A stretch of DNA of 64,000 bases from Alphaproteobacteria bacterium (GTDB taxonomy: Bacteria > Pseudomonadota > Alphaproteobacteria > UBA8366 > GCA-2717185), in contig WLWY01000001.1 of the NCBI GenBank assembly GCA_012103325.1, positions 1,217,653 through 1,281,652 of the forward strand, in the 5' to 3' direction. The position numbers and the translations under genes are program-made. Positions 1-64,000 of this stretch are shown in pieces. The notes under the pieces are model-generated. The model was not told the origin of the DNA. It saw nothing but the letters and a program-made list of their open reading frames with translations, and made no database searches. The number at the start of each line of letters is the position of its first letter. The stretch's first letter is position 1.

Positions 1-276
1 CGATAACTTTTTATTCGATTAAGTGAGACATCTAATTAAATTGTATGGTGCGAATTCAATAGGACCGAGACACCTTAAATCGATTCTTCCGTACCACCAT
101 CACCTTAAGTAGAGCGGTTTATTTATAATTCTTACAAGGTATGGTGCGATAATTATCAGTGATATTGACGGAAGACTTGCAACCTAAGACAGAAGAATCA
201 ATCGTAAATTTATCGATGTTAATTCACATTGATCAAACGTGCATCCGCCAATCAGCATAACCTTTATTAGAATATT
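1..276. other. AT-rich intergenic stretch
   Basis: No gene is recognisable here. The stretch is much more AT-rich than the rest of the window. An 11-mer, GTATGGTGCGA, occurs twice (43-53 and 139-149). The low GC and the decayed gene that follows suggest eroded or acquired DNA; that is inference. Confidence 0.5.
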
Positions 277-669
277 TTGAGAAGAAATTTTGCGGCCGAG
301 CTAGGCAATGAGCTGGAAAAGAAGGGTGCGACCGTTACGGGAAGCACGCGAAATATCGCACGAACGACGGCTGAAGAGTTATCCGCAGCCAGCGCCCCTC
401 TTGTGATCAACTCGGCAAGCAAGCGGTTCAGCGGTATCTACACCCTTGTTCACAACGCCGCGGTATGTTGGATCGTTCGCTTTGTCATGGCGAATTTCAA
501 GCGTTTTCTTGTCGGGCCGGGGGCAGAGAATATCTCCGGCCAGACGGTCGACACGAATGGCGGCGCTTATATAAACCTCGGAATATGCGCGAAATCGGCC
601 AGTGTTCCGTCATCGGAACTAACAATATGGGACAAATTAAGGAAAAAGGGATGGCCTATCGCATTATAG
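277..669 (+). pseudogene. Short-chain dehydrogenase/reductase remnant
   Basis: The frame (apparent TTG start) reads like an SDR with its ends and middle removed. Near the start is the stretch after the first Rossmann helix (LEKKGATVTGSTR). Then comes the strand-4 motif (LVHNAAV). The reading then jumps to the SDR C-terminal signature (FLVGPGAENISGQ, TNGGAYI). The glycine-rich NAD(P) loop and the Ser-Tyr-Lys catalytic centre are absent, and 130 residues is about half the family length of roughly 250. It cannot encode a working SDR. Whether it is transcribed is unknown. Confidence 0.65.
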
Positions 670-852
670 CTTAAGTTGTTTTTTCGTTTACCTCCTGAAA
701 AAGAGGCGCAAAACAGGGTAAAACTATGCGTATTTTAACCAACTTTTGAGATTATCTTAATTTCTACGTAAAATACTTGTATTGGAGTGGTCCCGTTGTT
801 TCCATTTAATGGAATTTCGATTGACCAGTTCTTAAGCGCAGCGAAATAGGTC

Positions 853-1908
853 ATGAGTTCCCAAAACGAAAAAGCAGGCCCACCGGCGGCGCGAGATCTC
901 GATTTCGAGAAGGACTCTCTTCACATATTGCCGCTGCATATCGTCCCGTTGCAGACGCCGGGTCTCAGCCACGCACGGATGATCAAGAACGTGCAATTCG
1001 AAAGCATGATCGAGGTCTTCCAGGACGACGAGACCGGCAGTGGGCAGGTAGACCCCTCAAAACTCGGTACGATGTTCGGATGGCCGAAAGGGGAAAAGCA
1101 CCCCGACGGCGTCCTGATCGCGAAATTGGGCCTGCTGCAAAGTTTCGACGTCTACACCTTGCGCATGAATATGCGCAGTCTGGGGGTCAAGGTCGAAGAC
1201 ATCGCGGACCTGCGCCTGTCCGCATCCAAACGCAGCGAACTCAACCGGTACATGCGCGATTTTACGCGCCCGTTGATCAATATCATCTACGCTGACGGCG
1301 AGGCTGACGACATTAATGATCTTAATGACCTGATCGGCATCTTTCGCGGTCAGGACAACAAAGCCGCGCTGGAAAATCTCAAGCGGCTATCGTCCAAGCT
1401 GCTGGTCGTTCTAGCGCAATTGCCTGCATTCTTGACCGATTATGGCGATGTATTTTTATCGCTTGCCTATTTTAAGGACTGTTTCGACGACATAACGCCC
1501 AAAACCGATTTCTTTCTCGATCATCTCTCAAAGCTGGCACACGACAAAAGTTTGGAAGACGATCCGCAAGTCGTCGCAGCGATCAACTCGGTCGAAGAAG
1601 AGCTGAACAACGTCATGATGGCCATCAGCGGCCGCATACAGACGTTCGACAACCATACCGCGACAATGTGGGAAAACCTGACCTCCGAATCCTTCCGGCA
1701 GGTAAAACTGCTGATCGAAAGCAATCATGCCACGATTGGCGGAATGCTATGCGGGCTACAGATTAAGATGGCGGGCTTTTACGAACGGTTCCACGAGAAG
1801 GAAGCGACGAACCGTCAGATCGCCGATTTTGTCGTTTCCAACATTCGGCCGGGGCTTGATCGCATCAAGAATATCGAGCGCGCGTCGCATTACGCGAACC
1901 AAAGATAG
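853..1908 (+). CDS. Hypothetical protein, 351 aa
   Basis: I do not recognise this family. The product is soluble and acidic, with no signal peptide and no membrane helix. The predicted character is mostly helical, with a basic/acidic middle (around residues 125-175) and a long amphipathic C-terminal half (residues 215-340) that could be coiled-coil. GC content and codon use match the rest of the genome, which supports a real gene. It is followed after 180 bp by another unrecognised gene on the same strand, and the two may form a functional pair. The ATG has only a weak ribosome-binding site, so the start is less certain than the frame. Confidence 0.7.
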   Translation: MSSQNEKAGPPAARDLDFEKDSLHILPLHIVPLQTPGLSHARMIKNVQFESMIEVFQDDETGSGQVDPSKLGTMFGWPKGEKHPDGVLIAKLGLLQSFDVYTLRMNMRSLGVKVEDIADLRLSASKRSELNRYMRDFTRPLINIIYADGEADDINDLNDLIGIFRGQDNKAALENLKRLSSKLLVVLAQLPAFLTDYGDVFLSLAYFKDCFDDITPKTDFFLDHLSKLAHDKSLEDDPQVVAAINSVEEELNNVMMAISGRIQTFDNHTATMWENLTSESFRQVKLLIESNHATIGGMLCGLQIKMAGFYERFHEKEATNRQIADFVVSNIRPGLDRIKNIERASHYANQR

Positions 1909-2088
1909 ACCTATAAGCAAGAAAACAACAAAGGGTGCCGACGGAAATCCAAGTCAACAACGCGGGACTAGCGGTTTAAATGCTTTGGTCGCGCCGAAGC
2001 CACGCGATATGTTTGTATTTGTCATCACGTCATACGCGCAGACCATGCCGGTTTGCCTTTCCACACATAGAGGTCATGCACGGGTCCG

Positions 2089-3234
2089 ATGGATCGTTCT
2101 CAGCTACGCAATTTGATTGATTCCGGACGCGCCATCGCGCTGGATTGCTTCGCCATCGGCAAGACAATTCCAGCGGACGACGCGGTTGGCATGCTGTTCA
2201 AAACCGATGTCATGAACAAGTCGGTCTTGATGAAAAAGTACGAACCGTCGCTACCCACCGCGCGGCAACCGGTGATTGTGACAACGGTCGTGTATTTTCC
2301 CTATGACTTCGAGAATGTTTACGAAGGTGGCGAATCTCTGAGTTTCAACGATGTTGGATTTCATAACGACCTGTCCTTCAAGATCGCGAAAGGGAACACG
2401 TCCGACGACCTTCAGCAGCGCATCAATGCAGACATGGAAACCCTGAATCTGATCGACTCGATGCACAGCCTCGACCCGTTCTTGTTCAAGAGCAAGGCCG
2501 AACAGCGCGAGGTCGACTCCGAAATCCACGATTCCTACTTTGCGATCTCCGCCAAGGAATGGGATAAAATTCGCCTGCCCATTCGGGAAAAGATCTCAAA
2601 GCTTGTGTCGAAAGCGCTCGGGAGCCTGGGCAGCGATGACGAAAACGAGGCGCGGGAACAGTATGTCGAGCGCTTCCTGATGAAAATTTGGGAAGCCAAG
2701 GACGTAAACGGCATCGAACCGTTCATCAAGGCCATGCAGATCGAAGAGGAGCGCGCGCCGGAGGTTTTTTTCGCGTGGAAGGCAGTCTGTTACTATCAGG
2801 TGCGGTTCAACGATATGCTGGAAGCCTTGAAAACCATGTTCCAGTGGGTCGGCCATAGCCAGCTTTGCTTTCCGGCGGACTTCGTCAGCGTATCGAAGGA
2901 AGAACTCGATCAGATAAGAGAAAAGCGCGATATCTTGCGCAATAAAATGCGCGAGGGCTACATCAACGCCCATAAGGTCATCAGCGAGTACGAGCACAGC
3001 TACAACCAGTTCGTCGACAACGACCGTCCGCAGACATTCATGAGTTTTCTGGAGAACGCCGAAAATTCATACCTACTGCTCGCCAATCATGTCTCGATTG
3101 GGACCCACAGCGTTAATCTGTGGAAATGGTACGTCGAACAGTATGGCGCCGAACTGCGATACACGCAGTTTAAGGAGTTGTTCGACGGCCTCAACACCCT
3201 TTATAGCGTCGACAATACAGCCACCTATATCTGA
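2089..3234 (+). CDS. Hypothetical protein, 381 aa
   Basis: Unrecognised family. The N-terminal third (residues 1-125) has mixed strand character. The remainder is helical and rich in Glu, Lys and Asp, with WKAV..YYQVRF and NLWKWYVEQYG segments. There is no signal peptide, transmembrane helix or familiar catalytic motif. Codon use is normal for the window. It ends 10 bp before a strong intrinsic terminator and lies downstream of the 351-aa hypothetical gene in the same orientation. A joint function is only suggested by position. Confidence 0.72.
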   Translation: MDRSQLRNLIDSGRAIALDCFAIGKTIPADDAVGMLFKTDVMNKSVLMKKYEPSLPTARQPVIVTTVVYFPYDFENVYEGGESLSFNDVGFHNDLSFKIAKGNTSDDLQQRINADMETLNLIDSMHSLDPFLFKSKAEQREVDSEIHDSYFAISAKEWDKIRLPIREKISKLVSKALGSLGSDDENEAREQYVERFLMKIWEAKDVNGIEPFIKAMQIEEERAPEVFFAWKAVCYYQVRFNDMLEALKTMFQWVGHSQLCFPADFVSVSKEELDQIREKRDILRNKMREGYINAHKVISEYEHSYNQFVDNDRPQTFMSFLENAENSYLLLANHVSIGTHSVNLWKWYVEQYGAELRYTQFKELFDGLNTLYSVDNTATYI

Positions 3235-3239
3235 AACGA

Positions 3240-3273
3240 GAAACGGCGGCGCTTAGCGCCGCCATTTCTTTTT
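3240..3273. terminator. Intrinsic terminator
   Basis: A perfect 8-bp GC stem (3245-3252 with 3256-3263) with a TTA loop is followed by ATTTCTTTTT. It terminates the plus-strand hypothetical gene ending at 3234 and sits between that gene and the convergent PEP-CTERM gene, so it may act in both directions. The T-run is much better on the plus strand. Confidence 0.85.
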
Positions 3274-3297
3274 CAAACGGAAACCCGTTTGCCGATT

Positions 3298-4266
3298 TTA
3301 TCTCGCGTCGCGAAACCGCCGGCGGCGATAGAAGCCCATCGCACCCAAGCCGATACCGAACAGCGCCATCGTTCCGGGTTCCGGGATCGATGTCGTCGGG
3401 GTATCGCCCATGATGTTGTCGATCGCGCCGGATCCCGCCAGCCACACCAGCATCTTGCTGGCCTTGATCCCGATGTCGCCATTGAAGGTCAGGAGGCCAA
3501 CGCCATTGTCCCCGACTTCAGGAATATCGATCATTTCGACCAATTGGCCGTCCTCGTCGTAGAACTTGACCTTGCCGCCGTCTTCTTCGATGTCGAAGAT
3601 GTTCATCTTGAACAGGGTCACTTCCTCTTCAAATACGAACTTGATATCGCCGCCAGACCGCTCGTCGTTGGCGTAATCCTTGATATTATCCTTCGGGCCG
3701 GGGGTATCGTTGAGGTCGCCAGGATTGGAACACACGCCGGTGTTCAACACCTGCTTATGCGTCGATGTTCCGTACTCGCCGCCACAATGCCTGAGCTTGT
3801 TGCTATCATTGGACTGTATGATCAGCACATTGCGGTACCCATTCAACGCATCCGTGCTCAGCCTCGGGCTGTTATTCAATTGGGTAGGGGTCGGATTTTT
3901 GAAGTCCTGTTGTAAATCGCCATCAAATGTCGGGCTCAGCGAGCTGTCGAAACCAACGGCGAAGGTGTTGTAACCGCTGCCGCCGTTCCAGGCCTTGATC
4001 GTAACCGCAACGTTGTTCGAACCCGGAATACCATTGTCGCTCGCGATATTGCCGCTATTTCCGGTGTTCGTCTGACCGTCATAGCGCTGCCAGTTATTGC
4101 CATGCCGGTCGTTGCTAAAGATCGTATTCGAATCGAACAGGATGCGATCGCCGTTTTGGTCGAAGCCTTTGGTGTCGAAATCAATATTCCACATATCGGC
4201 AGATGCTGGCGCGGATGTTAAGGCCGCGATCACGCCGAAAAGGCAAATACTACAAAATTTACGCAT
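3298..4266 (-). CDS. PEP-CTERM sorting domain protein, 322 aa
   Basis: Secreted protein with an N-terminal signal peptide (MRKFCSICLFGVIAALTSA, then an ASA cleavage site). The C-terminal PEP-CTERM signal comprises IPEPGTMALFGIGLGAMGF, i.e. the PEP motif and a membrane helix, followed by an Arg cluster. Exosortase is known to recognise this signal and anchor or release such proteins at the cell surface; no exosortase lies in this window. The middle is a beta-rich, Asn/Asp/Gly-rich surface domain of unknown function. I prefer the ATG at 4266 to one 27 codons upstream because the signal peptide begins exactly there. A sigma-54 promoter and two upstream elements precede it (listed separately). 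Confidence 0.9.
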   Translation of the reverse strand: MRKFCSICLFGVIAALTSAPASADMWNIDFDTKGFDQNGDRILFDSNTIFSNDRHGNNWQRYDGQTNTGNSGNIASDNGIPGSNNVAVTIKAWNGGSGYNTFAVGFDSSLSPTFDGDLQQDFKNPTPTQLNNSPRLSTDALNGYRNVLIIQSNDSNKLRHCGGEYGTSTHKQVLNTGVCSNPGDLNDTPGPKDNIKDYANDERSGGDIKFVFEEEVTLFKMNIFDIEEDGGKVKFYDEDGQLVEMIDIPEVGDNGVGLLTFNGDIGIKASKMLVWLAGSGAIDNIMGDTPTTSIPEPGTMALFGIGLGAMGFYRRRRFRDAR

Positions 4267-4334
4267 AATTCCAATTTCCCGTATCGTCAAAAGCCGCTGC
4301 AGCACGACGTACTTCATTCCAATAAGCACTAACG

Positions 4335-4351
4335 AAGCAACATTCATGCCA
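4335..4351 (-). promoter_or_regulatory. Sigma-54 (-24/-12) promoter of PEP-CTERM gene
   Basis: On the minus strand the sequence reads TGGCAT-GAATG-TTGCTT, one base off the consensus TGGCAC-N5-TTGCW. The GG and GC dinucleotides have the required 10-nt spacing. It would give a leader of about 60 nt to the ATG at 4266. Sigma-54 control of PEP-CTERM genes through a PrsK/PrsR-type system is known in other bacteria; assignment here is inference from sequence and position. Confidence 0.75.
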
Positions 4352-4413
4352 AAATTTAAAACTGTTTTGATTCAGTGTGTTATAAACCCGTTTATTTTCA
4401 CCAATCGTCTTAT

Positions 4414-4430
4414 TGTAAAGAATCCCGACA
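4414..4430 (+). promoter_or_regulatory. Putative upstream activator site, copy 1
   Basis: TGTAAAG-N4-CCGACA lies about 63 bp upstream of the -24 element of the PEP-CTERM gene's sigma-54 promoter. It belongs to an 18-bp exact direct repeat (4415-4432 and 4517-4534). The same pattern occurs upstream of the second PEP-CTERM gene at 44 kb, so it is probably the site of the sigma-54 enhancer-binding protein. Confidence 0.65.
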
Positions 4431-4515
4431 CCGAGTCCATCATCAATTCTCTTACTATACAAATTATTACAATAAAATCAATAAGTTAATTCTCCAGTCC
4501 GGCAATCTCGCCGAC

Positions 4516-4532
4516 CGTAAAGAATCCCGACA
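4516..4532 (+). promoter_or_regulatory. Putative upstream activator site, copy 2
   Basis: Second copy of the element, CGTAAAG-N4-CCGACA, differing from copy 1 only in its first base, and 102 bp further from the promoter. The pair has the layout expected of tandem enhancer sites. It also lies 58 bp beyond the 3' end of the PrsT-like gene. Confidence 0.6.
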
Positions 4533-4589
4533 CCCGTTACGTATGCGTTGAATATGGTTAACAGCGCGCGACCAAACCTCGTCGCCAGG

Positions 4590-7431
4590 TCATCCGCCTT
4601 TCAGCTCCGCCAACAGCTGTTTCGACTTCTGAGCCACCTCATCCGAGACTGTTTCCGCGGACAGTATCGCTTCCAGATGCTCCCGGGCTTCCATGTTCTT
4701 GCCTTGGCGGGACAGCGCAACGGCCAGGTGATAGCGCACGGACAACCGCCGCGACTCCCGCGCAAACGCGTCGCGCAGCAGTTCCAGCCCGCGGGCAGTG
4801 TCCCCCGTCTGTACGAGAATCCAGCCAAGCGTATCCAATGTCTGCGACTGCTTCGGCGCCAGACGAAACGCAGCTTCCGCGGTTTCGAGCGCCCTCGGAT
4901 CGCCAGCCTCGAAATACAGGCTCGCAAGGTTGTTCAGAACGACCGGGTCATTCTCCCGAAACGCTGCAAGCTCCTCGTAAAGCCGCGTTGCCGCGGTCGG
5001 ACTTCCGGCGTCCAGATAGGCGGCGGCGAGGGTGCGGCGCGTCGGATAATCTTCCGGGTTGTCCGCAACCCAATCTTCCAGTGGCCGCAGCAATCCAGAC
5101 TGGACGCCCGCCGCCCGCAGCGCCAAATACCGGCGTACGAGCAAAGGGCCGGACATCCGCCGCTCAATGGCACTGTCATATGCAACAGCGGCTTCGTCAA
5201 ACCGCTGTAATTTTGTCAGGATGTCACCGTGCAATCGGTGGCCTACGGGATTTTCCGGGAACCGCTTCAAGATGAACTGCGTGCGCAGTAACGCATCGTC
5301 GTGCAGCCCCAGGCCCACTTCGAGACCGATGACTTCCTCCCTCCAAAGCGCCTAAATGTTCGGCATTCGCCGTGAGCGCGCGTTTTAGCGTATGATGCGC
5401 ACCGCTTGTGTCTTTTGCGCGCACTTGATACCGCGCAATTCGCAGCAATTGATCCGCATTTTCCGAATACATTTCCGCGACGCGCCGAAACACGGTGGCC
5501 GCATCCTCCGGCTCGCCGAAATGCTGCTCCATATGGCCGAGCTTTTCCAGTACGGTCGCATTATCGGGAAACCGGTCACGGAGTTTTCGCGCGTTGCGCA
5601 GCGCCGCATCGCCGTCCCCCGACCGGCCGAGCAATGCAATCAAATCCAGCTCAATGCTTACATTGTCCGGAGCCATCTCGCTGGCCTTGGACATAAGGGA
5701 AACCGCTTCGCGCAGATTTCCTTCCCGCGTCGCAATTTCGGCCAGATCGATCAGCGGCGCCACGCTGACACCGGGCATCTCCAGCATTTGCCGAAACCGT
5801 TTCTTCGCGGCGTCGACGGCGCCCGTTTTCAAATCGATCTTGGCGAGATTGCGGTGCGCCGACAAATAACTCGGGTTGAGCGCTATTGCCTGCCGGAGGT
5901 TTTTTCGAGCCGATTTCTCATCACCTTTCGCCCACTGTACCGAAGCCAGAAGATTGAAACCGGCCGGATTTCTCGGCGCGCGCTTCGTAAGCGCTTCCGC
6001 CAATTGGCGTGTTTCGTCGTATTTACCCTGTTTCAGAAGGATTAGCGCCAGCATGATGCCCGGCTTGACCGCTTTGGGATCACGCTCAAAGGCGTCGCGC
6101 AGCACGATGATCGCGTCGTCTGTATTCCCAGCCTGTACATGGCTGCGCGCGAGGTCGGCACGAACAGACGGAGAATCCGGCTTGAGCTCAATTGCCTTGT
6201 TGAACGAGGCCGACGCCTCTTCATAGCGTCCGTTCCGCATTTGAATGGCGCCCAACAATTGCAGCAATTCGGCATTCTCCGGCGAAAGATCAACGGCTGT
6301 CTGCGCCATCGTGAGAGCATCCCGGATCTCGCCCCGGCGCATCATCAAACGGCTGAGAAGCGCGCGCGACCCCGGGTGGTATTTGTTGAGCGAGATGTGT
6401 TCGCGCAAATAGTTGAAGGAGTCGTTGTAATTTCTAAGCGCGAAGTTAACGAAACCCGCGAGCAGCAAGAGCTTTGGATCGCCGAGCAATTCCGCTCTGT
6501 CGAGCCCGCGCAGCAGCGTATTGGCCCGCTGCAGCGCATGTTGATAGCCGGCCGCATCCTTGTTGCGTAATTTGTTGTACGCGTCGATGTACGCGGTGTA
6601 CGGACTGTTCGGGAAATGCTCTGTTAGGAAGGCGAGATCTTCGGCCGTTTCGTCATGCCGCCCCAACTGAATGAGCGTCATGGCGCGGGCGATACGCGTC
6701 GCGACATAGTCTGGGCCCAACGCAACTGATTTATCGTAACTCGCCACCGCCCCGGACAAATTACCCAGCCGCTTTGCGACTTGGCCGTTGGTGAACCAGG
6801 AATAAAAGTTCTCCGGCTCAGAGGCGAGCGCCCGCTTGGCATAATCTCGTGCCGCATACACTTCTGCGCGTGCAAGGCTGACGCGCGCCAATCCAACCAA
6901 CGCCATGGCCGCTTCCGGGCGCAGTTCCAGTGCGCGTTTAAAGGAGTCTACGGCCTTGACGTATCGCAAAAGGCCCAGATAGGCCTGGCCACGAATAATC
7001 TGCAAACCGAATTCAACGTCCGGACTGCGGCCGTCGACTTTCAGGGTTTTCAGGATTTCTTTGTTTCGCCTCATGATCAGAAGCGCGCTGGCCAACGGCA
7101 CGACGATCAGTTCGTCATCACCGCCCTCGGCGCGCGCACGGCGCAATTCCTTTTCCGCCGCCAATGCATCGCCAACGGCGAGAAAGGCCCGGCCGATGAG
7201 AATTCGAGCCGGCAAATTCGCCGGATTGCGTTGCAGCAAACTTTTGAGCTGAATGATCGCGCCCGTATGGTCTTCGGTATCGAAGCGCCGCAATGCGTCT
7301 TCGTAAAGGCTGGCGTCTTCGCTTTCGACCGTTTTGGCATAAGCAGACCCGACAGGCACGCCGGCTGCCGCGACAACGCAAAAAACCGCGAGCGCGGCCA
7401 TGATGCAAACATGTACGCGTCTGCCCTTCAT
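4590..7431 (-). pseudogene. prsT: PrsT-like PEP-CTERM-system TPR protein, frameshifted
   Basis: A protein of about 945 residues made almost wholly of tetratricopeptide repeats. It matches the TPR protein found with PEP-CTERM/exosortase systems (PrsT, PEP_TPR_lipo family), as in YEDALRRFDTEDHTGAIIQL at the start. The signal sequence begins at the ATG at 7431 (MKGRRVHVCIMAALAVF). Unlike family members named lipoproteins, no lipobox cysteine is visible. The frame breaks at about 5335-5345, in the low-complexity run TCCTCCCTCC. Upstream reading gives ..EHLGALE; one base over, it continues EEVIGLEVGLGLHDDAL and runs to 4590. A one-base change restores the full frame, so this may be a real lesion or a sequencing error. 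It lies next to a PEP-CTERM substrate gene. Confidence 0.8.
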
Positions 7432-7682
7432 CGCAGCACGGATATGCCCTGCCCTGCGTTGTTCAGGAGACCATCGAAACCGCAATTGCACGGTCGAACA
7501 CCTCTAACACAAATGAGAGACGCGGAAGTTCACTCTCCGCGAGATAGAGCCCAAGGATCCTCGTCCGTACGCCAAGATACGGGGGGCGACTTCAGTGGAT
7601 ACCACAACCAGTTGGTACATCCTCACTCCAGCATGGTTACTATTTCTTTAACGTTGGTACTTCGATACCTGCCAGCATACGC

Positions 7683-8060
7683 CTAATCGATTGCCGCGAC
7701 CGTTATCGTCGCCCCCTCGGGAACCGCAGCCAATTGACGGACATCAGTCAGCGCGCGGCCCCAGATATTCGTTGGCGATGCGAGGCGGATTTCATCGCCG
7801 GTTGAAATCGGCGTCGGACCGAACCCAATCGCAATCGCATCCCCTTCGGTCCAGAACGCCAATTCGCCCGCTTCGACGATGGCGCGCGCATCGGCTTCGC
7901 GCGGCACGCTGACCGGCGTGGAGAAATAAACCTCCTCGCCCCACAGGTTGGCGGTCGCTGTGAACGGCAAGGCCTCGTAAATCGCATCCGCCGTCGGTGT
8001 CTCGAACAGTTCGGCGTCAATTACGACATCGCCAATTGTTATTTTAAGCTTTCGCGCCAT
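7683..8060 (-). CDS. Cyclophilin-like fold protein, 125 aa
   Basis: Small soluble protein matching the cyclophilin-like beta-barrel family (COG2164/PF04126 type). Typical features are the start with [19 protein letters not shown], the central [10 protein letters not shown] strand, a segment [16 protein letters not shown], and [17 protein letters not shown]. Family members lack established catalytic function. The ATG follows immediately after the stop codon of the AhpD-like gene, with no spacer, so the two are almost surely cotranscribed and translationally coupled. Confidence 0.78.
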
Positions 8061-8657
8061 TCACTCCGCCGCCGTGGCCTCGCCGGGTAGATCCGCTTCG
8101 GACCCGCCCATCGCGAGCATGTCCGCCACAACGCCGTCCTCCATGCCAATCATCAACGCATCGTTGAACCGATTGAAAAACCCGCATAGGGCGGTCCGCA
8201 GCGTCAATTCGACGATCTGCTCTTCGGTGAAATGTTGCTTAAGGTCGTCGAACATCTTGTCTCGCATATATTGCGGGCGTTCCGTCACCGCAACCGCGAA
8301 ATCCCGGACCAATCGATCGACATCGTCCAGCCCAGGGCAGTCCGGTTCGAGAATGTTGGTAACCGTCTCCGCCGGCAGCCCTTGTTCGATCAGCCGTGGT
8401 GTGTGATGAGCGACGCAATACTCACACTCATTCAGCTTGGAGACCGCAACCAGCACGATTTCGAGATAGCGCTTCGGCAAGATCTGCTCATCTTTGAAAT
8501 CGAGCAGCATGCCCATGATGTGTTTTACCGCCGTGGGGCGATGCGCAAAGATCCGTACCTGATTGAGAAATGGGCCATATTCGGTCGCGAAACGTTCGTA
8601 GACCGGCTTGACGTCGTCCGGAACGGCATCGATTTCGACATTGCTTACTCTGGCCAT
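8061..8657 (-). CDS. AhpD-like / carboxymuconolactone decarboxylase family protein, 198 aa
   Basis: Helical alkylhydroperoxidase-D-like protein. It carries the family redox motif CEYCVAHH (Cys-x2-Cys-x3-His) and the preceding LPKRYLEIVLVAVSKLNECEYC helix. Such proteins act as peroxidase partners or decarboxylases; the substrate here is unknown. I start it at the ATG at 8657, which has a clear GGGAGGA ribosome-binding site 6 nt upstream, rather than 23 codons earlier. Zero-gap coupling to the downstream cyclophilin-like gene implies a shared role. Confidence 0.82.
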   Translation of the reverse strand: MARVSNVEIDAVPDDVKPVYERFATEYGPFLNQVRIFAHRPTAVKHIMGMLLDFKDEQILPKRYLEIVLVAVSKLNECEYCVAHHTPRLIEQGLPAETVTNILEPDCPGLDDVDRLVRDFAVAVTERPQYMRDKMFDDLKQHFTEEQIVELTLRTALCGFFNRFNDALMIGMEDGVVADMLAMGGSEADLPGEATAAE

Positions 8658-8761
8658 GCGCGTCCTCCCATGGGTTGCCTTCAAATATGACACGACCGTT
8701 ATTCCACCGTCCGGCATACCACTCAACCCGAATCCTCGATCGCGACCCTTATGTGCCTATT

Positions 8762-8788
8762 TTGTTCTTCTCATTGCGCTGCTATAAT
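8762..8788 (+). promoter_or_regulatory. Likely promoter of mmcB (leaderless)
   Basis: A perfect TATAAT (8783-8788) lies 7 nt before the mmcB ATG at 8796, with a TTGTTC hexamer 15 nt upstream of it (8762-8767). A start site 7-8 nt after the -10 box would coincide with the A of the ATG, giving a leaderless transcript. The ATG has no ribosome-binding site, which agrees. Confidence 0.5.
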
Positions 8789-8795
8789 TTCCATT

Positions 8796-9278
8796 ATGGA
8801 CGGTCAGACTGAAACAACGCGGAATACCGAAGCGGCGCAGGCCGTTGTGCGCGGCGTATCGCGGCTGATGCGCAATCTGGGGGAGACGTGCCTCAGTGAG
8901 TTCACGCTGAAGACCGGCCGCCGCGTCGACATTATCGCGCTCGACCGCAAGGGCGTGTTCACGGTCGTGGAGGTGAAAACCTCCGTCGCCGATTTCCGCG
9001 CGGACAACAAATGGCATGAGTATCTGGAGTTCTGCGACCGGTTCTATTTCGCCGTGCCGATGAATTTTCCCACGGACATCCTGCCGGACGATTGCGGCCT
9101 GATGGTCGCCGACGGATACGGTTCGGAGATCCTGCGCGATAGCCAGCCCGGCAGTATGAACGCGGCGCGCCGAAAAGCCCTGACACTGAGATTTGCCCGT
9201 GCCGCGGCGCAGCGCCTGATGCACACGAACGATCCGCCGCTCGGCGTTATACCAAGGATCGATGATAGTAACCCCTAG
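8796..9278 (+). CDS. mmcB: MmcB family DNA-repair nuclease, 160 aa
   Basis: MmcB-type protein of the restriction-endonuclease-like fold. The nuclease core is visible as GRRVDIIALDRKG (Asp), then VVEVKTSVADFRADNKWHEY (the E-x-K pair). The family is linked to damage responses in alphaproteobacteria. The ATG at 8796 is preferred because the protein then starts with the conserved MDGQTETTRNTEAAQAVVRGV region. The last nine residues (IPRIDDSNP) and the stop codon are encoded by the left end of an inserted inverted-repeat element, so the native C-terminus has been replaced. No conserved core residue is lost. Confidence 0.85.
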   Translation: MDGQTETTRNTEAAQAVVRGVSRLMRNLGETCLSEFTLKTGRRVDIIALDRKGVFTVVEVKTSVADFRADNKWHEYLEFCDRFYFAVPMNFPTDILPDDCGLMVADGYGSEILRDSQPGSMNAARRKALTLRFARAAAQRLMHTNDPPLGVIPRIDDSNP

Positions 9279-9510
9279 AGACAGCTTAACGCGGTTTTCG
9301 GCAAGGAGCGCACGGTGCGGCGATGCGGGGCATCGGAAGCGTGCGCGACGCTGTCCGAAAGCCGTGATAAGCTGCCGTTCCGGTCGCGTATGCGGCCCGT
9401 CGGCGGGCGTCGGAACGGCTTGACGATGCCCCGCATCGCCTGCGCCGCCCCTCCTACCCGACGGGCCGCATACACGATCTCTAGGGGTTACTATCATCGA
9501 TCCTTGGTAT
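9249..9510. repeat. 262-bp inverted-repeat element, copy 1 (MITE-like)
   Basis: The element begins ATACCAAGG and ends CCTTGGTAT, with perfect 33-bp terminal inverted repeats (9249-9281 and 9478-9510). An internal perfect 15-bp inverted pair lies at 9321-9335 and 9424-9438. The GC-rich interior carries further arms, so a transcript could fold along its whole length. No protein is encoded. A 263-bp relative in the same orientation lies at 30870-31132. The left end overlaps the 3' end of mmcB. The element resembles a non-autonomous transposable repeat; no target duplication longer than TA is evident. Confidence 0.88.
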
Positions 9511-9521
9511 TAGCGTTACAC

Positions 9522-9902
9522 TTAAACGCTGTGCTCGATCCGCTCCAGTTCGTCCCAATACTGCTTGAACATCTCGGCCCGTATTTCGCGCTCGGCCGCG
9601 TCGCCACCGACCACATCCGGGTGGAACAGTCGCGCGAACGCGCTCTTCGCACGGCGAAACTTGGCGTCCGTATTGCCGTTACCGTTCGTTCCCGTCCGCC
9701 CTGCTTTTATCCGGCGCACTTCGTTGGCGTGCAGCACAGACGCATTTTGCAAGGACCGCTCGGCTTCTTCCAATGCGATTTCGCATTTTCGCAGGTCACG
9801 CGTCAGCGCCGATTCACGGCTTCGAATTGCGAGATAATAAATATAGGCGCCGAGCAGGAGCAGAACGAACAGAACAGCGTAGGGGAGCAGATCATGCGGC
9901 AT
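9522..9902 (-). CDS. Membrane-anchored J-domain protein, 126 aa
   Basis: One N-terminal transmembrane helix (LLPYAVLFVLLLLGAYIYYL, about residues 4-23) is followed by a short coiled-coil region and a C-terminal J-domain (AKFRRAKSAFARLFHPDVV) with the diagnostic HPD tripeptide that stimulates DnaK-type chaperones. Its topology recalls DjlA-like proteins, but it is far shorter. The ATG at 9902 is chosen because the frame upstream of it overlaps hldE. It starts 28 bp after hldE and is probably cotranscribed with it. Confidence 0.78.
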   Translation of the reverse strand: MPHDLLPYAVLFVLLLLGAYIYYLAIRSRESALTRDLRKCEIALEEAERSLQNASVLHANEVRRIKAGRTGTNGNGNTDAKFRRAKSAFARLFHPDVVGGDAAEREIRAEMFKQYWDELERIEHSV

Positions 9903-9930
9903 CGAAGTTTGCCCTTTTGCAGAGACGTCC

Positions 9931-11382
9931 CTACTGCGCGATGCGGCGCAAGGTTTCGGTCGTACTGTGGCCGTCGAGAATATCCGCCAGCACCACCTTG
10001 CCGCCCCACGACTGCACTTCCGCCGCACCGACGACCTCGTCCAGCGCATAGTCCTGTCCCTTGACCAGGATATCGGGACGCAGCGCCGTGATCAGATCGA
10101 GCGGCGTATCTTCGGCGAAGATCACCACCATATCGACCGGCATCAGCGATGCCAGCACCGCCGCGCGTCCAAGTTCCGGCTGGGCCGGGCGCTCCGGTCC
10201 CTTGAGCCGCCGCACCGAGGCGTCGCTGTTCAATCCGACGATGAGAACGTCGCAGGCGGCACGTGCCTGATTGAGCATCGAAATATGCCCGGGATGCACC
10301 AAATCGAAGCAGCCATTGGTGAAGCCGATCCGGCGTCCTTGCCGGCGCCAGGCTTCCACCCTGTCGCGCGCCGATGCCAATGTCGCGATCTTGGCTTCGC
10401 CGGTCATGAATTCGGCTTCGTGCTGTGCGGTCAGAATTTCCGACGCGTAAGCCGCCGCCGTACCCACCTTGCCGACCGCCACGCCGGCCGCCGTATTGGC
10501 CAGACGCGCCGCATCGGGCGTTGGCGCGCCGAGCGCCAGCGCCGCGGCGAGTGCCGCCGCCACGGTGTCACCGGCACCGGACACGTCGAACACTTCCCGC
10601 GCCCGCGCCGGCAAATGGTGGACGGCGTCGCCCTGTACCAGCGTCATACCCTGCTCGCTTCGGGTTGCGAGTACGCCGTCGACGCCGCATGAGGCGATAA
10701 TTTGGCGGCAGGCGGCGACAACCATATCGTCATCATCCACGGGCATGCCGCTCGCCTGGCGCAACTCGTTCCGGTTTGGCGTAACCAGTGTCGCGCCGCG
10801 ATAGACGCTGTAATCGTCCCCTTTCGGATCGACGATGACGGGCTTGCCGGCGTCTCGGGCCAAGGCGATGAGTTCGGCAATTAGCGTATCTTCCAAAACG
10901 CCCTTCCCGTAGTCGGATAGGACCAGACCGCCGCACTCGGCTAGCGCATCCGAGGCCCGCTCCAAAAGCGCCGCACGATCCGCGGCGCTCAACGGAACCA
11001 CCGTTTCATGGTCGGCGCGCAGCAGTTGCTGTCCGCCCGTCACGAACCGGGTTTTGATCGTCGTGCGCCGGCCCTTCACACGCGCCAACCGCGCGACCAC
11101 TCCTCGCGTTGCGTCGAGCAGCGTTTCCAGTTCGTCCCCGGCCGTATCGTCGCCAACCACCGCGACGAGCTCCGCCGCCGCACCGAAGGCGACGAGATTG
11201 CGCACAACGTTACCGGCACCGCCGATCATCGCCGCCTCATCCTTGACGTTGAGCACCGGGATCGGCGCTTCCGGCGAAACACGGTCGACCGTCCCCGTGA
11301 CGAAACGGTCGAGCATAAGATCGCCGACGCACAAGATACGGGCGTCGGACATTTGTCCGATCAAGGAAGAGATATCGGTCAT
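9931..11382 (-). CDS. hldE: Bifunctional heptose 7-phosphate kinase / heptose 1-phosphate adenylyltransferase, 483 aa
   Basis: HldE (RfaE) makes ADP-D-glycero-beta-D-manno-heptose for the lipopolysaccharide inner core. Residues 1-320 form a PfkB/ribokinase-type kinase, with GGAGNVVRNL in the substrate site and the anion-hole motif FDVSGAGDTV. Residues 340-483 form the nucleotidyltransferase, with FTNGCFDLVHPGH (the HxGH-type motif) and a late GHSTTETLRRI tail. Length and domain order are standard. The ATG at 11382 begins the conserved N-terminus. A phosphatase gene lies just upstream and a J-domain gene just downstream on the same strand. Confidence 0.95.
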   Translation of the reverse strand: MTDISSLIGQMSDARILCVGDLMLDRFVTGTVDRVSPEAPIPVLNVKDEAAMIGGAGNVVRNLVAFGAAAELVAVVGDDTAGDELETLLDATRGVVARLARVKGRRTTIKTRFVTGGQQLLRADHETVVPLSAADRAALLERASDALAECGGLVLSDYGKGVLEDTLIAELIALARDAGKPVIVDPKGDDYSVYRGATLVTPNRNELRQASGMPVDDDDMVVAACRQIIASCGVDGVLATRSEQGMTLVQGDAVHHLPARAREVFDVSGAGDTVAAALAAALALGAPTPDAARLANTAAGVAVGKVGTAAAYASEILTAQHEAEFMTGEAKIATLASARDRVEAWRRQGRRIGFTNGCFDLVHPGHISMLNQARAACDVLIVGLNSDASVRRLKGPERPAQPELGRAAVLASLMPVDMVVIFAEDTPLDLITALRPDILVKGQDYALDEVVGAAEVQSWGGKVVLADILDGHSTTETLRRIAQ

Positions 11383-11436
11383 GCCACGCTTTCGGTTCGC
11401 CTCGCCATACAAATCACTCGTGGCCGATGCATGATC

Positions 11437-12072
11437 CTACCCTTGCAAGAAACGCCGTTCCGCACCCGATAACACGACTGCGGTGAGGGCGCGACCATAT
11501 CCGGCGCCGGTATCGATGCCGATGCGGTTCGCCTTGTCGACCGCCTTCGTGGATACGCTATGTCCATGCACGATAACATAGTCATGTTCCGCGCGAGAGG
11601 CATGAAATTCCTCGCGAATCCACATCAGATCGCGCGGACTCTGCGCCTCCAGCGGAACGCCCGGCCGGATCCCGGCATGCACGAAGGCGTAGTCGCCCTC
11701 GACATCGATACCGTAGCTCGCCAGCGTGGCATCGCCGCCATTGGCAAACCAGCTCGCGCCCGCTTCGATATCGCCATCGAGAAAACGCAACATGAAGTCC
11801 TCATGATTGCCCTTCAAATAGACGCTGACGAATCCCTCCAGCGGCTGCGCAATCAGCATGTCGAGCACACCGCGGGCGTCCGGCCCCCGGTCGACATAAT
11901 CCCCGACATAGACAATCACGCGGCGCGCCTCCGGCGCACCCCGCGCGTCTTCCAGGATGCGGTCATGGAGCGTCTTGAGCCGCCCGATTTGCCCATGAAT
12001 GTCGCCGATCGCATAGACCCGCGTATCCGCCGGCGGCTTGCTTTCACGAGACGGCTTCAACCAACCGAGCAT
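11437..12072 (-). CDS. PPP-family metallophosphoesterase (serine/threonine-type), 211 aa
   Basis: All metal-binding motifs of the PPP phosphatase family are present in order: GDIHG (about residue 23), GDYVDRG (about 55), GNHE (about 85), a conserved VHAG and a final VHGH. This family includes bacterial Ser/Thr protein phosphatases and diadenosine-tetraphosphate hydrolases; at 211 residues it resembles the short bacterial protein-phosphatase type. The substrate is unknown. It starts 8 bp after the end of the HD-GYP-like sensor gene and precedes hldE, so it may work with the sensor. Confidence 0.85.
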   Translation of the reverse strand: MLGWLKPSRESKPPADTRVYAIGDIHGQIGRLKTLHDRILEDARGAPEARRVIVYVGDYVDRGPDARGVLDMLIAQPLEGFVSVYLKGNHEDFMLRFLDGDIEAGASWFANGGDATLASYGIDVEGDYAFVHAGIRPGVPLEAQSPRDLMWIREEFHASRAEHDYVIVHGHSVSTKAVDKANRIGIDTGAGYGRALTAVVLSGAERRFLQG

Positions 12073-12080
12073 CGCAAATA

Positions 12081-14201
12081 TCAGGCAGCCGCGCCGGACG
12101 ATGGCGCGCCGAACGAGGCCCACGCTTCGCGCCCGCCGCGGTTTTCAAGATAATTGACCAGTGCGGAAACGGCTCGGCGGTCGAACGCCTTGCCGGACTC
12201 TTCCAGCAGGATATCGATGGCGCGGTCGAATTTCATACCCGGACGATACGCGCGCGCGCTGACCATGGCGACGAAGGCGTTGGCGACGGAGACGACCCGC
12301 GCCGTCAGCAGGATTTCGTCCCCCGCCAGTCCGCCCGGCATGCCGCTGCCGTCGAAATTCTCCTGCAGCTGGCGGATGGTTTCCGCGATGGGGCCATCGA
12401 ATTCGATGTCGGACACCAGATCGGCACTGGTCAGGATGCTGTCCCGGATCAGTTGGATTTCCGTTTCGCTCAAGGCCTCCGCCTTGGTCAGCACCTGTTC
12501 GGGCACGGAAATCTTCCCGAGATTCATGAGATTGCCCGCGATCTCGGCCGCCTCGCCCAATTCCGGTTCGAGTTCCATTTCCGAGGCGATCGCCCGCGAC
12601 ACCATTCCGACCCGAACCGAATGATTGGCCGAAAACGGATCGCGCCGGTCGACGACGCTGACCAGTGTGCTGACGAGTTGCCGCATGATCCGCTCGCGCC
12701 GCATCCGCTCGTTGACCGAATCGGTAATGTCCTGGGACACGAAAAGCACGCCGACCGCCTCGTCCTCCGTCGCCGGCAGCGGGATCAGATCCGAACTGTA
12801 GACCCGCTCCTCCGGCACGCCGCCGATGGTCCGGGTGAGCGTATGGGTATGGCTCTCCGGCTCCCAGTGTTCCAGGCAGGACTCGATCCAACGGATGATG
12901 CGCTTGGCTTCGACCGGACCGATCACGCTGGCGACCGGCTTGCCGTACAAGGACTCCTTATCGATGCCACTCAATTCGACCGCAACGCTGTTGAACCAGC
13001 GGTAACAGCCCTGCGCGTCATAGATAGCAATCGAGTTCGGCTGGCTGTTCGTCACCAGATGCATGAAGTCGCGCTGATTTTCGAAGCGTTCGGCAAGCTG
13101 TTCGAACCGGGTTGCCGCCTCGGTCGCGCGGCGCGACGTGCCGTAATACCAGAGCGCCGCCATGCCGATCATCACAAAACCGATGATCATCAGGAACGCG
13201 ATCACCAACTGCTTCAACCGCGACTCCGATTCGGCCAGCGCTTCCGCGACATCGACCTTGTACAGCAGCGCCCACGGCACGCCGGATATCTCCCGCGCGG
13301 TCACCAGGACGTCCGCGTCGCGATAATCCTTCCGGCGCGCGAAGCCGCCTGGCGTGCGCAGGGCGTACTGCGCCGCGAGCAGCGGCGTGTCCGATGCGAG
13401 CCGCAGCTTCAAGGGCGCCGTCCCATCCGCCAGCGGCGACAGATATTCGACGGACGCTCCCATATGCCGAACCAGCACCGCCTCGGCCGTTTCATCGACG
13501 CTGCCGGGCTGCTTCAACAAGGGATAGAGTTCGCGCGTCACTTCCTTGACCCCGACCACCGCGCCGATCTGCGAATTCGCCGACTGATCCTCCTGCACAC
13601 CGAAGACGGGCACGAGAAAGGCGATGGCCGGCGCGCCCGACGGGCCGGCGAAGATGTCGGACACCGCACGTTTGCCCTTCGGCGCGCCTTGTATGAATGC
13701 GGCCAGGGTACCGGTTATCGCCGGCATCGCGGGACTGCCGGCAATGGCATCGCCGTTCTTGTCGAGCAACGCCACGCCCGCCGTCCCGGCGCGTTCCACA
13801 TTGGCGCGCACATTGGCGGCTGCCACATCCGGCCGGAACCCCGCCCGCTCGGCCACGACGGTGACGAGATTGCGCAAATAGGTCGCCTCGGCCTGATCGC
13901 CGGCGCCGCCGGCTTCATCCAATATCGATACGTAGAGCTGGACCGACTCGTTCTCCGCCACATCGGTCAGTTCGCGGAACTGCGTCGCCATCCAGCCCTC
14001 GATATCGGCGAGACGGCTATCGGCGACGATCCCCAGGCGAAGCTGCCAGCGTTTCAGTTCCCGCTCGCGCTCGTTCTCGGTGAACTGGAATACGGAGAAC
14101 ACCCCCGCGGCCGCCGCAATGGCGATCGCGAGGCCCGTGAAAACCATACGCCACATGATTCGCCGCCCGGCTGTTTCCGTTCCGGCGCTGGTGTCGCTCA
14201 A
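12081..14201 (-). CDS. Membrane sensor with PAS and degenerate HD-GYP domain, 706 aa
   Basis: Transmembrane helix (about 17-35), a large periplasmic Cache-like domain (36-325), a second helix (about 331-352), a PAS domain (about 375-495), then an HD-GYP-like domain (about 510-690). HD-GYP enzymes hydrolyse cyclic di-GMP. Here the metal ligands are gone: the HD pair in HDxGK is MN (559-560, MNLGK), the HHE motif is replaced by QLQEN (611-615), and the late Asp is Asn (VANAF, about 639-643). The GYP motif is DGSGMP. The protein is probably a non-enzymatic sensor or effector. The start is TTG at 14201 with an AGGGGG site; an ATG lies 15 codons in. Confidence 0.82.
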   Translation of the reverse strand: MSDTSAGTETAGRRIMWRMVFTGLAIAIAAAAGVFSVFQFTENERERELKRWQLRLGIVADSRLADIEGWMATQFRELTDVAENESVQLYVSILDEAGGAGDQAEATYLRNLVTVVAERAGFRPDVAAANVRANVERAGTAGVALLDKNGDAIAGSPAMPAITGTLAAFIQGAPKGKRAVSDIFAGPSGAPAIAFLVPVFGVQEDQSANSQIGAVVGVKEVTRELYPLLKQPGSVDETAEAVLVRHMGASVEYLSPLADGTAPLKLRLASDTPLLAAQYALRTPGGFARRKDYRDADVLVTAREISGVPWALLYKVDVAEALAESESRLKQLVIAFLMIIGFVMIGMAALWYYGTSRRATEAATRFEQLAERFENQRDFMHLVTNSQPNSIAIYDAQGCYRWFNSVAVELSGIDKESLYGKPVASVIGPVEAKRIIRWIESCLEHWEPESHTHTLTRTIGGVPEERVYSSDLIPLPATEDEAVGVLFVSQDITDSVNERMRRERIMRQLVSTLVSVVDRRDPFSANHSVRVGMVSRAIASEMELEPELGEAAEIAGNLMNLGKISVPEQVLTKAEALSETEIQLIRDSILTSADLVSDIEFDGPIAETIRQLQENFDGSGMPGGLAGDEILLTARVVSVANAFVAMVSARAYRPGMKFDRAIDILLEESGKAFDRRAVSALVNYLENRGGREAWASFGAPSSGAAA

Positions 14202-14325
14202 TACCAGGTTCCCCCTAAGCTTTTCTGGCTACAACCTGATCGCATTTAATGATTAACTGTTTCTTTCTTTTTATATTGGAAAATTCTTTAAAGATCATCC
14301 TAGTTTGAAAGTATTAAGATTAACG

Positions 14326-14988
14326 ATGCTTAACGCGACACCATTTATTAAGCCTATTTGCGCCGCCATCGCCTTGTTTTACGTCATGGTTTCGGGGTTG
14401 CCGGCAAACGCTGCTTCCGACCCCTACCCCAAACTGTTCGGCAGCCGTGAAATCAAATCGGCAAAGTTGAAGAAATTCCGAAAATGGACCGATGTTATCG
14501 CGCGTTACAACGTCGACAGCGCGAAAAGACGCGAAAAGTGCCGCGTTTCGAGGGCAAACCGCTGTTCGGTTCAACAATGGGGCCGCTTCATAAAGAAGAT
14601 CAAATCGCTGCCGCTGCGCGAACAGATCGACGAAGTGAACACCTACTTCAACAGGCTGCAATATATCATCGACCCCATAAACTGGGGAAAGAAGGATTAC
14701 TGGGCAACGCCGCTGCAGTTTTTCAACAAGAACGGCGATTGCGAGGATTATGCGATATCGAAGTACCTTTCGCTGCGAAAGCTTGGCGTGCCGGTCAAGG
14801 ATATGCGCATCGTGGTTCTGCGCGACCTGAACCTCAAAGTCGCCCACGCCATTCTCGTGGTCTATCACAACGGCAAGCCGCTCGTCCTCGACAACCAGAT
14901 TTCTCAGGTGGTCGACGCCAATCGAATTCGCCACTATCAGCCGATCTACTCGATCAACGAAACGAACTGGTGGCTGCATCGCGGCTAG
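14326..14988 (+). CDS. LapG-like transglutaminase-like cysteine protease (BTLCP), 220 aa
   Basis: Periplasmic cysteine protease of the bacterial transglutaminase-like family (peptidase C93), which includes LapG. A signal sequence is visible (FIKPICAAIALFYVMVSGLPANA). The catalytic triad is Cys in NKNGDCEDYAISKY, His in KVAHAILVV and Asp in KPLVLDNQ. LapG cleaves surface adhesins at a double-alanine site when c-di-GMP is low. No LapA-like adhesin or LapD is present here. The neighbours are a degenerate HD-GYP sensor and a degenerate GGDEF/EAL-like gene. I use the ATG at 14326; a TTG 7 codons upstream is possible. Confidence 0.85.
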   Translation: MLNATPFIKPICAAIALFYVMVSGLPANAASDPYPKLFGSREIKSAKLKKFRKWTDVIARYNVDSAKRREKCRVSRANRCSVQQWGRFIKKIKSLPLREQIDEVNTYFNRLQYIIDPINWGKKDYWATPLQFFNKNGDCEDYAISKYLSLRKLGVPVKDMRIVVLRDLNLKVAHAILVVYHNGKPLVLDNQISQVVDANRIRHYQPIYSINETNWWLHRG

Positions 14989-15127
14989 GAAGGATGCTTC
15001 CGGTCTTGGAGCGGCCAAAACATTGATTTGAAACAAACATAAAACGTTTCTATACTGCGTTGAGAACATCGGTCGTTATATGTTTGATTTTTATGAAAGT
15101 ATGACGTGATCAAAGTCGTCGATTGAA

Positions 15128-16402
15128 ATGCAACGCGATGAAAATATCGCCAGTCAGGCGTATCTGCTGCTCGATTATGCGCAGCGTCTCGACCGCCATC
15201 GCGAAGGCCGGCGCGCCGTCCAGATTCATCTCTCCCGGCTGAAACCGCAGAACCGCCGCGAACAGCACATCCGGGTCGCGGTCAATACATTCCAGGAAAT
15301 TGTCGCCCAATATGACGGACAGGTCTTCGTCCTGAGCAATTGCGATCTGATGTTCCTGTTCAAGGACGCGAAGATTTCCGACATCGACGAAGCGGTCATG
15401 CGCCTACGGTTTCTGTTCAGCGAGGATCCGCTGGCACAGGGCAATGACGATGAGGATCTGGCCCGGTTCTGCACCTGGTACAATATTCAAGCGAACTACA
15501 ATCAATTCCTCGAAATCGCCGAGAATATCTACGAAGAAGAACAGCGCCGCGAACGGCGCCTGGCGGCAGCGGCGGAAGCCGCCGGCGAAATGGAGCCAAC
15601 GGCCGACGACCGGAAACCACTCAACCCGGAGCAGCTCGGCCGCCTGGAAGATTTTCTCGAGCGCGCCGATCTATCCAGCGTCCTGCGCCGGCAGCACATC
15701 TGCGCCGTCATTGGCGAGAACCCGCCGCAATCGATCTTCAAGGAACTTTTCATCTAGATTGGAGACCTGGCGACAACGGTCCTGCCCGAGGTCAACCTCG
15801 TCGCGAACCGCTGGCTGTTCCAGCATTTGACGCAGACGCTCGACCGGCGCGTCCTCAAGCTGCTCAGCCGGGCCGACGACAGCGACCTGTTTTCATCCTT
15901 CAGCATCAATCTGAACATCGATACTCTGGTCGACCCCGACTTCATCGAATTCGACCAATCGCTTCGTACGGGGAGCCGCGGCACGATCGTTATCGAACTG
16001 CAGCCGCTCGACGTCTTCGCCGATTTCAACGCGTTCATGTTCGCCCGGGACTTCGCCAAAGAAAAGGGCTACCGGATCTGCCTCGACGGCGTCGACTCGC
16101 ATTTCTTCGACTTCATCGACCGCAAAAAACTGGGCATGGATTTGGTCAAACTGGTTTGGTCGCCGGAACTCACGAACGACAGCAACCACGCCCGCCGGGA
16201 AGAGCTCGCGGCGCATATCGAAGGTATCGGCAAGTCGCGGATCATCCTGTCGCGCTGCGATACGCCGGCGGCGGTCCGCGTCGGCCAATCCATGGGCATC
16301 ACGATGTTCCAGGGACGCTACATCGACTCGGTCCTGCAAAGTCAGCGGAACTACATCCCCGCCCCGAAAGTTCAGCCCCGACGGCGGGTTACCTCGCGGT
16401 AG
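15128..16402 (+). pseudogene. Degenerate GGDEF/EAL-like protein, interrupted by in-frame TAG
   Basis: One 424-codon frame is cut by a single TAG at 15755-15757, and reading continues in the same frame on both sides (..SIFKELFI, stop, IGDLATTVLPEVNLVANRW..). The first 209 residues resemble a degenerate GGDEF-type fold with a Glu/Arg-rich linker. The second part resembles an EAL domain that has lost its motifs: the usual DDFG is DGVD (ICLDGVDSHF), and no intact EAL signature is present. Such proteins may bind c-di-GMP or partner proteins without catalysis. The stop could be a true nonsense mutation, a sequencing error or a readthrough codon. The N-terminal fold assignment is tentative. Confidence 0.7.
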
Positions 16403-17178
16403 CGTGGAGCGAAGTTGGTTGGAACCGGCTTCAGCGATCCGGCACCGCGTGAATTTGGTCATCCGCCTTATCGGTGGCGAGCGGATTCACAAAGAACGCC
16501 CTCACTTCACTGATCGCGGAAAGCCGCTAATTGCGTCGATAAACGGCGTGCGCTCTTCCGGCGTACAATATTTCCGCCGCCCCTCAGCATCGAATAGTTC
16601 GAATTCGTTTTCCACGTAAAACACTTCGCTTCGGGGAGTGTTGCACTTTGTTCCCTTCGCAAGATCAGGGGAACAAAAGCAGGCTTATTGCAAGGGCGTT
16701 AAGAGGTCGACGGTGCCAGTCGAAAATGGCGATACAGAAACAGTATAGCGTATAGTATTTCACCAGCAGTTGAGACTGCCGGGAATGTCTGCTCTCAACC
16801 TGTTAGGGCCCGCTTGTCCCGCACCTTCAGACTAAACCCAGGAGCATGCGCTACAGACGAGTCTGACCCAAGGCGGACGTTTTCCGCACCAGTAATCACG
16901 CCTATTTGCAGTGCCCATCTGGGTCATAGATCATCTACGCACAGCCCAGCTTTATGAGAGGGAGCACATAGGTGCGTTGGCGCCGGATAGCTGCGTAAGG
17001 TGCTATCATGTACACTGTGATGCAAAGGAGTGTCGCCGAACGCGTCTCGTGAATTAACGTTAGCCCCGTTCTGAATTAAACACGGATAATGAATTTTATA
17101 AGTTTCTCGCTCACTGAATTTGCCGGCGGTTGCGCCCTATCCGAATTTACGGAGACCTTCGTGACCGCGATCCTCAAT
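16403..17178. other. Gene-poor spacer of about 775 bp
   Basis: No intact gene is visible on either strand. On the minus strand (16502-16615) there is a tyrosine-recombinase fragment, listed separately. Beyond it, 16640-17178 shows no protein similarity I recognise and no RNA gene. The base composition is lower in GC than the flanks. The stretch looks like the scar of a decayed mobile element, by inference. Confidence 0.55.
16502..16615 (-). pseudogene. Tyrosine recombinase (integrase) N-terminal remnant
   Basis: On the minus strand 37 codons read VENEFELFDAEGRRKYCTPE, then ERTPFIDAI, then a stop. The pattern LFDAEGRRKYLTPEER.AF is the N-terminus of a common family of short alphaproteobacterial tyrosine recombinases. 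Everything downstream, including the R-H-R-Y catalytic core, is missing. It is a relic of an excised or decayed mobile element. Confidence 0.55.
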
Positions 17179-18174
17179 TTAGCGGGAATCCGTCATATTG
17201 CCGCCCAGTGCTTTGATCGAGAAGGCCGTTGCGATCGCCATAAAAAACGAGATAGCGGCCATGTATTCGAGAAGTTCCTCGAGGCTGTTGGCGGCCTGCG
17301 CCAAATTTTGTTTCCCGATCCAATGCGGCACCTCGCCCAGTCCTGACCACCCCATGAACGTCGACCTTATCGGCTCGATCATACTCTCCAGATACCAGTC
17401 GAATGTATCGAGCATCATTGCCGTCAAGAAGATGGTGACGCCGATGAACAACAGGAACAACGTCCGCCGATATCGTGGATCAAGAAAGAAATGCCGGGTC
17501 CAGGGTACGATACGCCCGACCAAGAGGCAGGCACACAAGCCGACGAAGCCGACGACACCAACCGCCAGGGTCGGCGCGTCCTGACCGCTCACCACGGATC
17601 CGGCGGGCAAAAACCTGCCGACGCTATCGGCGGTGCTCTCATGAAATTGAAAGAGTTCGTCTCCGGCGGCGGCAATCAGCAAAAGACCGAAGGCCGCGCC
17701 AAAAAGCCGGTCAAGAAGCAGGTGTTTGCGACTGAAGCTATTCCAAATTGCCACGATACCCGCGGATATCAGGACACCGGCGGTCCAATAGCGAATCCAG
17801 TTGCCTTCACTGCGCATCGAATGCATTGGATCCGCGACGGCAAAGAACGCACCAAGCCAGAACAGGGCGAACATGACTAGATGGCGGCGTTGGGAAATAA
17901 AATAGGATTTAGCCCTCTCGTTTTTCAAGAAGAGGATGCTTACGGGGAATAGGAGCCACAATACAAATATTCGAGAGAATAGCTCTCTATCAAAATTTTC
18001 ATCATCCGAAAATCTTATCAATTCATATATATTGAGTTGTTCAACAAGATAAAAAGTCAAATAAGCCAGAAATAGAGACGATAAAACTACGCCGATCACT
18101 AACAAGGCCGTGTTGAAGATACGACTTTTCGAAGCTTTCATCTGGGATTCGGTGAGAATGGGCGTTGCAATCAT
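17179..18174 (-). CDS. Multi-pass membrane protein, 331 aa
   Basis: Unrecognised integral membrane protein. About seven to eight hydrophobic helices can be seen, e.g. residues 20-43, 70-82, 98-112, 131-144, 160-170, 206-222, 243-257 and 305-320. Acidic and His residues sit inside or beside helices in AAAGDELFQFHES and again in NSLEELLEYMAAI; such placements can bind metal or act in catalysis, but no family signature is clear. The ATG at 18174 has a GGAG site 7 nt upstream. It stands alone between two gene-poor spacers. Confidence 0.72.
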   Translation of the reverse strand: MIATPILTESQMKASKSRIFNTALLVIGVVLSSLFLAYLTFYLVEQLNIYELIRFSDDENFDRELFSRIFVLWLLFPVSILFLKNERAKSYFISQRRHLVMFALFWLGAFFAVADPMHSMRSEGNWIRYWTAGVLISAGIVAIWNSFSRKHLLLDRLFGAAFGLLLIAAAGDELFQFHESTADSVGRFLPAGSVVSGQDAPTLAVGVVGFVGLCACLLVGRIVPWTRHFFLDPRYRRTLFLLFIGVTIFLTAMMLDTFDWYLESMIEPIRSTFMGWSGLGEVPHWIGKQNLAQAANSLEELLEYMAAISFFMAIATAFSIKALGGNMTDSR

Positions 18175-18572
18175 CTAAGTCTCCGCCGTTCAGGAATGAC
18201 GTTGAACCTGGGGCGCGGTCTTCCGTTCGCTAGCCACTCAACGCTAATGGATCCAATGCTGTTTCAATCAAGAATAATACCCACCACGGGCGCCAACCAA
18301 CCACATACGGACAATTTCCATGCCAACCCGGTTAACGCGGGCTCTTAAGCCGATGATGTGGTTAAGGGAATGGGGCGAAAGTCGCGACGTCTGCTTGTGG
18401 CTGAACCTGGGCTTGAGCAAACGCCGGCCGGGTCGTCCAGTCTGCCTCCAACATCCGACATCCGTGAAACACTATAGGTTATTGTGCTTCAGGGTATGTC
18501 GAATCATAAGGCTGGGCCGCCGCTACTCAGCACCCATCCGGGCTGCCTGCTCCGAGAAGGGTACAAGCGTCT
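18175..18572. other. Intergenic spacer of about 400 bp
   Basis: Between the membrane-protein gene and regA on the same strand. It should hold the promoter of the membrane-protein gene and the 3' untranslated region of regA. A short palindrome, CCCGGTTAACGCGGG, lies near 18328. I see no gene or clear terminator. Confidence 0.4.
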
Positions 18573-19121
18573 TCAGTTTCGCGGCGCGTGCTTGTTCAGG
18601 ATGCGCTGCAGGGTGCGCCGGTGCATTTTCAGGCGGCGGGCGGTTTCCGAGACGTTTCTGTTGCACTGTTCGAACACGCGCTGGATATGCTCCCAGCGGA
18701 CCCGGTCGGCGGACATCGGGTCCTCCGGCGGCGGCGGCAAGGGCCGGTCCGTTTCCAGCAACGCGGCCGTAATCTGATCTGCATCCGCCGGCTTGGCCAG
18801 AAAGTCGACGGCACCGGCCTTGATCGCAACGACGGCGGTGGCGATGTTGCCATAGCCCGTCACCATGACGATCCGGATATCGTCGCGCGACGCCCGCAGT
18901 GCCTCCACCACCTCGAGCCCTGTGCCATCCTCAAGACGCAGATCGACCACCGCGTAAGCCGGCGGCATTGCGCCGGACGCTTCGATGCCTTCCGCGACAC
19001 TCGCCGCGGTGGTAACGGTAAATCCCCGCTGCTCCATCGCGCGCGCCAATCGGTTCCGCAGCGGCGCATCGTCATCGACAATCAAAAGCGAACGATCGGA
19101 CGTTTCGACCGGTTCCGACAT
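18573..19121 (-). CDS. regA: Redox response regulator RegA/PrrA/ActR, 182 aa
   Basis: Global redox response regulator. The receiver domain (about 12-125) has the acidic pocket DDD, the phospho-acceptor Asp in AVVDLRLEDGTG and Lys in FLAKPAD. A proline hinge (about 128-134) leads to a Fis-type helix-turn-helix (NVSETARRLKMHRRTLQRIL), the nearly invariant RegA C-terminus. RegA homologues control respiration, photosynthesis, nitrogen and carbon fixation. Length equals that of RegA/PrrA. The ATG at 19121 has an AAGG site; a GTG directly before it is less likely. The partner kinase gene lies 63 bp upstream. Confidence 0.93.
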   Translation of the reverse strand: MSEPVETSDRSLLIVDDDAPLRNRLARAMEQRGFTVTTAASVAEGIEASGAMPPAYAVVDLRLEDGTGLEVVEALRASRDDIRIVMVTGYGNIATAVVAIKAGAVDFLAKPADADQITAALLETDRPLPPPPEDPMSADRVRWEHIQRVFEQCNRNVSETARRLKMHRRTLQRILNKHAPRN

Positions 19122-19184
19122 CACCTTATTCCCCTACCCATGCTCCATCTGCTGCGTCTTGGGTATTAATTGCCTTTCGGACAA

Positions 19185-20495
19185 TCAGATCCCACGCAGG
19201 CCAACATTGCGCTCAAACATATCGCGTGGCCAGCGAATGACAACCTCGGCGCCACCGCGATTCGCGAAATGCAGTTTGGCGCCATCGACTTCCAAAAGCG
19301 TTTGCGCGATGAAAACGCCGAGGCCCATATGACCCTCGGCACCGCTTCTCGTCGAAATATACGGCTCGCCGAGCGATGCGAGCACCGAGGCAGGGAAACC
19401 GGGGCCGTCGTCCCGGACAATCAGACGCACTTCCGTTTCGTTCCAGAACAGGCGCAGCTCGACGCTTTCCGCCGCAAACTGGATGGCGTTCTGGATCAAG
19501 TTTCCCACGCCATGCATGAACTCCGACGTCTCCGGCGCTTCCGGTTCCGTGCCTGCGCAGCCGGGGTCGGTCTCGATGTCCAGCGCCACGCCGGCATCCC
19601 GATAGACCTCGCAGGCCTGCGCCACCAACGCGGAAAACCTCACCAACTCTAAGGGGCGATGTCCCGCCATGTCCGGACGTTGCGACAGGCCGGCAAGGAT
19701 ATCGCGGCAGCGGTCCGACTGGCTGATCAGCAATGCCACATCCTCCGCGAACGGGCTGTCCGGCGGTACTTCACGGGAAAGCTCCTTGGCGACGACGGCG
19801 ATCGTGGCCAGCGGCGACCCTAGCTCGTGCGCTGCGGCGGCGGCAAGGCCGCCCAGCGCGGATACGTTCTGCGCGCGGCTTAACGATGCTTCCGCGGCGG
19901 CGAGCGCGTCGGACATCCGGCGCGCTTCGTCGGCGACGGACCAGATATAGGCCGCGATGAAAACCGACGCGACGCACAGCGCGGTCCAGACGCCAAGGTC
20001 GTAGGGAAACGGCAAGGCAACCGCCGCATCCGTCCAGGGCAATGGCGTGCGGAAGAACGCCAGCAAGGTCACGAGGACGATGGCAAGAGTGGTGAGGCCC
20101 AAGGTCGGCCCACGCGACAGGATCGTCGCGGCAACGGTGACGGGCGCCAGGATCAGGATCAAAAACGGGTTCTCCAGCCCGCCGGTGAGATACAGCAACA
20201 TGCCGAGCTGCAGCATGTCGAAGCCGAGCAGCAGCGCCGCACCCTTATCGCGGAGCCGCGCCCGCGCCGGCATGCGGAACATCAGCATCAAATTCGACAG
20301 CGCGGTTAGCGCCACCACGGAAAGGCAGGCCAGGACCGGCAATGCGAAGCCGAACCCGAAGTGGACGATCAAAATAGTAGCCGTCTGGCCAACGACGGCA
20401 ATCCAGCGGATCAGGATCAGCGTCCGCAGGCCAAGCCGCCCTTCGGGGCGGCGGATCGGCGCGGCGGTGCTCACGGGGGCTTGTCCTTCGCTCAT
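19185..20495 (-). CDS. regB: Redox sensor histidine kinase RegB/PrrB/ActS, 436 aa
   Basis: Six N-terminal membrane helices (about residues 20-180) contain the heptad GGLENPF, matching the GGxxNPF quinone-sensing motif of RegB. The H-box is AAHELGSPLATIAVVAKEL, with phospho-acceptor His. Just after it, SDRCRDIL contains a Cys at the position of the RegB redox cysteine (assignment from memory of the family). Kinase N, G1 and G2 boxes follow (NLIQNAI, DDGPGF, GHMGLGV). The GGAGGG site is 9 nt before the ATG at 20495. regB lies directly downstream of cobT (23-bp gap) and is probably cotranscribed with it. Confidence 0.93.
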   Translation of the reverse strand: MSEGQAPVSTAAPIRRPEGRLGLRTLILIRWIAVVGQTATILIVHFGFGFALPVLACLSVVALTALSNLMLMFRMPARARLRDKGAALLLGFDMLQLGMLLYLTGGLENPFLILILAPVTVAATILSRGPTLGLTTLAIVLVTLLAFFRTPLPWTDAAVALPFPYDLGVWTALCVASVFIAAYIWSVADEARRMSDALAAAEASLSRAQNVSALGGLAAAAAHELGSPLATIAVVAKELSREVPPDSPFAEDVALLISQSDRCRDILAGLSQRPDMAGHRPLELVRFSALVAQACEVYRDAGVALDIETDPGCAGTEPEAPETSEFMHGVGNLIQNAIQFAAESVELRLFWNETEVRLIVRDDGPGFPASVLASLGEPYISTRSGAEGHMGLGVFIAQTLLEVDGAKLHFANRGGAEVVIRWPRDMFERNVGLRGI

Positions 20496-20518
20496 CGCCA
20501 TTGGCCCTCCGGTAGTCC

Positions 20519-21547
20519 TTATGAATTCGGTCCGTCGACCCGTGCCTGTTCGAACGTCGCCATACCCGTATGGCAGGACAATGCCGCGCGCAAGACACCC
20601 AGTGCCAATGCCGCACCGCTCGCTTCGCCCAATCGCATGCCGAGATCGAGAATCGGCCGCTTGCCGATCGCGTCGAGCAGGCGCGCATGACCCGGCTCAG
20701 CGGAAAGGTGTCCGACAATGCAATGATCGAGCGCCGTTTGGTCCATCCGATGCAGTACCGCCGCCGCCGCCGTGCAGGCATACCCGTCGAGGATGACCGG
20801 CACACGCGCGATCCGCGCGGCCAGTATCGCGCCCGCCACCGCGGCCAATTCATGACCGCCCAAACAGCGAAGGGTCTCGAGGGGGTCGCTACAGGCGCCG
20901 CGATGGCGCGCGACCCCGGCTGCCACAATCTCGGTTTTCCGTTTCAAGGTCTCAACATTGACACCGCTTCCCGTGCCAACCCAATCTTCCGCGTCGCCGC
21001 CAAACAGGCCAAAGCACAGCGCCGCCGCGCTCGACGTGTTGCCGATGCCCATTTCGCCGAGACACAGCGCATCGACTCCATCCTCGACCGCCATCATGCC
21101 GTAGGCCATGGCGCGGGCGCATTCCGCCTCGCTCATCGCCGGCGCTTGGGTAAAATCGGTGGTCGGATGTTCGAGCGCCATTTCGTAGACGCGCAAATCG
21201 GCGTCATGCAGAAGGCAGAGCTGATTGATCGCCGCCCCGCCGGCCTGAAAATTCCCCACCATTTGTGCCGTAACCGACGTCGGGTAGGCGGACACGCCCT
21301 GCGCCGCAACGCCGTGATTCGCGGCAAACACCGCGACACGGGGATGCTCGAGCTGGGGCGGGTAGCGTCCTTGCCAGGAAGCGAACCACGCGGTCAGGCT
21401 TTCCAACCGGCCAAGCGCGCCCGCCGGTTTCGTCAGCTCGGCTTCGCGCGCCGCCGCCTTCTCCTGCGCGGCCTCATCGGGACCGGGCATCGCCGCCAGC
21501 AATTCCCGCATCTCATCGAACGATGCCGCTACTTCCGATTCCGCCAT
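20519..21547 (-). CDS. cobT: Nicotinate-nucleotide:dimethylbenzimidazole phosphoribosyltransferase, 342 aa
   Basis: CobT makes alpha-ribazole phosphate, the lower-ligand nucleotide of cobalamin, from dimethylbenzimidazole and nicotinate mononucleotide. Family signatures are AVFAANHGVAAQGVSAYP, GGAAINQL, LGEMGIGNTSSAAAL and the C-terminal LGMRLGEASGAALAL with a catalytic Glu. The start at 21547 has a GGGAG site and gives the standard length of about 340 residues; the frame stays open far upstream but that part is antisense to cobS. It is divergent from cobS across a 97-bp gap and leads into regB. Confidence 0.95.
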   Translation of the reverse strand: MAESEVAASFDEMRELLAAMPGPDEAAQEKAAAREAELTKPAGALGRLESLTAWFASWQGRYPPQLEHPRVAVFAANHGVAAQGVSAYPTSVTAQMVGNFQAGGAAINQLCLLHDADLRVYEMALEHPTTDFTQAPAMSEAECARAMAYGMMAVEDGVDALCLGEMGIGNTSSAAALCFGLFGGDAEDWVGTGSGVNVETLKRKTEIVAAGVARHRGACSDPLETLRCLGGHELAAVAGAILAARIARVPVILDGYACTAAAAVLHRMDQTALDHCIVGHLSAEPGHARLLDAIGKRPILDLGMRLGEASGAALALGVLRAALSCHTGMATFEQARVDGPNS

Positions 21548-21644
21548 GCCCGCTCCCTGCTCACCCGATTGACACCAGCATACCGCCAGCCCTGATTCTG
21601 TCGTATATGACGGTTCCGCCCAATCGGCAAATTCGAAGGCTCCG

Positions 21645-22409
21645 ATGGACCCCGAACCCGAGCAATCTATCATCGACCGCGCCATCGGCGATGTGCGCGT
21701 GGCGGTCGCCTTCATGACGCGGCTGCGCGTCGGTGCGTCCGAGAACGATTTGGCTGGCGCGTGCTGGGCGTTTCCAGTCGCCGGTCTGCTGGTCGGGACG
21801 GCCGGCGGTGCCGTTTTTGCCGCCGCGTTTGCGTTCGGGGTGCCACCTGTTGCGGCGGCGCTGCTTGCCTTGATGACAACGGCAATGCTCACCGGCGCGC
21901 TGCACGAAGACGGTCTCGCCGATACGGCGGACGGTTTCGGTGGCGCGGAGCCCGAACGGCGATTGGAAATCATGCGCGACAGCCGCATCGGCGCGTATGG
22001 CGTCCTGGCGCTAATCTTCAGTGTCGGCCTTCGCACCGCCGCGCTCGCCGCCCTTTCCGAACCGGGTATCGGTTTCGTCGCGATTGTTGCGGCGGCAACG
22101 CTCTCGCGCGGCCTGTTGCCGGGCATGATGCATGGGTTGCCGCTGGCCAGTTCAAGCGGCCTCGCCACCGCCGTCGGCCGCCCGACCAAAGCTATCGCCA
22201 CCTTGGCAGCCGGGCTTGGCGCGCTCGCAGCCATTTCCTATCTCGGCTTCGCGACAGGCGTTGCGGCCGTAATCATTGCCGTCATCTGTATTGCGGCGGT
22301 GGCACTGCTGGCCCGGCGCCTGATCGGCGGCTATAACGGCGATACGCTGGGGGCCGCGCAACAGATAGCGGAAACGGCTGTTCTGATCGGCATCGCCGCC
22401 GGACTTTGA
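21645..22409 (+). CDS. cobS: Adenosylcobinamide-GDP ribazoletransferase (cobalamin synthase), 254 aa
   Basis: CobS (CobV) joins adenosylcobinamide-GDP to alpha-ribazole (phosphate) to finish the nucleotide loop. It is an integral membrane enzyme with about six helices. The acidic signature ALHEDGLADTADGFGG (about residues 83-98) and the motif RDSRIGAYG (about 110-118) mark the active site. A conserved GGYNGDTLGAAQQ appears near the C-terminus. It is followed 19 bp later by cobC, forming the plus-strand start of the cob cluster. Confidence 0.95.
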   Translation: MDPEPEQSIIDRAIGDVRVAVAFMTRLRVGASENDLAGACWAFPVAGLLVGTAGGAVFAAAFAFGVPPVAAALLALMTTAMLTGALHEDGLADTADGFGGAEPERRLEIMRDSRIGAYGVLALIFSVGLRTAALAALSEPGIGFVAIVAAATLSRGLLPGMMHGLPLASSSGLATAVGRPTKAIATLAAGLGALAAISYLGFATGVAAVIIAVICIAAVALLARRLIGGYNGDTLGAAQQIAETAVLIGIAAGL

Positions 22410-22428
22410 TTGTCGGGAGATTTCATCG

Positions 22429-23049
22429 ATGAGTGTCGTAACGCGCTGGTGGTGGGTTCGGCACGCGCCCGTGCCCACTGGCAAGAACATCGTCTATGGA
22501 CAGATGGACCTGGATGCGGATTGTTCCGATACCGCTGCCTTCGAGGGGCTCGCGCGAAACCTGCCGTCCGGGGCCCTGCTGGTGACGAGCGATCTTAAAC
22601 GTACGACGCAAACCGCGGACGCCATTCGCGCCGCCGGGCTGGACCTGCCACCACCGCTTATGGAACCGGATCTCCGCGAGCAGCATTTCGGCGACTGGCA
22701 AGGCATGACTCATGAAGCGTTCGGCATGCTTCGCGAAGCGACGCCGCACCGCCATTGGCGCGTGCCCGCCTTCATTCAGCCCCCCAACGGCGAAAACTTC
22801 GTTCATCTCATCGCCCGGGTGACGCCAGCGATCGCCCGCCTGTCCGAAGAACATGCCGGGCGAGATATCGTGGCGATTACGCATGGCGGCACGATTCGCG
22901 CCGCGCTGTCCCTGGCGCTTGGACTCGATCCGGAAACATCGCTCGCCTTTGCGACGCAGAATCTCGGCATTACCCGCCTCGATCTGATTACCGACCGCGC
23001 CGACGGCGTTGCCTGGCGAGTATCGGCGGTCAATCAGCCGCCAGCTTGA
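22429..23049 (+). CDS. cobC: Histidine phosphatase, probable alpha-ribazole-phosphate phosphatase, 206 aa
   Basis: Histidine-phosphatase superfamily member with the catalytic RHA motif (WWVRHAPVP, His about residue 11), an Arg in SDLKRTTQTA, the acidic EQHFGDWQG segment and a second His in ITHGG. The enzyme removes phosphate from alpha-ribazole phosphate or from cobalamin 5'-phosphate. The position directly after cobS, and a GGGAG site at good spacing, support the cobC assignment. Generic phosphoglycerate-mutase-like function cannot be excluded from sequence alone. Confidence 0.85.
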   Translation: MSVVTRWWWVRHAPVPTGKNIVYGQMDLDADCSDTAAFEGLARNLPSGALLVTSDLKRTTQTADAIRAAGLDLPPPLMEPDLREQHFGDWQGMTHEAFGMLREATPHRHWRVPAFIQPPNGENFVHLIARVTPAIARLSEEHAGRDIVAITHGGTIRAALSLALGLDPETSLAFATQNLGITRLDLITDRADGVAWRVSAVNQPPA

Positions 23050-23140
23050 TCAGCCCGCACAGAAGTTCGATTGTCCGGACCTGAGCGGCGCAGTATAAAT
23101 TACGGCTTCGGGACCATCGTCAGAAGGGGAGACTGAACGG

Positions 23141-23728
23141 GTGGCGAATTCGTTGGGCCGCCGTCTTGCGTCGCGTTTTCGGCGCGTGGTTCTGTACCGG
23201 CTCATCATGCCGGTGCTGCGGGCGAAATATCCGCCCGAATATACGGCGCGCAGCGTCCTTTTCGGCATGCTTGTGGCGATGACACCCACCGTCGGCGTGC
23301 AGATGCCGATCGTATTCCTGTGCTGGCTGGCAATCCGGTTCGCCAGGCCGCAGTGGGATTTCAACGTCGTTATCGCCATGCTGTGGACGTGGGTAACGAA
23401 CGTTTTCACCCTGGCGCCGATCTATTACGTCTTCCTCGTTACGGGGCGAATCATGCTCGGTTCGCCGGGCGACCTGACGGGCTATTCGGCCTTCGCAACG
23501 CATTTGCAGGACGCGCTGGCGACGGATGCCGGCATCATCGAATCGCTCTGGGTCTACACCATCAGTCTGTTCGAGATCTGGGGCGTCCCGATGTTCGTGG
23601 GCTCCATTCCCTGGGCGATTCTCTGTTCTTGGCTCGGTTACCGGTGGAGCCTGCGTTTGATCAACCGGTTTCGCAACCGGCGCAAGAAGCGCGCGGAACA
23701 ACGTCGCAGACTCAGCGAAAACAACTGA
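23141..23728 (+). CDS. DUF2062 membrane protein, 195 aa
   Basis: Member of the DUF2062 family, with the start RRVVLYRLIMPVLRAKYPPEY, the signature GMLVAMTPTVGVQMPIV and two to three hydrophobic segments (about 37-62, 80-102, 140-168). The C-terminal tail is strongly basic (RNRRKKRAEQRRR). The function is unknown; relatives are usually not linked to cobalamin. The start is GTG with an AAGGGGAG site about 10 nt upstream. It sits between cobC and the cobalamin riboswitch, with an RNA element rather than an operon link downstream. Confidence 0.8.
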   Translation: MANSLGRRLASRFRRVVLYRLIMPVLRAKYPPEYTARSVLFGMLVAMTPTVGVQMPIVFLCWLAIRFARPQWDFNVVIAMLWTWVTNVFTLAPIYYVFLVTGRIMLGSPGDLTGYSAFATHLQDALATDAGIIESLWVYTISLFEIWGVPMFVGSIPWAILCSWLGYRWSLRLINRFRNRRKKRAEQRRRLSENN

Positions 23729-23764
23729 CGCGCCGTTCCGTTCTTGCTCTTGCAGCGGGTGCAG

Positions 23765-23935
23765 TCTACGGTCGCGCCAACGTGTCGGAACAGGGAAGTC
23801 CGGTGAATTCCGGCGCTGCCCCCGCAACTGTAATTGGCGAGACCGAGACACGGTGCCACTGACGGCGCACGCTGTTGGGAAGGCGTCCCGGTCATAATTC
23901 CGCCAGAGCCAGGAGACCTCTTCGGTACGTCAGAT
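23765..23935 (+). ncRNA. Adenosylcobalamin riboswitch
   Basis: Conserved core elements occur in order: an AGGGAAGTCCGGTGAATTCC-type stretch (about 23792), GCTGCCCCCGCAACTGTAA (23815-23833), GCCACTG (23856), GGGAAGGCG (23877) and the B12 box AGCCAGGAGACC (23907-23918). It heads cobP-cobW-cobN-cobO. Binding of adenosylcobalamin represses such operons. After the box, CCTC (23941-23944) can pair with GAGG inside the ribosome-binding site (23950-23953), so control of translation is plausible; no terminator T-run is visible. Outer boundaries are approximate. Confidence 0.95.
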
Positions 23936-23961
23936 TGGCCCCTCGGGCGGAGGAACGCGCC

Positions 23962-24516
23962 ATCGATACGGTTGAGTCATCATTGCGTCCGGTCACGCTG
24001 ATTCTCGGCGGCGCGGCATCGGGCAAGAGCGCCTTCAGCGAATCCCTGATTGAATCCGAAATCGGCGGTCACTGGACGGGCGCGCTGTATCTCGCCACCG
24101 CAACCGCCGGCGACGCAGAGATGGCGGACAAGATCAAGCGCCACCGGGACCGGCGCGGCCCCGCATGGACGACCGTCGAAGAACCGCTCGCGCTCGCCGA
24201 CGCGCTGGCCGAGCACACGCAGCCGCAACGGCCGATCTTGGTCGATTGTCTCACGCTGTGGCTGTCCAACCTGATGTTTGCGGACCGAGACATCGCTTCC
24301 GAAACAAGCCGCCTGATCGCAACCTTTCCCGGTCTGACCAGCCCCGTCCTTTTCGTGTCCAACGAAGTCGGCGGCGGCATCGTGCCGGAGAATGCGCTGG
24401 CGCGGCGCTTCCGCGATGAAGCCGGCCGACTGAACCAGAAAATCGCTGCCGCCGCCGACCGGGTTTACCTGATCACGGCGGGACTCCCCCTCACGCTCAA
24501 AGACAGCACCGTTTAG
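23962..24516 (+). CDS. cobP: Adenosylcobinamide kinase / guanylyltransferase, 184 aa
   Basis: CobP (CobU) phosphorylates adenosylcobinamide and transfers GMP from GTP. The Walker A loop is ILGGAASGKSAFSE. The motif RHRDRRGPAWTTVEEP carries the guanylylation His region. ILVDCLTLWLSNLM and FVSNEVGGGIVPENALARRFRDEAG are signatures. No ATG, GTG or TTG sits at a suitable distance from the ribosome-binding site. GGAGG at 23949-23953 is 8 nt from an in-frame ATC (23962), and the next usable codon, TTG at 23983, is 29 nt away. ATC initiation is therefore proposed, giving IDTVESSLRPVTLILGG. Confidence 0.88.
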   Translation: MDTVESSLRPVTLILGGAASGKSAFSESLIESEIGGHWTGALYLATATAGDAEMADKIKRHRDRRGPAWTTVEEPLALADALAEHTQPQRPILVDCLTLWLSNLMFADRDIASETSRLIATFPGLTSPVLFVSNEVGGGIVPENALARRFRDEAGRLNQKIAAAADRVYLITAGLPLTLKDSTV

Positions 24517-24524
24517 GAGACATC

Positions 24525-25556
24525 ATGGCCGAAAAAATTCCCGCAACCGTCATTACCGGCTTTCTCGGCGCGGGTAAGACAAGCCTGATCCGGCATCTCG
24601 TCGAAAACAATCAGGGACAGCGTCTCGCCTTTCTGATCAACGAATTCGGCGATCTGGGTATCGACCGGGAACTGCTGCTCGGCTGCGGCATCGAGGGGTG
24701 CGGCGAAGACGATGTGGTCGAACTGGCCAACGGGTGCATCTGCTGCACGGTCGCCGACGACTTCCTGCCAGCCATGGAAGCGCTGCTCGACCGCGAGGTG
24801 CCGCCGGATCACATCCTGATCGAAACATCGGGTCTCGCATTGCCGAAACCGCTGGTGAAGGCCTTCAATTGGCCGGAAGTCCGCAGCCGCGTGACCGTCG
24901 ACGGCGTCGTCACGGTCGTCGACGCGGCCGCCATGGCCGACGGACGCATCGCGACCGATCCCAAGGCCGTGCAGGCCGCGCGCGAAGCCGACCCGGCACT
25001 CGACCATGACGATCCGCTGGAGGAAGTGTTCGAAGATCAGCTGTCCTGTGCCGATATCGTCGTGTTGAACAAATGCGATCTGCTGGACCAGGACGACGTC
25101 GAACCGCTGCTGGAAGGCATTACCGCCCAACTGCGCGACGGCACCAAGATCATCCGCGCCGCGAACGCGAAGCTCGATCCGGCCGCCCTACTCGGACTGG
25201 GCTCGGCCAGCGAAGACGACCTCCATAACCGCCCTTCGCACCATGACGGCGCCGACGACGATCACGATCATGACGATTTCGAAAGTTTCGTCGTCGGGTT
25301 CGGTCCGGTCGACGACGTCGACGCCTTCGAGACGCGCCTGTCGGCCGCCGTCCGCGATCATGGCATTCTTCGCATCAAGGGCTTCCTCGACCGTCCCGAC
25401 CGTGACCGCCGCGAGGCGATCCAGGGAGTCGGGCCGCGCCTACACCGTTATTTCGACCGCGACTGGAAATCCGATGAAACGCGGCAGAGCCAGATCGTCG
25501 TGATCGGATTCGCAGGGCTCGACAGGCCCGCTATCGAACAAGCGATCCTGGGCTAA
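24525..25556 (+). CDS. cobW: CobW cobalt-handling G3E GTPase, 343 aa
   Basis: G3E-family GTPase proposed to deliver cobalt to the CobN-CobST chelatase. The sequence shows Walker A (GFLGAGKTS, about residue 12), the GCICC metal-binding motif in LANGCICCTVADDF, a conserved ETSGLALPKPL, and the guanine-specificity motif NKCD. A His/Asp-rich loop (SHHDGADDDHDHDD, about residues 238-252) precedes the C-terminal CobW_C domain; it is typical of cobalt- or zinc-binding members. An AGGAG site precedes the ATG. Its position between cobP and cobN supports the cobalt role. Confidence 0.95.
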   Translation: MAEKIPATVITGFLGAGKTSLIRHLVENNQGQRLAFLINEFGDLGIDRELLLGCGIEGCGEDDVVELANGCICCTVADDFLPAMEALLDREVPPDHILIETSGLALPKPLVKAFNWPEVRSRVTVDGVVTVVDAAAMADGRIATDPKAVQAAREADPALDHDDPLEEVFEDQLSCADIVVLNKCDLLDQDDVEPLLEGITAQLRDGTKIIRAANAKLDPAALLGLGSASEDDLHNRPSHHDGADDDHDHDDFESFVVGFGPVDDVDAFETRLSAAVRDHGILRIKGFLDRPDRDRREAIQGVGPRLHRYFDRDWKSDETRQSQIVVIGFAGLDRPAIEQAILG

Positions 25557-25564
25557 CCACCCAG

Positions 25565-28500
25565 ATGCATCTGCTCGCGACACAGCCGGGGTTGATCGAT
25601 GACGGCGCGCAAGCCGTCGACCTTGGCCAGTCGCCGGGCGACATCGTCGTCCTCAGCGCCGCCGACAGTGAAATCGCCGGGATCGCCGCGGCGCACAGCC
25701 GAAGCAGCGCCCCGCCCACACTCCGGCTCGCGAACCTGATGCAGCTCAACCACAACATGTCCGTCGACCTGTACGCCGACGACGTGATCGCACAGGCCAA
25801 GCTGGTTATCGTGCGCGTGCTCGGCGGCCACAGTTATTGGCCCTATGGGATCGAACAGATCACGGAACTCTGCCGCCGATCCGGCATCGCGCTCGCCTGG
25901 CTGCCGGGGGACGACCAGCCGGACGCGGAGCTGACCGCCCTGTCTACCCTGCCTGGGGAAGCGACCCATCGGCTCTGGCAGTACTGCGTGCATGGCGGAC
26001 CCGCGAATTACGATGCGCTGCTCGCCTATGCGGCAACACTGTGTGGTCAGGATATCCCCTGGCGCGAACCTGCCCCGTTGCTCCGCGCCGGACTGTACTG
26101 GCCAGGGCTGGAGGTCACGTCGATCGCCGATTTGCCATGGGAAAAAGGACAACCGTCCGCCGCCGTGGTGTTCTATCGCGCGTTGGTACAGGCCGCTAAT
26201 ACGACCGTCATCGATGCGCTGATCGAGAGCCTTGCGCGTCATGGGCTGAATCCGCTGCCGCTCTACGCGTCGAGCCTGAAAGACCCTGTCGCGGCCGCCA
26301 TCGTGCAGCGGTTGATCGACGAGGCGGAGCCATCGGTCATCCTGAACGGCACCGGCTTCGCCCTGTCCAACCCGGGCGAGGCGCGCGGCGAGACGCCGTT
26401 CGATGCTGCCGATTGCCCGATCCTGCAAACCGTCTTTTCCGGCGGCGACGTGGAGAGCTGGCGCGAGGGCACGCGCGGTCTGTCGGCGCGCGATATCGCC
26501 ATGAACGTGGCGCTGCCGGAAGTCGATGGCCGCATTCTGTCCCGTGCCGTTTCCTTCAAGGATCGGGCCCGGCGGGACGAGGCGGTAGAGGCCGATATCG
26601 TCGCCTACCAACCAGTGCCCGACCGGATCGACTTCGTTGCCGCCCTCGCCGCCAATTGGGCGCGTCTGCGCAGCACCACACCGCAGGACCGCCGGGTCGC
26701 GCTAGTGCTGGCGAACTATCCGAACCGGGACGGCCGCATGGGCAACGGGGTTGGGCTCGACACGCCCGCCGGTGCTGTAAACGTGTTGCGCGCATTGGAG
26801 AAAGCGGGATACCGCGCTACCGATATGCCGGATGACGGCGCCAGCCTGATCGCGCGGCTTGCCGCCGGCCCAACCAATGCCGGCTGGCGCGGCCGCCAGA
26901 TCGAGGAAACGCTGTCCTTCATCGATTACAATCTGTTCTTCGCCGCCTTACCGGAAGCGGTGGGTAGTCAGGTGCTCGACCGTTGGGGGCCACCGGAAAC
27001 GGACCCGTTCTTCCGCCCCGCCGATCTGGATTGCGGATCCTTCGCCATCCCCGCCTTTCGCTTCGGCAACGTCGCGGTCGCGCTGCAGCCGGCGCGCGGT
27101 TACAACATCGATCCCGTCGCGAGCTACCACGATCCAGCGCTGGTGCCGCCGCACAACTACTTCGCCTTTCACGCCTGGCTGCGCGAAGCCTTCGGTGCCC
27201 ATGCCGTCGTGCATATGGGCAAGCATGGCAATCTCGAATGGCTGCCGGGCAAGGCGCTGGCTCTGTCGTCGGCATGTTTTCCGGAAGCGGCGTTGGGCCC
27301 GATGCCCAATCTCTACCCCTTCATCGTCAACGACCCCGGCGAGGGCACGCAGGCGAAGCGGCGAACGCAGGCTGTCATCATCGACCATCTGACGCCGCCC
27401 CTAACCCGTGCGGAGAGCTATGGTCCGCTGAAGGATCTGGAAGCGCTGGTCGACGAGTATTTCGAAGCGGCGGGGATCGACCCGCACCGCCTCAAGGTCC
27501 TCGGCACGCAAATCCTCGAGCTCGCCCGGGACATCGGTCTCGACAAGGATTGCGGCATTTCACCGGATGCGGACGAGACGGATGCACTCGGCCTGCTCGA
27601 CAATTTCCTCTGCGAGCTGAAGGAAATGCAGATCCGCGACGGGCTGCACATCTTCGGCGAATCCCCCGATGGCGCGCGACGCACCGACCTGCTCGTCGCG
27701 CTTGCCCGCGTCCCGCGGCGCGCGGGTGAGGGCGGGGATGCATCCTTGATTCGCGCGTTGGCGAAGGATCTGGGGTTGGAATTCGATCCGCTGAATTGTG
27801 TGTTGGGGGAAGCGTGGACGGGGGTGAAACCGGAGGCGCTGAATTGTCCCCTCACCCCTGATGAGACCTCCGCGAAATGGAGTGAGACCAGCGGTTCCAC
27901 CCCCACCTTAATCCTCCCCCCTCAAAGGGGAGGAGACAATTCCGTTGACCATCCTTCCATATCCCTTCCCCCTCGAGGGGGGAAGGTTAGGAAGGGGGTG
28001 GAATCGATGTCAGTGGCAGTATCCCAAAAGGATATCCCCACGGGAGACGGCTGGGGTGAGGGGATGAATGCGCCATGGCGGACCAATGGCGACACAGTAG
28101 AAAAACTGGAACTGCTAGCGCAGACACTCGTCGCCAATCAACAAGATCCCAACCCAAACTGGACCGCCACCCACGCCGTCCTCGCCGAAATCGATGAACG
28201 TATGGCCCCCGCCCTAGACGCCAGCGGCGCAGCGGAAATCGATGGCATTCTACGGGGACTCGATGGCCGGTTCGTCGCACCGGGTCCCTCCGGTGCACCG
28301 ACGCGCGGCCGGCCCGATGTCTTACCGACGGGACGTAATTTCTACTCGATCGACACCCGCACCGCACCGACACCGGCAGCCTGGCTGCTGGGATGGAAAT
28401 CGGCGCAGATGCTGGTCGAACGATACGCCCAGGATCACGGCGGCTGGCCGAAACGGCTGGCCTTGTCGGCCTGGGGCACGTCGAACATGCGCACCGGCGG

Positions 28501-29533
28501 CGACGATATTTCCCAGGCCCTGGCGCTGATCGGCGCGAGACCAACCTGGGACTCCGCGTCGCGTCGCGTGACCGGGTTCGAGGTCCTGCCGCTCGACATC
28601 CTCGATCGGCCGAGAGTGGACGTGACCCTGCGCATCTCCGGATTCTTCCGCGATGCCTTTCCCGCCTTGATCGACCTGTTCGATTCCGCCGTGCGTGCGG
28701 TTGCGGCCTTGGACGAAGACGCGCGCGACAATCCGCTTGCCGAGCGTGTCCGCCAAGACACAAACAAGCTAACGGGCACGGGTCTCGACAAATCCACGGC
28801 CGCACGACGCGCCGGGGCGCGGGTCTTCGGATCGAAACCGGGCGCGTACGGCGCCGGACTGCAGGCGTTGATCGACGAAAAGGGTTGGGAAACGTCCGAT
28901 GACCTCTCGCGCGCGTACTTGGCGTGGGGCGGGTACGCTTACTGTGCCGGGGCGGAAGGTGAAGCGGCGCACGGCCTGTTCGAAACGCGGTTGCGCGATG
29001 TCGAGGCCGTCGTCCATAACCAGGACAACCGGGAACACGATCTGCTCGATTCCGACGACTACTATCAGTTCGAAGGCGGCATGGCGGCGACGGTCCACAC
29101 TCTTTCGGGCAAACGCCCCGCTATTTATCACAACGACCATTCGCGGCCGGAGACGCCGAAAATCCGCCGCCTGGAAGAAGAGATCGCCCGCACCGTGCGC
29201 GCCCGCGTGGTCAACCCGAAATGGATCGCCGGCGTTATGCGGCATGGCTACAAGGGCGCGTTCGAGATGGCTGCGACCGTCGATTACATGTTCGCTTTCG
29301 CCGCGACAACGGGTGCCGTGGCAGACCATCATTTCGACGCCGTCTTCAACGCCTATCTGGACGACAGCCATATTTGTGACTTTATTGCCGAGCATAATCC
29401 GGCGGCACTGCAGGAGATCGCCGCGCGGTTGATGGAAGCGCAGGATCGTGGCTTGTGGCAACCACGCTCGAACATCAGTTATGAAAAGCTGGAGGCGCTA
29501 CGCGACGGTAACCGAGTGGGAGATGTTCGATGA
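25565..29533 (+). CDS. cobN: Cobaltochelatase subunit CobN with inserted palindromic segment, 1322 aa
   Basis: Large subunit of the ATP-dependent cobaltochelatase that inserts cobalt into hydrogenobyrinic acid a,c-diamide. Typical stretches are IDDGAQAVDLGQSPGDIVVL at the start, GKHGNLEWLPGKAL, NLYPFIVNDPGEGTQAKRR, PWRTNGDTVEKLELL, and near the C-terminus MRHGYKGAFEMAATVDYMF. Known CobN proteins have about 1275 residues; the surplus of about 50 is explained by residues 761-834, a low-complexity segment encoded by an inserted palindromic repeat. Both flanks remain in frame with conserved CobN sequence, so the protein is probably functional. No CobS/CobT chelatase genes are in the window. Confidence 0.93.
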   Translation: MHLLATQPGLIDDGAQAVDLGQSPGDIVVLSAADSEIAGIAAAHSRSSAPPTLRLANLMQLNHNMSVDLYADDVIAQAKLVIVRVLGGHSYWPYGIEQITELCRRSGIALAWLPGDDQPDAELTALSTLPGEATHRLWQYCVHGGPANYDALLAYAATLCGQDIPWREPAPLLRAGLYWPGLEVTSIADLPWEKGQPSAAVVFYRALVQAANTTVIDALIESLARHGLNPLPLYASSLKDPVAAAIVQRLIDEAEPSVILNGTGFALSNPGEARGETPFDAADCPILQTVFSGGDVESWREGTRGLSARDIAMNVALPEVDGRILSRAVSFKDRARRDEAVEADIVAYQPVPDRIDFVAALAANWARLRSTTPQDRRVALVLANYPNRDGRMGNGVGLDTPAGAVNVLRALEKAGYRATDMPDDGASLIARLAAGPTNAGWRGRQIEETLSFIDYNLFFAALPEAVGSQVLDRWGPPETDPFFRPADLDCGSFAIPAFRFGNVAVALQPARGYNIDPVASYHDPALVPPHNYFAFHAWLREAFGAHAVVHMGKHGNLEWLPGKALALSSACFPEAALGPMPNLYPFIVNDPGEGTQAKRRTQAVIIDHLTPPLTRAESYGPLKDLEALVDEYFEAAGIDPHRLKVLGTQILELARDIGLDKDCGISPDADETDALGLLDNFLCELKEMQIRDGLHIFGESPDGARRTDLLVALARVPRRAGEGGDASLIRALAKDLGLEFDPLNCVLGEAWTGVKPEALNCPLTPDETSAKWSETSGSTPTLILPPQRGGDNSVDHPSISLPPRGGKVRKGVESMSVAVSQKDIPTGDGWGEGMNAPWRTNGDTVEKLELLAQTLVANQQDPNPNWTATHAVLAEIDERMAPALDASGAAEIDGILRGLDGRFVAPGPSGAPTRGRPDVLPTGRNFYSIDTRTAPTPAAWLLGWKSAQMLVERYAQDHGGWPKRLALSAWGTSNMRTGGDDISQALALIGARPTWDSASRRVTGFEVLPLDILDRPRVDVTLRISGFFRDAFPALIDLFDSAVRAVAALDEDARDNPLAERVRQDTNKLTGTGLDKSTAARRAGARVFGSKPGAYGAGLQALIDEKGWETSDDLSRAYLAWGGYAYCAGAEGEAAHGLFETRLRDVEAVVHNQDNREHDLLDSDDYYQFEGGMAATVHTLSGKRPAIYHNDHSRPETPKIRRLEEEIARTVRARVVNPKWIAGVMRHGYKGAFEMAATVDYMFAFAATTGAVADHHFDAVFNAYLDDSHICDFIAEHNPAALQEIAARLMEAQDRGLWQPRSNISYEKLEALRDGNRVGDVR
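27847..28064. repeat. Composite palindromic repeat inserted in frame in cobN
   Basis: Bounded by perfect 12-bp inverted arms TCCCCTCACCCC (27847-27858) and GGGGTGAGGGGA (28053-28064). Inside are two further hairpins: CTCCCCCCTCAAAGGGGAG near 27914 and a near-palindrome CTTCCCCCTCGAGG.. around 27965. A second pair, TTCCACCCCC (27895) and GGGGGTGGAA (27994), encloses both. This looks like an intergenic-type C/G-rich repeat that landed in coding sequence without breaking the frame, as Rickettsia palindromic elements do. Confidence 0.8.
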
Positions 29534-30153
29534 AAACCGAAGGGATGACCGAAGAACAGGCCGACGCACGCCATGCGGAGAAGATGGCGAAGAAAAAAGC
29601 GGCACGGGACAAAATGCTGGCGACCAAGACGATCGAGAAAGGCCTGCTGATCGTTCACACCGGCAAGGGCAAAGGCAAATCCACGGCGGCCATGGGGCTG
29701 GCCACTCGCGCCATCGGCAACGGCATGAAGGTCGGCATCATCCAGTTCGTAAAAGGCGTCTGGGAAACCGGAGAGCGTGTCGTGCTGGATAACTTCCCGG
29801 AGCTCTGCACGATCAAGGCGATGGGCGAAGGCTTCACCTGGGACACGCAAGACCGGCAGCGGGACATCACCGCCGCGCAGACCGCCTGGGACTACGCGAA
29901 AGATTTGATGGCCGATCCCAGCTACAAGATGGTTATTCTTGATGAACTAAATATTGTATTGCGTTATGACTATTTGCCACTAGATGATGTATTAGAGACG
30001 CTAAGAAACAAGCCGCAAGGCCTGCATGTCGTGATCACCGGACGCAACGCCAAAGAACCGCTCATCGAGATGGCGGATCTGGTTACGGAAATGGCTCAGG
30101 TAAAACATCCTTTCCGAAGCGGCGTAAAGGCACAGGTCGGCATCGAGTTCTAA
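29530..30153 (+). CDS. cobO: Cob(I)yrinic acid a,c-diamide adenosyltransferase, 207 aa
   Basis: CobO (BtuR) transfers the 5'-deoxyadenosyl group of ATP to Co(I) corrinoids. A P-loop GKGKGKSTAAMG (about residues 45-57) and the signatures GEGFTWDTQD and VILDELNIVLRYDYLP are present. The start overlaps the cobN stop by ATGA. The stretch 29930-30010 is only about one-third G+C and uses rare codons (CTA, TTA, GTA, AGA), unlike the rest of the gene, while the protein sequence remains canonical. Confidence 0.95.
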   Translation: MKTEGMTEEQADARHAEKMAKKKAARDKMLATKTIEKGLLIVHTGKGKGKSTAAMGLATRAIGNGMKVGIIQFVKGVWETGERVVLDNFPELCTIKAMGEGFTWDTQDRQRDITAAQTAWDYAKDLMADPSYKMVILDELNIVLRYDYLPLDDVLETLRNKPQGLHVVITGRNAKEPLIEMADLVTEMAQVKHPFRSGVKAQVGIEF

Positions 30154-30174
30154 TGTTTGATTTGGGGTAACGTC

Positions 30175-30864
30175 ATGAAGAAGATCGCAACGCTCATTCT
30201 CGCCATCGTGTCGGTAATGCTGTTCGCATGGGGCACACCCGCGCGCGCCTACACCGAACAGCAGGAACTTGTCGACAAGGCCATGATCTCCGTCGAAAAG
30301 ATAACGGCGCGGGAAGACATCAAAAATTACGTCAAAAAATACCTGAAGAACGCAAAGGGTGTGCTGGTAATCCCTGCCCTGCTGAAGGCCGGCTTCTTCG
30401 TCGGCGGCGAGGGCGGCACAGGTGTTCTTCTCGCCAAAGGGCAGGGCGGCCAATGGAGCTACCCCGCCTTCTACACAATGGGCGCCGCCAGCATCGGCGT
30501 TCAGTTCGGCGGCCAGGTATCGGAAACGATGCTGATCATCATGACGTCCAAGGGCTTGAATTCCATCATCGACAATAAGGTGACCTTGGGCGGCGAGCTG
30601 AATGTGGCGGTCGGCCCGTTTGGCGTCGGCGTAAAAGGCGAGACGACAACCAACCTGGGTCCCGACATCATTACCTATTCCGTCGGCAAGGGCGCCTTTC
30701 TCGGCGGTGGTCTGGAAGGTGCGGTTATCGAGAAACGGGACAAGTTGAACCGGGATTATTACAAGGACACGGCCGTAACGCCGCAAGGCATCGTTCTTGA
30801 AGGCCGCTATCGCAATCCCAAGGCCGACCGGCTGCGCGACGCCCTCGCTGACGTTAAATACTAG
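30175..30864 (+). CDS. SYLF-domain (Ysc84-type) lipid-binding protein, 229 aa
   Basis: Exported protein with a Sec signal peptide (MKKIATLILAIVSVMLFAWG, cleavage near ARA) and a SYLF/Ysc84 domain (about 45-229). The domain is marked by AKGVLVIPALLKAGFFVGGEGGTGVL, FYTMGAASIGVQFGGQVSE and GAFLGGGLEGAVIEKR. Homologous domains bind phosphoinositides in eukaryotes; the bacterial role is unclear. It sits between cobO and cobQ, where a non-cobalamin gene is unexpected, and is followed at once by a 263-bp repeat element. The ATG at 30175 starts the signal peptide. Confidence 0.85.
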   Translation: MKKIATLILAIVSVMLFAWGTPARAYTEQQELVDKAMISVEKITAREDIKNYVKKYLKNAKGVLVIPALLKAGFFVGGEGGTGVLLAKGQGGQWSYPAFYTMGAASIGVQFGGQVSETMLIIMTSKGLNSIIDNKVTLGGELNVAVGPFGVGVKGETTTNLGPDIITYSVGKGAFLGGGLEGAVIEKRDKLNRDYYKDTAVTPQGIVLEGRYRNPKADRLRDALADVKY

Positions 30865-30869
30865 ATATA

Positions 30870-31132
30870 ATACCAAGGAGCGATGATAGTAACCCATAGA
30901 GACAGCTTGGCGCGGTTTTCGGCAAGGAGCGTGCGGCGCGGCGATGCGGGGCATCGCAAGCCGTGCGCGACACCGTCCGAAAGCCGCGCCAAGCTGCCGT
31001 TCCGGTCGCGCATGCGGCCCGTCGGAGGGCGTCGGAACGGCTTGACGATGCCCCGCATCGACTGCGCCGCCCCTCCTACCCGACGGACCGCATGCGCGAT
31101 CTCTATGAGTTACTATCAGCGCTCCTTGGTAT
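30870..31132. repeat. 263-bp inverted-repeat element, copy 2
   Basis: Same family and orientation as the element at 9249-9510, with terminal repeats of about 33 bp. Relative to copy 1, positions 11 (T to G) and 27 (C to A) have changed in both arms so that pairing is kept; positions 14 and 25 differ in one arm only. It fills the space between the SYLF gene and cobQ, ending 13 bp before the cobQ ATG, so it forms the cobQ leader. Confidence 0.88.
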
Positions 31133-31145
31133 AAGTCCGCGACCC

Positions 31146-32627
31146 ATGTCCGCCGCCCTGATGCTGCAGGGCACCGGCTCCGATGTCGGCAAGTCGCTGC
31201 TCGTGGCCGGTCTGGCGCGCGCCCTTACGCGGCGCGGGCTGACCGTTCGGCCCTTCAAGCCGCAAAACATGTCAAACAACGCGGCGGTCACGCCCGACGG
31301 CGGCGAAATTGGCCGCGCCCAGGCACTGCAAGCGCGTGCCTGCGGCGTCGCGCCCTCGGTGCATATGAACCCGGTTCTGCTAAAGCCGCAGGGCGAAATC
31401 GGTGCGCAAATCGTGCTGCAGGGGAAAGTGCACGGGAATGCGGCGGCGCGCGATTATCACAAGCTCAAACCTGAATTGATCGCATCCGTTCTGGACAGCT
31501 ATCGCCGCCTCTCCGCCGAAGCCGACCTGGTTCTCGTCGAAGGTGCCGGCAGCCCGGCGGAGGTTAATCTGCGCGCCGGCGATATCGCCAATATGGGATT
31601 CGCGGAAGCGGCCGACGTGCCGGTCGTGCTGGTCGCCGATATCGACCGCGGCGGCGTACTCGCCAGCCTTGTCGGTACGCATGCCTTGCTGGAGCCAAGC
31701 GAGCAGGCACGGCTGCACGGCTATATCGTCAATAAATTCCGCGGCGACCAAAGCCTGTTCGACCCGGCCATCGAAATTATTGGGAAACGCACCAGCCTCG
31801 ATTGCCACGGTGTCGTACCCTGGTTCGAAGGCGCCCGGCACTTACCGGCCGAAGATGCCATGGCACTTGAAACGTTACCCGAAGACACGCAACCGGGCGC
31901 GATCCGTATCGCAGTCCCTCGGCTTGGCCGGATCGCGAACTTCGACGACCTCGACCCGCTGGCCGCCGAGCCCGATGTCGCGGTCATCCTGGTGCAGCCT
32001 GGCGAGCCGATTCCCTTGGATGCGGATGTCATTCTGCTGCCGGGCTCGAAGGCAACGCGCGCTGACCTGACAGCGCTCTGCGCCGAAGGCTGGGATATCG
32101 ACGTCAAGGCCCACGTTCGGCGCGGCGGCATCGTTATGGGGCTTTGCGCCGGCTATCAGATGCTCGGTCAACAAGTATCTGATCCCGATGCCATCGAAGG
32201 ACCCGCGGGCGAGACCTCAGGTCTTGGTCTCCTCGACGTAAACACGGTGCTCGCCGGAGACAAGACGCTCAGCGATGCGAGTGGGACGGACATCGCGACG
32301 GGCGCTGCGGTCCATGGCTACGAGATGCATATCGGCTGTACCGAAGGGCCGGATACGGCGCGGCCCATGCTCGATCTCAGCGGACAAAAGGACGGCGCAA
32401 CGACGCCGGACGGCCGTGTCATGGGATGCTACCTGCACGGGCTGTTCGCCTCGGATGCTTATCGGGCTGCCTTCCTCGACCGTATCCGCAGCGGGCGCAC
32501 CGCCGGCGCAGCTTACGAGGCGCGCGTCGAGGCGACGCTGGACGACCTCGCCGATCACTTGGAACAACACGTCGCCATCAATCGATTATTGGCCATCGCC
32601 GGGATCACGAGCGAGTCATCAAGGTAG
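31146..32627 (+). CDS. cobQ: Cobyric acid synthase, 493 aa
   Basis: CobQ amidates four carboxylates of adenosylcobyrinic acid a,c-diamide using glutamine. The N-terminal half is a dethiobiotin-synthetase-like ATPase ([42 protein letters not shown]). The C-terminal half is a class I glutamine amidotransferase with the nucleophile Cys in [11 protein letters not shown] and His in YLHGLF. The frame stays open upstream into the repeat element, but family N-termini begin at MSAALMLQG, so the ATG at 31146 is used. No ribosome-binding site is visible because the repeat lies directly upstream. The 3' end overlaps the convergent exonuclease gene by 23 bp. Confidence 0.93.
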
Positions 32628-33180
32628 CTAACAGTTTTGCATATCCACGTGCATCATCGATGGCACAGTGACTGTGGGGCTGATATCCCATCCATTCGGG
32701 TGGGTAATGTTCTGGATCACATTTAGAAAGCGGCCATCCAAGTTTTCCTGACGCATACGAGCGAAGACACATGCCGCCTTCATAAAATAGCCTTTCGCCT
32801 ACCCAGGGTCCTTTCAGAAGGCGAATTCCAGCAAATTTTCTCAAATAGAAATCTAACCAAGGACCATCTAAAGAAATTGGGTGCGCGACAAAAACAGGAT
32901 AACCCGGCAACATCCGGACCCAATTCACAAACAATGTTATGACGTCGCTCGCTGGCTTAGGGTTCAACGTAGCAGCGGCGAGGACTTCCGGCTGACTTCT
33001 AAACCATGCCATTGTAATGGCGTCCGAAGTCGCCCCATCAAGCCGATCGAGAACTGCCTCAAATTCATCCACTTCCTGAGCTTGTTCATCGACCGCGACA
33101 GATGCAAAAGAGAGCATCGAATTTTCACCGGGCGTTGGTCCATCCACTTCGACATCCGTGACAACATAAATAGGATTCAT
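32605..33180 (-). CDS. DEDD-type 3'-5' exonuclease domain protein, 191 aa
   Basis: RNase T/DnaQ-like fold. ExoI is seen as [26 protein letters not shown] (Asp-x-Glu). A further acidic region is [16 protein letters not shown] (Asp), and ExoIII is [15 protein letters not shown] (His-x4-Asp), so all four acidic metal ligands and the His can be placed. Substrate and role are unknown. G+C is lower than in the cob genes around it, and its strand is opposite, hinting at later acquisition. It converges on cobQ with a 23-bp overlap. Confidence 0.72.
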
Positions 33181-33326
33181 CGCGAGCTACCTCGTTCGGG
33201 ATCAAATAACGGTCGGACTGATTTGGTAAAATTGATGTTCAAATTTAGACGGTTTCAACTTGTCTACACCGTTGGTATCACTACCCCAAGATAGTTGCCT
33301 GTTAGGTAACCAAGGAGAAGGCGATC

Positions 33327-33971
33327 ATGGCACGGCATGCAGACTGGTATTTCGATTACGTCTCCCCTTACGCCTATCTGCAGCTCGAGGCTTTCCACCG
33401 TTTGCCGACGGATCTTGAGGTGCGGTTGAAGCCGGTGCTGTTCGCCGGGCTGCTCGGCTATTGGGACAATATGGGCCCGGCGGAGATTCCCGCGAAGCGG
33501 CGACAGACCTACCGCTACAGCCATTGGCTCGCGCATAAGCGGGGCATTCCGTTCAAGGCGCCGCCGCGTCATCCCTTCAATCCGCTTGCCGTTCTCCGGC
33601 TGAGCATCGCACTCGACTCGGATATGGAGGCGATCCGCACCATATTCCGCCACATCTGGGGGACCGGACAGGATGGCCAGGATCCGGAAAGTCTGCGGGC
33701 GCTCGCGGAATCCCTTGGCGTCAACGATCTAGAAGCGCGCATCGGCGATCCGGCGGTAAAGGCGCAACTCCGCCAGAACACCGATGAAGCCACCGCGCGC
33801 GGCGTCTTCGGCATCCCGACTTTCGCGATCGACGACGAGCTGTTCTGGGGCGACGACCTGACGGACATGATGCTCGACTATCTGGAAAATCCGGACCTGT
33901 TCAAGGAAGGCGAACTCGCCCGGCTCGCAGAGCTGCCGGTCGCCGCCGAGCGCAAGGAAAGCCGGCTGTAG
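33327..33971 (+). CDS. 2-hydroxychromene-2-carboxylate isomerase family protein (DsbA-like fold), 214 aa
   Basis: GSH-dependent isomerase family related to DsbA and kappa-class GST. Features are WYFDYVSPYAYLQLEAF with the catalytic Ser in place of Cys, a helical insertion (about 65-150), and GVFGIPTFAIDDELFWGDD with the cis-Pro. In naphthalene degradation the enzyme isomerises 2-hydroxychromene-2-carboxylate; many chromosomal homologues have unknown substrates. A strong AAGGAG site precedes the ATG. It is followed by the M24 peptidase gene after 1 bp, which implies one operon. Confidence 0.87.
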   Translation: MARHADWYFDYVSPYAYLQLEAFHRLPTDLEVRLKPVLFAGLLGYWDNMGPAEIPAKRRQTYRYSHWLAHKRGIPFKAPPRHPFNPLAVLRLSIALDSDMEAIRTIFRHIWGTGQDGQDPESLRALAESLGVNDLEARIGDPAVKAQLRQNTDEATARGVFGIPTFAIDDELFWGDDLTDMMLDYLENPDLFKEGELARLAELPVAAERKESRL

Positions 33972-33972
33972 C

Positions 33973-35151
33973 ATGGTCGCTGCAGCGACAACGCCGCCGC
34001 GCGGTTTTCCGGACGTTGAGTACGAAGTGCGTCTCGAGGGCGCCCAGCGGGAGATGTCCGAAGCCGGCTTGGATGCCCTGTTGCTGACGACAGCCGCGAA
34101 CATCGCCTATTTCTCGGGGTTCCAGACGCAGTTCTGGCAAAGCCCGACCCGCCCCTGGTTTCTGGTGCTTCCGAAAACCGGCAAGCCGGTCGCGGTCATT
34201 CCCGAAATTGGCGCCGCCTGCATGGCGCGCGGCTGGATCGACGATGTCCGCACCTGGTCGTCGCCGCACCCGACGGATGATGGCGTTTCGCTGCTGGCAG
34301 CGGCCTTGACGGAGTGCGCGGGGAAAACCGGCCGTATCGGCGTCCCAATGAGGTCAGAGACGCATCTGCGCATGCCCATGGCTGACTATGGCCGTCTCCG
34401 CAAAAAAAAGACCGGAGTGGAGTTCAGCGATGCAACGGACATCGTACGAGAGTTGCGGATGGTAAAATCGCCGCTGGAAATCGCGAAGATTTCCCATGTC
34501 TGCGGTCTCGTTTCGGATGCCTTCGAGGCGGCGCCCGATCTGTTCGCCGCCGGTCAGAGCGATATCGAAGCGTTCCGCGCGTTCAAGATCGAGTGCCTGC
34601 GCCGCGGCGTCGATGACGTTTCCTATCTGGTCGGCGGCGCGGGGCCGGGTGGCTACGACGACATCATCTCGCCGCCGTCGGAACGGCCGTTGCAATCCGG
34701 CGACGTCCTGATCCTCGATACGGGATGCGTCTTCGACGGATATTTCTGCGACTTCGATCGCAACTTCGCCATCGAGCACGCATCGGATGACGCCCGGCGC
34801 GCTTACGATACCGTCTACCAGGCAACGGAAGCCGGGCTGACTACCGCACACCCCGGCGCGACTTGCGCCGACATATTCCATGCCATGCAGGCTGTCCTGG
34901 ATGCGGGCGGTGCGCTGGGTAACGATGTCGGACGGCTGGGGCATGGGCTCGGCAGCGAGCTGACGGAACCACCGTCGCACGCGCCGTTCGACGATACGGT
35001 CCTGAAACCGGGCATGGTGATCACCCTGGAGCCGGGCATGGAATTCGCGCCGGGCAAGCTTATGGTGCATGAGGAGAATATCGTGATCCGGGAGGATGGG
35101 GCGGAGCTGCTGACTCGCCGCGCAGCGCCTGAATTGCCGGTCATTGGATGA
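33973..35151 (+). CDS. M24 family metallopeptidase (Xaa-Pro aminopeptidase/creatinase type), 392 aa
   Basis: Pita-bread fold hydrolase. N-terminal creatinase-like domain (about 15-160) with ANIAYFSGFQTQFWQ, and a catalytic domain (about 165-392) with metal ligands: Asp in LILDTG, Asp in CDFDRNF, His in GHGLGSELTEPP, Glu in ITLEPG and Glu in HEENIVI. Family members include aminopeptidase P, creatinase and ectoine hydrolase. With the following Asp/Glu-racemase-like gene it recalls the eutD-eutA arrangement, but other ectoine genes are absent, so a specific substrate is not assigned. Confidence 0.85.
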   Translation: MVAAATTPPRGFPDVEYEVRLEGAQREMSEAGLDALLLTTAANIAYFSGFQTQFWQSPTRPWFLVLPKTGKPVAVIPEIGAACMARGWIDDVRTWSSPHPTDDGVSLLAAALTECAGKTGRIGVPMRSETHLRMPMADYGRLRKKKTGVEFSDATDIVRELRMVKSPLEIAKISHVCGLVSDAFEAAPDLFAAGQSDIEAFRAFKIECLRRGVDDVSYLVGGAGPGGYDDIISPPSERPLQSGDVLILDTGCVFDGYFCDFDRNFAIEHASDDARRAYDTVYQATEAGLTTAHPGATCADIFHAMQAVLDAGGALGNDVGRLGHGLGSELTEPPSHAPFDDTVLKPGMVITLEPGMEFAPGKLMVHEENIVIREDGAELLTRRAAPELPVIG

Positions 35152-35172
35152 AGGAACGTACGGGAACTTAAT

Positions 35173-35931
35173 GTGAGCCTGCCTTTCGAAACCGACGATG
35201 GCATAGGGCACCGGGCGACGCTCGGCCTCATCGTCCTACAGGCGGACGAAACCATCGAGGCGGAATTCAGCACGCTTGCCACGTTGGACGGAGTCGCCCT
35301 CCATCACAGCCGCATCCCAAGCGACCCGGACGTAACGCTCGAAACGCTGGCCCGGATGGAGGCCGAAATTCCCGCGGCAACACGGCTGCTCCCCGCCGCG
35401 GCGAATATCGACGTTATCGGTTACGCCTGCACGTCGGGCGCCACGATCATCGGCGAAGCGACGGTCGCAGCGGCCATCCAATCCGTCAGGCCCGAAGCCA
35501 CGGCGACCGACCCACTGACGTCGGTCAAGGCCGCCTTCCGGGCCCTCAGCGTAACGCGGATCGGTTTCCTGACGCCCTATCTTCCCGATGTTTCGGCGGC
35601 CATGCGCGACAATTTGGAGGCCGCTGGCCTACACATCGCCGCCTTCGGATCGTTCGAGCAGAGCGACGAGCATACGGTAGCTCAAATCGCGCCCGCCTCC
35701 GTGCGCGACGCGATCATTTCAATCGGTAAGGCCCCGGACTGCGAAGCGGTGTTCGTATCCTGCACGAACCTACGCACCGTCGGCATACTCGAGGAAGCGG
35801 AGAAAGCCCTTAGCAAGCCCGTCGTCTCGAGCAATCAGGCGCTCGCCTGGCATATGCTTCGCCTTGCGGGCATTGCCGACAGGCTGGACGGTCTTGGCGT
35901 ACTTTACCAACACACCCTTAAGAATTGCTGA
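35173..35931 (+). CDS. Aspartate/glutamate racemase-superfamily protein (maleate isomerase-like), 252 aa
   Basis: Resembles maleate cis-trans isomerase/arylmalonate decarboxylase. One conserved Cys lies in DVIGYACTSGATIIG (about residue 83) and the second in AVFVSCTNLRT (about residue 195), the paired cysteines that act on the two faces of the substrate. LSVTRIGFLTPYLPDV is a further signature. It has a GTG start, 21 bp after the M24 peptidase gene, and its 3' end overlaps the convergent cbiB gene by 14 bp. The substrate is unknown. Confidence 0.8.
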   Translation: MSLPFETDDGIGHRATLGLIVLQADETIEAEFSTLATLDGVALHHSRIPSDPDVTLETLARMEAEIPAATRLLPAAANIDVIGYACTSGATIIGEATVAAAIQSVRPEATATDPLTSVKAAFRALSVTRIGFLTPYLPDVSAAMRDNLEAAGLHIAAFGSFEQSDEHTVAQIAPASVRDAIISIGKAPDCEAVFVSCTNLRTVGILEEAEKALSKPVVSSNQALAWHMLRLAGIADRLDGLGVLYQHTLKNC

Positions 35932-36916
35932 GGATCAGCACCGCCAGCGCCGCGTAGAACAGCGCGTGTACCAAACAGGCGAGCCCGTAAACCAGCAGCG
36001 ACCGGTCGATGTCACGCACTTCGGCGCGCGGGTCGCCATCGCCGATCCATTCCGATTTCTCGACGCCGCCGAGATAGCGGCGCGGCCCGCCCAGAGACAG
36101 ATCGAGCGCCCCGGCCATCGCGGCCTCCGGCCAGCCGGCGTTGGGCGAATCGTGCTTGCCGGCGTCGCGCCACATCACCCGAAAGGCCCGCAGGAGGTAG
36201 GCCGTCGGCGTCACGGCTGCGGCGAAGACGATCAGGAGCGCGGCCAGCCGCGCCGGGATCAGATTGACCACGTCGTCGAGCCGCGCCGCCACCATGCCGA
36301 AATCCCGATACCGCTCCGAGCGGTAGCCGATCATGCTGTCCAGGGTATTGATCGCCTTGTAGGCAAACAGGCCCGGCAGGCCGAGCACGAGATACCAGAA
36401 GGCTGGCGCTATGACCCCGTCAGCAAAGTTTTCGGCTAGCGATTCGATCGCGCCGCGGGCGACGCCATGCCGGTCCAGCGCAGCAGTCTCGCGCCCGACG
36501 ATATGGCCGACGGCGGCGCGGCCTGCTTCCAGCCCGTCGCGGCGCAGCGCAACCGACACCGCGCGCCCGTGATCGTACAGGCTGCGCTGCGCGATCAGCA
36601 CAATGAGGAGAAACAACTCCAGCGCCGTGCCGTAGGGCACATGCCGGGCAACCCAAGCCGCCGCAGCACCCACGGCCGCCGCCAACCCCGCCACCATGAC
36701 CGTGACGACCAGGCCGCGCACCAGCAAGGTCGCCCGGCCCCGTTTCGGCTTGTTCAGCTTGCCGTCGAGTTTCCCGATCAGCCGTCCGATCAGCACGATC
36801 GGATGCGGTACATGCTGGAAGAACCAGCGCATATCGCCCACGACGGCATCCAGCAGCAGTGCGGCAAAAAGCAGGATCAGCGGGTGCGAGACGGCGAGGT
36901 CCGGTGACAGTGGCAT
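35918..36916 (-). CDS. cbiB: Adenosylcobinamide-phosphate synthase CbiB, 332 aa
   Basis: Membrane protein that attaches aminopropanol phosphate to adenosylcobyric acid (CbiB in the anaerobic and CobD in the aerobic nomenclature). Signatures are LLDAVVGDMRWFFQHVPHP at the N-terminus, then GRETAALDRHGVARGAIESL, ENFADGVIAPAFWY, NTLDSMIGYRS and NAGWPEAAMAGAL. About four to five hydrophobic helices are visible. No companion threonine-phosphate decarboxylase (cobC/cobD type) is nearby, so that gene must lie elsewhere. It is monocistronic here, on the minus strand. Confidence 0.94.
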   Translation of the reverse strand: MPLSPDLAVSHPLILLFAALLLDAVVGDMRWFFQHVPHPIVLIGRLIGKLDGKLNKPKRGRATLLVRGLVVTVMVAGLAAAVGAAAAWVARHVPYGTALELFLLIVLIAQRSLYDHGRAVSVALRRDGLEAGRAAVGHIVGRETAALDRHGVARGAIESLAENFADGVIAPAFWYLVLGLPGLFAYKAINTLDSMIGYRSERYRDFGMVAARLDDVVNLIPARLAALLIVFAAAVTPTAYLLRAFRVMWRDAGKHDSPNAGWPEAAMAGALDLSLGGPRRYLGGVEKSEWIGDGDPRAEVRDIDRSLLVYGLACLVHALFYAALAVLILSNS

Positions 36917-37005
36917 CCACCGATGATGACGTCCCTATGGCGCTATCGTCAACCGCCGCGCGCACCGCGTCCCACCCTTGAAAATCGCAGAAAACAGCCA
37001 TAAAT

Positions 37006-37026
37006 AGTCTTACGCCACGCAAGACT
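37006..37026 (+). promoter_or_regulatory. Hairpin in metA upstream region
   Basis: AGTCTT pairs with AAGACT across an inner ACG/CGC stem (one A-C mismatch) and a CCA loop, followed 8 nt later by a T-rich stretch (ATTTTTCTTT). It could be an attenuator or upstream terminator. The consensus of a SAM-II riboswitch was looked for and not found. Confidence 0.35.
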
Positions 37027-37111
37027 TTCGTACATTTTTCTTTCGGCTATTGTAGGCACCGGCATCGGGAAGCTGCTGCCGGATGAAGTCGCTCAAAAAG
37101 GACAGAATTAC

Positions 37112-38044
37112 ATGCCGATCAAGGTTCCGGATAATCTGCCGGCGCAAAGCGTGCTGGAAAACGAAGGCGTTCTGCTTATCACCGAAGGGGCAGCGATGCG
37201 GCAGGACGTGCGGCCGCTCGAAATTGCCCTGCTCAATCTGATGCCGGAAAAGATCAAAACGGAAACGCAGATTTCCCGCCTGCTGGGCGCCACGCCGCTG
37301 CAGATCGAACTGACGCTGATGACCACGTCGAGCTATGCGCCGAAGAATACGTCGGCCGAGCATATGCTCGCCTTCTATCAGCCCTGGGAAGAGGTGCGCG
37401 ACCGCAAGTTCGACGGCCTGATCGTCACCGGGGCGCCGATCGAAACTCTGCCATTCGAGGACGTCGTCTATTGGCGCGAACTGACGCAAATCTTCGATTG
37501 GTCGCAGAGCCATGTCCAGGAAACCTACAATATCTGTTGGGGCGCTCAGGCAGCGCTGCATCATTTTCACGGCGTGCCGAAATACGAGCTGCCGCAGAAG
37601 ATGTTCGGCGTCTTTCCCCATACCGTCCTGGCCGGGCAGGACGGTCTGTTGCGCGGCTTCAGCGATGAAATTGCCGTGCCGGTCAGCCGCCACACCGAAG
37701 TTCGGCGCGAAGACCTGCCGTCTCAGGCGGGGCTCACCGTGCTGCTGGAATCGGATGAGGCGGGCCTGTGCCTGCTGCGCGACGACGCCAGGCGACAGAC
37801 CTACATGTTCAATCACCTGGAATACGATACCGGCACTCTGGCAGACGAGTATCACCGCGACGTGACGAGCGGAGCGGAAATTCAAATACCGGCCTACTAT
37901 TTCCCGGACGACGATCCGACCCGGGCGCCGCTTAACCGCTGGCGGGCGCATGGCAGCCTGCTGGTCGTCAACTGGATCAACGACCTCTATCAGTCCACCT
38001 CGTTCGAAATCGCCAACATTCCCGAACAACGGCGGGCGCGTTAA
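37112..38044 (+). CDS. metA: Homoserine O-acyltransferase MetA, 310 aa
   Basis: First committed enzyme of methionine synthesis. Signatures: the N-terminal MPIKVPDNLPAQSVLENEGV, RPLEIALLNLMPEKIKTETQ, the catalytic Cys in YNICWGAQAALHHFHG (about residue 142), and the His-Glu pair in FNHLEYDTGTLADEY. MetA proteins use succinyl- or acetyl-CoA; the residue that decides this cannot be called with certainty here. An AAAAAGGA site lies 9 nt upstream. Two palindromes follow the gene. Confidence 0.95.
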   Translation: MPIKVPDNLPAQSVLENEGVLLITEGAAMRQDVRPLEIALLNLMPEKIKTETQISRLLGATPLQIELTLMTTSSYAPKNTSAEHMLAFYQPWEEVRDRKFDGLIVTGAPIETLPFEDVVYWRELTQIFDWSQSHVQETYNICWGAQAALHHFHGVPKYELPQKMFGVFPHTVLAGQDGLLRGFSDEIAVPVSRHTEVRREDLPSQAGLTVLLESDEAGLCLLRDDARRQTYMFNHLEYDTGTLADEYHRDVTSGAEIQIPAYYFPDDDPTRAPLNRWRAHGSLLVVNWINDLYQSTSFEIANIPEQRRAR

Positions 38045-38113
38045 GAAACCTACGGATTCCGGGAACGAGCGTTCGCCCAATTCCCATCATTGGGGCGGCC
38101 CCTAGAGCATATC

Positions 38114-38151
38114 AGGATTAGACGGAACCGTTTCCGGTTTCGTCTAATCCT
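38114..38151. repeat. 17-bp inverted repeat downstream of metA
   Basis: Arms 38114-38130 and 38135-38151 (AGGATTAGACGGAACCG and its complement, one mismatch) with a TTTC loop. No T-run follows, so it is more likely a dispersed palindromic repeat, of a kind common in alphaproteobacterial spacers, than a simple terminator. Confidence 0.75.
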
Positions 38152-38177
38152 GTGAAGATGCTATATTTTCAGATAGA

Positions 38178-38241
38178 TAGACCGGATTCACGCGGTTTTC
38201 GGATCGCCAAAGGCGATTCCGACAAACCCCGATCCGGTCTA
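38178..38241. repeat. Nested palindrome upstream of the monooxygenase gene
   Basis: Outer arms TAGACCGGAT (38178-38187) and ATCCGGTCTA (38232-38241) enclose an inner hairpin GGATCGCC-AAA-GGCGATTCC (about 38201-38220). It may be a cruciform or a second repeat unit, 60 bp before the monooxygenase ATG. Confidence 0.6.
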
Positions 38242-38301
38242 GACCCAACGGTCTTCACTCTTATAGTAGGGGCAGCATTTTGACAGTGAGAGTATGATTG
38301 T

Positions 38302-40188
<1,887 letters not shown>

Positions 40189-40191
40189 CGT

Positions 40192-41694
40192 TCAAACTTC
40201 GGCGTGGCTCCGGAATGTAGGGGGGCGGCGGATCTGCGCTGCCAATTCAAAGGCATGAGCCAGCCGGATCAGGGCGGGTTCCTGATACGCACCGGCAAAC
40301 AGCGACAATCCAATCGGCAGGCCATGCAGATAGCCGACGGGCACCGTTATGTTGGGGTAACCAGACGCTGCGGCGGGGGTCGAGCTTCCGCCGGTGCGGT
40401 TGTCGCCATTGATCCAGTCGATCAGCCAAGGCGTGCAGGATGTCGGCGCGACGATAGCGTCCAGATTATGCGCCTGTAACGCGGCATCGATTCCATTTGT
40501 TCCCGCTAGCTTTTTGGTTTCCGCTCGCGCCTGGATATAGACGGGATCGTCCAGCGTCTCCTTCGCCTCCGCCTGTTCGAACTGGTCCTGTGGAAAATAC
40601 GGCATGACCGTATCCGCATTCGCCGCATTGAACGCGATGATATCCCGCAAGGTGCGAACCCGCCCTGTCGTACCGCGGCGGCGCAAATAGCTGTTCAGGG
40701 CGGCCTTGAATTCATACAGCATGGCCAGCCGTTCGTTCGGACGGATTTCCTCGCGCGTCGGCAGCGACACATCCTCGATGATTTCAGCGCCCTTCGCCTT
40801 CATGACGGCGAGACAGTCGGCGACGATTTCGTCGACGCCGTCATTAAACCCGCAATAACCACGTGCGACACCGATCCGTGCACCGCTCAGACCGTCCGGG
40901 TCGAGATAGGTGGTGTAGTCGAGAGCGTGCGCGTCCTGGCCTTCTGTCGCCGGGTCTTCCGGGTCAGCACCGACAAGCGCTGACAGCAATGCCGCCGCGT
41001 CGGCGACGCTCTTCGCCATCGGTCCGGCCGTATCCTGAATGCTTGAGATGGGAACGATGCCCGTACGGCTGACGAGGCCGACCGTGGGCTTGATCCCGAC
41101 AATCCCGTTCATCGCTGCCGGGCCGACAATCGAGCCGTCGGTTTCGGTTCCGATGGCGAAGGGTGCGAAACCGCACGCCACGGCGACGCCCGAACCGGAA
41201 CTCGACCCGCCGGGCGTCCGGTCCAGCGCATAGGGATTCCGCGTCTGGCCGCCGCGGCTGCTCCAGCCGCTGGAGGACCGACCGGAACGAAAATTGGCCC
41301 ATTCGCTGAGGTTCGTCTTGCCCAGCAGAACCATGCCCGCCGCGCGCAACCGCTCGACGATGAAAGCGTCACGAGGGGTAGGCGCGCCCACCAGCGCCAA
41401 CGACCCGGCCGTGGTCGACATCCGGTCATCGGTATCGATGTTGTCCTTGATCAGGACGGGAATGCCGTGCAGCGGCCCGCGTATTGCGCCCTGCACACGC
41501 TCCACATCCCGTTCTTCGGCAATCGCCAATGCGTCCGGGTTCAGTTCGAGGACGGCGTTGACCTTTTCGTCCAACGCCGCGATGCGTTCGAGGCAGCGTT
41601 CGGTCAACGCGCGCGCGGTTGTCGCCCCCGCCTCCAGCAACGATCGCAGATCAGCGACATTCATCTCACCGAGTGGCGGGTCCCGTTCGTCCAT
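40192..41694 (-). CDS. Amidase-signature family amidase, 500 aa
   Basis: Amidase-signature hydrolase. The Ser-cisSer-Lys triad is visible: Lys in [10 protein letters not shown] (about residue 83), and the Ser-rich loop [17 protein letters not shown] followed by [14 protein letters not shown] with the nucleophile Ser. Related enzymes hydrolyse aryl- or alkyl-amides, or act in Glu-tRNA amidation; the lack of gatB or gatC neighbours argues against the latter. A GAGGG site precedes the ATG. It converges on the monooxygenase gene and is divergent from the acyl-CoA dehydrogenase. Confidence 0.9.
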
Positions 41695-41813
41695 GCTATC
41701 CGCCCTCGTTGCCCGTTCGTTACTGGGAGCATGCTAACCGAACGAGCTCCCGTCCCCAGCCGCCACATCTGGTCTACGCTGTTGATTAAAGGGGTTCGAA
41801 GAAGGACGGCAAT

Positions 41814-43073
41814 ATGAGCGAGCACACGGAAGAAAGCGTCCGCGCGGAACTACGTGCATGGCTGGACGAGAACTGGGATCTCGATCTCGGCCTATTCGAG
41901 TGGCGCGACAGGCTTGCCGTTTCCGGTTGGGGCGCACCGCAATGGCCGAAGAAATGGTATGGCCGCGACCTGCCGGTCGGACTCGTCCGTGTGGTCGAGG
42001 AAGAACTCAAGCGTGTCGGCGCGCCCGGTGTCGCAAAGAAGGGTGCGGCCATTTTGGCCGGCGCCACGATCCAGGCGCACGGCACCGATTTGCACCGCGA
42101 AAAATTCCTGCGCCGCAGCCTGACCGGCGAGGATACCTGGTGCCAACTGTTTAGCGAGCCGGGCAGCGGCTCCGATCTGGCGGGAGCGACGACCCGGGCC
42201 GACTTCAAGGGCAACAAATGGATCGTCAACGGCCAGAAGGTCTGGACAACGAGCGCGCACCTCGCCGATTACGGTATCTTGCTGGCGCGCACCGATTGGA
42301 ACGTACCGAAGCATAAAGGCCTCAGCTATTTCCTGATCGATATGCGCCAGCCGGGCGTCGAGGTGGTGCCCCTGCGCCAGATGAACGGACATGCCTCTTT
42401 CAATCAGGTTTTCTTCACCGATGCCGAAATCGAACCCGAATACATGCTGGAGGAGGAAGGTGCGGGCTGGAAAATAGCCACGACGACCCTGATGCATGAG
42501 CGCCGTGGCGCTGATTCGATGAAGCGCAACGTGCAGGTGACCGACCGGCCGGAGCGCATCTATCGCGAGGAAGCCGAAGAGATCGCCGTCGCCCTGGCAC
42601 CCTACACCTGGTATCCGCAGCGCGCGGGGCGGGTCGATCTTGTCCTCCAGCGCGCCAAAGAAACAGGAAAGAACAAGGACCCGGCGGTGCGGCAGGAAAT
42701 CGCCAAGCTGATGTATCTGGCACGCGCCACCGAATGGGCGGCACAACGAGCCAGGACAGCACAGGAACAAGGCCGTCAGCCGGGCCCTGAAGGCTCGGTC
42801 GGCAAACTCGCGAACAGCGAAATTGCGAAGGCCGCGAACCATGTGCACACGATGATCAGCGGCGCTGACGCTATGCTATCCGGCGAAGACAGTCCGATGG
42901 ATGGTGTGATTTCAGAGGTCCTGATTTCAACGCCGGCGATTTCGATTGCCGGCGGTACCGACGAAATTCAGAAGAACATTATCTCGGAACGCGTTCTTAA
43001 GATGCCGAAGGAGCCGCGGCTGGACGTCGACCGCCCGTTCCGCGACGTACCGAGGAACACCGTTTCGAAATAG
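41814..43073 (+). CDS. Acyl-CoA dehydrogenase family protein, 419 aa
   Basis: FAD enzyme that desaturates acyl-CoA thioesters. N-terminal helices (1-110), then the beta-domain signature CQLFSEPGSGSDLAGATTRA and GNKWIVNGQKVWTTSA, and a C-terminal helical domain ending in AGGTDEIQKNIISERVL. The catalytic base would be expected near residue 360 or 390, in SGEDSP or GTDEIQ; which of the two is not clear. An AAGGA site precedes the ATG. It is a single plus-strand gene beside a PEP-CTERM gene. Confidence 0.9.
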   Translation: MSEHTEESVRAELRAWLDENWDLDLGLFEWRDRLAVSGWGAPQWPKKWYGRDLPVGLVRVVEEELKRVGAPGVAKKGAAILAGATIQAHGTDLHREKFLRRSLTGEDTWCQLFSEPGSGSDLAGATTRADFKGNKWIVNGQKVWTTSAHLADYGILLARTDWNVPKHKGLSYFLIDMRQPGVEVVPLRQMNGHASFNQVFFTDAEIEPEYMLEEEGAGWKIATTTLMHERRGADSMKRNVQVTDRPERIYREEAEEIAVALAPYTWYPQRAGRVDLVLQRAKETGKNKDPAVRQEIAKLMYLARATEWAAQRARTAQEQGRQPGPEGSVGKLANSEIAKAANHVHTMISGADAMLSGEDSPMDGVISEVLISTPAISIAGGTDEIQKNIISERVLKMPKEPRLDVDRPFRDVPRNTVSK

Positions 43074-43193
43074 GGTCCGCGCGCAACCATTGCGATCAGC
43101 ACAACGAGCTGAAGTTCCGGTACCGCACAAAAGAGCGTAGCTGATCCTTGCCGCCTAACACAGCCGGTAGTTCGATTGCGACGAAGCGCCTTT

Positions 43194-43940
43194 TTAGCGA
43201 TGGCGTATGACGCCGATTCCAAGAAGCCCTATGCCAAATAGCACAAGCACACTGGGCTCAGGAACCAACACCGCAATAGAACCGGACACGGTACTTGCCG
43301 CAACGGTTTCCTCAACCCTGGGATCATCCTGGTCGAACCCTCTTATTTTAATCTGGGTTATTAGATTTGGTTGGTTGTCCAAAAAGGAGGTGTCGGTCGG
43401 AAATTCCAGCCCTGGTATGAATGTTGGCGAAGAAGGCGAATTCAGAAATTCCAATGTAATCCTACTGACAAGAAGGTCGCCGAGGGAAATGCCATCCGCT
43501 ATCGACGTTGCGCGCAAATTAAAGGATAGGCCCTTTGTCGAACTAAATGGAGGACTGGTCGCAAACTGGGAAAATAGGCCAACGGATGGGCCGTACCCTT
43601 CAAACACATTGCCGGAAACAAACGTTGTCCCCGCAATCGTAAACGTCATATTCAATCCAACGGTCTGCAAGCCGCCTGGGATGGAAAGAAATAATTGCGG
43701 AATTAGGCTGACACCGGCGAACCCATTCCCAAATACAGTTAACTTATCAACTTTATCCGTGTTAATGGCACCGTTCAGCCGCAGTGTTTCGCTGTTCCCA
43801 AGGCCAATTCCGGTCAAATCCACGTTGGTTTCAAAATCAAACCCGATCAGTTCGGCCTTCGCCGAATTTGCGGAAACCAAGACGAAGCTGAATATCAGCG
43901 AAATAGCCGCATAAGTGAAAATTTTTATTTTGAGCTGCAT
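43194..43940 (-). CDS. PEP-CTERM sorting domain protein, 248 aa
   Basis: Secreted protein with a signal peptide (KIFTYAAISLIFSFVLVSANS, cleavage near AKA). The body is beta-rich, with Asn, Thr and Gly repeats, and ends in the sorting signal VPEPSVLVLFGIGLLGIGVIRHR-type tail (PEP, hydrophobic helix, basic end). Like the gene at 3.3 kb it would be handled by an exosortase not present here. Upstream are a sigma-54-like promoter and copies of the same TGTAAR..CCGAC element. G+C is lower than in neighbours, as is common for surface proteins. Confidence 0.88.
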   Translation of the reverse strand: MQLKIKIFTYAAISLIFSFVLVSANSAKAELIGFDFETNVDLTGIGLGNSETLRLNGAINTDKVDKLTVFGNGFAGVSLIPQLFLSIPGGLQTVGLNMTFTIAGTTFVSGNVFEGYGPSVGLFSQFATSPPFSSTKGLSFNLRATSIADGISLGDLLVSRITLEFLNSPSSPTFIPGLEFPTDTSFLDNQPNLITQIKIRGFDQDDPRVEETVAASTVSGSIAVLVPEPSVLVLFGIGLLGIGVIRHR

Positions 43941-43966
43941 TACTGAGCCTTTGAACAGTCAGTCAC

Positions 43967-43983
43967 TGTCGGAAAACTTTACA
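43967..43983 (-). promoter_or_regulatory. TGTAAR..CCGACA element, proximal copy
   Basis: On the minus strand TGTAAAGTTTTCCGACA, the best match to the element upstream of the other PEP-CTERM gene. It lies 27 bp before the ATG, downstream of the proposed promoter, so it could act by looping or in autoregulation rather than as the classic upstream site. Confidence 0.6.
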
Positions 43984-43984
43984 A

Positions 43985-44017
43985 AACTCACCTTTAATCG
44001 CCTTTTATAGGTGAGTT
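43985..44017. repeat. 9-bp inverted repeat in PEP-CTERM leader
   Basis: AACTCACCT (43985-43993) pairs exactly with AGGTGAGTT (44009-44017) across a 15-nt loop. It lies between the sigma-54-like promoter and the gene, adjoining the proximal element. It may be a leader hairpin or an operator. Confidence 0.55.
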
Positions 44018-44032
44018 ATGCAGATTTTATGC

Positions 44033-44049
44033 TAGCAATGGCTGTGGCA
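44033..44049 (-). promoter_or_regulatory. Sigma-54-like promoter of PEP-CTERM gene 2
   Basis: On the minus strand TGCCAC-AGCCA-TTGCTA, one base from TGGCAC-N5-TTGCW. The mismatch falls in the otherwise near-invariant GG, which weakens the call. Spacing is right, and the distance to the upstream element matches that of the first PEP-CTERM gene. Confidence 0.45.
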
Positions 44050-44117
44050 TTAATTTGTTGAAATTACGTATGATTCTGGATTTACTATTATCGAACCGGC
44101 GAACAATGGTGCAAAAT

Positions 44118-44134
44118 CGTCGGTATTTCTTACA
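44118..44134 (-). promoter_or_regulatory. Putative upstream activator site, PEP-CTERM gene 2
   Basis: On the minus strand TGTAAGAAATACCGACG, matching TGTAAR-N5-CCGAC. It is 69 bp upstream of the -24 element, compared with 63 bp for the first PEP-CTERM gene. Confidence 0.55.
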
Positions 44135-44322
44135 ATCAGGGATTAGTTATTATAACGATTATTAACCTTATGATTTAAGATTTGATTCTTTCCAAATGTT
44201 GGCACATTTCCATCAAGCTTGGAGGACACATAACAGATACCGCACTTCAATCATCATCGCGCGCACCTAAAGCTAGGTTGCTCTCACTCCGAACAAGAGG
44301 CATTCTCCTAAAGAGTTGTGCC

Positions 44323-44649
44323 ATGGGGTCCTCCATAGATTTTGATTACATCATCGTCGGCAGCGGGTCCGCCGGTTGTGTGCTGGCCAACCGTCTGACC
44401 GCGCGTGGGACCAGCAAGGTGCTGTCGAAATTCTGGATTCATATTCTGGCACCGCCTACCTGAAGGTGCCGCATCGGGGCGAACGACGACCAGAGGACCT
44501 CCACCGATAATGCCGGCCGCGTGCGGGGTATCGGTGGTCTACGCGTTGTGGGCACCTCTCCATTCCCCGTCGCCCCTTGCGCCAACACTAATTTCCCTAT
44601 CATCATGACTGCTGAGAAAATGTTCGACGCCATTCTGGCGGCGTCGTGA
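44323..44649 (+). pseudogene. GMC oxidoreductase remnant (both ends, middle lost)
   Basis: The N-terminus reads FDYIIVGSGSAGCVLANRLTA, the FAD-binding Rossmann motif of glucose-methanol-choline oxidoreductases, then drifts out of frame near YLKVP. From about 44507 another frame reads the family C-terminus (GRVRGIGGLRVVGTSPFPV, ANTNFPIIMTAEKMF) and stops at 44649. Roughly 400 codons are missing between. It is a deletion remnant, not a gene. Confidence 0.75.
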
Positions 44650-44680
44650 AACAAGCGTTCAATGTTATACGAGAAAAAAG

Positions 44681-45460
44681 ATGGCAAAACTCTCGAAGCT
44701 AAGCCGCTCGATCGCAGGCAAGGTCGCGCTGATCACCGGCGCGGCCAATGGTATGGGCCGGGCGACGGCGCATTTGTTCGCCGATGAAGGCGCTCATGTC
44801 GCGGTGACCGACCGGGATGCGGACGGCGTCAGGAACGTTGTCGCCGAGATCAAGGGTGCCGGGCTCAGCGCCGAAGGCTGGGTGTTAGACCTGACCGATG
44901 CCGCCGCCATAAACACCGTCGTCGCAGATGTGGCGGAGCGCTTCGATGGGATCGATATCCTCATCAACAATGCGGGCGTATCACAGCACACGAAGATCGA
45001 TGACGACGGTTACGAGGACATTTTCGACCGTCTGCTGAACATCCTGTTGCGGGCGCATACCCGCACGATCCGCGCCGCCCTGCCCCATCTGCGCGCCAGC
45101 GGAGCCGGGCGCATCGTCAACATCGCTTCGACCGAAGGGCTGGGCGCAACACCTGAGACCAGCCCCTATACCGCCGCCAAGCACGGCGTGATCGGCCTGA
45201 CCCGCTCGATGGCGGTGGAACTGGGCCGCGACGGCATCACCGTCAACTGCATCTGCCCCGGCCCGGTTCTCACGGCAATGACCGCCGCGATCCCGGAAGA
45301 TCACAAAACCATCTTCGCCAAACGCCGCGTGCCCTTGCGCCGCTACGCCGACCCGGAAGAAGTCGCACACGGCACGTTGAGCCTCGTCCTGCCCGCCGCC
45401 GGATATATCAACGGCGTTGCGTTACCGGTCGACGGCGGGATGACGATCAAGAATGCCTAA
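44681..45460 (+). CDS. Short-chain dehydrogenase/reductase, 259 aa
   Basis: Classical SDR with the NAD(P) motif TGAANGMG (about residue 20), NNAG (about 95), catalytic Ser in VNIASTEG, Tyr and Lys in YTAAK, and the C-terminal GVALPVDGGMT. An Asp at the end of strand 2 (VAVTDRDADG) suggests NAD preference. The substrate is unknown. It follows the GMC remnant after 31 bp, which suggests that the two were once an alcohol- or sugar-oxidising pair. Confidence 0.9.
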   Translation: MAKLSKLSRSIAGKVALITGAANGMGRATAHLFADEGAHVAVTDRDADGVRNVVAEIKGAGLSAEGWVLDLTDAAAINTVVADVAERFDGIDILINNAGVSQHTKIDDDGYEDIFDRLLNILLRAHTRTIRAALPHLRASGAGRIVNIASTEGLGATPETSPYTAAKHGVIGLTRSMAVELGRDGITVNCICPGPVLTAMTAAIPEDHKTIFAKRRVPLRRYADPEEVAHGTLSLVLPAAGYINGVALPVDGGMTIKNA

Positions 45461-45475
45461 AAGCGAGGTATCGCC

Positions 45476-46537
45476 TCACGTCCGCAAAACTGGTGGTGTC
45501 AAAGGCGCGTTGAGCGTCACGCCGAGCGGCAGGTTTATGCCCTGCGGCCGGCCAGTTTGCGGGTCGGTGCCGTAGCGCGCGAAAAAAGCTTCCGGCATGG
45601 GCCAACCGTCCGGCACGCTTAGCCAAAGGCGCAAAAGATGACGCCTGCGCGCCGGTTCATCCCAATCTTCATACGCCGTGCGGCTGTGCAACAGCACCAG
45701 ATTGTTGACGAGCTGTATGTCACCGGGGCGAAAATCCATCTCGAGTTTGAAGCGCGGACCATCCGCTAGGCTTTGCACCAAATCGAGCGCTTCCTGCTGC
45801 TGATCGGTCAGCCGGGGGAGTTGTTCGAACCGCTGGGCGCTGCGAATGAAGCGCGGGACATAACTCGCGACGACGCGCCCGCCGATTGGCATGAACACGG
45901 GCATTTCATACCAGGGGTCCTGCCCGTCGACGCCCTCGCCCCGCCGGTCGAAATAGAATGGGCTGGTCAGCAACGCCGCCAGGTCCGGCCGGCTCGAAAC
46001 CAATTCGTTCCACAGCGCAGCCGCACTGACGATGCCCGACTCGCCGCCTGACCGCGCACCTTGCAAGCAAAGCAAGCCGACGATTTCAGCGCCGATATCG
46101 GTATGGAACGGCAATGAATCGCTCGACTGATGCCCTCGTTGATTGGGGTTGTCCGCATCGCCGCCGACATCGGTGACGTGCCCCAGGACATTGCCGACGG
46201 GGTTTTGCGTCACGGGCGTACCAATTCGAGTGCCAATCGCCCAATAGGCACACGCCACACGCGCGCGCGTCCATAGCGCAACGGGCACGCCACGCAGTAG
46301 CGTAAAACCGCGTCCGTTCACAACATCGTCGCGAATCCCTGCCAGCACCGGATCCAGCACCGGCATTACGAAGTCATCCGCGCTTAGGGTCGCGATGTCC
46401 CGATCCATGGCGGCATCGGCGGCGGTTTCCAACTCCCGGATTTCCGTATCCGTCAGCAGATGGATCCAGTCATCGCGCTGCGCCATGTCCGGCCCGCGCC
46501 AGGCGCCGTCGCCCTCATCCACCTCCAATACCGCCAT
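45476..46537 (-). CDS. TauD/TfdA-type Fe(II)/2-oxoglutarate dioxygenase, 353 aa
   Basis: Double-stranded beta-helix dioxygenase of the TauD/gamma-butyrobetaine-hydroxylase type. The iron ligands are His-x-Asp in LPFHTDIGAE and the distal His in NNLVLLHSRTAYED; the 2-oxoglutarate Arg is in RRRHLLRLWLSVP. The substrate is not evident. The ATG at 46537, with GGTGAAAG upstream, is preferred to an earlier TTG. It starts 15 bp after yghU on the same strand, so the two are cotranscribed. Confidence 0.87.
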   Translation of the reverse strand: MAVLEVDEGDGAWRGPDMAQRDDWIHLLTDTEIRELETAADAAMDRDIATLSADDFVMPVLDPVLAGIRDDVVNGRGFTLLRGVPVALWTRARVACAYWAIGTRIGTPVTQNPVGNVLGHVTDVGGDADNPNQRGHQSSDSLPFHTDIGAEIVGLLCLQGARSGGESGIVSAAALWNELVSSRPDLAALLTSPFYFDRRGEGVDGQDPWYEMPVFMPIGGRVVASYVPRFIRSAQRFEQLPRLTDQQQEALDLVQSLADGPRFKLEMDFRPGDIQLVNNLVLLHSRTAYEDWDEPARRRHLLRLWLSVPDGWPMPEAFFARYGTDPQTGRPQGINLPLGVTLNAPLTPPVLRT

Positions 46538-46552
46538 GGCTTTCACCAACCG

Positions 46553-47428
46553 TTATTCCGCCGCTTCGAGCTTGTCCTGCGTTTTGGTTTCAAAATCGCT
46601 GGCGTCGTGTCGTTCGCGCAGCTGTTCATGCAGTTCGCCGCGGACCTTGTTGACCATGCGGCCACGTTTGACCGTTTCGCGGGCATCGATCTCTTTCGCC
46701 CAGCGCATGACGTTGGTATAGGATTCCGCGTCCAGAAACTCAGCAGCGTCATAAGACCTGTTAAAGAGCAGTTGGCCGTACCAGGGCCAAATCGCGATAT
46801 CGGCAATCGTATACTCATCGCCGGTCATGTACTGCTTGTCGGCCAGATGCTGATCGAGCACATCCAGCTGGCGCTTCACTTCCATCGTAAAACGGTTGAT
46901 GGGGTACTCGAATTTTTCCGGCGCGTAATTGTAGAAATGACCGAAACCACCGCCGAGATAGGGCGCGCTGCCCATCTGCCAGAACAGCCAGGACAGGCAT
47001 TCGGGCCGCAATACGGGATCTTCCGGCATCAAGGCCTGATGCTTCGCCGCGAGATACATCAGGATCGCGCCGGACTCGAAAACGCGGGTCGGTTTTTCCG
47101 TGCTTTCGTCCATCAGCGCCGGGATCTTTGAGTTCGGATTGGCCGCGACGAAGCCGCTGCCGAATTGGTCGCCGTCGCCGATCTTGATCAGCCAGGCATC
47201 GTATTCCGCACCTGTGTGACCCATCGCCAGCAGCTCTTCCAGCATGATCGTGACCTTCACGCCGTTTGGCGTGCCGAGCGAATAGAGCTGCAACGGATGC
47301 TTGCCGACGGGTAGTTCTTTTTCATGTTGGGCGCCCGCGGTCGGGCGGTTGATACCGGCAAACGCGCCGCCATTCTCGGCTTCCCACGTCCAGACCTTCG
47401 GGGGAATATAAGACGATGTTTCAGACAT
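46553..47428 (-). CDS. yghU: YghU-type glutathione transferase (disulfide-bond oxidoreductase), 291 aa
   Basis: Nu-class GST that reduces organic hydroperoxides and disulfides with glutathione. The characteristic N-terminal stretch is visible (PPKVWTWEAENGGAFAGINRP, HEKELPVGKHPLQLYSLGTPN), then KIGDGDQFGSGFVAANPNSKIP with the cis-Pro loop and ESGAILMYLA. The C-terminal GST helix bundle follows (about 130-291). Length matches E. coli YghU (288). The tail is rich in Glu, Lys and Asp. It is followed directly by the dioxygenase gene. Confidence 0.93.
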   Translation of the reverse strand: MSETSSYIPPKVWTWEAENGGAFAGINRPTAGAQHEKELPVGKHPLQLYSLGTPNGVKVTIMLEELLAMGHTGAEYDAWLIKIGDGDQFGSGFVAANPNSKIPALMDESTEKPTRVFESGAILMYLAAKHQALMPEDPVLRPECLSWLFWQMGSAPYLGGGFGHFYNYAPEKFEYPINRFTMEVKRQLDVLDQHLADKQYMTGDEYTIADIAIWPWYGQLLFNRSYDAAEFLDAESYTNVMRWAKEIDARETVKRGRMVNKVRGELHEQLRERHDASDFETKTQDKLEAAE

Positions 47429-47592
47429 TAATCAGGTTTCCTTCCTGCTGCCGTGGCAAACCACGGTTGTTCTTGATAGGATTCTAGCAACAATATGAGG
47501 CGGGAAACCGGTCGATGAAAGCCTCTTCACAACTATGTTTACACAAGCGGACGATGTTCACTGTCCCGGGCGCAACGGAGCGAGCTGCATAA

Positions 47593-48579
47593 ATGGAACA
47601 CAAGACTTCTGCATTAAACGGCGATTTCGGCATCATGATCGAGAACGTCACCTGCGATGATTTGGGCAATCCAGACTTTCAACGCAAGGCTTACGATCTC
47701 TGGACCCGGCATGGCGGGCTGCTTGCCGTGCGCGGTGACGACCTGCAGGACCTTTCGCCGGAACAGCTGATGACGTGGTCGAATGTGTTCGGCGAAATCG
47801 AACGCGGGAATATGGTGGCCCGCGAAGGTAAAACGGTACCCGGTTTTCCGATCCTCAGAATAGGCAATATCAAGGACGAAGCAGGCAAGCCGCTGGCTCA
47901 ACTCGCGACGGTGCCGCAGCTCAAAAGCGACGCGGACGTTCAATACAACCCGGAAACCCGCAGACCCGTCTGGCATACCGACTCGACCTTCCGTAAACAT
48001 CCCCCCATCGGTTCGGTCTTCCATTGCAAGCAGGCACCACCCGAGGGCGCGGAAACACTGTTTGCGGACACGCGGAGCGCCTTCGCCAGGCTTGAGGACG
48101 AGGCAAAGAAAAAACTCGAACCGCTGGAAGCGGTGTGCTCGCTGGCGCATCACGACAAGAAAATCAGCCGATATTCTCCGGGCTACCCCATCCTGACGCC
48201 GGAACAGCGGGCGGCCAATCCGCCCAACCGGGTTCCGGTCGTGCTGAAACATCCGGTCAGCGGCCAACACGCTTTGTACGGCCTGAACAGTTCGACCTGC
48301 GCGGTGCTGCCGAAAGGGCAGGACATTTCCGACACACAGCTGGATCTCTGGGACCTGGAAGGGATCGAGGATGACAGCGTTCTCATATTAAGAGATCTGC
48401 TGCCCTATGTGACAGGACCCGATTTCACCGTGCGGTGGCACTGGCAGCCCGGCGATGTCGTCGCTTGGGACAACCGCTGTACGATGCATGCCGGTACCGG
48501 TTTCGAGTACGAGAAATATACGCGCGAGATGTGGCGGCTGACGCTCCTGGACGAATCTCAGGCGAAAGCCGTCGCCTAG
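47593..48579 (+). CDS. TauD/TfdA family dioxygenase, 328 aa
   Basis: Fe(II)/2-oxoglutarate oxygenase close to the taurine/2,4-D/alkylsulfatase type. His-x-Asp is in PVWHTDSTF, the distal His in RCTMHAGTGFEYEKY, and the 2-oxoglutarate Arg in REMWRLTL. TDSTFRKHPPIGSVFHCKQ and PEGAETLFADTRSAF are family segments. The substrate is unknown. It is divergent from yghU across 164 bp and ends at a probable terminator. It is not closely similar to the dioxygenase at 45.5 kb in the parts I compared. Confidence 0.88.
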   Translation: MEHKTSALNGDFGIMIENVTCDDLGNPDFQRKAYDLWTRHGGLLAVRGDDLQDLSPEQLMTWSNVFGEIERGNMVAREGKTVPGFPILRIGNIKDEAGKPLAQLATVPQLKSDADVQYNPETRRPVWHTDSTFRKHPPIGSVFHCKQAPPEGAETLFADTRSAFARLEDEAKKKLEPLEAVCSLAHHDKKISRYSPGYPILTPEQRAANPPNRVPVVLKHPVSGQHALYGLNSSTCAVLPKGQDISDTQLDLWDLEGIEDDSVLILRDLLPYVTGPDFTVRWHWQPGDVVAWDNRCTMHAGTGFEYEKYTREMWRLTLLDESQAKAVA

Positions 48580-48597
48580 CGTTAGGTGCGGTTTTTT
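48573..48597 (+). terminator. Probable intrinsic terminator
   Basis: A short GC-rich stem (GCCTA..TAGGTGC type, with a bulge) containing the TAG stop of the dioxygenase gene, followed by a T6 run (48592-48597). Confidence 0.45.
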
Positions 48598-48661
48598 GTT
48601 GAACGGCAGCGAGACAGATACATTTATTGTCTGAAGGTTGGACAAACGCAGGAGTAAGCCA

Positions 48662-49180
48662 ATGAGCGACAATACTGAGCGTGCCGTCCTGGCGGGCGGG
48701 TGTTTCTGGGGCATGCAGGACCTGATCCGCAAAATGCCCGGCGTGCAGTCCACCCGTGTCGGCTATACCGGCGGCGACGTCCCGAATGCCACCTACCGCA
48801 ATCACGGCATGCATGCGGAAGGCATCGAGATTATCTTCGACCCAAGGAAGATCAGCTTCCGCTCGCTGCTGGAATTCTTCTTTCAGATCCACGATCCGTC
48901 CACGTCCAACCGGCAAGGCAACGACATGGGCCCGTCCTACCGGTCCGCGATCTACTATGTCGATGAGGCGCAGAAAGCAGAAGCGGAGCGTACCATTGCC
49001 GATGTCAACGAGTCGGGTCTGTGGCCCGGCAAGGTCGTGACCGAAGTAGAACCCGTAAGCGATTTCTGGGAGGCGGAACCGGAGCATCAGGATTACCTGG
49101 AGCGCATTCCGCACGGATATACCTGTCATTTCGTCCGCCCGAACTGGAAGCTGCCCCGGCGCGAGGACGCCGCCTGTTAA
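48662..49180 (+). CDS. msrA: Peptide methionine-(S)-sulfoxide reductase MsrA, 172 aa
   Basis: MsrA reduces methionine-(S)-sulfoxide. The catalytic motif GGCFWG (about residues 12-17) holds the nucleophile Cys, and RVGYTGG follows. The acidic and His region ([20 protein letters not shown]) and [16 protein letters not shown] are conserved. A resolving Cys is possible at the C-terminus (EDAAC). The start at 48662 has a GGAG site. A second msrA-like gene follows after 17 bp. Confidence 0.92.
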
Positions 49181-49197
49181 GCAGACACGGGGACGAT

Positions 49198-49731
49198 GTG
49201 ACCCAACCCGAAGACCGGATCGGCCTCGGCGGCGGTTGTCACTGGTGCACGGAAGCCGTGTTTCAGACGCTTCGCGGCGTGCGCCATGTCGCGCAAGGCT
49301 TCATCCAATCGTCACCGCCCCACGATAGCTGGTCGGAAGCGGTCATCGTGCGTTTCGATCCGCACGACATCGACTTGGCGACCCTGATCGAGGTTCACCT
49401 TCGTACCCATGCGAGTACGTCCGCGCACAAGTTGCGGGGAAAATATCGAAGCGCGATCTATGTATTCAACGATGCGCAGAAGATACAGGCCGGAAACGTT
49501 TTGCAAGATCTGCAACGCGAATTCGATGCGCCGTTACAAACCATGGTCCTGTGCCATAAGGCATTCAAACCGTCGGACACACGGTTCCAAAACTACTATG
49601 CGACCGACCCCGAGCGCCCCTTCTGTCAAACCTATATCGACCCGAAACTGCGGCTCCTGCGCGAACGTTTTTCCGGCAACACGAAAGCCGCGCCGCCGAT
49701 CAATGAAACCGTTCGAGCGTCAACTGGCTAG
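49198..49731 (+). CDS. MsrA-family protein with GGCHWC motif, 177 aa
   Basis: Second MsrA-like protein. The catalytic motif is altered from GGCFWG to GGCHWC (GLGGGCHWCTEAVFQ), leaving two cysteines three apart. The remainder of the fold is recognisable (RHVAQGFIQS, LRGKYRSAIYVFNDAQ, FQNYYATDPERPFCQTYI). The nucleophile Cys is retained, so activity is plausible, perhaps with the extra Cys as resolving residue. A GTG start with GGGGA is used. Its 3' end overlaps the convergent iclR-type gene by 32 bp. Confidence 0.85.
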   Translation: MTQPEDRIGLGGGCHWCTEAVFQTLRGVRHVAQGFIQSSPPHDSWSEAVIVRFDPHDIDLATLIEVHLRTHASTSAHKLRGKYRSAIYVFNDAQKIQAGNVLQDLQREFDAPLQTMVLCHKAFKPSDTRFQNYYATDPERPFCQTYIDPKLRLLRERFSGNTKAAPPINETVRASTG

Positions 49732-50467
49732 CGGCGGTCTTCACATCCTTGGCAAGCGCGAGGGTTTGCTTTTTGTCGAGCTGATTTAGAAAACCGACCG
49801 TGGCAATGGCGCGTGTCGCGTACCCCTCGCTATCGACAACGGGTGCTGCCGTGACCATGAAGCCGCGCAGGTAGTTGCCGTAATCGACCGCGTACCCGTT
49901 CTGCCCTGCGGCGGAGACTTCCGTGCGCCAGGTTTCGTAGTCGGGCGGGTTTTCCCACGGCAGTGCGTCGAATTTTTCCGCGAGTTCCTTGTCCGGCCAG
50001 CCGGACAGGGCGGCATAGCAGCGGCCGCTCGCACTGATCAGGGCGGGGAACCGGCTACTCACATCGACATGGATGCTCAACGTCTGCGGCGCCCGCGCCA
50101 GCGCGACGACGACCATGTGCTCGTTCGCATCCAGCTCGGCCGCCGTAACCGTCACCCCATGGCGGTCGGCTATCTCCTTGAGATGCGGCCGGGCCTCCTG
50201 CACGAACGTGCTGTTGGCGAGCGAATCCCGCGCTAGCCCCAACACCGCGTGGCCAAGGCGGTACTGCTTGGTGGTCGAGTTGAACGTGACCATGGATTCC
50301 TGTGCGAGCGTCCGCAGGATATGCAGACAGGTGCTGGGAATGATGTCGAGATCGCGCGCGATCTGATTGACGCCGACGGGGGCCTCGCTTCTGCCGAGAT
50401 AGCGCAAGATCCGCGCGGCGCGACGAACGGCGACAACCGGCTTTTTCACGTCGGGCTGAAGGATCAA
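49700..50467 (-). CDS. IclR-family transcriptional regulator, 255 aa
   Basis: N-terminal winged helix-turn-helix (about residues 10-75; VGVNQIARDLDIIPSTCLHI) and a C-terminal GAF-like effector domain (about 85-250; GRCYAALSGWPDKELAEKF, GYAVDYGNYLRGFMVTAAPV). IclR proteins usually control an adjacent divergent catabolic operon in response to a pathway metabolite. Here the divergent gene is the LLM flavoprotein at 50610, first of a five-gene operon. An 11-bp palindrome just upstream of this gene is its probable operator. Confidence 0.9.
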   Translation of the reverse strand: MILQPDVKKPVVAVRRAARILRYLGRSEAPVGVNQIARDLDIIPSTCLHILRTLAQESMVTFNSTTKQYRLGHAVLGLARDSLANSTFVQEARPHLKEIADRHGVTVTAAELDANEHMVVVALARAPQTLSIHVDVSSRFPALISASGRCYAALSGWPDKELAEKFDALPWENPPDYETWRTEVSAAGQNGYAVDYGNYLRGFMVTAAPVVDSEGYATRAIATVGFLNQLDKKQTLALAKDVKTAASQLTLERFH

Positions 50468-50478
50468 CGGTTTCGCCT

Positions 50479-50502
50479 ATTATTGTCTACAGACAATAAT
50501 AA
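50479..50502. promoter_or_regulatory. Operator-like palindrome for the IclR-type regulator
   Basis: Perfect inverted repeat TATTATTGTCT-AC-AGACAATAATA (11-bp arms, 2-bp centre). It starts 12 bp upstream of the IclR gene's start and about 110 bp upstream of the divergent operon. IclR-type regulators bind such palindromes; the assignment is inference from position. Confidence 0.7.
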
Positions 50503-50609
50503 TTGCATATACACAACTATTTGGCAATGACATACTATTCCCCGACATTGCCTTCGTGAAGAATGGGTGGTGTCTGAATAGGGAGCAGCGGCGATAAGGG
50601 GAGCGCGTT

Positions 50610-51689
50610 ATGGAATTCGGAATCCTGTTTACATCCCATCCCGACCCGGAGTCGGAGACCTACCCACACCACGATATTCACGAACGTGTCACGCGTGAGA
50701 TTATCGAGGCGGAGGCGTTGGGTTTCGACAGTGTCTGGATCGCCGAGCACCATTTCTCCAACAAATACGGCATTCTGCCGGACCCGTTCAGCTATCTCGG
50801 CTATCTGGCCGCGAAGACCACGCGCATCAAGCTAGGCGCGGCGGTCATGGTGGTGCCGCTGCATCACCCGATGCGCATCGTCGAGAACGCGGCCTTCATC
50901 GATATCCTGAGCAATGGGCGGTTCCAGTTGGGGCTGGGCTCCGGATACCGGCCCTATGAGTTCGAAGGGCTCGGCGTCGATTTCGAAAGTCGTCGCGAAC
51001 GCCAGGCAGAGGCCATTCCGCTGATCCTCGACGGGTTCCACAAAAAGCGTGTGCAGGCGGACGGCAAGTTCTTCAAGTTCAAGATGGACGAGCAATACGA
51101 GATTTTCCCGCAGCCGGTGCAGCAGCCGCACCCGCCCTTCTTCATGGGCGCGGGCACGGACAACTCGATCGTGACGGCGGCGCGGAATGGTTTCGGCCTG
51201 ATGCAATCTTCGCTCTCGTCGGTCGACAAAATTCGCGAGAACGTCAACCTGTATAAGAGCCATATGCATGAGGCGCCGGACCCACTGAACAAGAATCCCG
51301 CCTTTGGGCGCGTCGACGTTGTGCGCATGGTCTACGTCGCGCCGACCGATGCAAAAGCCAAGGAAGAGAGCGAGGCGGGCATCACCCACCACATGAAAAC
51401 ATTCATGTCGGGCGTCAATGCGGGCGGCTATCTGGGCGACGTGACGGAGAAGGAAAACGAATCGCAGTTCGCCTACGACATGTTGGCGGAAACGACCATC
51501 CTGCACGGCTCGCCCGATACCGTCATCCGGCGTATCGAAGAATTCCGCGATGTCGGAACCACATCGATCATGGTGCATTACCCGCCCTATTACGGAAAGC
51601 AGCAGACAATCGACATGCTCCGCCTCTTCTCCAAGGAGGTGCTGCCGCATGTCCAAGGCAAGCCAACACCGAACGCCGCGGTTGCCTAG
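50610..51689 (+). CDS. LLM-class flavin-dependent oxidoreductase, 359 aa
   Basis: Bacterial-luciferase-like TIM-barrel monooxygenase. Motifs are MEFGILFTSHPDPES, AEALGFDSVWIAEHHF with the conserved His pair, AVMVVPLHHPMRIVENAAFID and FQLGLGSGYRPYEF. It uses FMNH2 from a partner reductase; none is adjacent. First gene of a plus-strand operon with a GGGAG ribosome-binding site; MaoC-type, CoA-transferase, ligase and SMP-30 genes follow with gaps of 9, 4 and 18 bp and then a 4-bp overlap. The substrate is unknown; the context suggests an acyl-CoA catabolic pathway. Confidence 0.88.
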   Translation: MEFGILFTSHPDPESETYPHHDIHERVTREIIEAEALGFDSVWIAEHHFSNKYGILPDPFSYLGYLAAKTTRIKLGAAVMVVPLHHPMRIVENAAFIDILSNGRFQLGLGSGYRPYEFEGLGVDFESRRERQAEAIPLILDGFHKKRVQADGKFFKFKMDEQYEIFPQPVQQPHPPFFMGAGTDNSIVTAARNGFGLMQSSLSSVDKIRENVNLYKSHMHEAPDPLNKNPAFGRVDVVRMVYVAPTDAKAKEESEAGITHHMKTFMSGVNAGGYLGDVTEKENESQFAYDMLAETTILHGSPDTVIRRIEEFRDVGTTSIMVHYPPYYGKQQTIDMLRLFSKEVLPHVQGKPTPNAAVA

Positions 51690-51698
51690 GCAACGGAC

Positions 51699-52844
51699 AT
51701 GGCTTGGGGTGAAATTACCGACGAGGCACTGGCGGCCGCGGCCGAATTGATCGGACAGCCGCTGCGGCGCACGCGCATGCAGTGGATCGAGACCGCGACG
51801 AAAGACGCGATTAAGCACTTCGCCTGGGGCATCGGCGACGACAATCCGCTGTGGTTCGACACCGACTATGCCGAGACATCGCCGGCGGGATCGTTAATAG
51901 CACCACCCTGCATTCTGTATGCGATCGACTCGACGATCGTCGCGCCGAAGCTGCCGGGCGTGCAGTGGATCTACGCAGGAACCGATTTCACCTGGTACGA
52001 CCATATCCGCATGGATGACAGCTTTCGCGTCGAAGCGGAACTGACCAAGCAGGAAGAGAAATCCGGGCGCCGGTTTTCCCGCTGGGTGCTGCAGACGGGC
52101 GAGGTCCGCTACTACACGCAAGCTGGGGAGCTCATCGCCACGGCGGTCGGCCATTGCGCGCGGACCCCACGAGGCGAAGGGGCGTCTTCGGAGAAAGATG
52201 AAGACGTCAAATCGCTGCGCTACGAACCGGAAGAACTGATAGAGATCGAGCGGCAGGTGCTCAACGAGACGCGCCGGGGAGCTGATCCGCTCTATTGGGA
52301 GGATGTGACGGTCGGCGACACGGTGCCGCCCGTCGTCAAGGGGCCGCTCTCGATCGCCGATATTTTGGCCTGGTATTCCGCCACGCAAGGGGCGCTGCAT
52401 TATGGCGGCGCGCATGGTGACGCGCTGCGCTATCGCAAGCGCCATGACGATTATCACATCAACCCCACGACAGGTGCGAAAGACGCAGCAGGTCGCGGTC
52501 ATCTGGAAGCGGCGACGGCACGCGATGTCGGCATGGGCGCCGCCTACGATGTCGGGCCGCAACGAATTTCCTGGGCGCAGCACATGCTGTGCAACTGGAT
52601 CGGCGATCATGGATTCCTCCATAAGCTAAGTGTTTCGGTGCGACTGCCCAATTTGGTGGGAGACACGATCTGGTGGCGCGGCACGGTCACGGCGAAACGG
52701 GAAGAGGGTGCTGTGAAATTCGTCGACATCGAAGTCGAAGCGCGCAACCAGAAGGACAGGTCGTCCGCGATTGGCACGGCCGTGGTTACGCTGCCGTCGC
52801 GCGCCGACGGACCGGTGTCCTTGCCGTTGAAACAGCACAGTTAG
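51699..52844 (+). CDS. MaoC-like hydratase/dehydratase, 381 aa
   Basis: Double hot-dog protein. The first half (about 1-155) is a FAS1-like/MaoC N-terminal dehydratase domain (AIKHFAWGIGDDNPLWFDTDYA). The second half (about 195-375) is another hot-dog domain with HMLCNWIGDHGFLHKLSV and LPNLVGDTIWWRGTV. Such enzymes hydrate enoyl-CoA esters or dehydrate hydroxyacyl-CoAs. The Asp-His pair of MaoC appears as GIGDDNPLWFD, with later HGD. It begins 9 bp after the LLM gene and ends 4 bp before the CoA transferase gene. Confidence 0.83.
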   Translation: MAWGEITDEALAAAAELIGQPLRRTRMQWIETATKDAIKHFAWGIGDDNPLWFDTDYAETSPAGSLIAPPCILYAIDSTIVAPKLPGVQWIYAGTDFTWYDHIRMDDSFRVEAELTKQEEKSGRRFSRWVLQTGEVRYYTQAGELIATAVGHCARTPRGEGASSEKDEDVKSLRYEPEELIEIERQVLNETRRGADPLYWEDVTVGDTVPPVVKGPLSIADILAWYSATQGALHYGGAHGDALRYRKRHDDYHINPTTGAKDAAGRGHLEAATARDVGMGAAYDVGPQRISWAQHMLCNWIGDHGFLHKLSVSVRLPNLVGDTIWWRGTVTAKREEGAVKFVDIEVEARNQKDRSSAIGTAVVTLPSRADGPVSLPLKQHS

Positions 52845-52848
52845 AGCC

Positions 52849-54879
52849 ATGGCGACGGCCCTCCGTTCTATTCCCGTCCAGGCGAGCGCGGAAATCGGCA
52901 TCGTTCCCTCGAGCAAGTCCGCACATTATGCGCGTCACTGGCTCGATCTCCTGGGCTGTACGCTCGGCGACGATATAGCGGACGATGGGATCGTAATCAC
53001 CGGGGGCGAGGGCGACTTTCCCAATGCGCGGTGCGTGATCCGGCTGTGGGATTTTCAAGTTGGCCTGTCCGGCACAGGCGTTATGGCGAGTGCCGTTTCC
53101 GGTGCCTCCGCGGTCATCGGGCACCCGGATAAGCCCGGCGTGCCGCTGCCCGCCGACATGCCGGAGAAATGGTGTGGGGCCTACGGGGCTATCCTGGCGC
53201 TCGCGGAATTGTGGCGAGGCGGCAACGACCCACCTGGCAAACAAGTCGTCTACGACGTCTCGGCGGCAGATGTCCTGCGATCCTTCGCACTACAGAACTC
53301 CGGCGATGCCAAGGAGCGAAGCCGGATCTGGCACCGCAATGGCCGGCTCTGCGTCGATCATGGCGGCATCTTTCCGATGGGCTTCTTCGCTTGCAAGGAC
53401 GGTCATGTCGCAGTTCTGGGCCGGTCGCGGCGGGACTGGGTGCAGATCCGCAAGGCAATCGGCGATCCCGAATGGACGCAGGCGGCAGCGTTCGAGAACC
53501 CCTTCAAGCTAGCCTATGACAGCGCGGAAGCCGATGCGCTGCTGGAACAGACGTTGTCAGCCTTCAGCCGCGACGAATTGCTCCAGAGAGGTCTCGCCGA
53601 AGGTGCGGTGATCGCACCGGTGTACAATGCAGAAGAGGCAAGCCAGAGGGACATCTTCCGCGACGATTTCGTCTCCGATAGCGCGCCCGCGATGCCATTC
53701 GTGGCACAGCCTCTCGGCGGCATTCCCAAACAGAAGACGCAGCGACCGGCGGCGGCCGATGGGTCCGACGCACCGCTCGCGGGGTTGCGGTGCATCGAAT
53801 TATGCTGGGTCTGGTCCGGCCCCATGGTGGGACAGATCCTGGCCGACCTTGGTGCGGACGTCGTCAAAGTGGAGGCGCCGAAGCGCTTCGACCTGTATCG
53901 CACCCGCGGCCTGGAGACCAAGCGCGGCCAGATGGACGAGCGGACCCGTATCGAGTCCTCGATCTATTTTCATAGCCTCAACCGCAACAAGATTGGCCTC
54001 GCGCTGGATCTCAAACAGGACGAAGGGTTGGAGATCGCGAAACAGCTCGCGGCCACGTCAGACCTGCTGATCGAAAATTTCACGGTCGGCACCATGGAGC
54101 GGCTGGGTCTCGGCGTCGACACACTCACCGCAGCCAACCCCAACCTCGTACAGCTCTCCATGAGCGGTCCGGGGCGCGGATCGGGTGTCCAGGATTTGCG
54201 CTCCTACGGCCTCGTTCTGAGCGCTTTGGGGGGCGCGGAAGCGCTGATCCATAAAGACGGCGAATTCCTCGGCTCCCCGACCTTTTCGATCAGCGATCCG
54301 AACGCGGCCTTGTTCGGCGTGCTGGCGGCGCTCGCGGGCATGCTTGCGGTACGGGAAGGCGATGAGGGGCGGCAGATCGATCTCTCGCAGATCGAAGCCG
54401 CCGCCACGCTCGCCGGCGCGCCCGCCTGCCCTCAAACGACGCGCGACGCGATCCTTGCCACAGGCGACGGAAAAATCATCGCCGTCAGCGTGCCACGCGA
54501 TTCGGTGGCCGATGACGCAGCGCTGCGGCGCACGATCGAAAGCATGAGCTATGCCGAGGTGGTGCGGCACTGCCGTGCGCTTGGTGGATATACCGCCGAC
54601 CTTCTGGACCTCGACGATACCGCCTGCGCCCCGGAATTCGCCGGCTGTTCCGGCTGGCTACCGTCGAGCCACCCTTGTACGGGCGACGAATTGCTGGTCG
54701 CCGCCCCCTGGCGTATCGACGGACATCGCCCCGGGCTGCGCAAACCGGCGCCACTGTTGGGTGAGGGAGACGATTTCGTGCTGCGGCACCTCCTGTCGCT
54801 TGAGGAAGAGGAGATCGATTCCCTGAAAACGGCCGGGGTTGTTGGCATGCCCGCCGCCAAGGCGCAAACTGCAAGTTAA
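52849..54879 (+). CDS. Family III (CaiB/BaiF) CoA transferase, tandem-domain, 676 aa
   Basis: Family III CoA transferases are about 400 residues; this one is 676 and appears to be a fusion. Residues 1-290 resemble a CaiB-type middle/C-terminal part (NSGDAKERSRIWHRNGRLC, LLQRGLAEGAVIAPVYNAEE). Residues 305-676 carry the canonical start LRCIELCWVWSGPMVGQILADLGADVVKVEAP and NRNKIGLALDLKQDEG. The catalytic Asp probably lies in FSISDPNAALFG. Presumably it moves CoA between pathway acids. It lies inside the IclR-controlled operon. Confidence 0.85.
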   Translation: MATALRSIPVQASAEIGIVPSSKSAHYARHWLDLLGCTLGDDIADDGIVITGGEGDFPNARCVIRLWDFQVGLSGTGVMASAVSGASAVIGHPDKPGVPLPADMPEKWCGAYGAILALAELWRGGNDPPGKQVVYDVSAADVLRSFALQNSGDAKERSRIWHRNGRLCVDHGGIFPMGFFACKDGHVAVLGRSRRDWVQIRKAIGDPEWTQAAAFENPFKLAYDSAEADALLEQTLSAFSRDELLQRGLAEGAVIAPVYNAEEASQRDIFRDDFVSDSAPAMPFVAQPLGGIPKQKTQRPAAADGSDAPLAGLRCIELCWVWSGPMVGQILADLGADVVKVEAPKRFDLYRTRGLETKRGQMDERTRIESSIYFHSLNRNKIGLALDLKQDEGLEIAKQLAATSDLLIENFTVGTMERLGLGVDTLTAANPNLVQLSMSGPGRGSGVQDLRSYGLVLSALGGAEALIHKDGEFLGSPTFSISDPNAALFGVLAALAGMLAVREGDEGRQIDLSQIEAAATLAGAPACPQTTRDAILATGDGKIIAVSVPRDSVADDAALRRTIESMSYAEVVRHCRALGGYTADLLDLDDTACAPEFAGCSGWLPSSHPCTGDELLVAAPWRIDGHRPGLRKPAPLLGEGDDFVLRHLLSLEEEEIDSLKTAGVVGMPAAKAQTAS

Positions 54880-54897
54880 GAGGGGGGCCGCAACATC

Positions 54898-56496
54898 ATG
54901 ATCGACATTATGGGGCATACGCCGCACGCAACGACCTTGCGCGATCTGGTCGTTCTGCGGGCATCCTATGGCGAAAAGCCCTTCCTTATCTGCCGCGACG
55001 AGACGCTGACCTATGCGGATTCGGACCGGCTCTCCAACCGGGTCGCGAACAGCTTGATCGCACACGGCATCGGGCATGGCGATGTGGTCGCGACCCTGAT
55101 GTACAACGCGGTCGAGCAGGCGTTGATCTGGTTCGGTTGCGCGAAGATCGGCGCGATCTATGCGCCGCTGAATGTGTCGCTGGTAAAAGACGACCTTGCC
55201 TACAGCCTGAACGACACCGGTGCGAAGATGCTGGTCGTCGATGAAGAGCTGGCGCCGGCCTACAACGCCGCAGCGCCAGCACTGGATTTCAAACCGCAGG
55301 TCCTGGTGCATGGAGCCGTGGATGTCATCCCCGGTGCGCGGCCACTCAACGATCTTCTGCAGGGCGAAGAGACGTTGCCCGACATCGAGGTCAAGGGCAC
55401 CGACCCGATGGCCATCGTCTATACCGGCGGCAGCACCAGCATGCCGAAGGGGGTCCTGGCCTCGCATCTCTATTACATCGCCGCCGCCATCCGGTATGAG
55501 GAGATCGCCGAGGCGACGGAAGACGACGTCCACTACGCCAACTCTCACTTCTTCCATATCGGCGGCCAGCAATTTGCGATCACGAGCCCGCTTTATCTCG
55601 GCATGACCGGGATCATGGATAAGTGGTTCAGCGCTTCGAACTACTGGAACATCGTCCATAAATATGGCGCCACGATCATCGACCCGCTTGGCACCATGAT
55701 GGCCGTGCTGCTGCGCCGGCCGGAATCGGAACTCGACAAGACCCACAAAGTACGAGTCGGCGTTGGCATCGCCTCGAGCCAGGTCCGCCGCGAACTGCGC
55801 GATGAGTTTCAGGCCCGCTTCGGCGCCCCGATGCTGGAAGTCTACTCGATGACGGAAATGGGCGTGCTGATGTGCAGCGAGCGCCTGCACGACCGCCGCA
55901 TCGGGTCCTGCGGCCGCCCGCACGGCTGGGCCGAGGTCATGATCGTCGATCCGGACGACAACCCGGTGCCGGCTAACACGCAGGGGCAGATCCTGTTCCG
56001 GCCCAAGGTGCCGAACACTTACATGATCGAATATGTAAACAAGCCGAAGGAGACCCTCGCGGCGTGGCAGAACCTTTGGTACCACTCCGGCGATCTGGGC
56101 TATCTGGACGATGAAGGCTATGTCTATTTCGTTGGCCGCGAGGCGCACTGGATCCGCCGGCGCGGCGAAAACGTCTCCGCCTTCGAAGTCGAGAAGGCGC
56201 TGACCGCGCACGAGGCGGTTGTCGACTGCGCCGCCGTTGGCGTGCCCTCGGATGTCGGCGAGGAAGATATCAAAGTCTATATCCAGCTTTCCGACGCTGC
56301 CGACCGACCCGATCCCGCGGAGTTGGTCGGCTGGTGCAAGGAGCGCATCGCCTTCTTCAAGGTGCCGCGCTATGTCGAATACGTTGAAGAATTTCCCAGG
56401 ACCATGACGAAGAACGAGATCGCCCGGCACGAACTGCGCGAACGCGGCATCGGGGCTCCCTGGGACAGCAATACCGGAAATTGGATCGAAGCATGA
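54898..56496 (+). CDS. AMP-binding acyl-CoA synthetase, 532 aa
   Basis: ANL-superfamily ligase activating a carboxylate via an acyl-AMP. The P-loop reads IVYTGGSTSMPKGVLAS (about residue 176), with a Gly in place of the usual Ser/Thr. Later motifs are EVYSMTEMGVL, LWYHSGDLGYLDDEGYVYFVGR (Asp binding ribose) and a C-terminal Lys in RTMTKNEIARHELR. Residue types resemble crotonobetaine/carnitine-CoA ligase-like enzymes. The substrate is unknown. The stop overlaps the next gene's start by ATGA. Confidence 0.9.
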   Translation: MIDIMGHTPHATTLRDLVVLRASYGEKPFLICRDETLTYADSDRLSNRVANSLIAHGIGHGDVVATLMYNAVEQALIWFGCAKIGAIYAPLNVSLVKDDLAYSLNDTGAKMLVVDEELAPAYNAAAPALDFKPQVLVHGAVDVIPGARPLNDLLQGEETLPDIEVKGTDPMAIVYTGGSTSMPKGVLASHLYYIAAAIRYEEIAEATEDDVHYANSHFFHIGGQQFAITSPLYLGMTGIMDKWFSASNYWNIVHKYGATIIDPLGTMMAVLLRRPESELDKTHKVRVGVGIASSQVRRELRDEFQARFGAPMLEVYSMTEMGVLMCSERLHDRRIGSCGRPHGWAEVMIVDPDDNPVPANTQGQILFRPKVPNTYMIEYVNKPKETLAAWQNLWYHSGDLGYLDDEGYVYFVGREAHWIRRRGENVSAFEVEKALTAHEAVVDCAAVGVPSDVGEEDIKVYIQLSDAADRPDPAELVGWCKERIAFFKVPRYVEYVEEFPRTMTKNEIARHELRERGIGAPWDSNTGNWIEA

Positions 56497-57416
56497 CGGA
56501 ATTTCGCGAAATCACCCCGAATCTTCGCTTTCCGGAAGGCCCTATCGCCATGCCGGATGGAAGTGTGCTGCTCGTTGAAATCGCCGCAAGCAGGCTGACG
56601 CGGGTCGCCCCCGACGGTACCCTTTCCGTTGTAGCGGAGACCGGCGGCGGGCCGAACGGTGCCGCCATCGGGCCCGACGGCCGCTGCTACATCTGTAACA
56701 ATGGCGGCATGACGTTCCACGAGCGCGATGGCCTGCTGCTGCCCGGCCACGCGGCCGACGATGCGGCGGCGGGCTGGATCGAAGCAGTGAATCTGGACAC
56801 CGGCAAGAACGAAGTCCTCTACCGTGAATGCAACGGCGAGCCACTGCGCGCGCCGAACGACATCGTCTTCGATGCCGACGGCGGCATGTGGTTCACCGAT
56901 CACGGCAAGAGCCGCCAGCACAGCCGCGACAAGGGCAGCATCTTCTACGCCCACACGGACGGTTCGATGATCCGCCAAGTCGTGCGCTACATGGATGCCC
57001 CGAACGGGATCGGCTTATCGCCCGACGGCAAATCGCTCTACGCGGCGGAAACGCCGACGGGCCGCCTGTGGGCTTATGACATCACCGCACCGGGGGAGAT
57101 TGACAAAACGCCGGGACCCGCCCCCTGGACACGCGGGCGGCTGCTCGCCAATCCGGACGGCTATCACCTGTTCGACTCCCTGGCGGTCGACGGCGCAGGC
57201 AACATCTGCATCGGCTCGATCCCCGGCGCGATTTCCGTCATCTCACCCGATGGAAAATCTTGCAAGGATATCGAAATGCCCGACCCGTTCCCGACGAATA
57301 TCTGTTTCGGCGGGGAAGATCTGCGGACCGCCTATATCACCCTGTCAGGCGCAGGCCGTCTGATCGCCATGGATTGGCCCAACCCCGGCCTGCCACTGCA
57401 CTTCCTGAACCGTTGA
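56493..57416 (+). CDS. SMP-30/gluconolactonase/LRE family protein, 307 aa
   Basis: Six-bladed beta-propeller lactonase. Metal ligands appear as Glu in LRFPEGPIAMPDG, Asn in RAPNDIVFDADG and Asp in LFDSLAVDGAGN. Further signatures are GGMWFTDHG and PNGIGLSPDGKSLYAAET. Family members hydrolyse sugar or other lactones. It could act on a lactone made by an upstream monooxygenase, but that is inference. The ATG overlaps the ligase stop (ATGA). cbiX follows after 94 bp and begins a different functional block. Confidence 0.88.
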   Translation: MTEFREITPNLRFPEGPIAMPDGSVLLVEIAASRLTRVAPDGTLSVVAETGGGPNGAAIGPDGRCYICNNGGMTFHERDGLLLPGHAADDAAAGWIEAVNLDTGKNEVLYRECNGEPLRAPNDIVFDADGGMWFTDHGKSRQHSRDKGSIFYAHTDGSMIRQVVRYMDAPNGIGLSPDGKSLYAAETPTGRLWAYDITAPGEIDKTPGPAPWTRGRLLANPDGYHLFDSLAVDGAGNICIGSIPGAISVISPDGKSCKDIEMPDPFPTNICFGGEDLRTAYITLSGAGRLIAMDWPNPGLPLHFLNR

Positions 57417-57510
57417 CGCGAATCCATCTCACGCGAGAATCTGCCTGACCCTCCCGGTCGAGCCTGATAGAAAGGGCGTCCAGGTAGGAATCTGAGCAGG
57501 GGATATCGAC

Positions 57511-58512
57511 ATGGCGGAAAAGACCGGGGTCATGGTGTGCGGGCATGGCAGCCGCGACACCGGTGCGGTGCGCGAATTTCAGTCGGTCGCGGCGGGGCTG
57601 CGCACGCGGATGCCGGAATACGATGTCGATTACGGCTTCCTCGAATTCGCCACGCCGATCATCCGCACCGGGCTGGATGCGCTGCGCGAACGGGGTGCCA
57701 CGACCATTCTCGCAGTGCCCGGCATGCTGTTCGCCGCCGGCCACGCCAAGAACGACATTCCCTCGGTCCTGAACACCTATCAGGCGCAGCACGACAATGT
57801 GGAAATCCGCTACGGCACCGAATTGGGCATCGACCCGAAGATGATCAGCGCGGCGGGCGCGCGCGTCGAAGAAGCGGTCAGCGCGGCAGGCGACCAAGTT
57901 GCACGCACCGATACGCTTTTGGTTGTCGTCGGACGCGGCGCGTCGGACCCAGACGCGAACTCTAACGTCGCCAAGATCACCCGCATGCTGTGGGAAGGTC
58001 TGGGCTTCGGCTGGGCCGAGACCGCCTACTCCGGCGTCACCTTTCCGCTCGTCGAGCCGGCACTGGAACAGGCGGTGCGGCTCGGCTTTAAACGCATCGT
58101 CGTGTTTCCGTATTTCCTGTTCACCGGCATTCTCGTGAAACGGATCTACGACTACACCGACACGGTTGCCGCGCGGCATCCCGATGTCGAATTCGTCAAG
58201 GCCGGCTATCTGAACGACCATCCGCTGGTACTCGACACTTTCGCGGAGCGGGTTCGCAATATCCTCGGCGGCGAAAACACGATGAACTGTCAGCTGTGCA
58301 AGTACCGTACCCAGGTGCTCGGCTTCGAGGCCGAAGTCGGGCTGGCGCAGGAAAGCCATCATCATCACGTCGAGGGCATCGGCACCGGCGGTCACGATCA
58401 TGATCATGGACACACTCACGACCACGGACATACCCACACGCACCAACCCTATCCGCACGCGGATCATCCAATGGGTCCGGTCAGCATGAAAAAAGGTTCG
58501 GGCTCTGCCTAG
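57511..58512 (+). CDS. cbiX: Sirohydrochlorin cobaltochelatase CbiX (long form, His-rich tail), 333 aa
   Basis: CbiX inserts cobalt into sirohydrochlorin. Two CbiX/chelatase repeats are fused: VMVCGHGSRDTGAVREFQSV with the catalytic His near residue 11, and LLVVVGRGASDPDANSNV in the second half. The C-terminal extension has MNCQLCKYR (about 258-266), the MxCxxC motif that carries an iron-sulfur centre in long CbiX proteins, and a tail with about 15 histidines in its last 60 residues. A GGGGA site precedes the ATG. It heads the second cob cluster. Confidence 0.92.
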   Translation: MAEKTGVMVCGHGSRDTGAVREFQSVAAGLRTRMPEYDVDYGFLEFATPIIRTGLDALRERGATTILAVPGMLFAAGHAKNDIPSVLNTYQAQHDNVEIRYGTELGIDPKMISAAGARVEEAVSAAGDQVARTDTLLVVVGRGASDPDANSNVAKITRMLWEGLGFGWAETAYSGVTFPLVEPALEQAVRLGFKRIVVFPYFLFTGILVKRIYDYTDTVAARHPDVEFVKAGYLNDHPLVLDTFAERVRNILGGENTMNCQLCKYRTQVLGFEAEVGLAQESHHHHVEGIGTGGHDHDHGHTHDHGHTHTHQPYPHADHPMGPVSMKKGSGSA

Positions 58513-58546
58513 CCGAGGCGGGGCCGCGCTGTTCGACGCCTATCTC

Positions 58547-59404
58547 ATGGTCGACTGGAGCGCCGCGGCAAGCCCGACCGGCGGCAAGGATTCGATCTGG
58601 TGGGCGCTCCTGCGCCGCGACGGCGGCACTGTCCGCCTGGCCCAGCGCGAGAACCCGAAGACGCGACACGCGGCAACGACGGCACTCGCGGATATACTGG
58701 CCGGCCTCGCGGAGGAGGGCGCGCGAGTACTGGTCGGGTTCGATTTTCCGTTCGGTTATCCCACGGGAACCGCGGCACGCCTCGGTATGCCGGGCCTGCC
58801 CTGGCGGCATATGTGGCAGGAACTGGCGGACTTGCTGGCCGACGAGCCCGACAACAAGAACAACCGCATCGACGTCGCGGAAGGGCTGAACGAACGGCTA
58901 TATGCCGAGGCATTCCCGTTCTGGGGCAATGTGCGCGAAGAAAGCCGTCCTTTTCTGGTGCGCCGCGGGCGCAGGGCGCACCAGCCGGGCGAACTAACCG
59001 AATGGCGGCTGTGCGACCGGCGCGCGAAAACCACGAGCTCGGTCTGGCAACTGGCCGGCGCAGGCTCGGTCGGCAGCCAGGTCCTGACCGGTATCCCGCG
59101 CGTGCTGCAGCTGCGCACCGACCCGCGGCTGGCGACGATCAGTCATATCTGGCCATTCGAGACCGGGCTGAAGCACGATCCAAAACCGCAGATCATCTTC
59201 GCCGAAGTCTATCCTTCCCTGCTCGAACCCGAGCCGGAACCGGACATGGTGAAGGACGCGCGCCAGGTCCGCACCATCGCAGCGCATTTCGCAGCCCTCG
59301 ACGAGGACGGGTCTCTCGGTGCATTGTTCGATGGCGACCCGGCGCTGAGTGCGACGGAGCGCACCCTCGTCGAGAACGAAGAAGCCTGGATCCTCGGCGC
59401 ATGA
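58547..59404 (+). CDS. Uncharacterised protein between cbiX and cobH, 285 aa
   Basis: A conserved-looking protein that I cannot name. It resembles DUF429-like predicted RNase-H-fold proteins: an initial strand with Asp (MVDWSAAASP), GFDFPFGYPTG, and ENEEAWILGA at the end. The stretch upstream of the ATG continues in frame (FDAYL) to a CTG at 58529 with a G-rich site, so the true start may be CTG. The TGA overlaps the cobH ATG (ATGA) and it follows cbiX by 34 bp, so it is part of the cob operon. A corrinoid-related role is inferred only from position. Confidence 0.78.
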   Translation: MVDWSAAASPTGGKDSIWWALLRRDGGTVRLAQRENPKTRHAATTALADILAGLAEEGARVLVGFDFPFGYPTGTAARLGMPGLPWRHMWQELADLLADEPDNKNNRIDVAEGLNERLYAEAFPFWGNVREESRPFLVRRGRRAHQPGELTEWRLCDRRAKTTSSVWQLAGAGSVGSQVLTGIPRVLQLRTDPRLATISHIWPFETGLKHDPKPQIIFAEVYPSLLEPEPEPDMVKDARQVRTIAAHFAALDEDGSLGALFDGDPALSATERTLVENEEAWILGA

Positions 59405-60039
59405 TCGAACCGTCTTACACTTACTTGCGCGACCCGGCGGAAATCTACCGCGAGTCTTTCGCGGCAATCCGGCGCGAAACCGACCTGTCGGCAGTCAGCG
59501 ACGATCTGGCACCGCTTGCGCTGCGCGTCGTACATGCCTGCGCGATGCCGGAGGTTATAAGCGATTTGTCTGCCTCTCCCGGCGCAGTCGCAGCGGGACG
59601 CGCAGCACTGGAGCGCGGTGCGCCGATCCTGACGGACGTGGAGATGGTCGCACATGGGATCACCCGCAGCCGCCTCCCGCAGAACAATCAGGTCGTCTGC
59701 ACCCTTAACGATGAATCCGTTCCTGCGCTCGCCAAATCGCTCGGCACGACACGTTCTGCGGCCGCGGTAACGCTGTGGCCGTCCGATCTGGACGGCGCCG
59801 TTGTCGCAATCGGCAATGCACCCACCGCCCTGTTCCAACTGCTCGAAGGGCTCGCGGCAGGCTGGCCCGCCCCGGCACTGATCCTGGGTTTCCCCGTGGG
59901 ATTTATCGGTGCGGCGGAGTCGAAGGACGCTCTCATAAACGGATCACACGGAATTCCTTTTGCCACACTGCGTGGCCGGCGTGGCGGTAGCGCCATGGCC
60001 GCGGCAGCGGTCAATGCGCTCAGCGGAGATCCGGCATGA
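59401..60039 (+). CDS. cobH: Precorrin-8X methylmutase CobH, 212 aa
   Basis: CobH (CbiC) moves the C-11 methyl group to C-12, converting precorrin-8X to hydrogenobyrinic acid. Signatures: RVVHACAMPEVISDL with the catalytic His, GAPILTDVEMVAHGI, and ILGFPVGFIGAAESKDAL. Length is standard at about 210. ATGA overlaps occur at both ends, with the preceding gene and with cobL. Confidence 0.95.
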   Translation: MIEPSYTYLRDPAEIYRESFAAIRRETDLSAVSDDLAPLALRVVHACAMPEVISDLSASPGAVAAGRAALERGAPILTDVEMVAHGITRSRLPQNNQVVCTLNDESVPALAKSLGTTRSAAAVTLWPSDLDGAVVAIGNAPTALFQLLEGLAAGWPAPALILGFPVGFIGAAESKDALINGSHGIPFATLRGRRGGSAMAAAAVNALSGDPA

Positions 60040-61238
60040 CGCCCTGGCTCAGCATCGTCGGGCTGGGCGAGGACGGGGTCGATGCCTTGCCCGCACCGGC
60101 GCAGACTCTAATCGCCAACGCGGAAGTGCTGGTCGGCGGCGAACGGCATCTGGCGATGGTCGACCGCGCTCATCCCGCCGAGCGCCGGACCTGGGAGTCA
60201 CCATTTAAGAAAACCGTGGCCGCGCTAAAAACGCTGGAGGGCAAGCGCGTCGTCGTGCTGGCGACCGGCGATCCAATGAGCTACGGCATCGGCGTCACGC
60301 TGGCCCGCGAATTCGGCCGCGACGCAGTTTGTGTCCTCCCCGCGCCAGGCGCCTTCTCCCTCGCCGCCGCGCGCTTGGGCTGGCCGCTGCAGGATATCGA
60401 CTGCCTTACGCTGCACGGACGTCCACTCGCCCTGCTTAACTTGTTCATCCGACCGGATGCCCGGCTTCTCATCCTGTCGGAGAATGGCGAGACGCCCGCG
60501 CAGGTCGCGGCAGCCTTGTGCACGCGCGGCTATGGAGGCAGCACGCTGACAGTGTTCGAGCATATGGATGGCAACAAAGAGAACGCGCGCGACGGAGTTG
60601 CGAAAGACTGGGGCGACACCCGCACAGCGGATCTCAATACCATCGCCGTTGCCTGTGCCGCAGGGCCAGACGCGATAATCCACAGCCGCGTCCCCGGCCT
60701 ACCCGACGAGGCGTTTCTGAACGACGGGCAGCTGACCAAACGTGCCGTTCGTGCCGCGACCCTCGCCGCGCTGGCGCCGCAGCCGGACGCCCTGCTATGG
60801 GATGTCGGCGCGGGCTGCGGTTCGGTCGCCATCGAATGGATGCGCGCCGGTGGCAAGGCGGTCGCCATCGAAACGAAAACGTCACGCTGCGCGCTCATCG
60901 CCCAAAACGCCGCTGCGCTGGGCACGCCGACACTCGACATCGTCACCGGGTCCGCACCAAGCGCCCTGTCCGACTTGTCACCGCCGGACGCCGTGTTCAT
61001 CGGCGGCGGTATTGGGACAACGAGTATCGCGGAAACCTGCTGGGATGCATTGTCCGCCGGAGGGCGTTTGGTCGCCAATGCGGTCACTTTGGAAAGCGAG
61101 GCGAAGCTGTTGGCCCTGCATGAACAATGGGGTGGTGCGCTGACGCGTATCGGTATTTCCCAAGCCGAATCGGTCGGCCGCTTCCGGGCCTGGTCGCCCC
61201 TGCGCACCGTCACACAACTGGCGGTGACGAAGCCATGA
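60036..61238 (+). CDS. cobL: Precorrin-6Y C5,15-methyltransferase (decarboxylating) CobL, 400 aa
   Basis: Bifunctional enzyme: an N-terminal CbiE-type SAM methyltransferase (about 1-205; SIVGLGEDGVDAL, VVLATGDPMSYGIG) and a C-terminal CbiT-type Rossmann methyltransferase (about 215-400; LLWDVGAGCGSVAIEWMR, IGGGIGTTSIAETCWDAL). It methylates C-5 and C-15 of precorrin-6B and removes a carboxylate. Both domains look intact. The start overlaps cobH and the stop overlaps cobI. Confidence 0.95.
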   Translation: MTPWLSIVGLGEDGVDALPAPAQTLIANAEVLVGGERHLAMVDRAHPAERRTWESPFKKTVAALKTLEGKRVVVLATGDPMSYGIGVTLAREFGRDAVCVLPAPGAFSLAAARLGWPLQDIDCLTLHGRPLALLNLFIRPDARLLILSENGETPAQVAAALCTRGYGGSTLTVFEHMDGNKENARDGVAKDWGDTRTADLNTIAVACAAGPDAIIHSRVPGLPDEAFLNDGQLTKRAVRAATLAALAPQPDALLWDVGAGCGSVAIEWMRAGGKAVAIETKTSRCALIAQNAAALGTPTLDIVTGSAPSALSDLSPPDAVFIGGGIGTTSIAETCWDALSAGGRLVANAVTLESEAKLLALHEQWGGALTRIGISQAESVGRFRAWSPLRTVTQLAVTKP

Positions 61239-61939
61239 GCGGTACGCTGTACGGCATCGGGGTCGGGCCGGGCGATCCCGAGCTGATCACCTTGAAAGCC
61301 CATCGCATTCTGCAGACCGTGCCCGTCGTGGCCTGGCCCGCACCGCTCGAAGGCGAGAGCCTGGCGCGCAAGATTGCAGCACCGCACATCACCCACGCAC
61401 CGCAAGAGGTCGCCATCCGCATGCCGCTCGAGACCGCGCAGTTCCCCGACCGGTCGGTGTACGATCACGCTGCCGAGGAAATCGGCGGGCATCTCGAATC
61501 AGGCCGAGATGTGGCCGCCCTGTGCGAAGGCGATCCGTTCTTCTACGGCTCCTTCATGTATCTATTCGGGCGGGTCGCGCCGCGCTTCGATGTCGTCATC
61601 GTACCCGGCATTTCCTCGCTGATGGCCGCGGCCGCAGCGCTTCACGCGCCGCTGGCCGCGCGCAACGACCTGATGACCGTGGTGCCCGCGCCGTTGCCGG
61701 AAGCGGACCTTTCCGATGCAATCTCCCGGTCCGACAGCGTCGCGATCATCAAGGTGGGGCGGCATCTGGCAAAGGTGCGCCGCGTTCTCGACGATCTGGG
61801 TCTTGCCGCAAACGCACAGTATGTCGCCTACGCGACGATGACGGACCAAATAGTTAGCCCGCTGAGCGAGATCACCCTGGAGAAGGCGCCCTATTTCTCG
61901 CTGATCCTGGTACATAAGCGGGGCGTGGCATGGCGATGA
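61235..61939 (+). CDS. cobI: Precorrin-2 C20-methyltransferase CobI, 234 aa
   Basis: SAM-dependent tetrapyrrole methyltransferase. It starts with TLYGIGVGPGDPELITLKA, followed by VVAWPAP, a second SAM-loop motif CEGDPFFYGSFMYLF, PGISSLMAAAAAL and IIKVGRHLAKV. The ATG at 61235 gives a normal length and a 4-bp ATGA overlap with cobL; longer upstream reading is antisense-free but lacks family sequence. The stop overlaps the next gene. Confidence 0.94.
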   Translation: MSGTLYGIGVGPGDPELITLKAHRILQTVPVVAWPAPLEGESLARKIAAPHITHAPQEVAIRMPLETAQFPDRSVYDHAAEEIGGHLESGRDVAALCEGDPFFYGSFMYLFGRVAPRFDVVIVPGISSLMAAAAALHAPLAARNDLMTVVPAPLPEADLSDAISRSDSVAIIKVGRHLAKVRRVLDDLGLAANAQYVAYATMTDQIVSPLSEITLEKAPYFSLILVHKRGVAWR

Positions 61940-63723
61940 ATGTCGCTTTCGTCGTGCTAAGCGCCGGAGGGCTTGCCTTGGCACTGAAGCTTCGCCCCTC
62001 GCTTGGCGATGCCACCATCCACGGCCTCGCGGGACGGGCCGACGCCGCCGATATCGTCTTCGACGACACGATGGCGCACCTCCGCACTCTCCATCGCGAC
62101 GGCATCGCCATCGTTGGCCTGTGCGCCGCCGGGATCCTCATCCGCGCCTTGGCGCCGCTGCTCGACGACAAACAAACGGACGCACCTGTCATCGCGCTGG
62201 CGGAGGATGGCAGCGTCGCGGTGCCGCTGATTGGTGGTCATCACGGCGCCAACGAACTGGCCCGGCAACTGGCAGCCGCGTGCGGCGGCGTTGCAGCGGT
62301 CACGACGGCCGGCGACCTCCGGTTCGGGTTTTCGCTCGACGATCCCCCGCCGGAATGGCGCATCGCCAATCCCGAAGGCGTCAAACCGGTTACCGCGGCG
62401 CTGCTATCGGGTGAAGGCGCACGGCTGGACGTGGAAGCGGGCGTGGCGGCGTGGCTCGACGACGCACCCTGGCGCGCCGATGCCACGGCGCGCGTTCTCG
62501 TCACCGACCGAAATCCAGACCTGGAGCCGCAAACGCTCGTCCTTCATCCCCCCGTCATCGCTATCGGCGTTGGGTGCGAACGGGACACAGCGCCCAGCGA
62601 ACTTATTGCCCTCGTCACGCAGACTCTGCAGGAAGCGGGCATCGCACCGGGTGCCATCGCAGCGATTGGATCATTGGAACTAAAGATGGACGAACCCGCG
62701 GTGCACCGCGTCGCCGCCGCGCTGAACGCTCCAGCAAGATTTTTCACCGCCGCCGCGCTCGAGGCCGAAGCGCCTCGTCTACTGACGCCCTCCAACCTCG
62801 TCTTCCGCGAGACCGGATGCCATGGCGTCGCCGAGGGTGCAGCGCTGGCACTGGCCGGCCCCGAGGCGGAATTGATCGTTCCGAAACGCAAATCGCGGCG
62901 TGCGACCTGCGCCATCGCCCGCGCGCGGGGCGATATTGATCCGACCCGCAAGGGAATGGCGCGGGGCGTTCTCTCTGTTGTTGGTATCGGTCCGGGCGAC
63001 CCGGTATGGCGCTCGCCGGATGCCACCGCAGCGATCCAATCCGCCGAATTTATCGTCGGTTACGACCGCTATCTCGATCTCATAGACGGCGTTGCGCGAC
63101 GGGCGGAGCGGCGCGGTTACGGCTTGGGTCAGGAAGCAGCACGGGTGCGCGATGCGTTGACGCTGGCCGGCGAAGGCCATCGCGTGGCGCTGGTCTGCTC
63201 CGGCGACGCCGGCATCTATGCGCTGGCAAGCCTCGTGTTCGAGATGGTCGAATCGAATGCCGATCCACTTTGGCGCCGCGCCGAAATCACTGTGGCGCCC
63301 GGGATTACCGCGATGCAGGCCGCGGCCGCGCGCGCCGGCGCACCGATCGGCCACGATTTCTGCGCGATCTCGTTGTCCGACCTGCTGACGTCGCGTGATG
63401 TCATCATCCGCCGGCTCAACGCCTCGGCCGCTGGCGATTTCGTTACAGCCTTATACAATCCACAGAGCGAACGCCGCCGCGATTTGCTAGTGCACGCGCA
63501 GAAAATCTTTCTGGAGTCCCGGCCACCATCGACGCCTGTCGTTATCGCCCGTAATCTTGGCCGCGATGACGAGACGACCCTAATCGTGCCCCTCTCGGAC
63601 ATGGATGTGGATGCGGTGGACATGCTGACCATCGTCATCATCGGCAACAGTCAGACCCGTATGCTGCAACTCAGCGACGGGGTCCGGGCCTATACACCGC
63701 GCGGTTACGGGGTCGAGCCATGA
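61936..63723 (+). CDS. cobJ: CbiG-CobJ fusion: cobalt-precorrin-5A hydrolase-like / precorrin-3B C17-methyltransferase, 595 aa
   Basis: Residues 1-340 form a CbiG domain: N-terminal [13 protein letters not shown] and [14 protein letters not shown], and a CobE/CbiG-type C-terminal part ([27 protein letters not shown]). From residue 345 a CobJ/CbiH methyltransferase follows ([65 protein letters not shown]). CbiG acts in the early-cobalt pathway, CobE and CobJ in the late one. ATG at 61936 gives an ATGA overlap with cobI; another ATG lies 2 codons earlier. Confidence 0.93.
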
Positions 63724-64000
63724 CGGTCCATTTCATTGGCGCGGGACCGGGCGCGGCGGATCTGATCACCGTGCGGGGCCAGGCGCTGATCCGAAAAGCG
63801 CCCGTCGTGTTGTATGCCGGTTCATTGGTGCCACCGGAAATCGTCGCCGAAGCGCCGGCGGGTGCCCGCGTCATTGACACAGCGCCAATGACCCTGGACG
63901 AGATCATCTCGGAAATCGAGCAGGCCAATGCCGCCGGACATGACGTAGCGCGGGTTCATTCCGGCGACCCCGCGCTTTATGGCGCCATTGCCGAGCAGAT
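63720..64000 (+). CDS. cobM: Precorrin-4 C11-methyltransferase CobM (partial)
   Basis: Runs off the window after 93 codons. The start [21 protein letters not shown] and [18 protein letters not shown] are the hallmark N-terminus of CobM/CbiF, and [15 protein letters not shown] is the second SAM motif. Overlaps the cbiG-cobJ stop by ATGA. Residue types are normal, so a complete gene probably continues beyond 64000. Confidence 0.94.

Follow-up and report, generated by a model that had tools for sequence, protein, structure and literature searches.

According to PMC10969869 and PMC2229807, Rickettsia palindromic elements (RPEs; Ogata et al. 2000, 2002) are dispersed palindromes of around 100-150 bp, found between genes as well as in frame within conserved genes, where they add a peptide loop; nearly half of them are situated inside genes, and a guanylate kinase bearing an RPE is translated and active. 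In-frame insertions of palindromic elements or MITEs are reported for Rickettsia (RPE), Neisseria, enterobacteria, and others (PMC2229807, PMC10969869). REPs of the CGTC- and GTAG-tagged superfamilies are hairpins occurring mainly as inverted dimers and mainly in intergenic position, some being found in frame within genes of free-living bacteria. They are defined by a tag adjoining a stem of 8-9 bp, with a short loop and, in the CGTC type, a CCA tail; REP dimers are in some cases enclosed by other palindromes, and Xanthomonas recB carries different REPs at approximately one position (PMC3733652). Finally, the insertion sequence ISRm22 of Sinorhizobium meliloti targets REP palindromes, the axis of which shows direct repeats of 6 bp (PMC1525189).

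The locus described here is a palindromic insert in cobN, situated in a stretch of 64,000 nucleotides from an alphaproteobacterial contig (henceforth the window). The open reading frame at 25565-29533 is CobN (TIGR02257; score 1648 bits, cut-off 822), and it is the sole CobN gene found in the genome (6.33 Mb in 24 contigs, estimated completeness 92.5%), the remaining matches of the CobN search being the translated repeat and no second CobN. The features, in coordinates of the window, are as follows:

25565-29533, plus strand: cobN, encoding 1322 aa (open reading frame call and profile search)
27847-28064, plus strand: whole insert, i.e., outer palindrome and nested element, encoding residues 761-834 (arms and DNA of relatives)
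27845-28069, plus strand: stretch standing in place of 9 bp of the same-genus genome G003 (DNA alignment; TGAAT at 27840-27844 and 28065-28069)
27847-27862, plus strand: left part of the outer palindrome, arm TCCCCTCACCCC followed by a shortened stem (uninterrupted in the genomes G001 and G002)
28037-28064, plus strand: right part of the outer palindrome, the ACGGGAGACGGCTGGGGTGAGGGGA region (comparison with G001 and G002)
27863-28036, plus strand: nested MITE-like element of 174 bp or 58 codons (placed by other copies; right border approximate, that end being decayed)
27863-27877, plus strand: left terminal inverted repeat GAGACCTCCGCGAAA (differs at one position from the terminal repeat of the IS5-family element in this genome)
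28023-28037, minus strand: decayed right terminal repeat (placed through a match of around 73%, counted by eye, of 27993-28037 to other copies)
27896-28002, plus strand: double-hairpin core of around 107 bp (common to dozens of genomic copies and to other species of the genus)
27964-27986, plus strand: hairpin CCTTCCCCCTCGAGGGGGGAAGG (exact pattern in the genome)

A first-pass annotation of the window had described a 218-bp palindrome bounded by 12-bp inverted arms and containing nested hairpins, which forms an in-frame, stop-free loop absent from standard CobN. Each of these points holds. The borders at 27847-28064 are exact, the arms at 27847-27858 (TCCCCTCACCCC) and 28053-28064 (GGGGTGAGGGGA) are complementary at 12 of 12 positions, the interior exhibits a pair of 48-nt arms and perfect 9-bp hairpins, and the segment encoding residues 761-834 is open throughout. 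Within the window, the 12-bp arm alone is not found above chance (two mismatches allowed), and the inner hairpin of 23 bp has no other match, with 0 expected. Concerning the relatives, in an alignment of 100 full-length CobNs, all distinct and taken from related genomes as well as from named alphaproteobacterial contigs, most sequences have no counterpart to residues 761-834; cobN is without the insert in two genomes of the same genus (G003 and G004), and the CobN of PDB entry 9uk9 possesses five residues (767-771) at this position. The segment is thus not a conserved part of the relatives' CobN, and the repeat occurs at no fewer than 40 places in its own 6.3-Mb genome: an in-frame palindromic insertion in CobN is confirmed. 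Where G003 has 9 bp, the window has 225 bp (27845-28069), a net gain of 216 bp or 72 codons. The TGAAT pair around the insert is at best suggestive of a 5-bp target duplication. An 11-bp repeat, CGCTGAATTGT, at 27789 and 27837 was set aside as a border repeat, one copy being situated 48 bp outside the insert.

The insert consists of two elements, a presumably older outer G+C-rich palindrome and a MITE-like element within it. In G001 and G002, which belong to the same genus, the outer palindrome alone, around 47-50 bp long, is found at the identical position of CobN; it has the form TCCCTCACCCC...GGGGTGAGGGGA and encodes SLTPAPSPWEEGRGEG or a close variant. Another genomic copy of the MITE-like element (L002) lies within the same kind of outer palindrome, and in a double nested pair of copies (L014 and L015, contig C3) the MITE is situated in the hairpin axis with the 8-bp motif CCTCAAGG on both sides; at the nested junction in cobN, no clean target duplication is visible. 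Other genomic copies keep both ends of the MITE, GAGACCTCTGCGAAAT...ATTTCGCAGAGGTCTC. In the cobN copy, the best match to the right terminal repeat has mismatches at 7 of 15 positions, which is chance level and unrecognisable alone; because this repeat is decayed, the right border of the MITE rests on the similarity to the other copies. In a tree of CobN, the window groups with the insert-free G003 and G004, not with G001 and G002, which implies either one loss or two gains of the outer palindrome. A third and smaller palindrome, CTGAAATG...CATTTCAG or CTGAACGG...CCGTTCAG, exists inside a hairpin of the core repeat at L014, L015, L022, L027, and L029 (contigs C1, C3, and C14) and constitutes a third level of nesting.

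Searched as an exact pattern, the hairpin CCTTCCCCCTCGAGGGGGGAAGG occurs 48 times in the genome, distributed over 39 places, against 0 in the reversed control. Each of the four same-genus genomes contains the core of around 107 bp. It is absent from the remaining family members searched, and weaker matches to it exist in a few genomes of greater distance. Among 29 copies checked mechanically, only the one in cobN is spanned by an open reading frame with a Pfam match; long open reading frames across five other copies have none. The repeat exhibits the characters of a MITE, i.e., terminal inverted repeats (of which only the left one is intact in cobN), short length, lack of transposase coding, and multiple copies. 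Its left end, GAGACCTCcGCGAAA, agrees at 14 of 15 bases with the terminal repeat of an IS5-family element, 1156 bp long, in the same genome. With up to two mismatches, GAGACCTCTGCGAAA occurs 98 times in the genome, including 27863-27877 of the window, against 12 times in the reversed control; inverted pairs of it 1156 bp apart delimit 29 full-length copies of the insertion sequence (e.g., C1:263948-265103 in G000), the transposase of which matches NF033581 (IS5 family) and PF01609. Since 28 of these 29 copies exhibit around 100% identity and the element was found in none of the other genomes searched, those of the genus included, its spread in this lineage is recent. The flanks of 20 copies were read, and each of these copies occupies the axis of such a palindrome, in most cases between repeats of CTTGAG or CTCAAG. 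MITE copies bearing the terminal inverted repeats are also found in G001 and G004, both of which are without the insertion sequence, and the MITE is therefore older than the current burst. The present copies of the insertion sequence are probably not the movers of the cobN MITE; the terminal repeat suggests that the latter was mobilised by an IS5-family transposase.

Two other accounts of what was inserted have to be compared with this. The continuous inverted-repeat fold and the perfect 12-bp outer arms would be expected if the whole 218 bp were one RPE-type palindromic element that entered in a single step; this is improbable, however, given that the outer palindrome stands alone at the CobN site of G001 and G002 as well as elsewhere in many genomes, and that the inner element is without it at most other genomic places. 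What remains of the likeness to RPEs drawn in the first-pass annotation is a mobile palindromic repeat in frame in CobN, whereas the single element is actually two nested ones. The core, for its part, consists of two inverted hairpins and to this extent resembles a REPIN, i.e., REP sequences in pairs that a RAYT (Y1 tyrosine transposase) mobilises, and proteins of the Y1_Tnp type are encoded in the genome. Against such an origin, which is about equally doubtful, no Y1_Tnp locus has the repeat within about 1.6-8 kb (E 1e-3), the aligned copies end in TCCACCCCC with neither a GTAG nor a CGTC tag adjoining the hairpin, and the terminal repeat matches a DDE element of the IS5 family instead. The genes for Y1-type (RAYT-like) transposases at L157 to L159 (G000, contigs C13, C1, and C24) are not flanked by the CobN repeat.

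Concerning the state of the gene, both flanks of the insert in CobN are under purifying selection. Estimates of dN/dS for the two flanks range around 0.05-0.14, and those involving the window (around 0.08 before the insert and 0.05-0.06 after it, against G003 or G004) are no higher than among insert-free relatives themselves and equal those for the pair of insert-free species. As single-stranded RNA, the 218-nt insert folds with -112.4 kcal/mol (z = -5.0; none of 200 dinucleotide shuffles as good). Of 20 further copies of the core in the genome, 6 are open in the reading frame used in cobN, and over all frames the figure is 18 of 126; an open frame is thus uncommon and not extraordinary, such that selective survival of in-frame cases is explanation enough. 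A Pfam search of the 74-residue insert yielded no domain other than CobN. In a structure prediction for CobN residues 130-1322 from 35 sequences (mean pLDDT 79, pTM 0.81), the predicted fold matches that of Mycobacterium CobN 7c6o, and the insert, with a pLDDT of 23-30, is the sole long stretch below 50 (model positions 636-707). It is accordingly predicted to be disordered between two confidently modelled helices, and CobN with the insert looks functional.

Inserts of at least 12 residues are not distributed evenly along the 100 alphaproteobacterial CobNs, and cluster at residues of around 191 (20 sequences), 738 (32), and 762 (8). Compared with same-length pieces of the same gene, 16 of the 20, 27 of the 32, and 5 of the 8 inserts fold with z below -2; in this cruder comparison, the insert of the window falls short of that value, with z = -1.6. 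On a FastTree tree, at least 13, 12, and 5 changes at the three positions, respectively, are required under parsimony, with gains and losses pooled. These three loops of CobN are recurrent landing sites, hit by different repeat families. At residue ~762 the inserts are mutually unrelated across lineages: G005 possesses a double hairpin that is dispersed in its genome, Magnetospirillum UT-4 an insert with dozens of copies, another Magnetospirillum (L037) a CGTC-REP-like dimer in which the CGTC layout is present, and Tropicimonas (L067) a perfect palindrome. In G019, a member of the same order, a different palindromic insert is found in frame in CobN near residue 191 (L194, C42:20200-24600); just upstream of this cobN, at C42:20383-20481, the core repeat is found as well. 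Several rhizobial loci (among them L097, L099, L101, L102, and L104) contain palindromic inserts in frame near 191 and 738 simultaneously, up to 306 bp long, and the insert peptides of Rhizobiaceae are of the PPSVLPDISPTRGEI...ISPLVGEMPGRAEGG type. Typical repeat peptides were found in 28 CobN open reading frames of the rhizobial loci against 6 other long ones, two of which are CobN fragments; as these loci were gathered through CobN, the counts are no measure of enrichment over other genes. The first-pass annotation had contrasted a free-living-type alphaproteobacterial host with the situation in Rickettsia. Such a host is not without precedent, as intragenic REPs outside Rickettsia are published (PMC3733652) and comparable CobN inserts exist in many rhizobia and Rhodospirillales-type bacteria.

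Frame and stop-free state are kept in nearly all CobN inserts, a figure subject to a mild bias towards in-frame inserts, as the survey of CobN open reading frames requires a continuous frame. The sole frame break at an insert, among the CobN loci collected from related genomes and named contigs, is found in Rhizobium sp. CCGE 510 (L109, around 3480-3700), where cobN, in a sequence without N, is split into two frames at the repeat insert near 191; the repeat may really have broken the frame there, or the draft sequence may contain an error. The preservation of the frame bears on the idea that the insert is removed and not translated, as an intein, an intron, or through translational bypass. The strong RNA hairpin would fit this idea, which is nonetheless highly improbable: an intein or a group I/II intron would have to be longer than the insert, no intein domains were found, no Rfam family reaches its cut-off for the insert (only microRNA-type hairpins match below threshold), and open frames would be unneeded in a segment that is removed. 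The recurrence of unrelated repeats in three loops and in different lineages could, on the other hand, be taken for positive selection, by which palindromic loops would be kept repeatedly because they alter the chelatase, its contact with CobST, or the stability or translation speed of its mRNA; the loops at ~191, ~738, and ~762 would then be standing landing pads for palindromes, retained for a benefit such as CobST contact or the pace of co-translational folding. Both the selective explanation and this extension of it are unlikely, since many close relatives are without inserts, sequences and lengths of the inserts vary, disorder is predicted, and tolerance accounts for the pattern equally well.

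We therefore favour, with a probability of roughly 0.8, an outer REP-like palindrome followed by an IS5-type MITE in its axis, translated as a tolerated and disordered loop of CobN. A G+C-rich REP-like palindrome would have entered the linker of cobN around residue 761, where two species of the genus possess it alone, and its hairpin axis would then have served as target for the MITE-like element with ends like those of the resident IS5 element, most likely moved in trans by the IS5-family transposase or an earlier relative of it. Those insertions would have survived in which, as here, the net gain (216 bp) was a multiple of three and one frame free of stops. The insert would be translated as a disordered loop of around 74 residues between two helices, and CobN would stay functional through a linker that tolerates variation in length.

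Despite the general similarity to RPEs, likened here by description (a dispersed palindromic repeat, in frame in a conserved gene and absent from the orthologues), there are differences in the host, in the presence of two nested elements, and in the IS5-family terminal repeat; an IS-linked terminal repeat is not reported for RPEs in PMC10969869 and PMC2229807, and only 1 of 29 copies of the CobN repeat is situated in a recognised gene, compared with nearly half of the RPEs. The CobN core differs from GTAG and CGTC REPs, since neither superfamily's arrangement of tag, stem, and tail is present in it. Similar, too, are the intragenic MITEs (PMC2229807, PMC10969869), which are equally short and non-autonomous, with terminal inverted repeats matching a resident insertion sequence and in-frame fusion with a conserved gene, whereas the cobN MITE lies within a second palindromic repeat and shows no clean target duplication. 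The resident insertion sequence resembles ISRm22 in that all copies read are situated in the axis of palindromes with direct repeats of around 6 bp (here CTTGAG or CTCAAG); unlike ISRm22, it is of the IS5 family, and a MITE with the same ends took the pattern into a coding gene. The CobN insert works like an RPE and is best classed with in-frame insertions of the MITE/REP type, as an IS5-type MITE within a REP-like palindrome.

An in-frame insertion of the MITE/REP type is in itself of a known kind; new are the nesting, the link to an insertion sequence, and the hotspot in CobN, on which the literature search found no paper concerning inserts. The annotation of long CobNs in alphaproteobacteria calls for caution, as these often include repeat-derived loops. 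The entry of a mobile palindrome into a core metabolic enzyme can here be followed in readable steps, from the empty site over the outer palindrome to the nested element, and a candidate mover, the IS5-family element, is present in the same genome. How palindromes become protein segments has so far been studied mainly in Rickettsia; the loops of CobN, repeatedly hit by unrelated repeats, constitute a testable system for the passage from selfish palindromes to translated segments of a protein.
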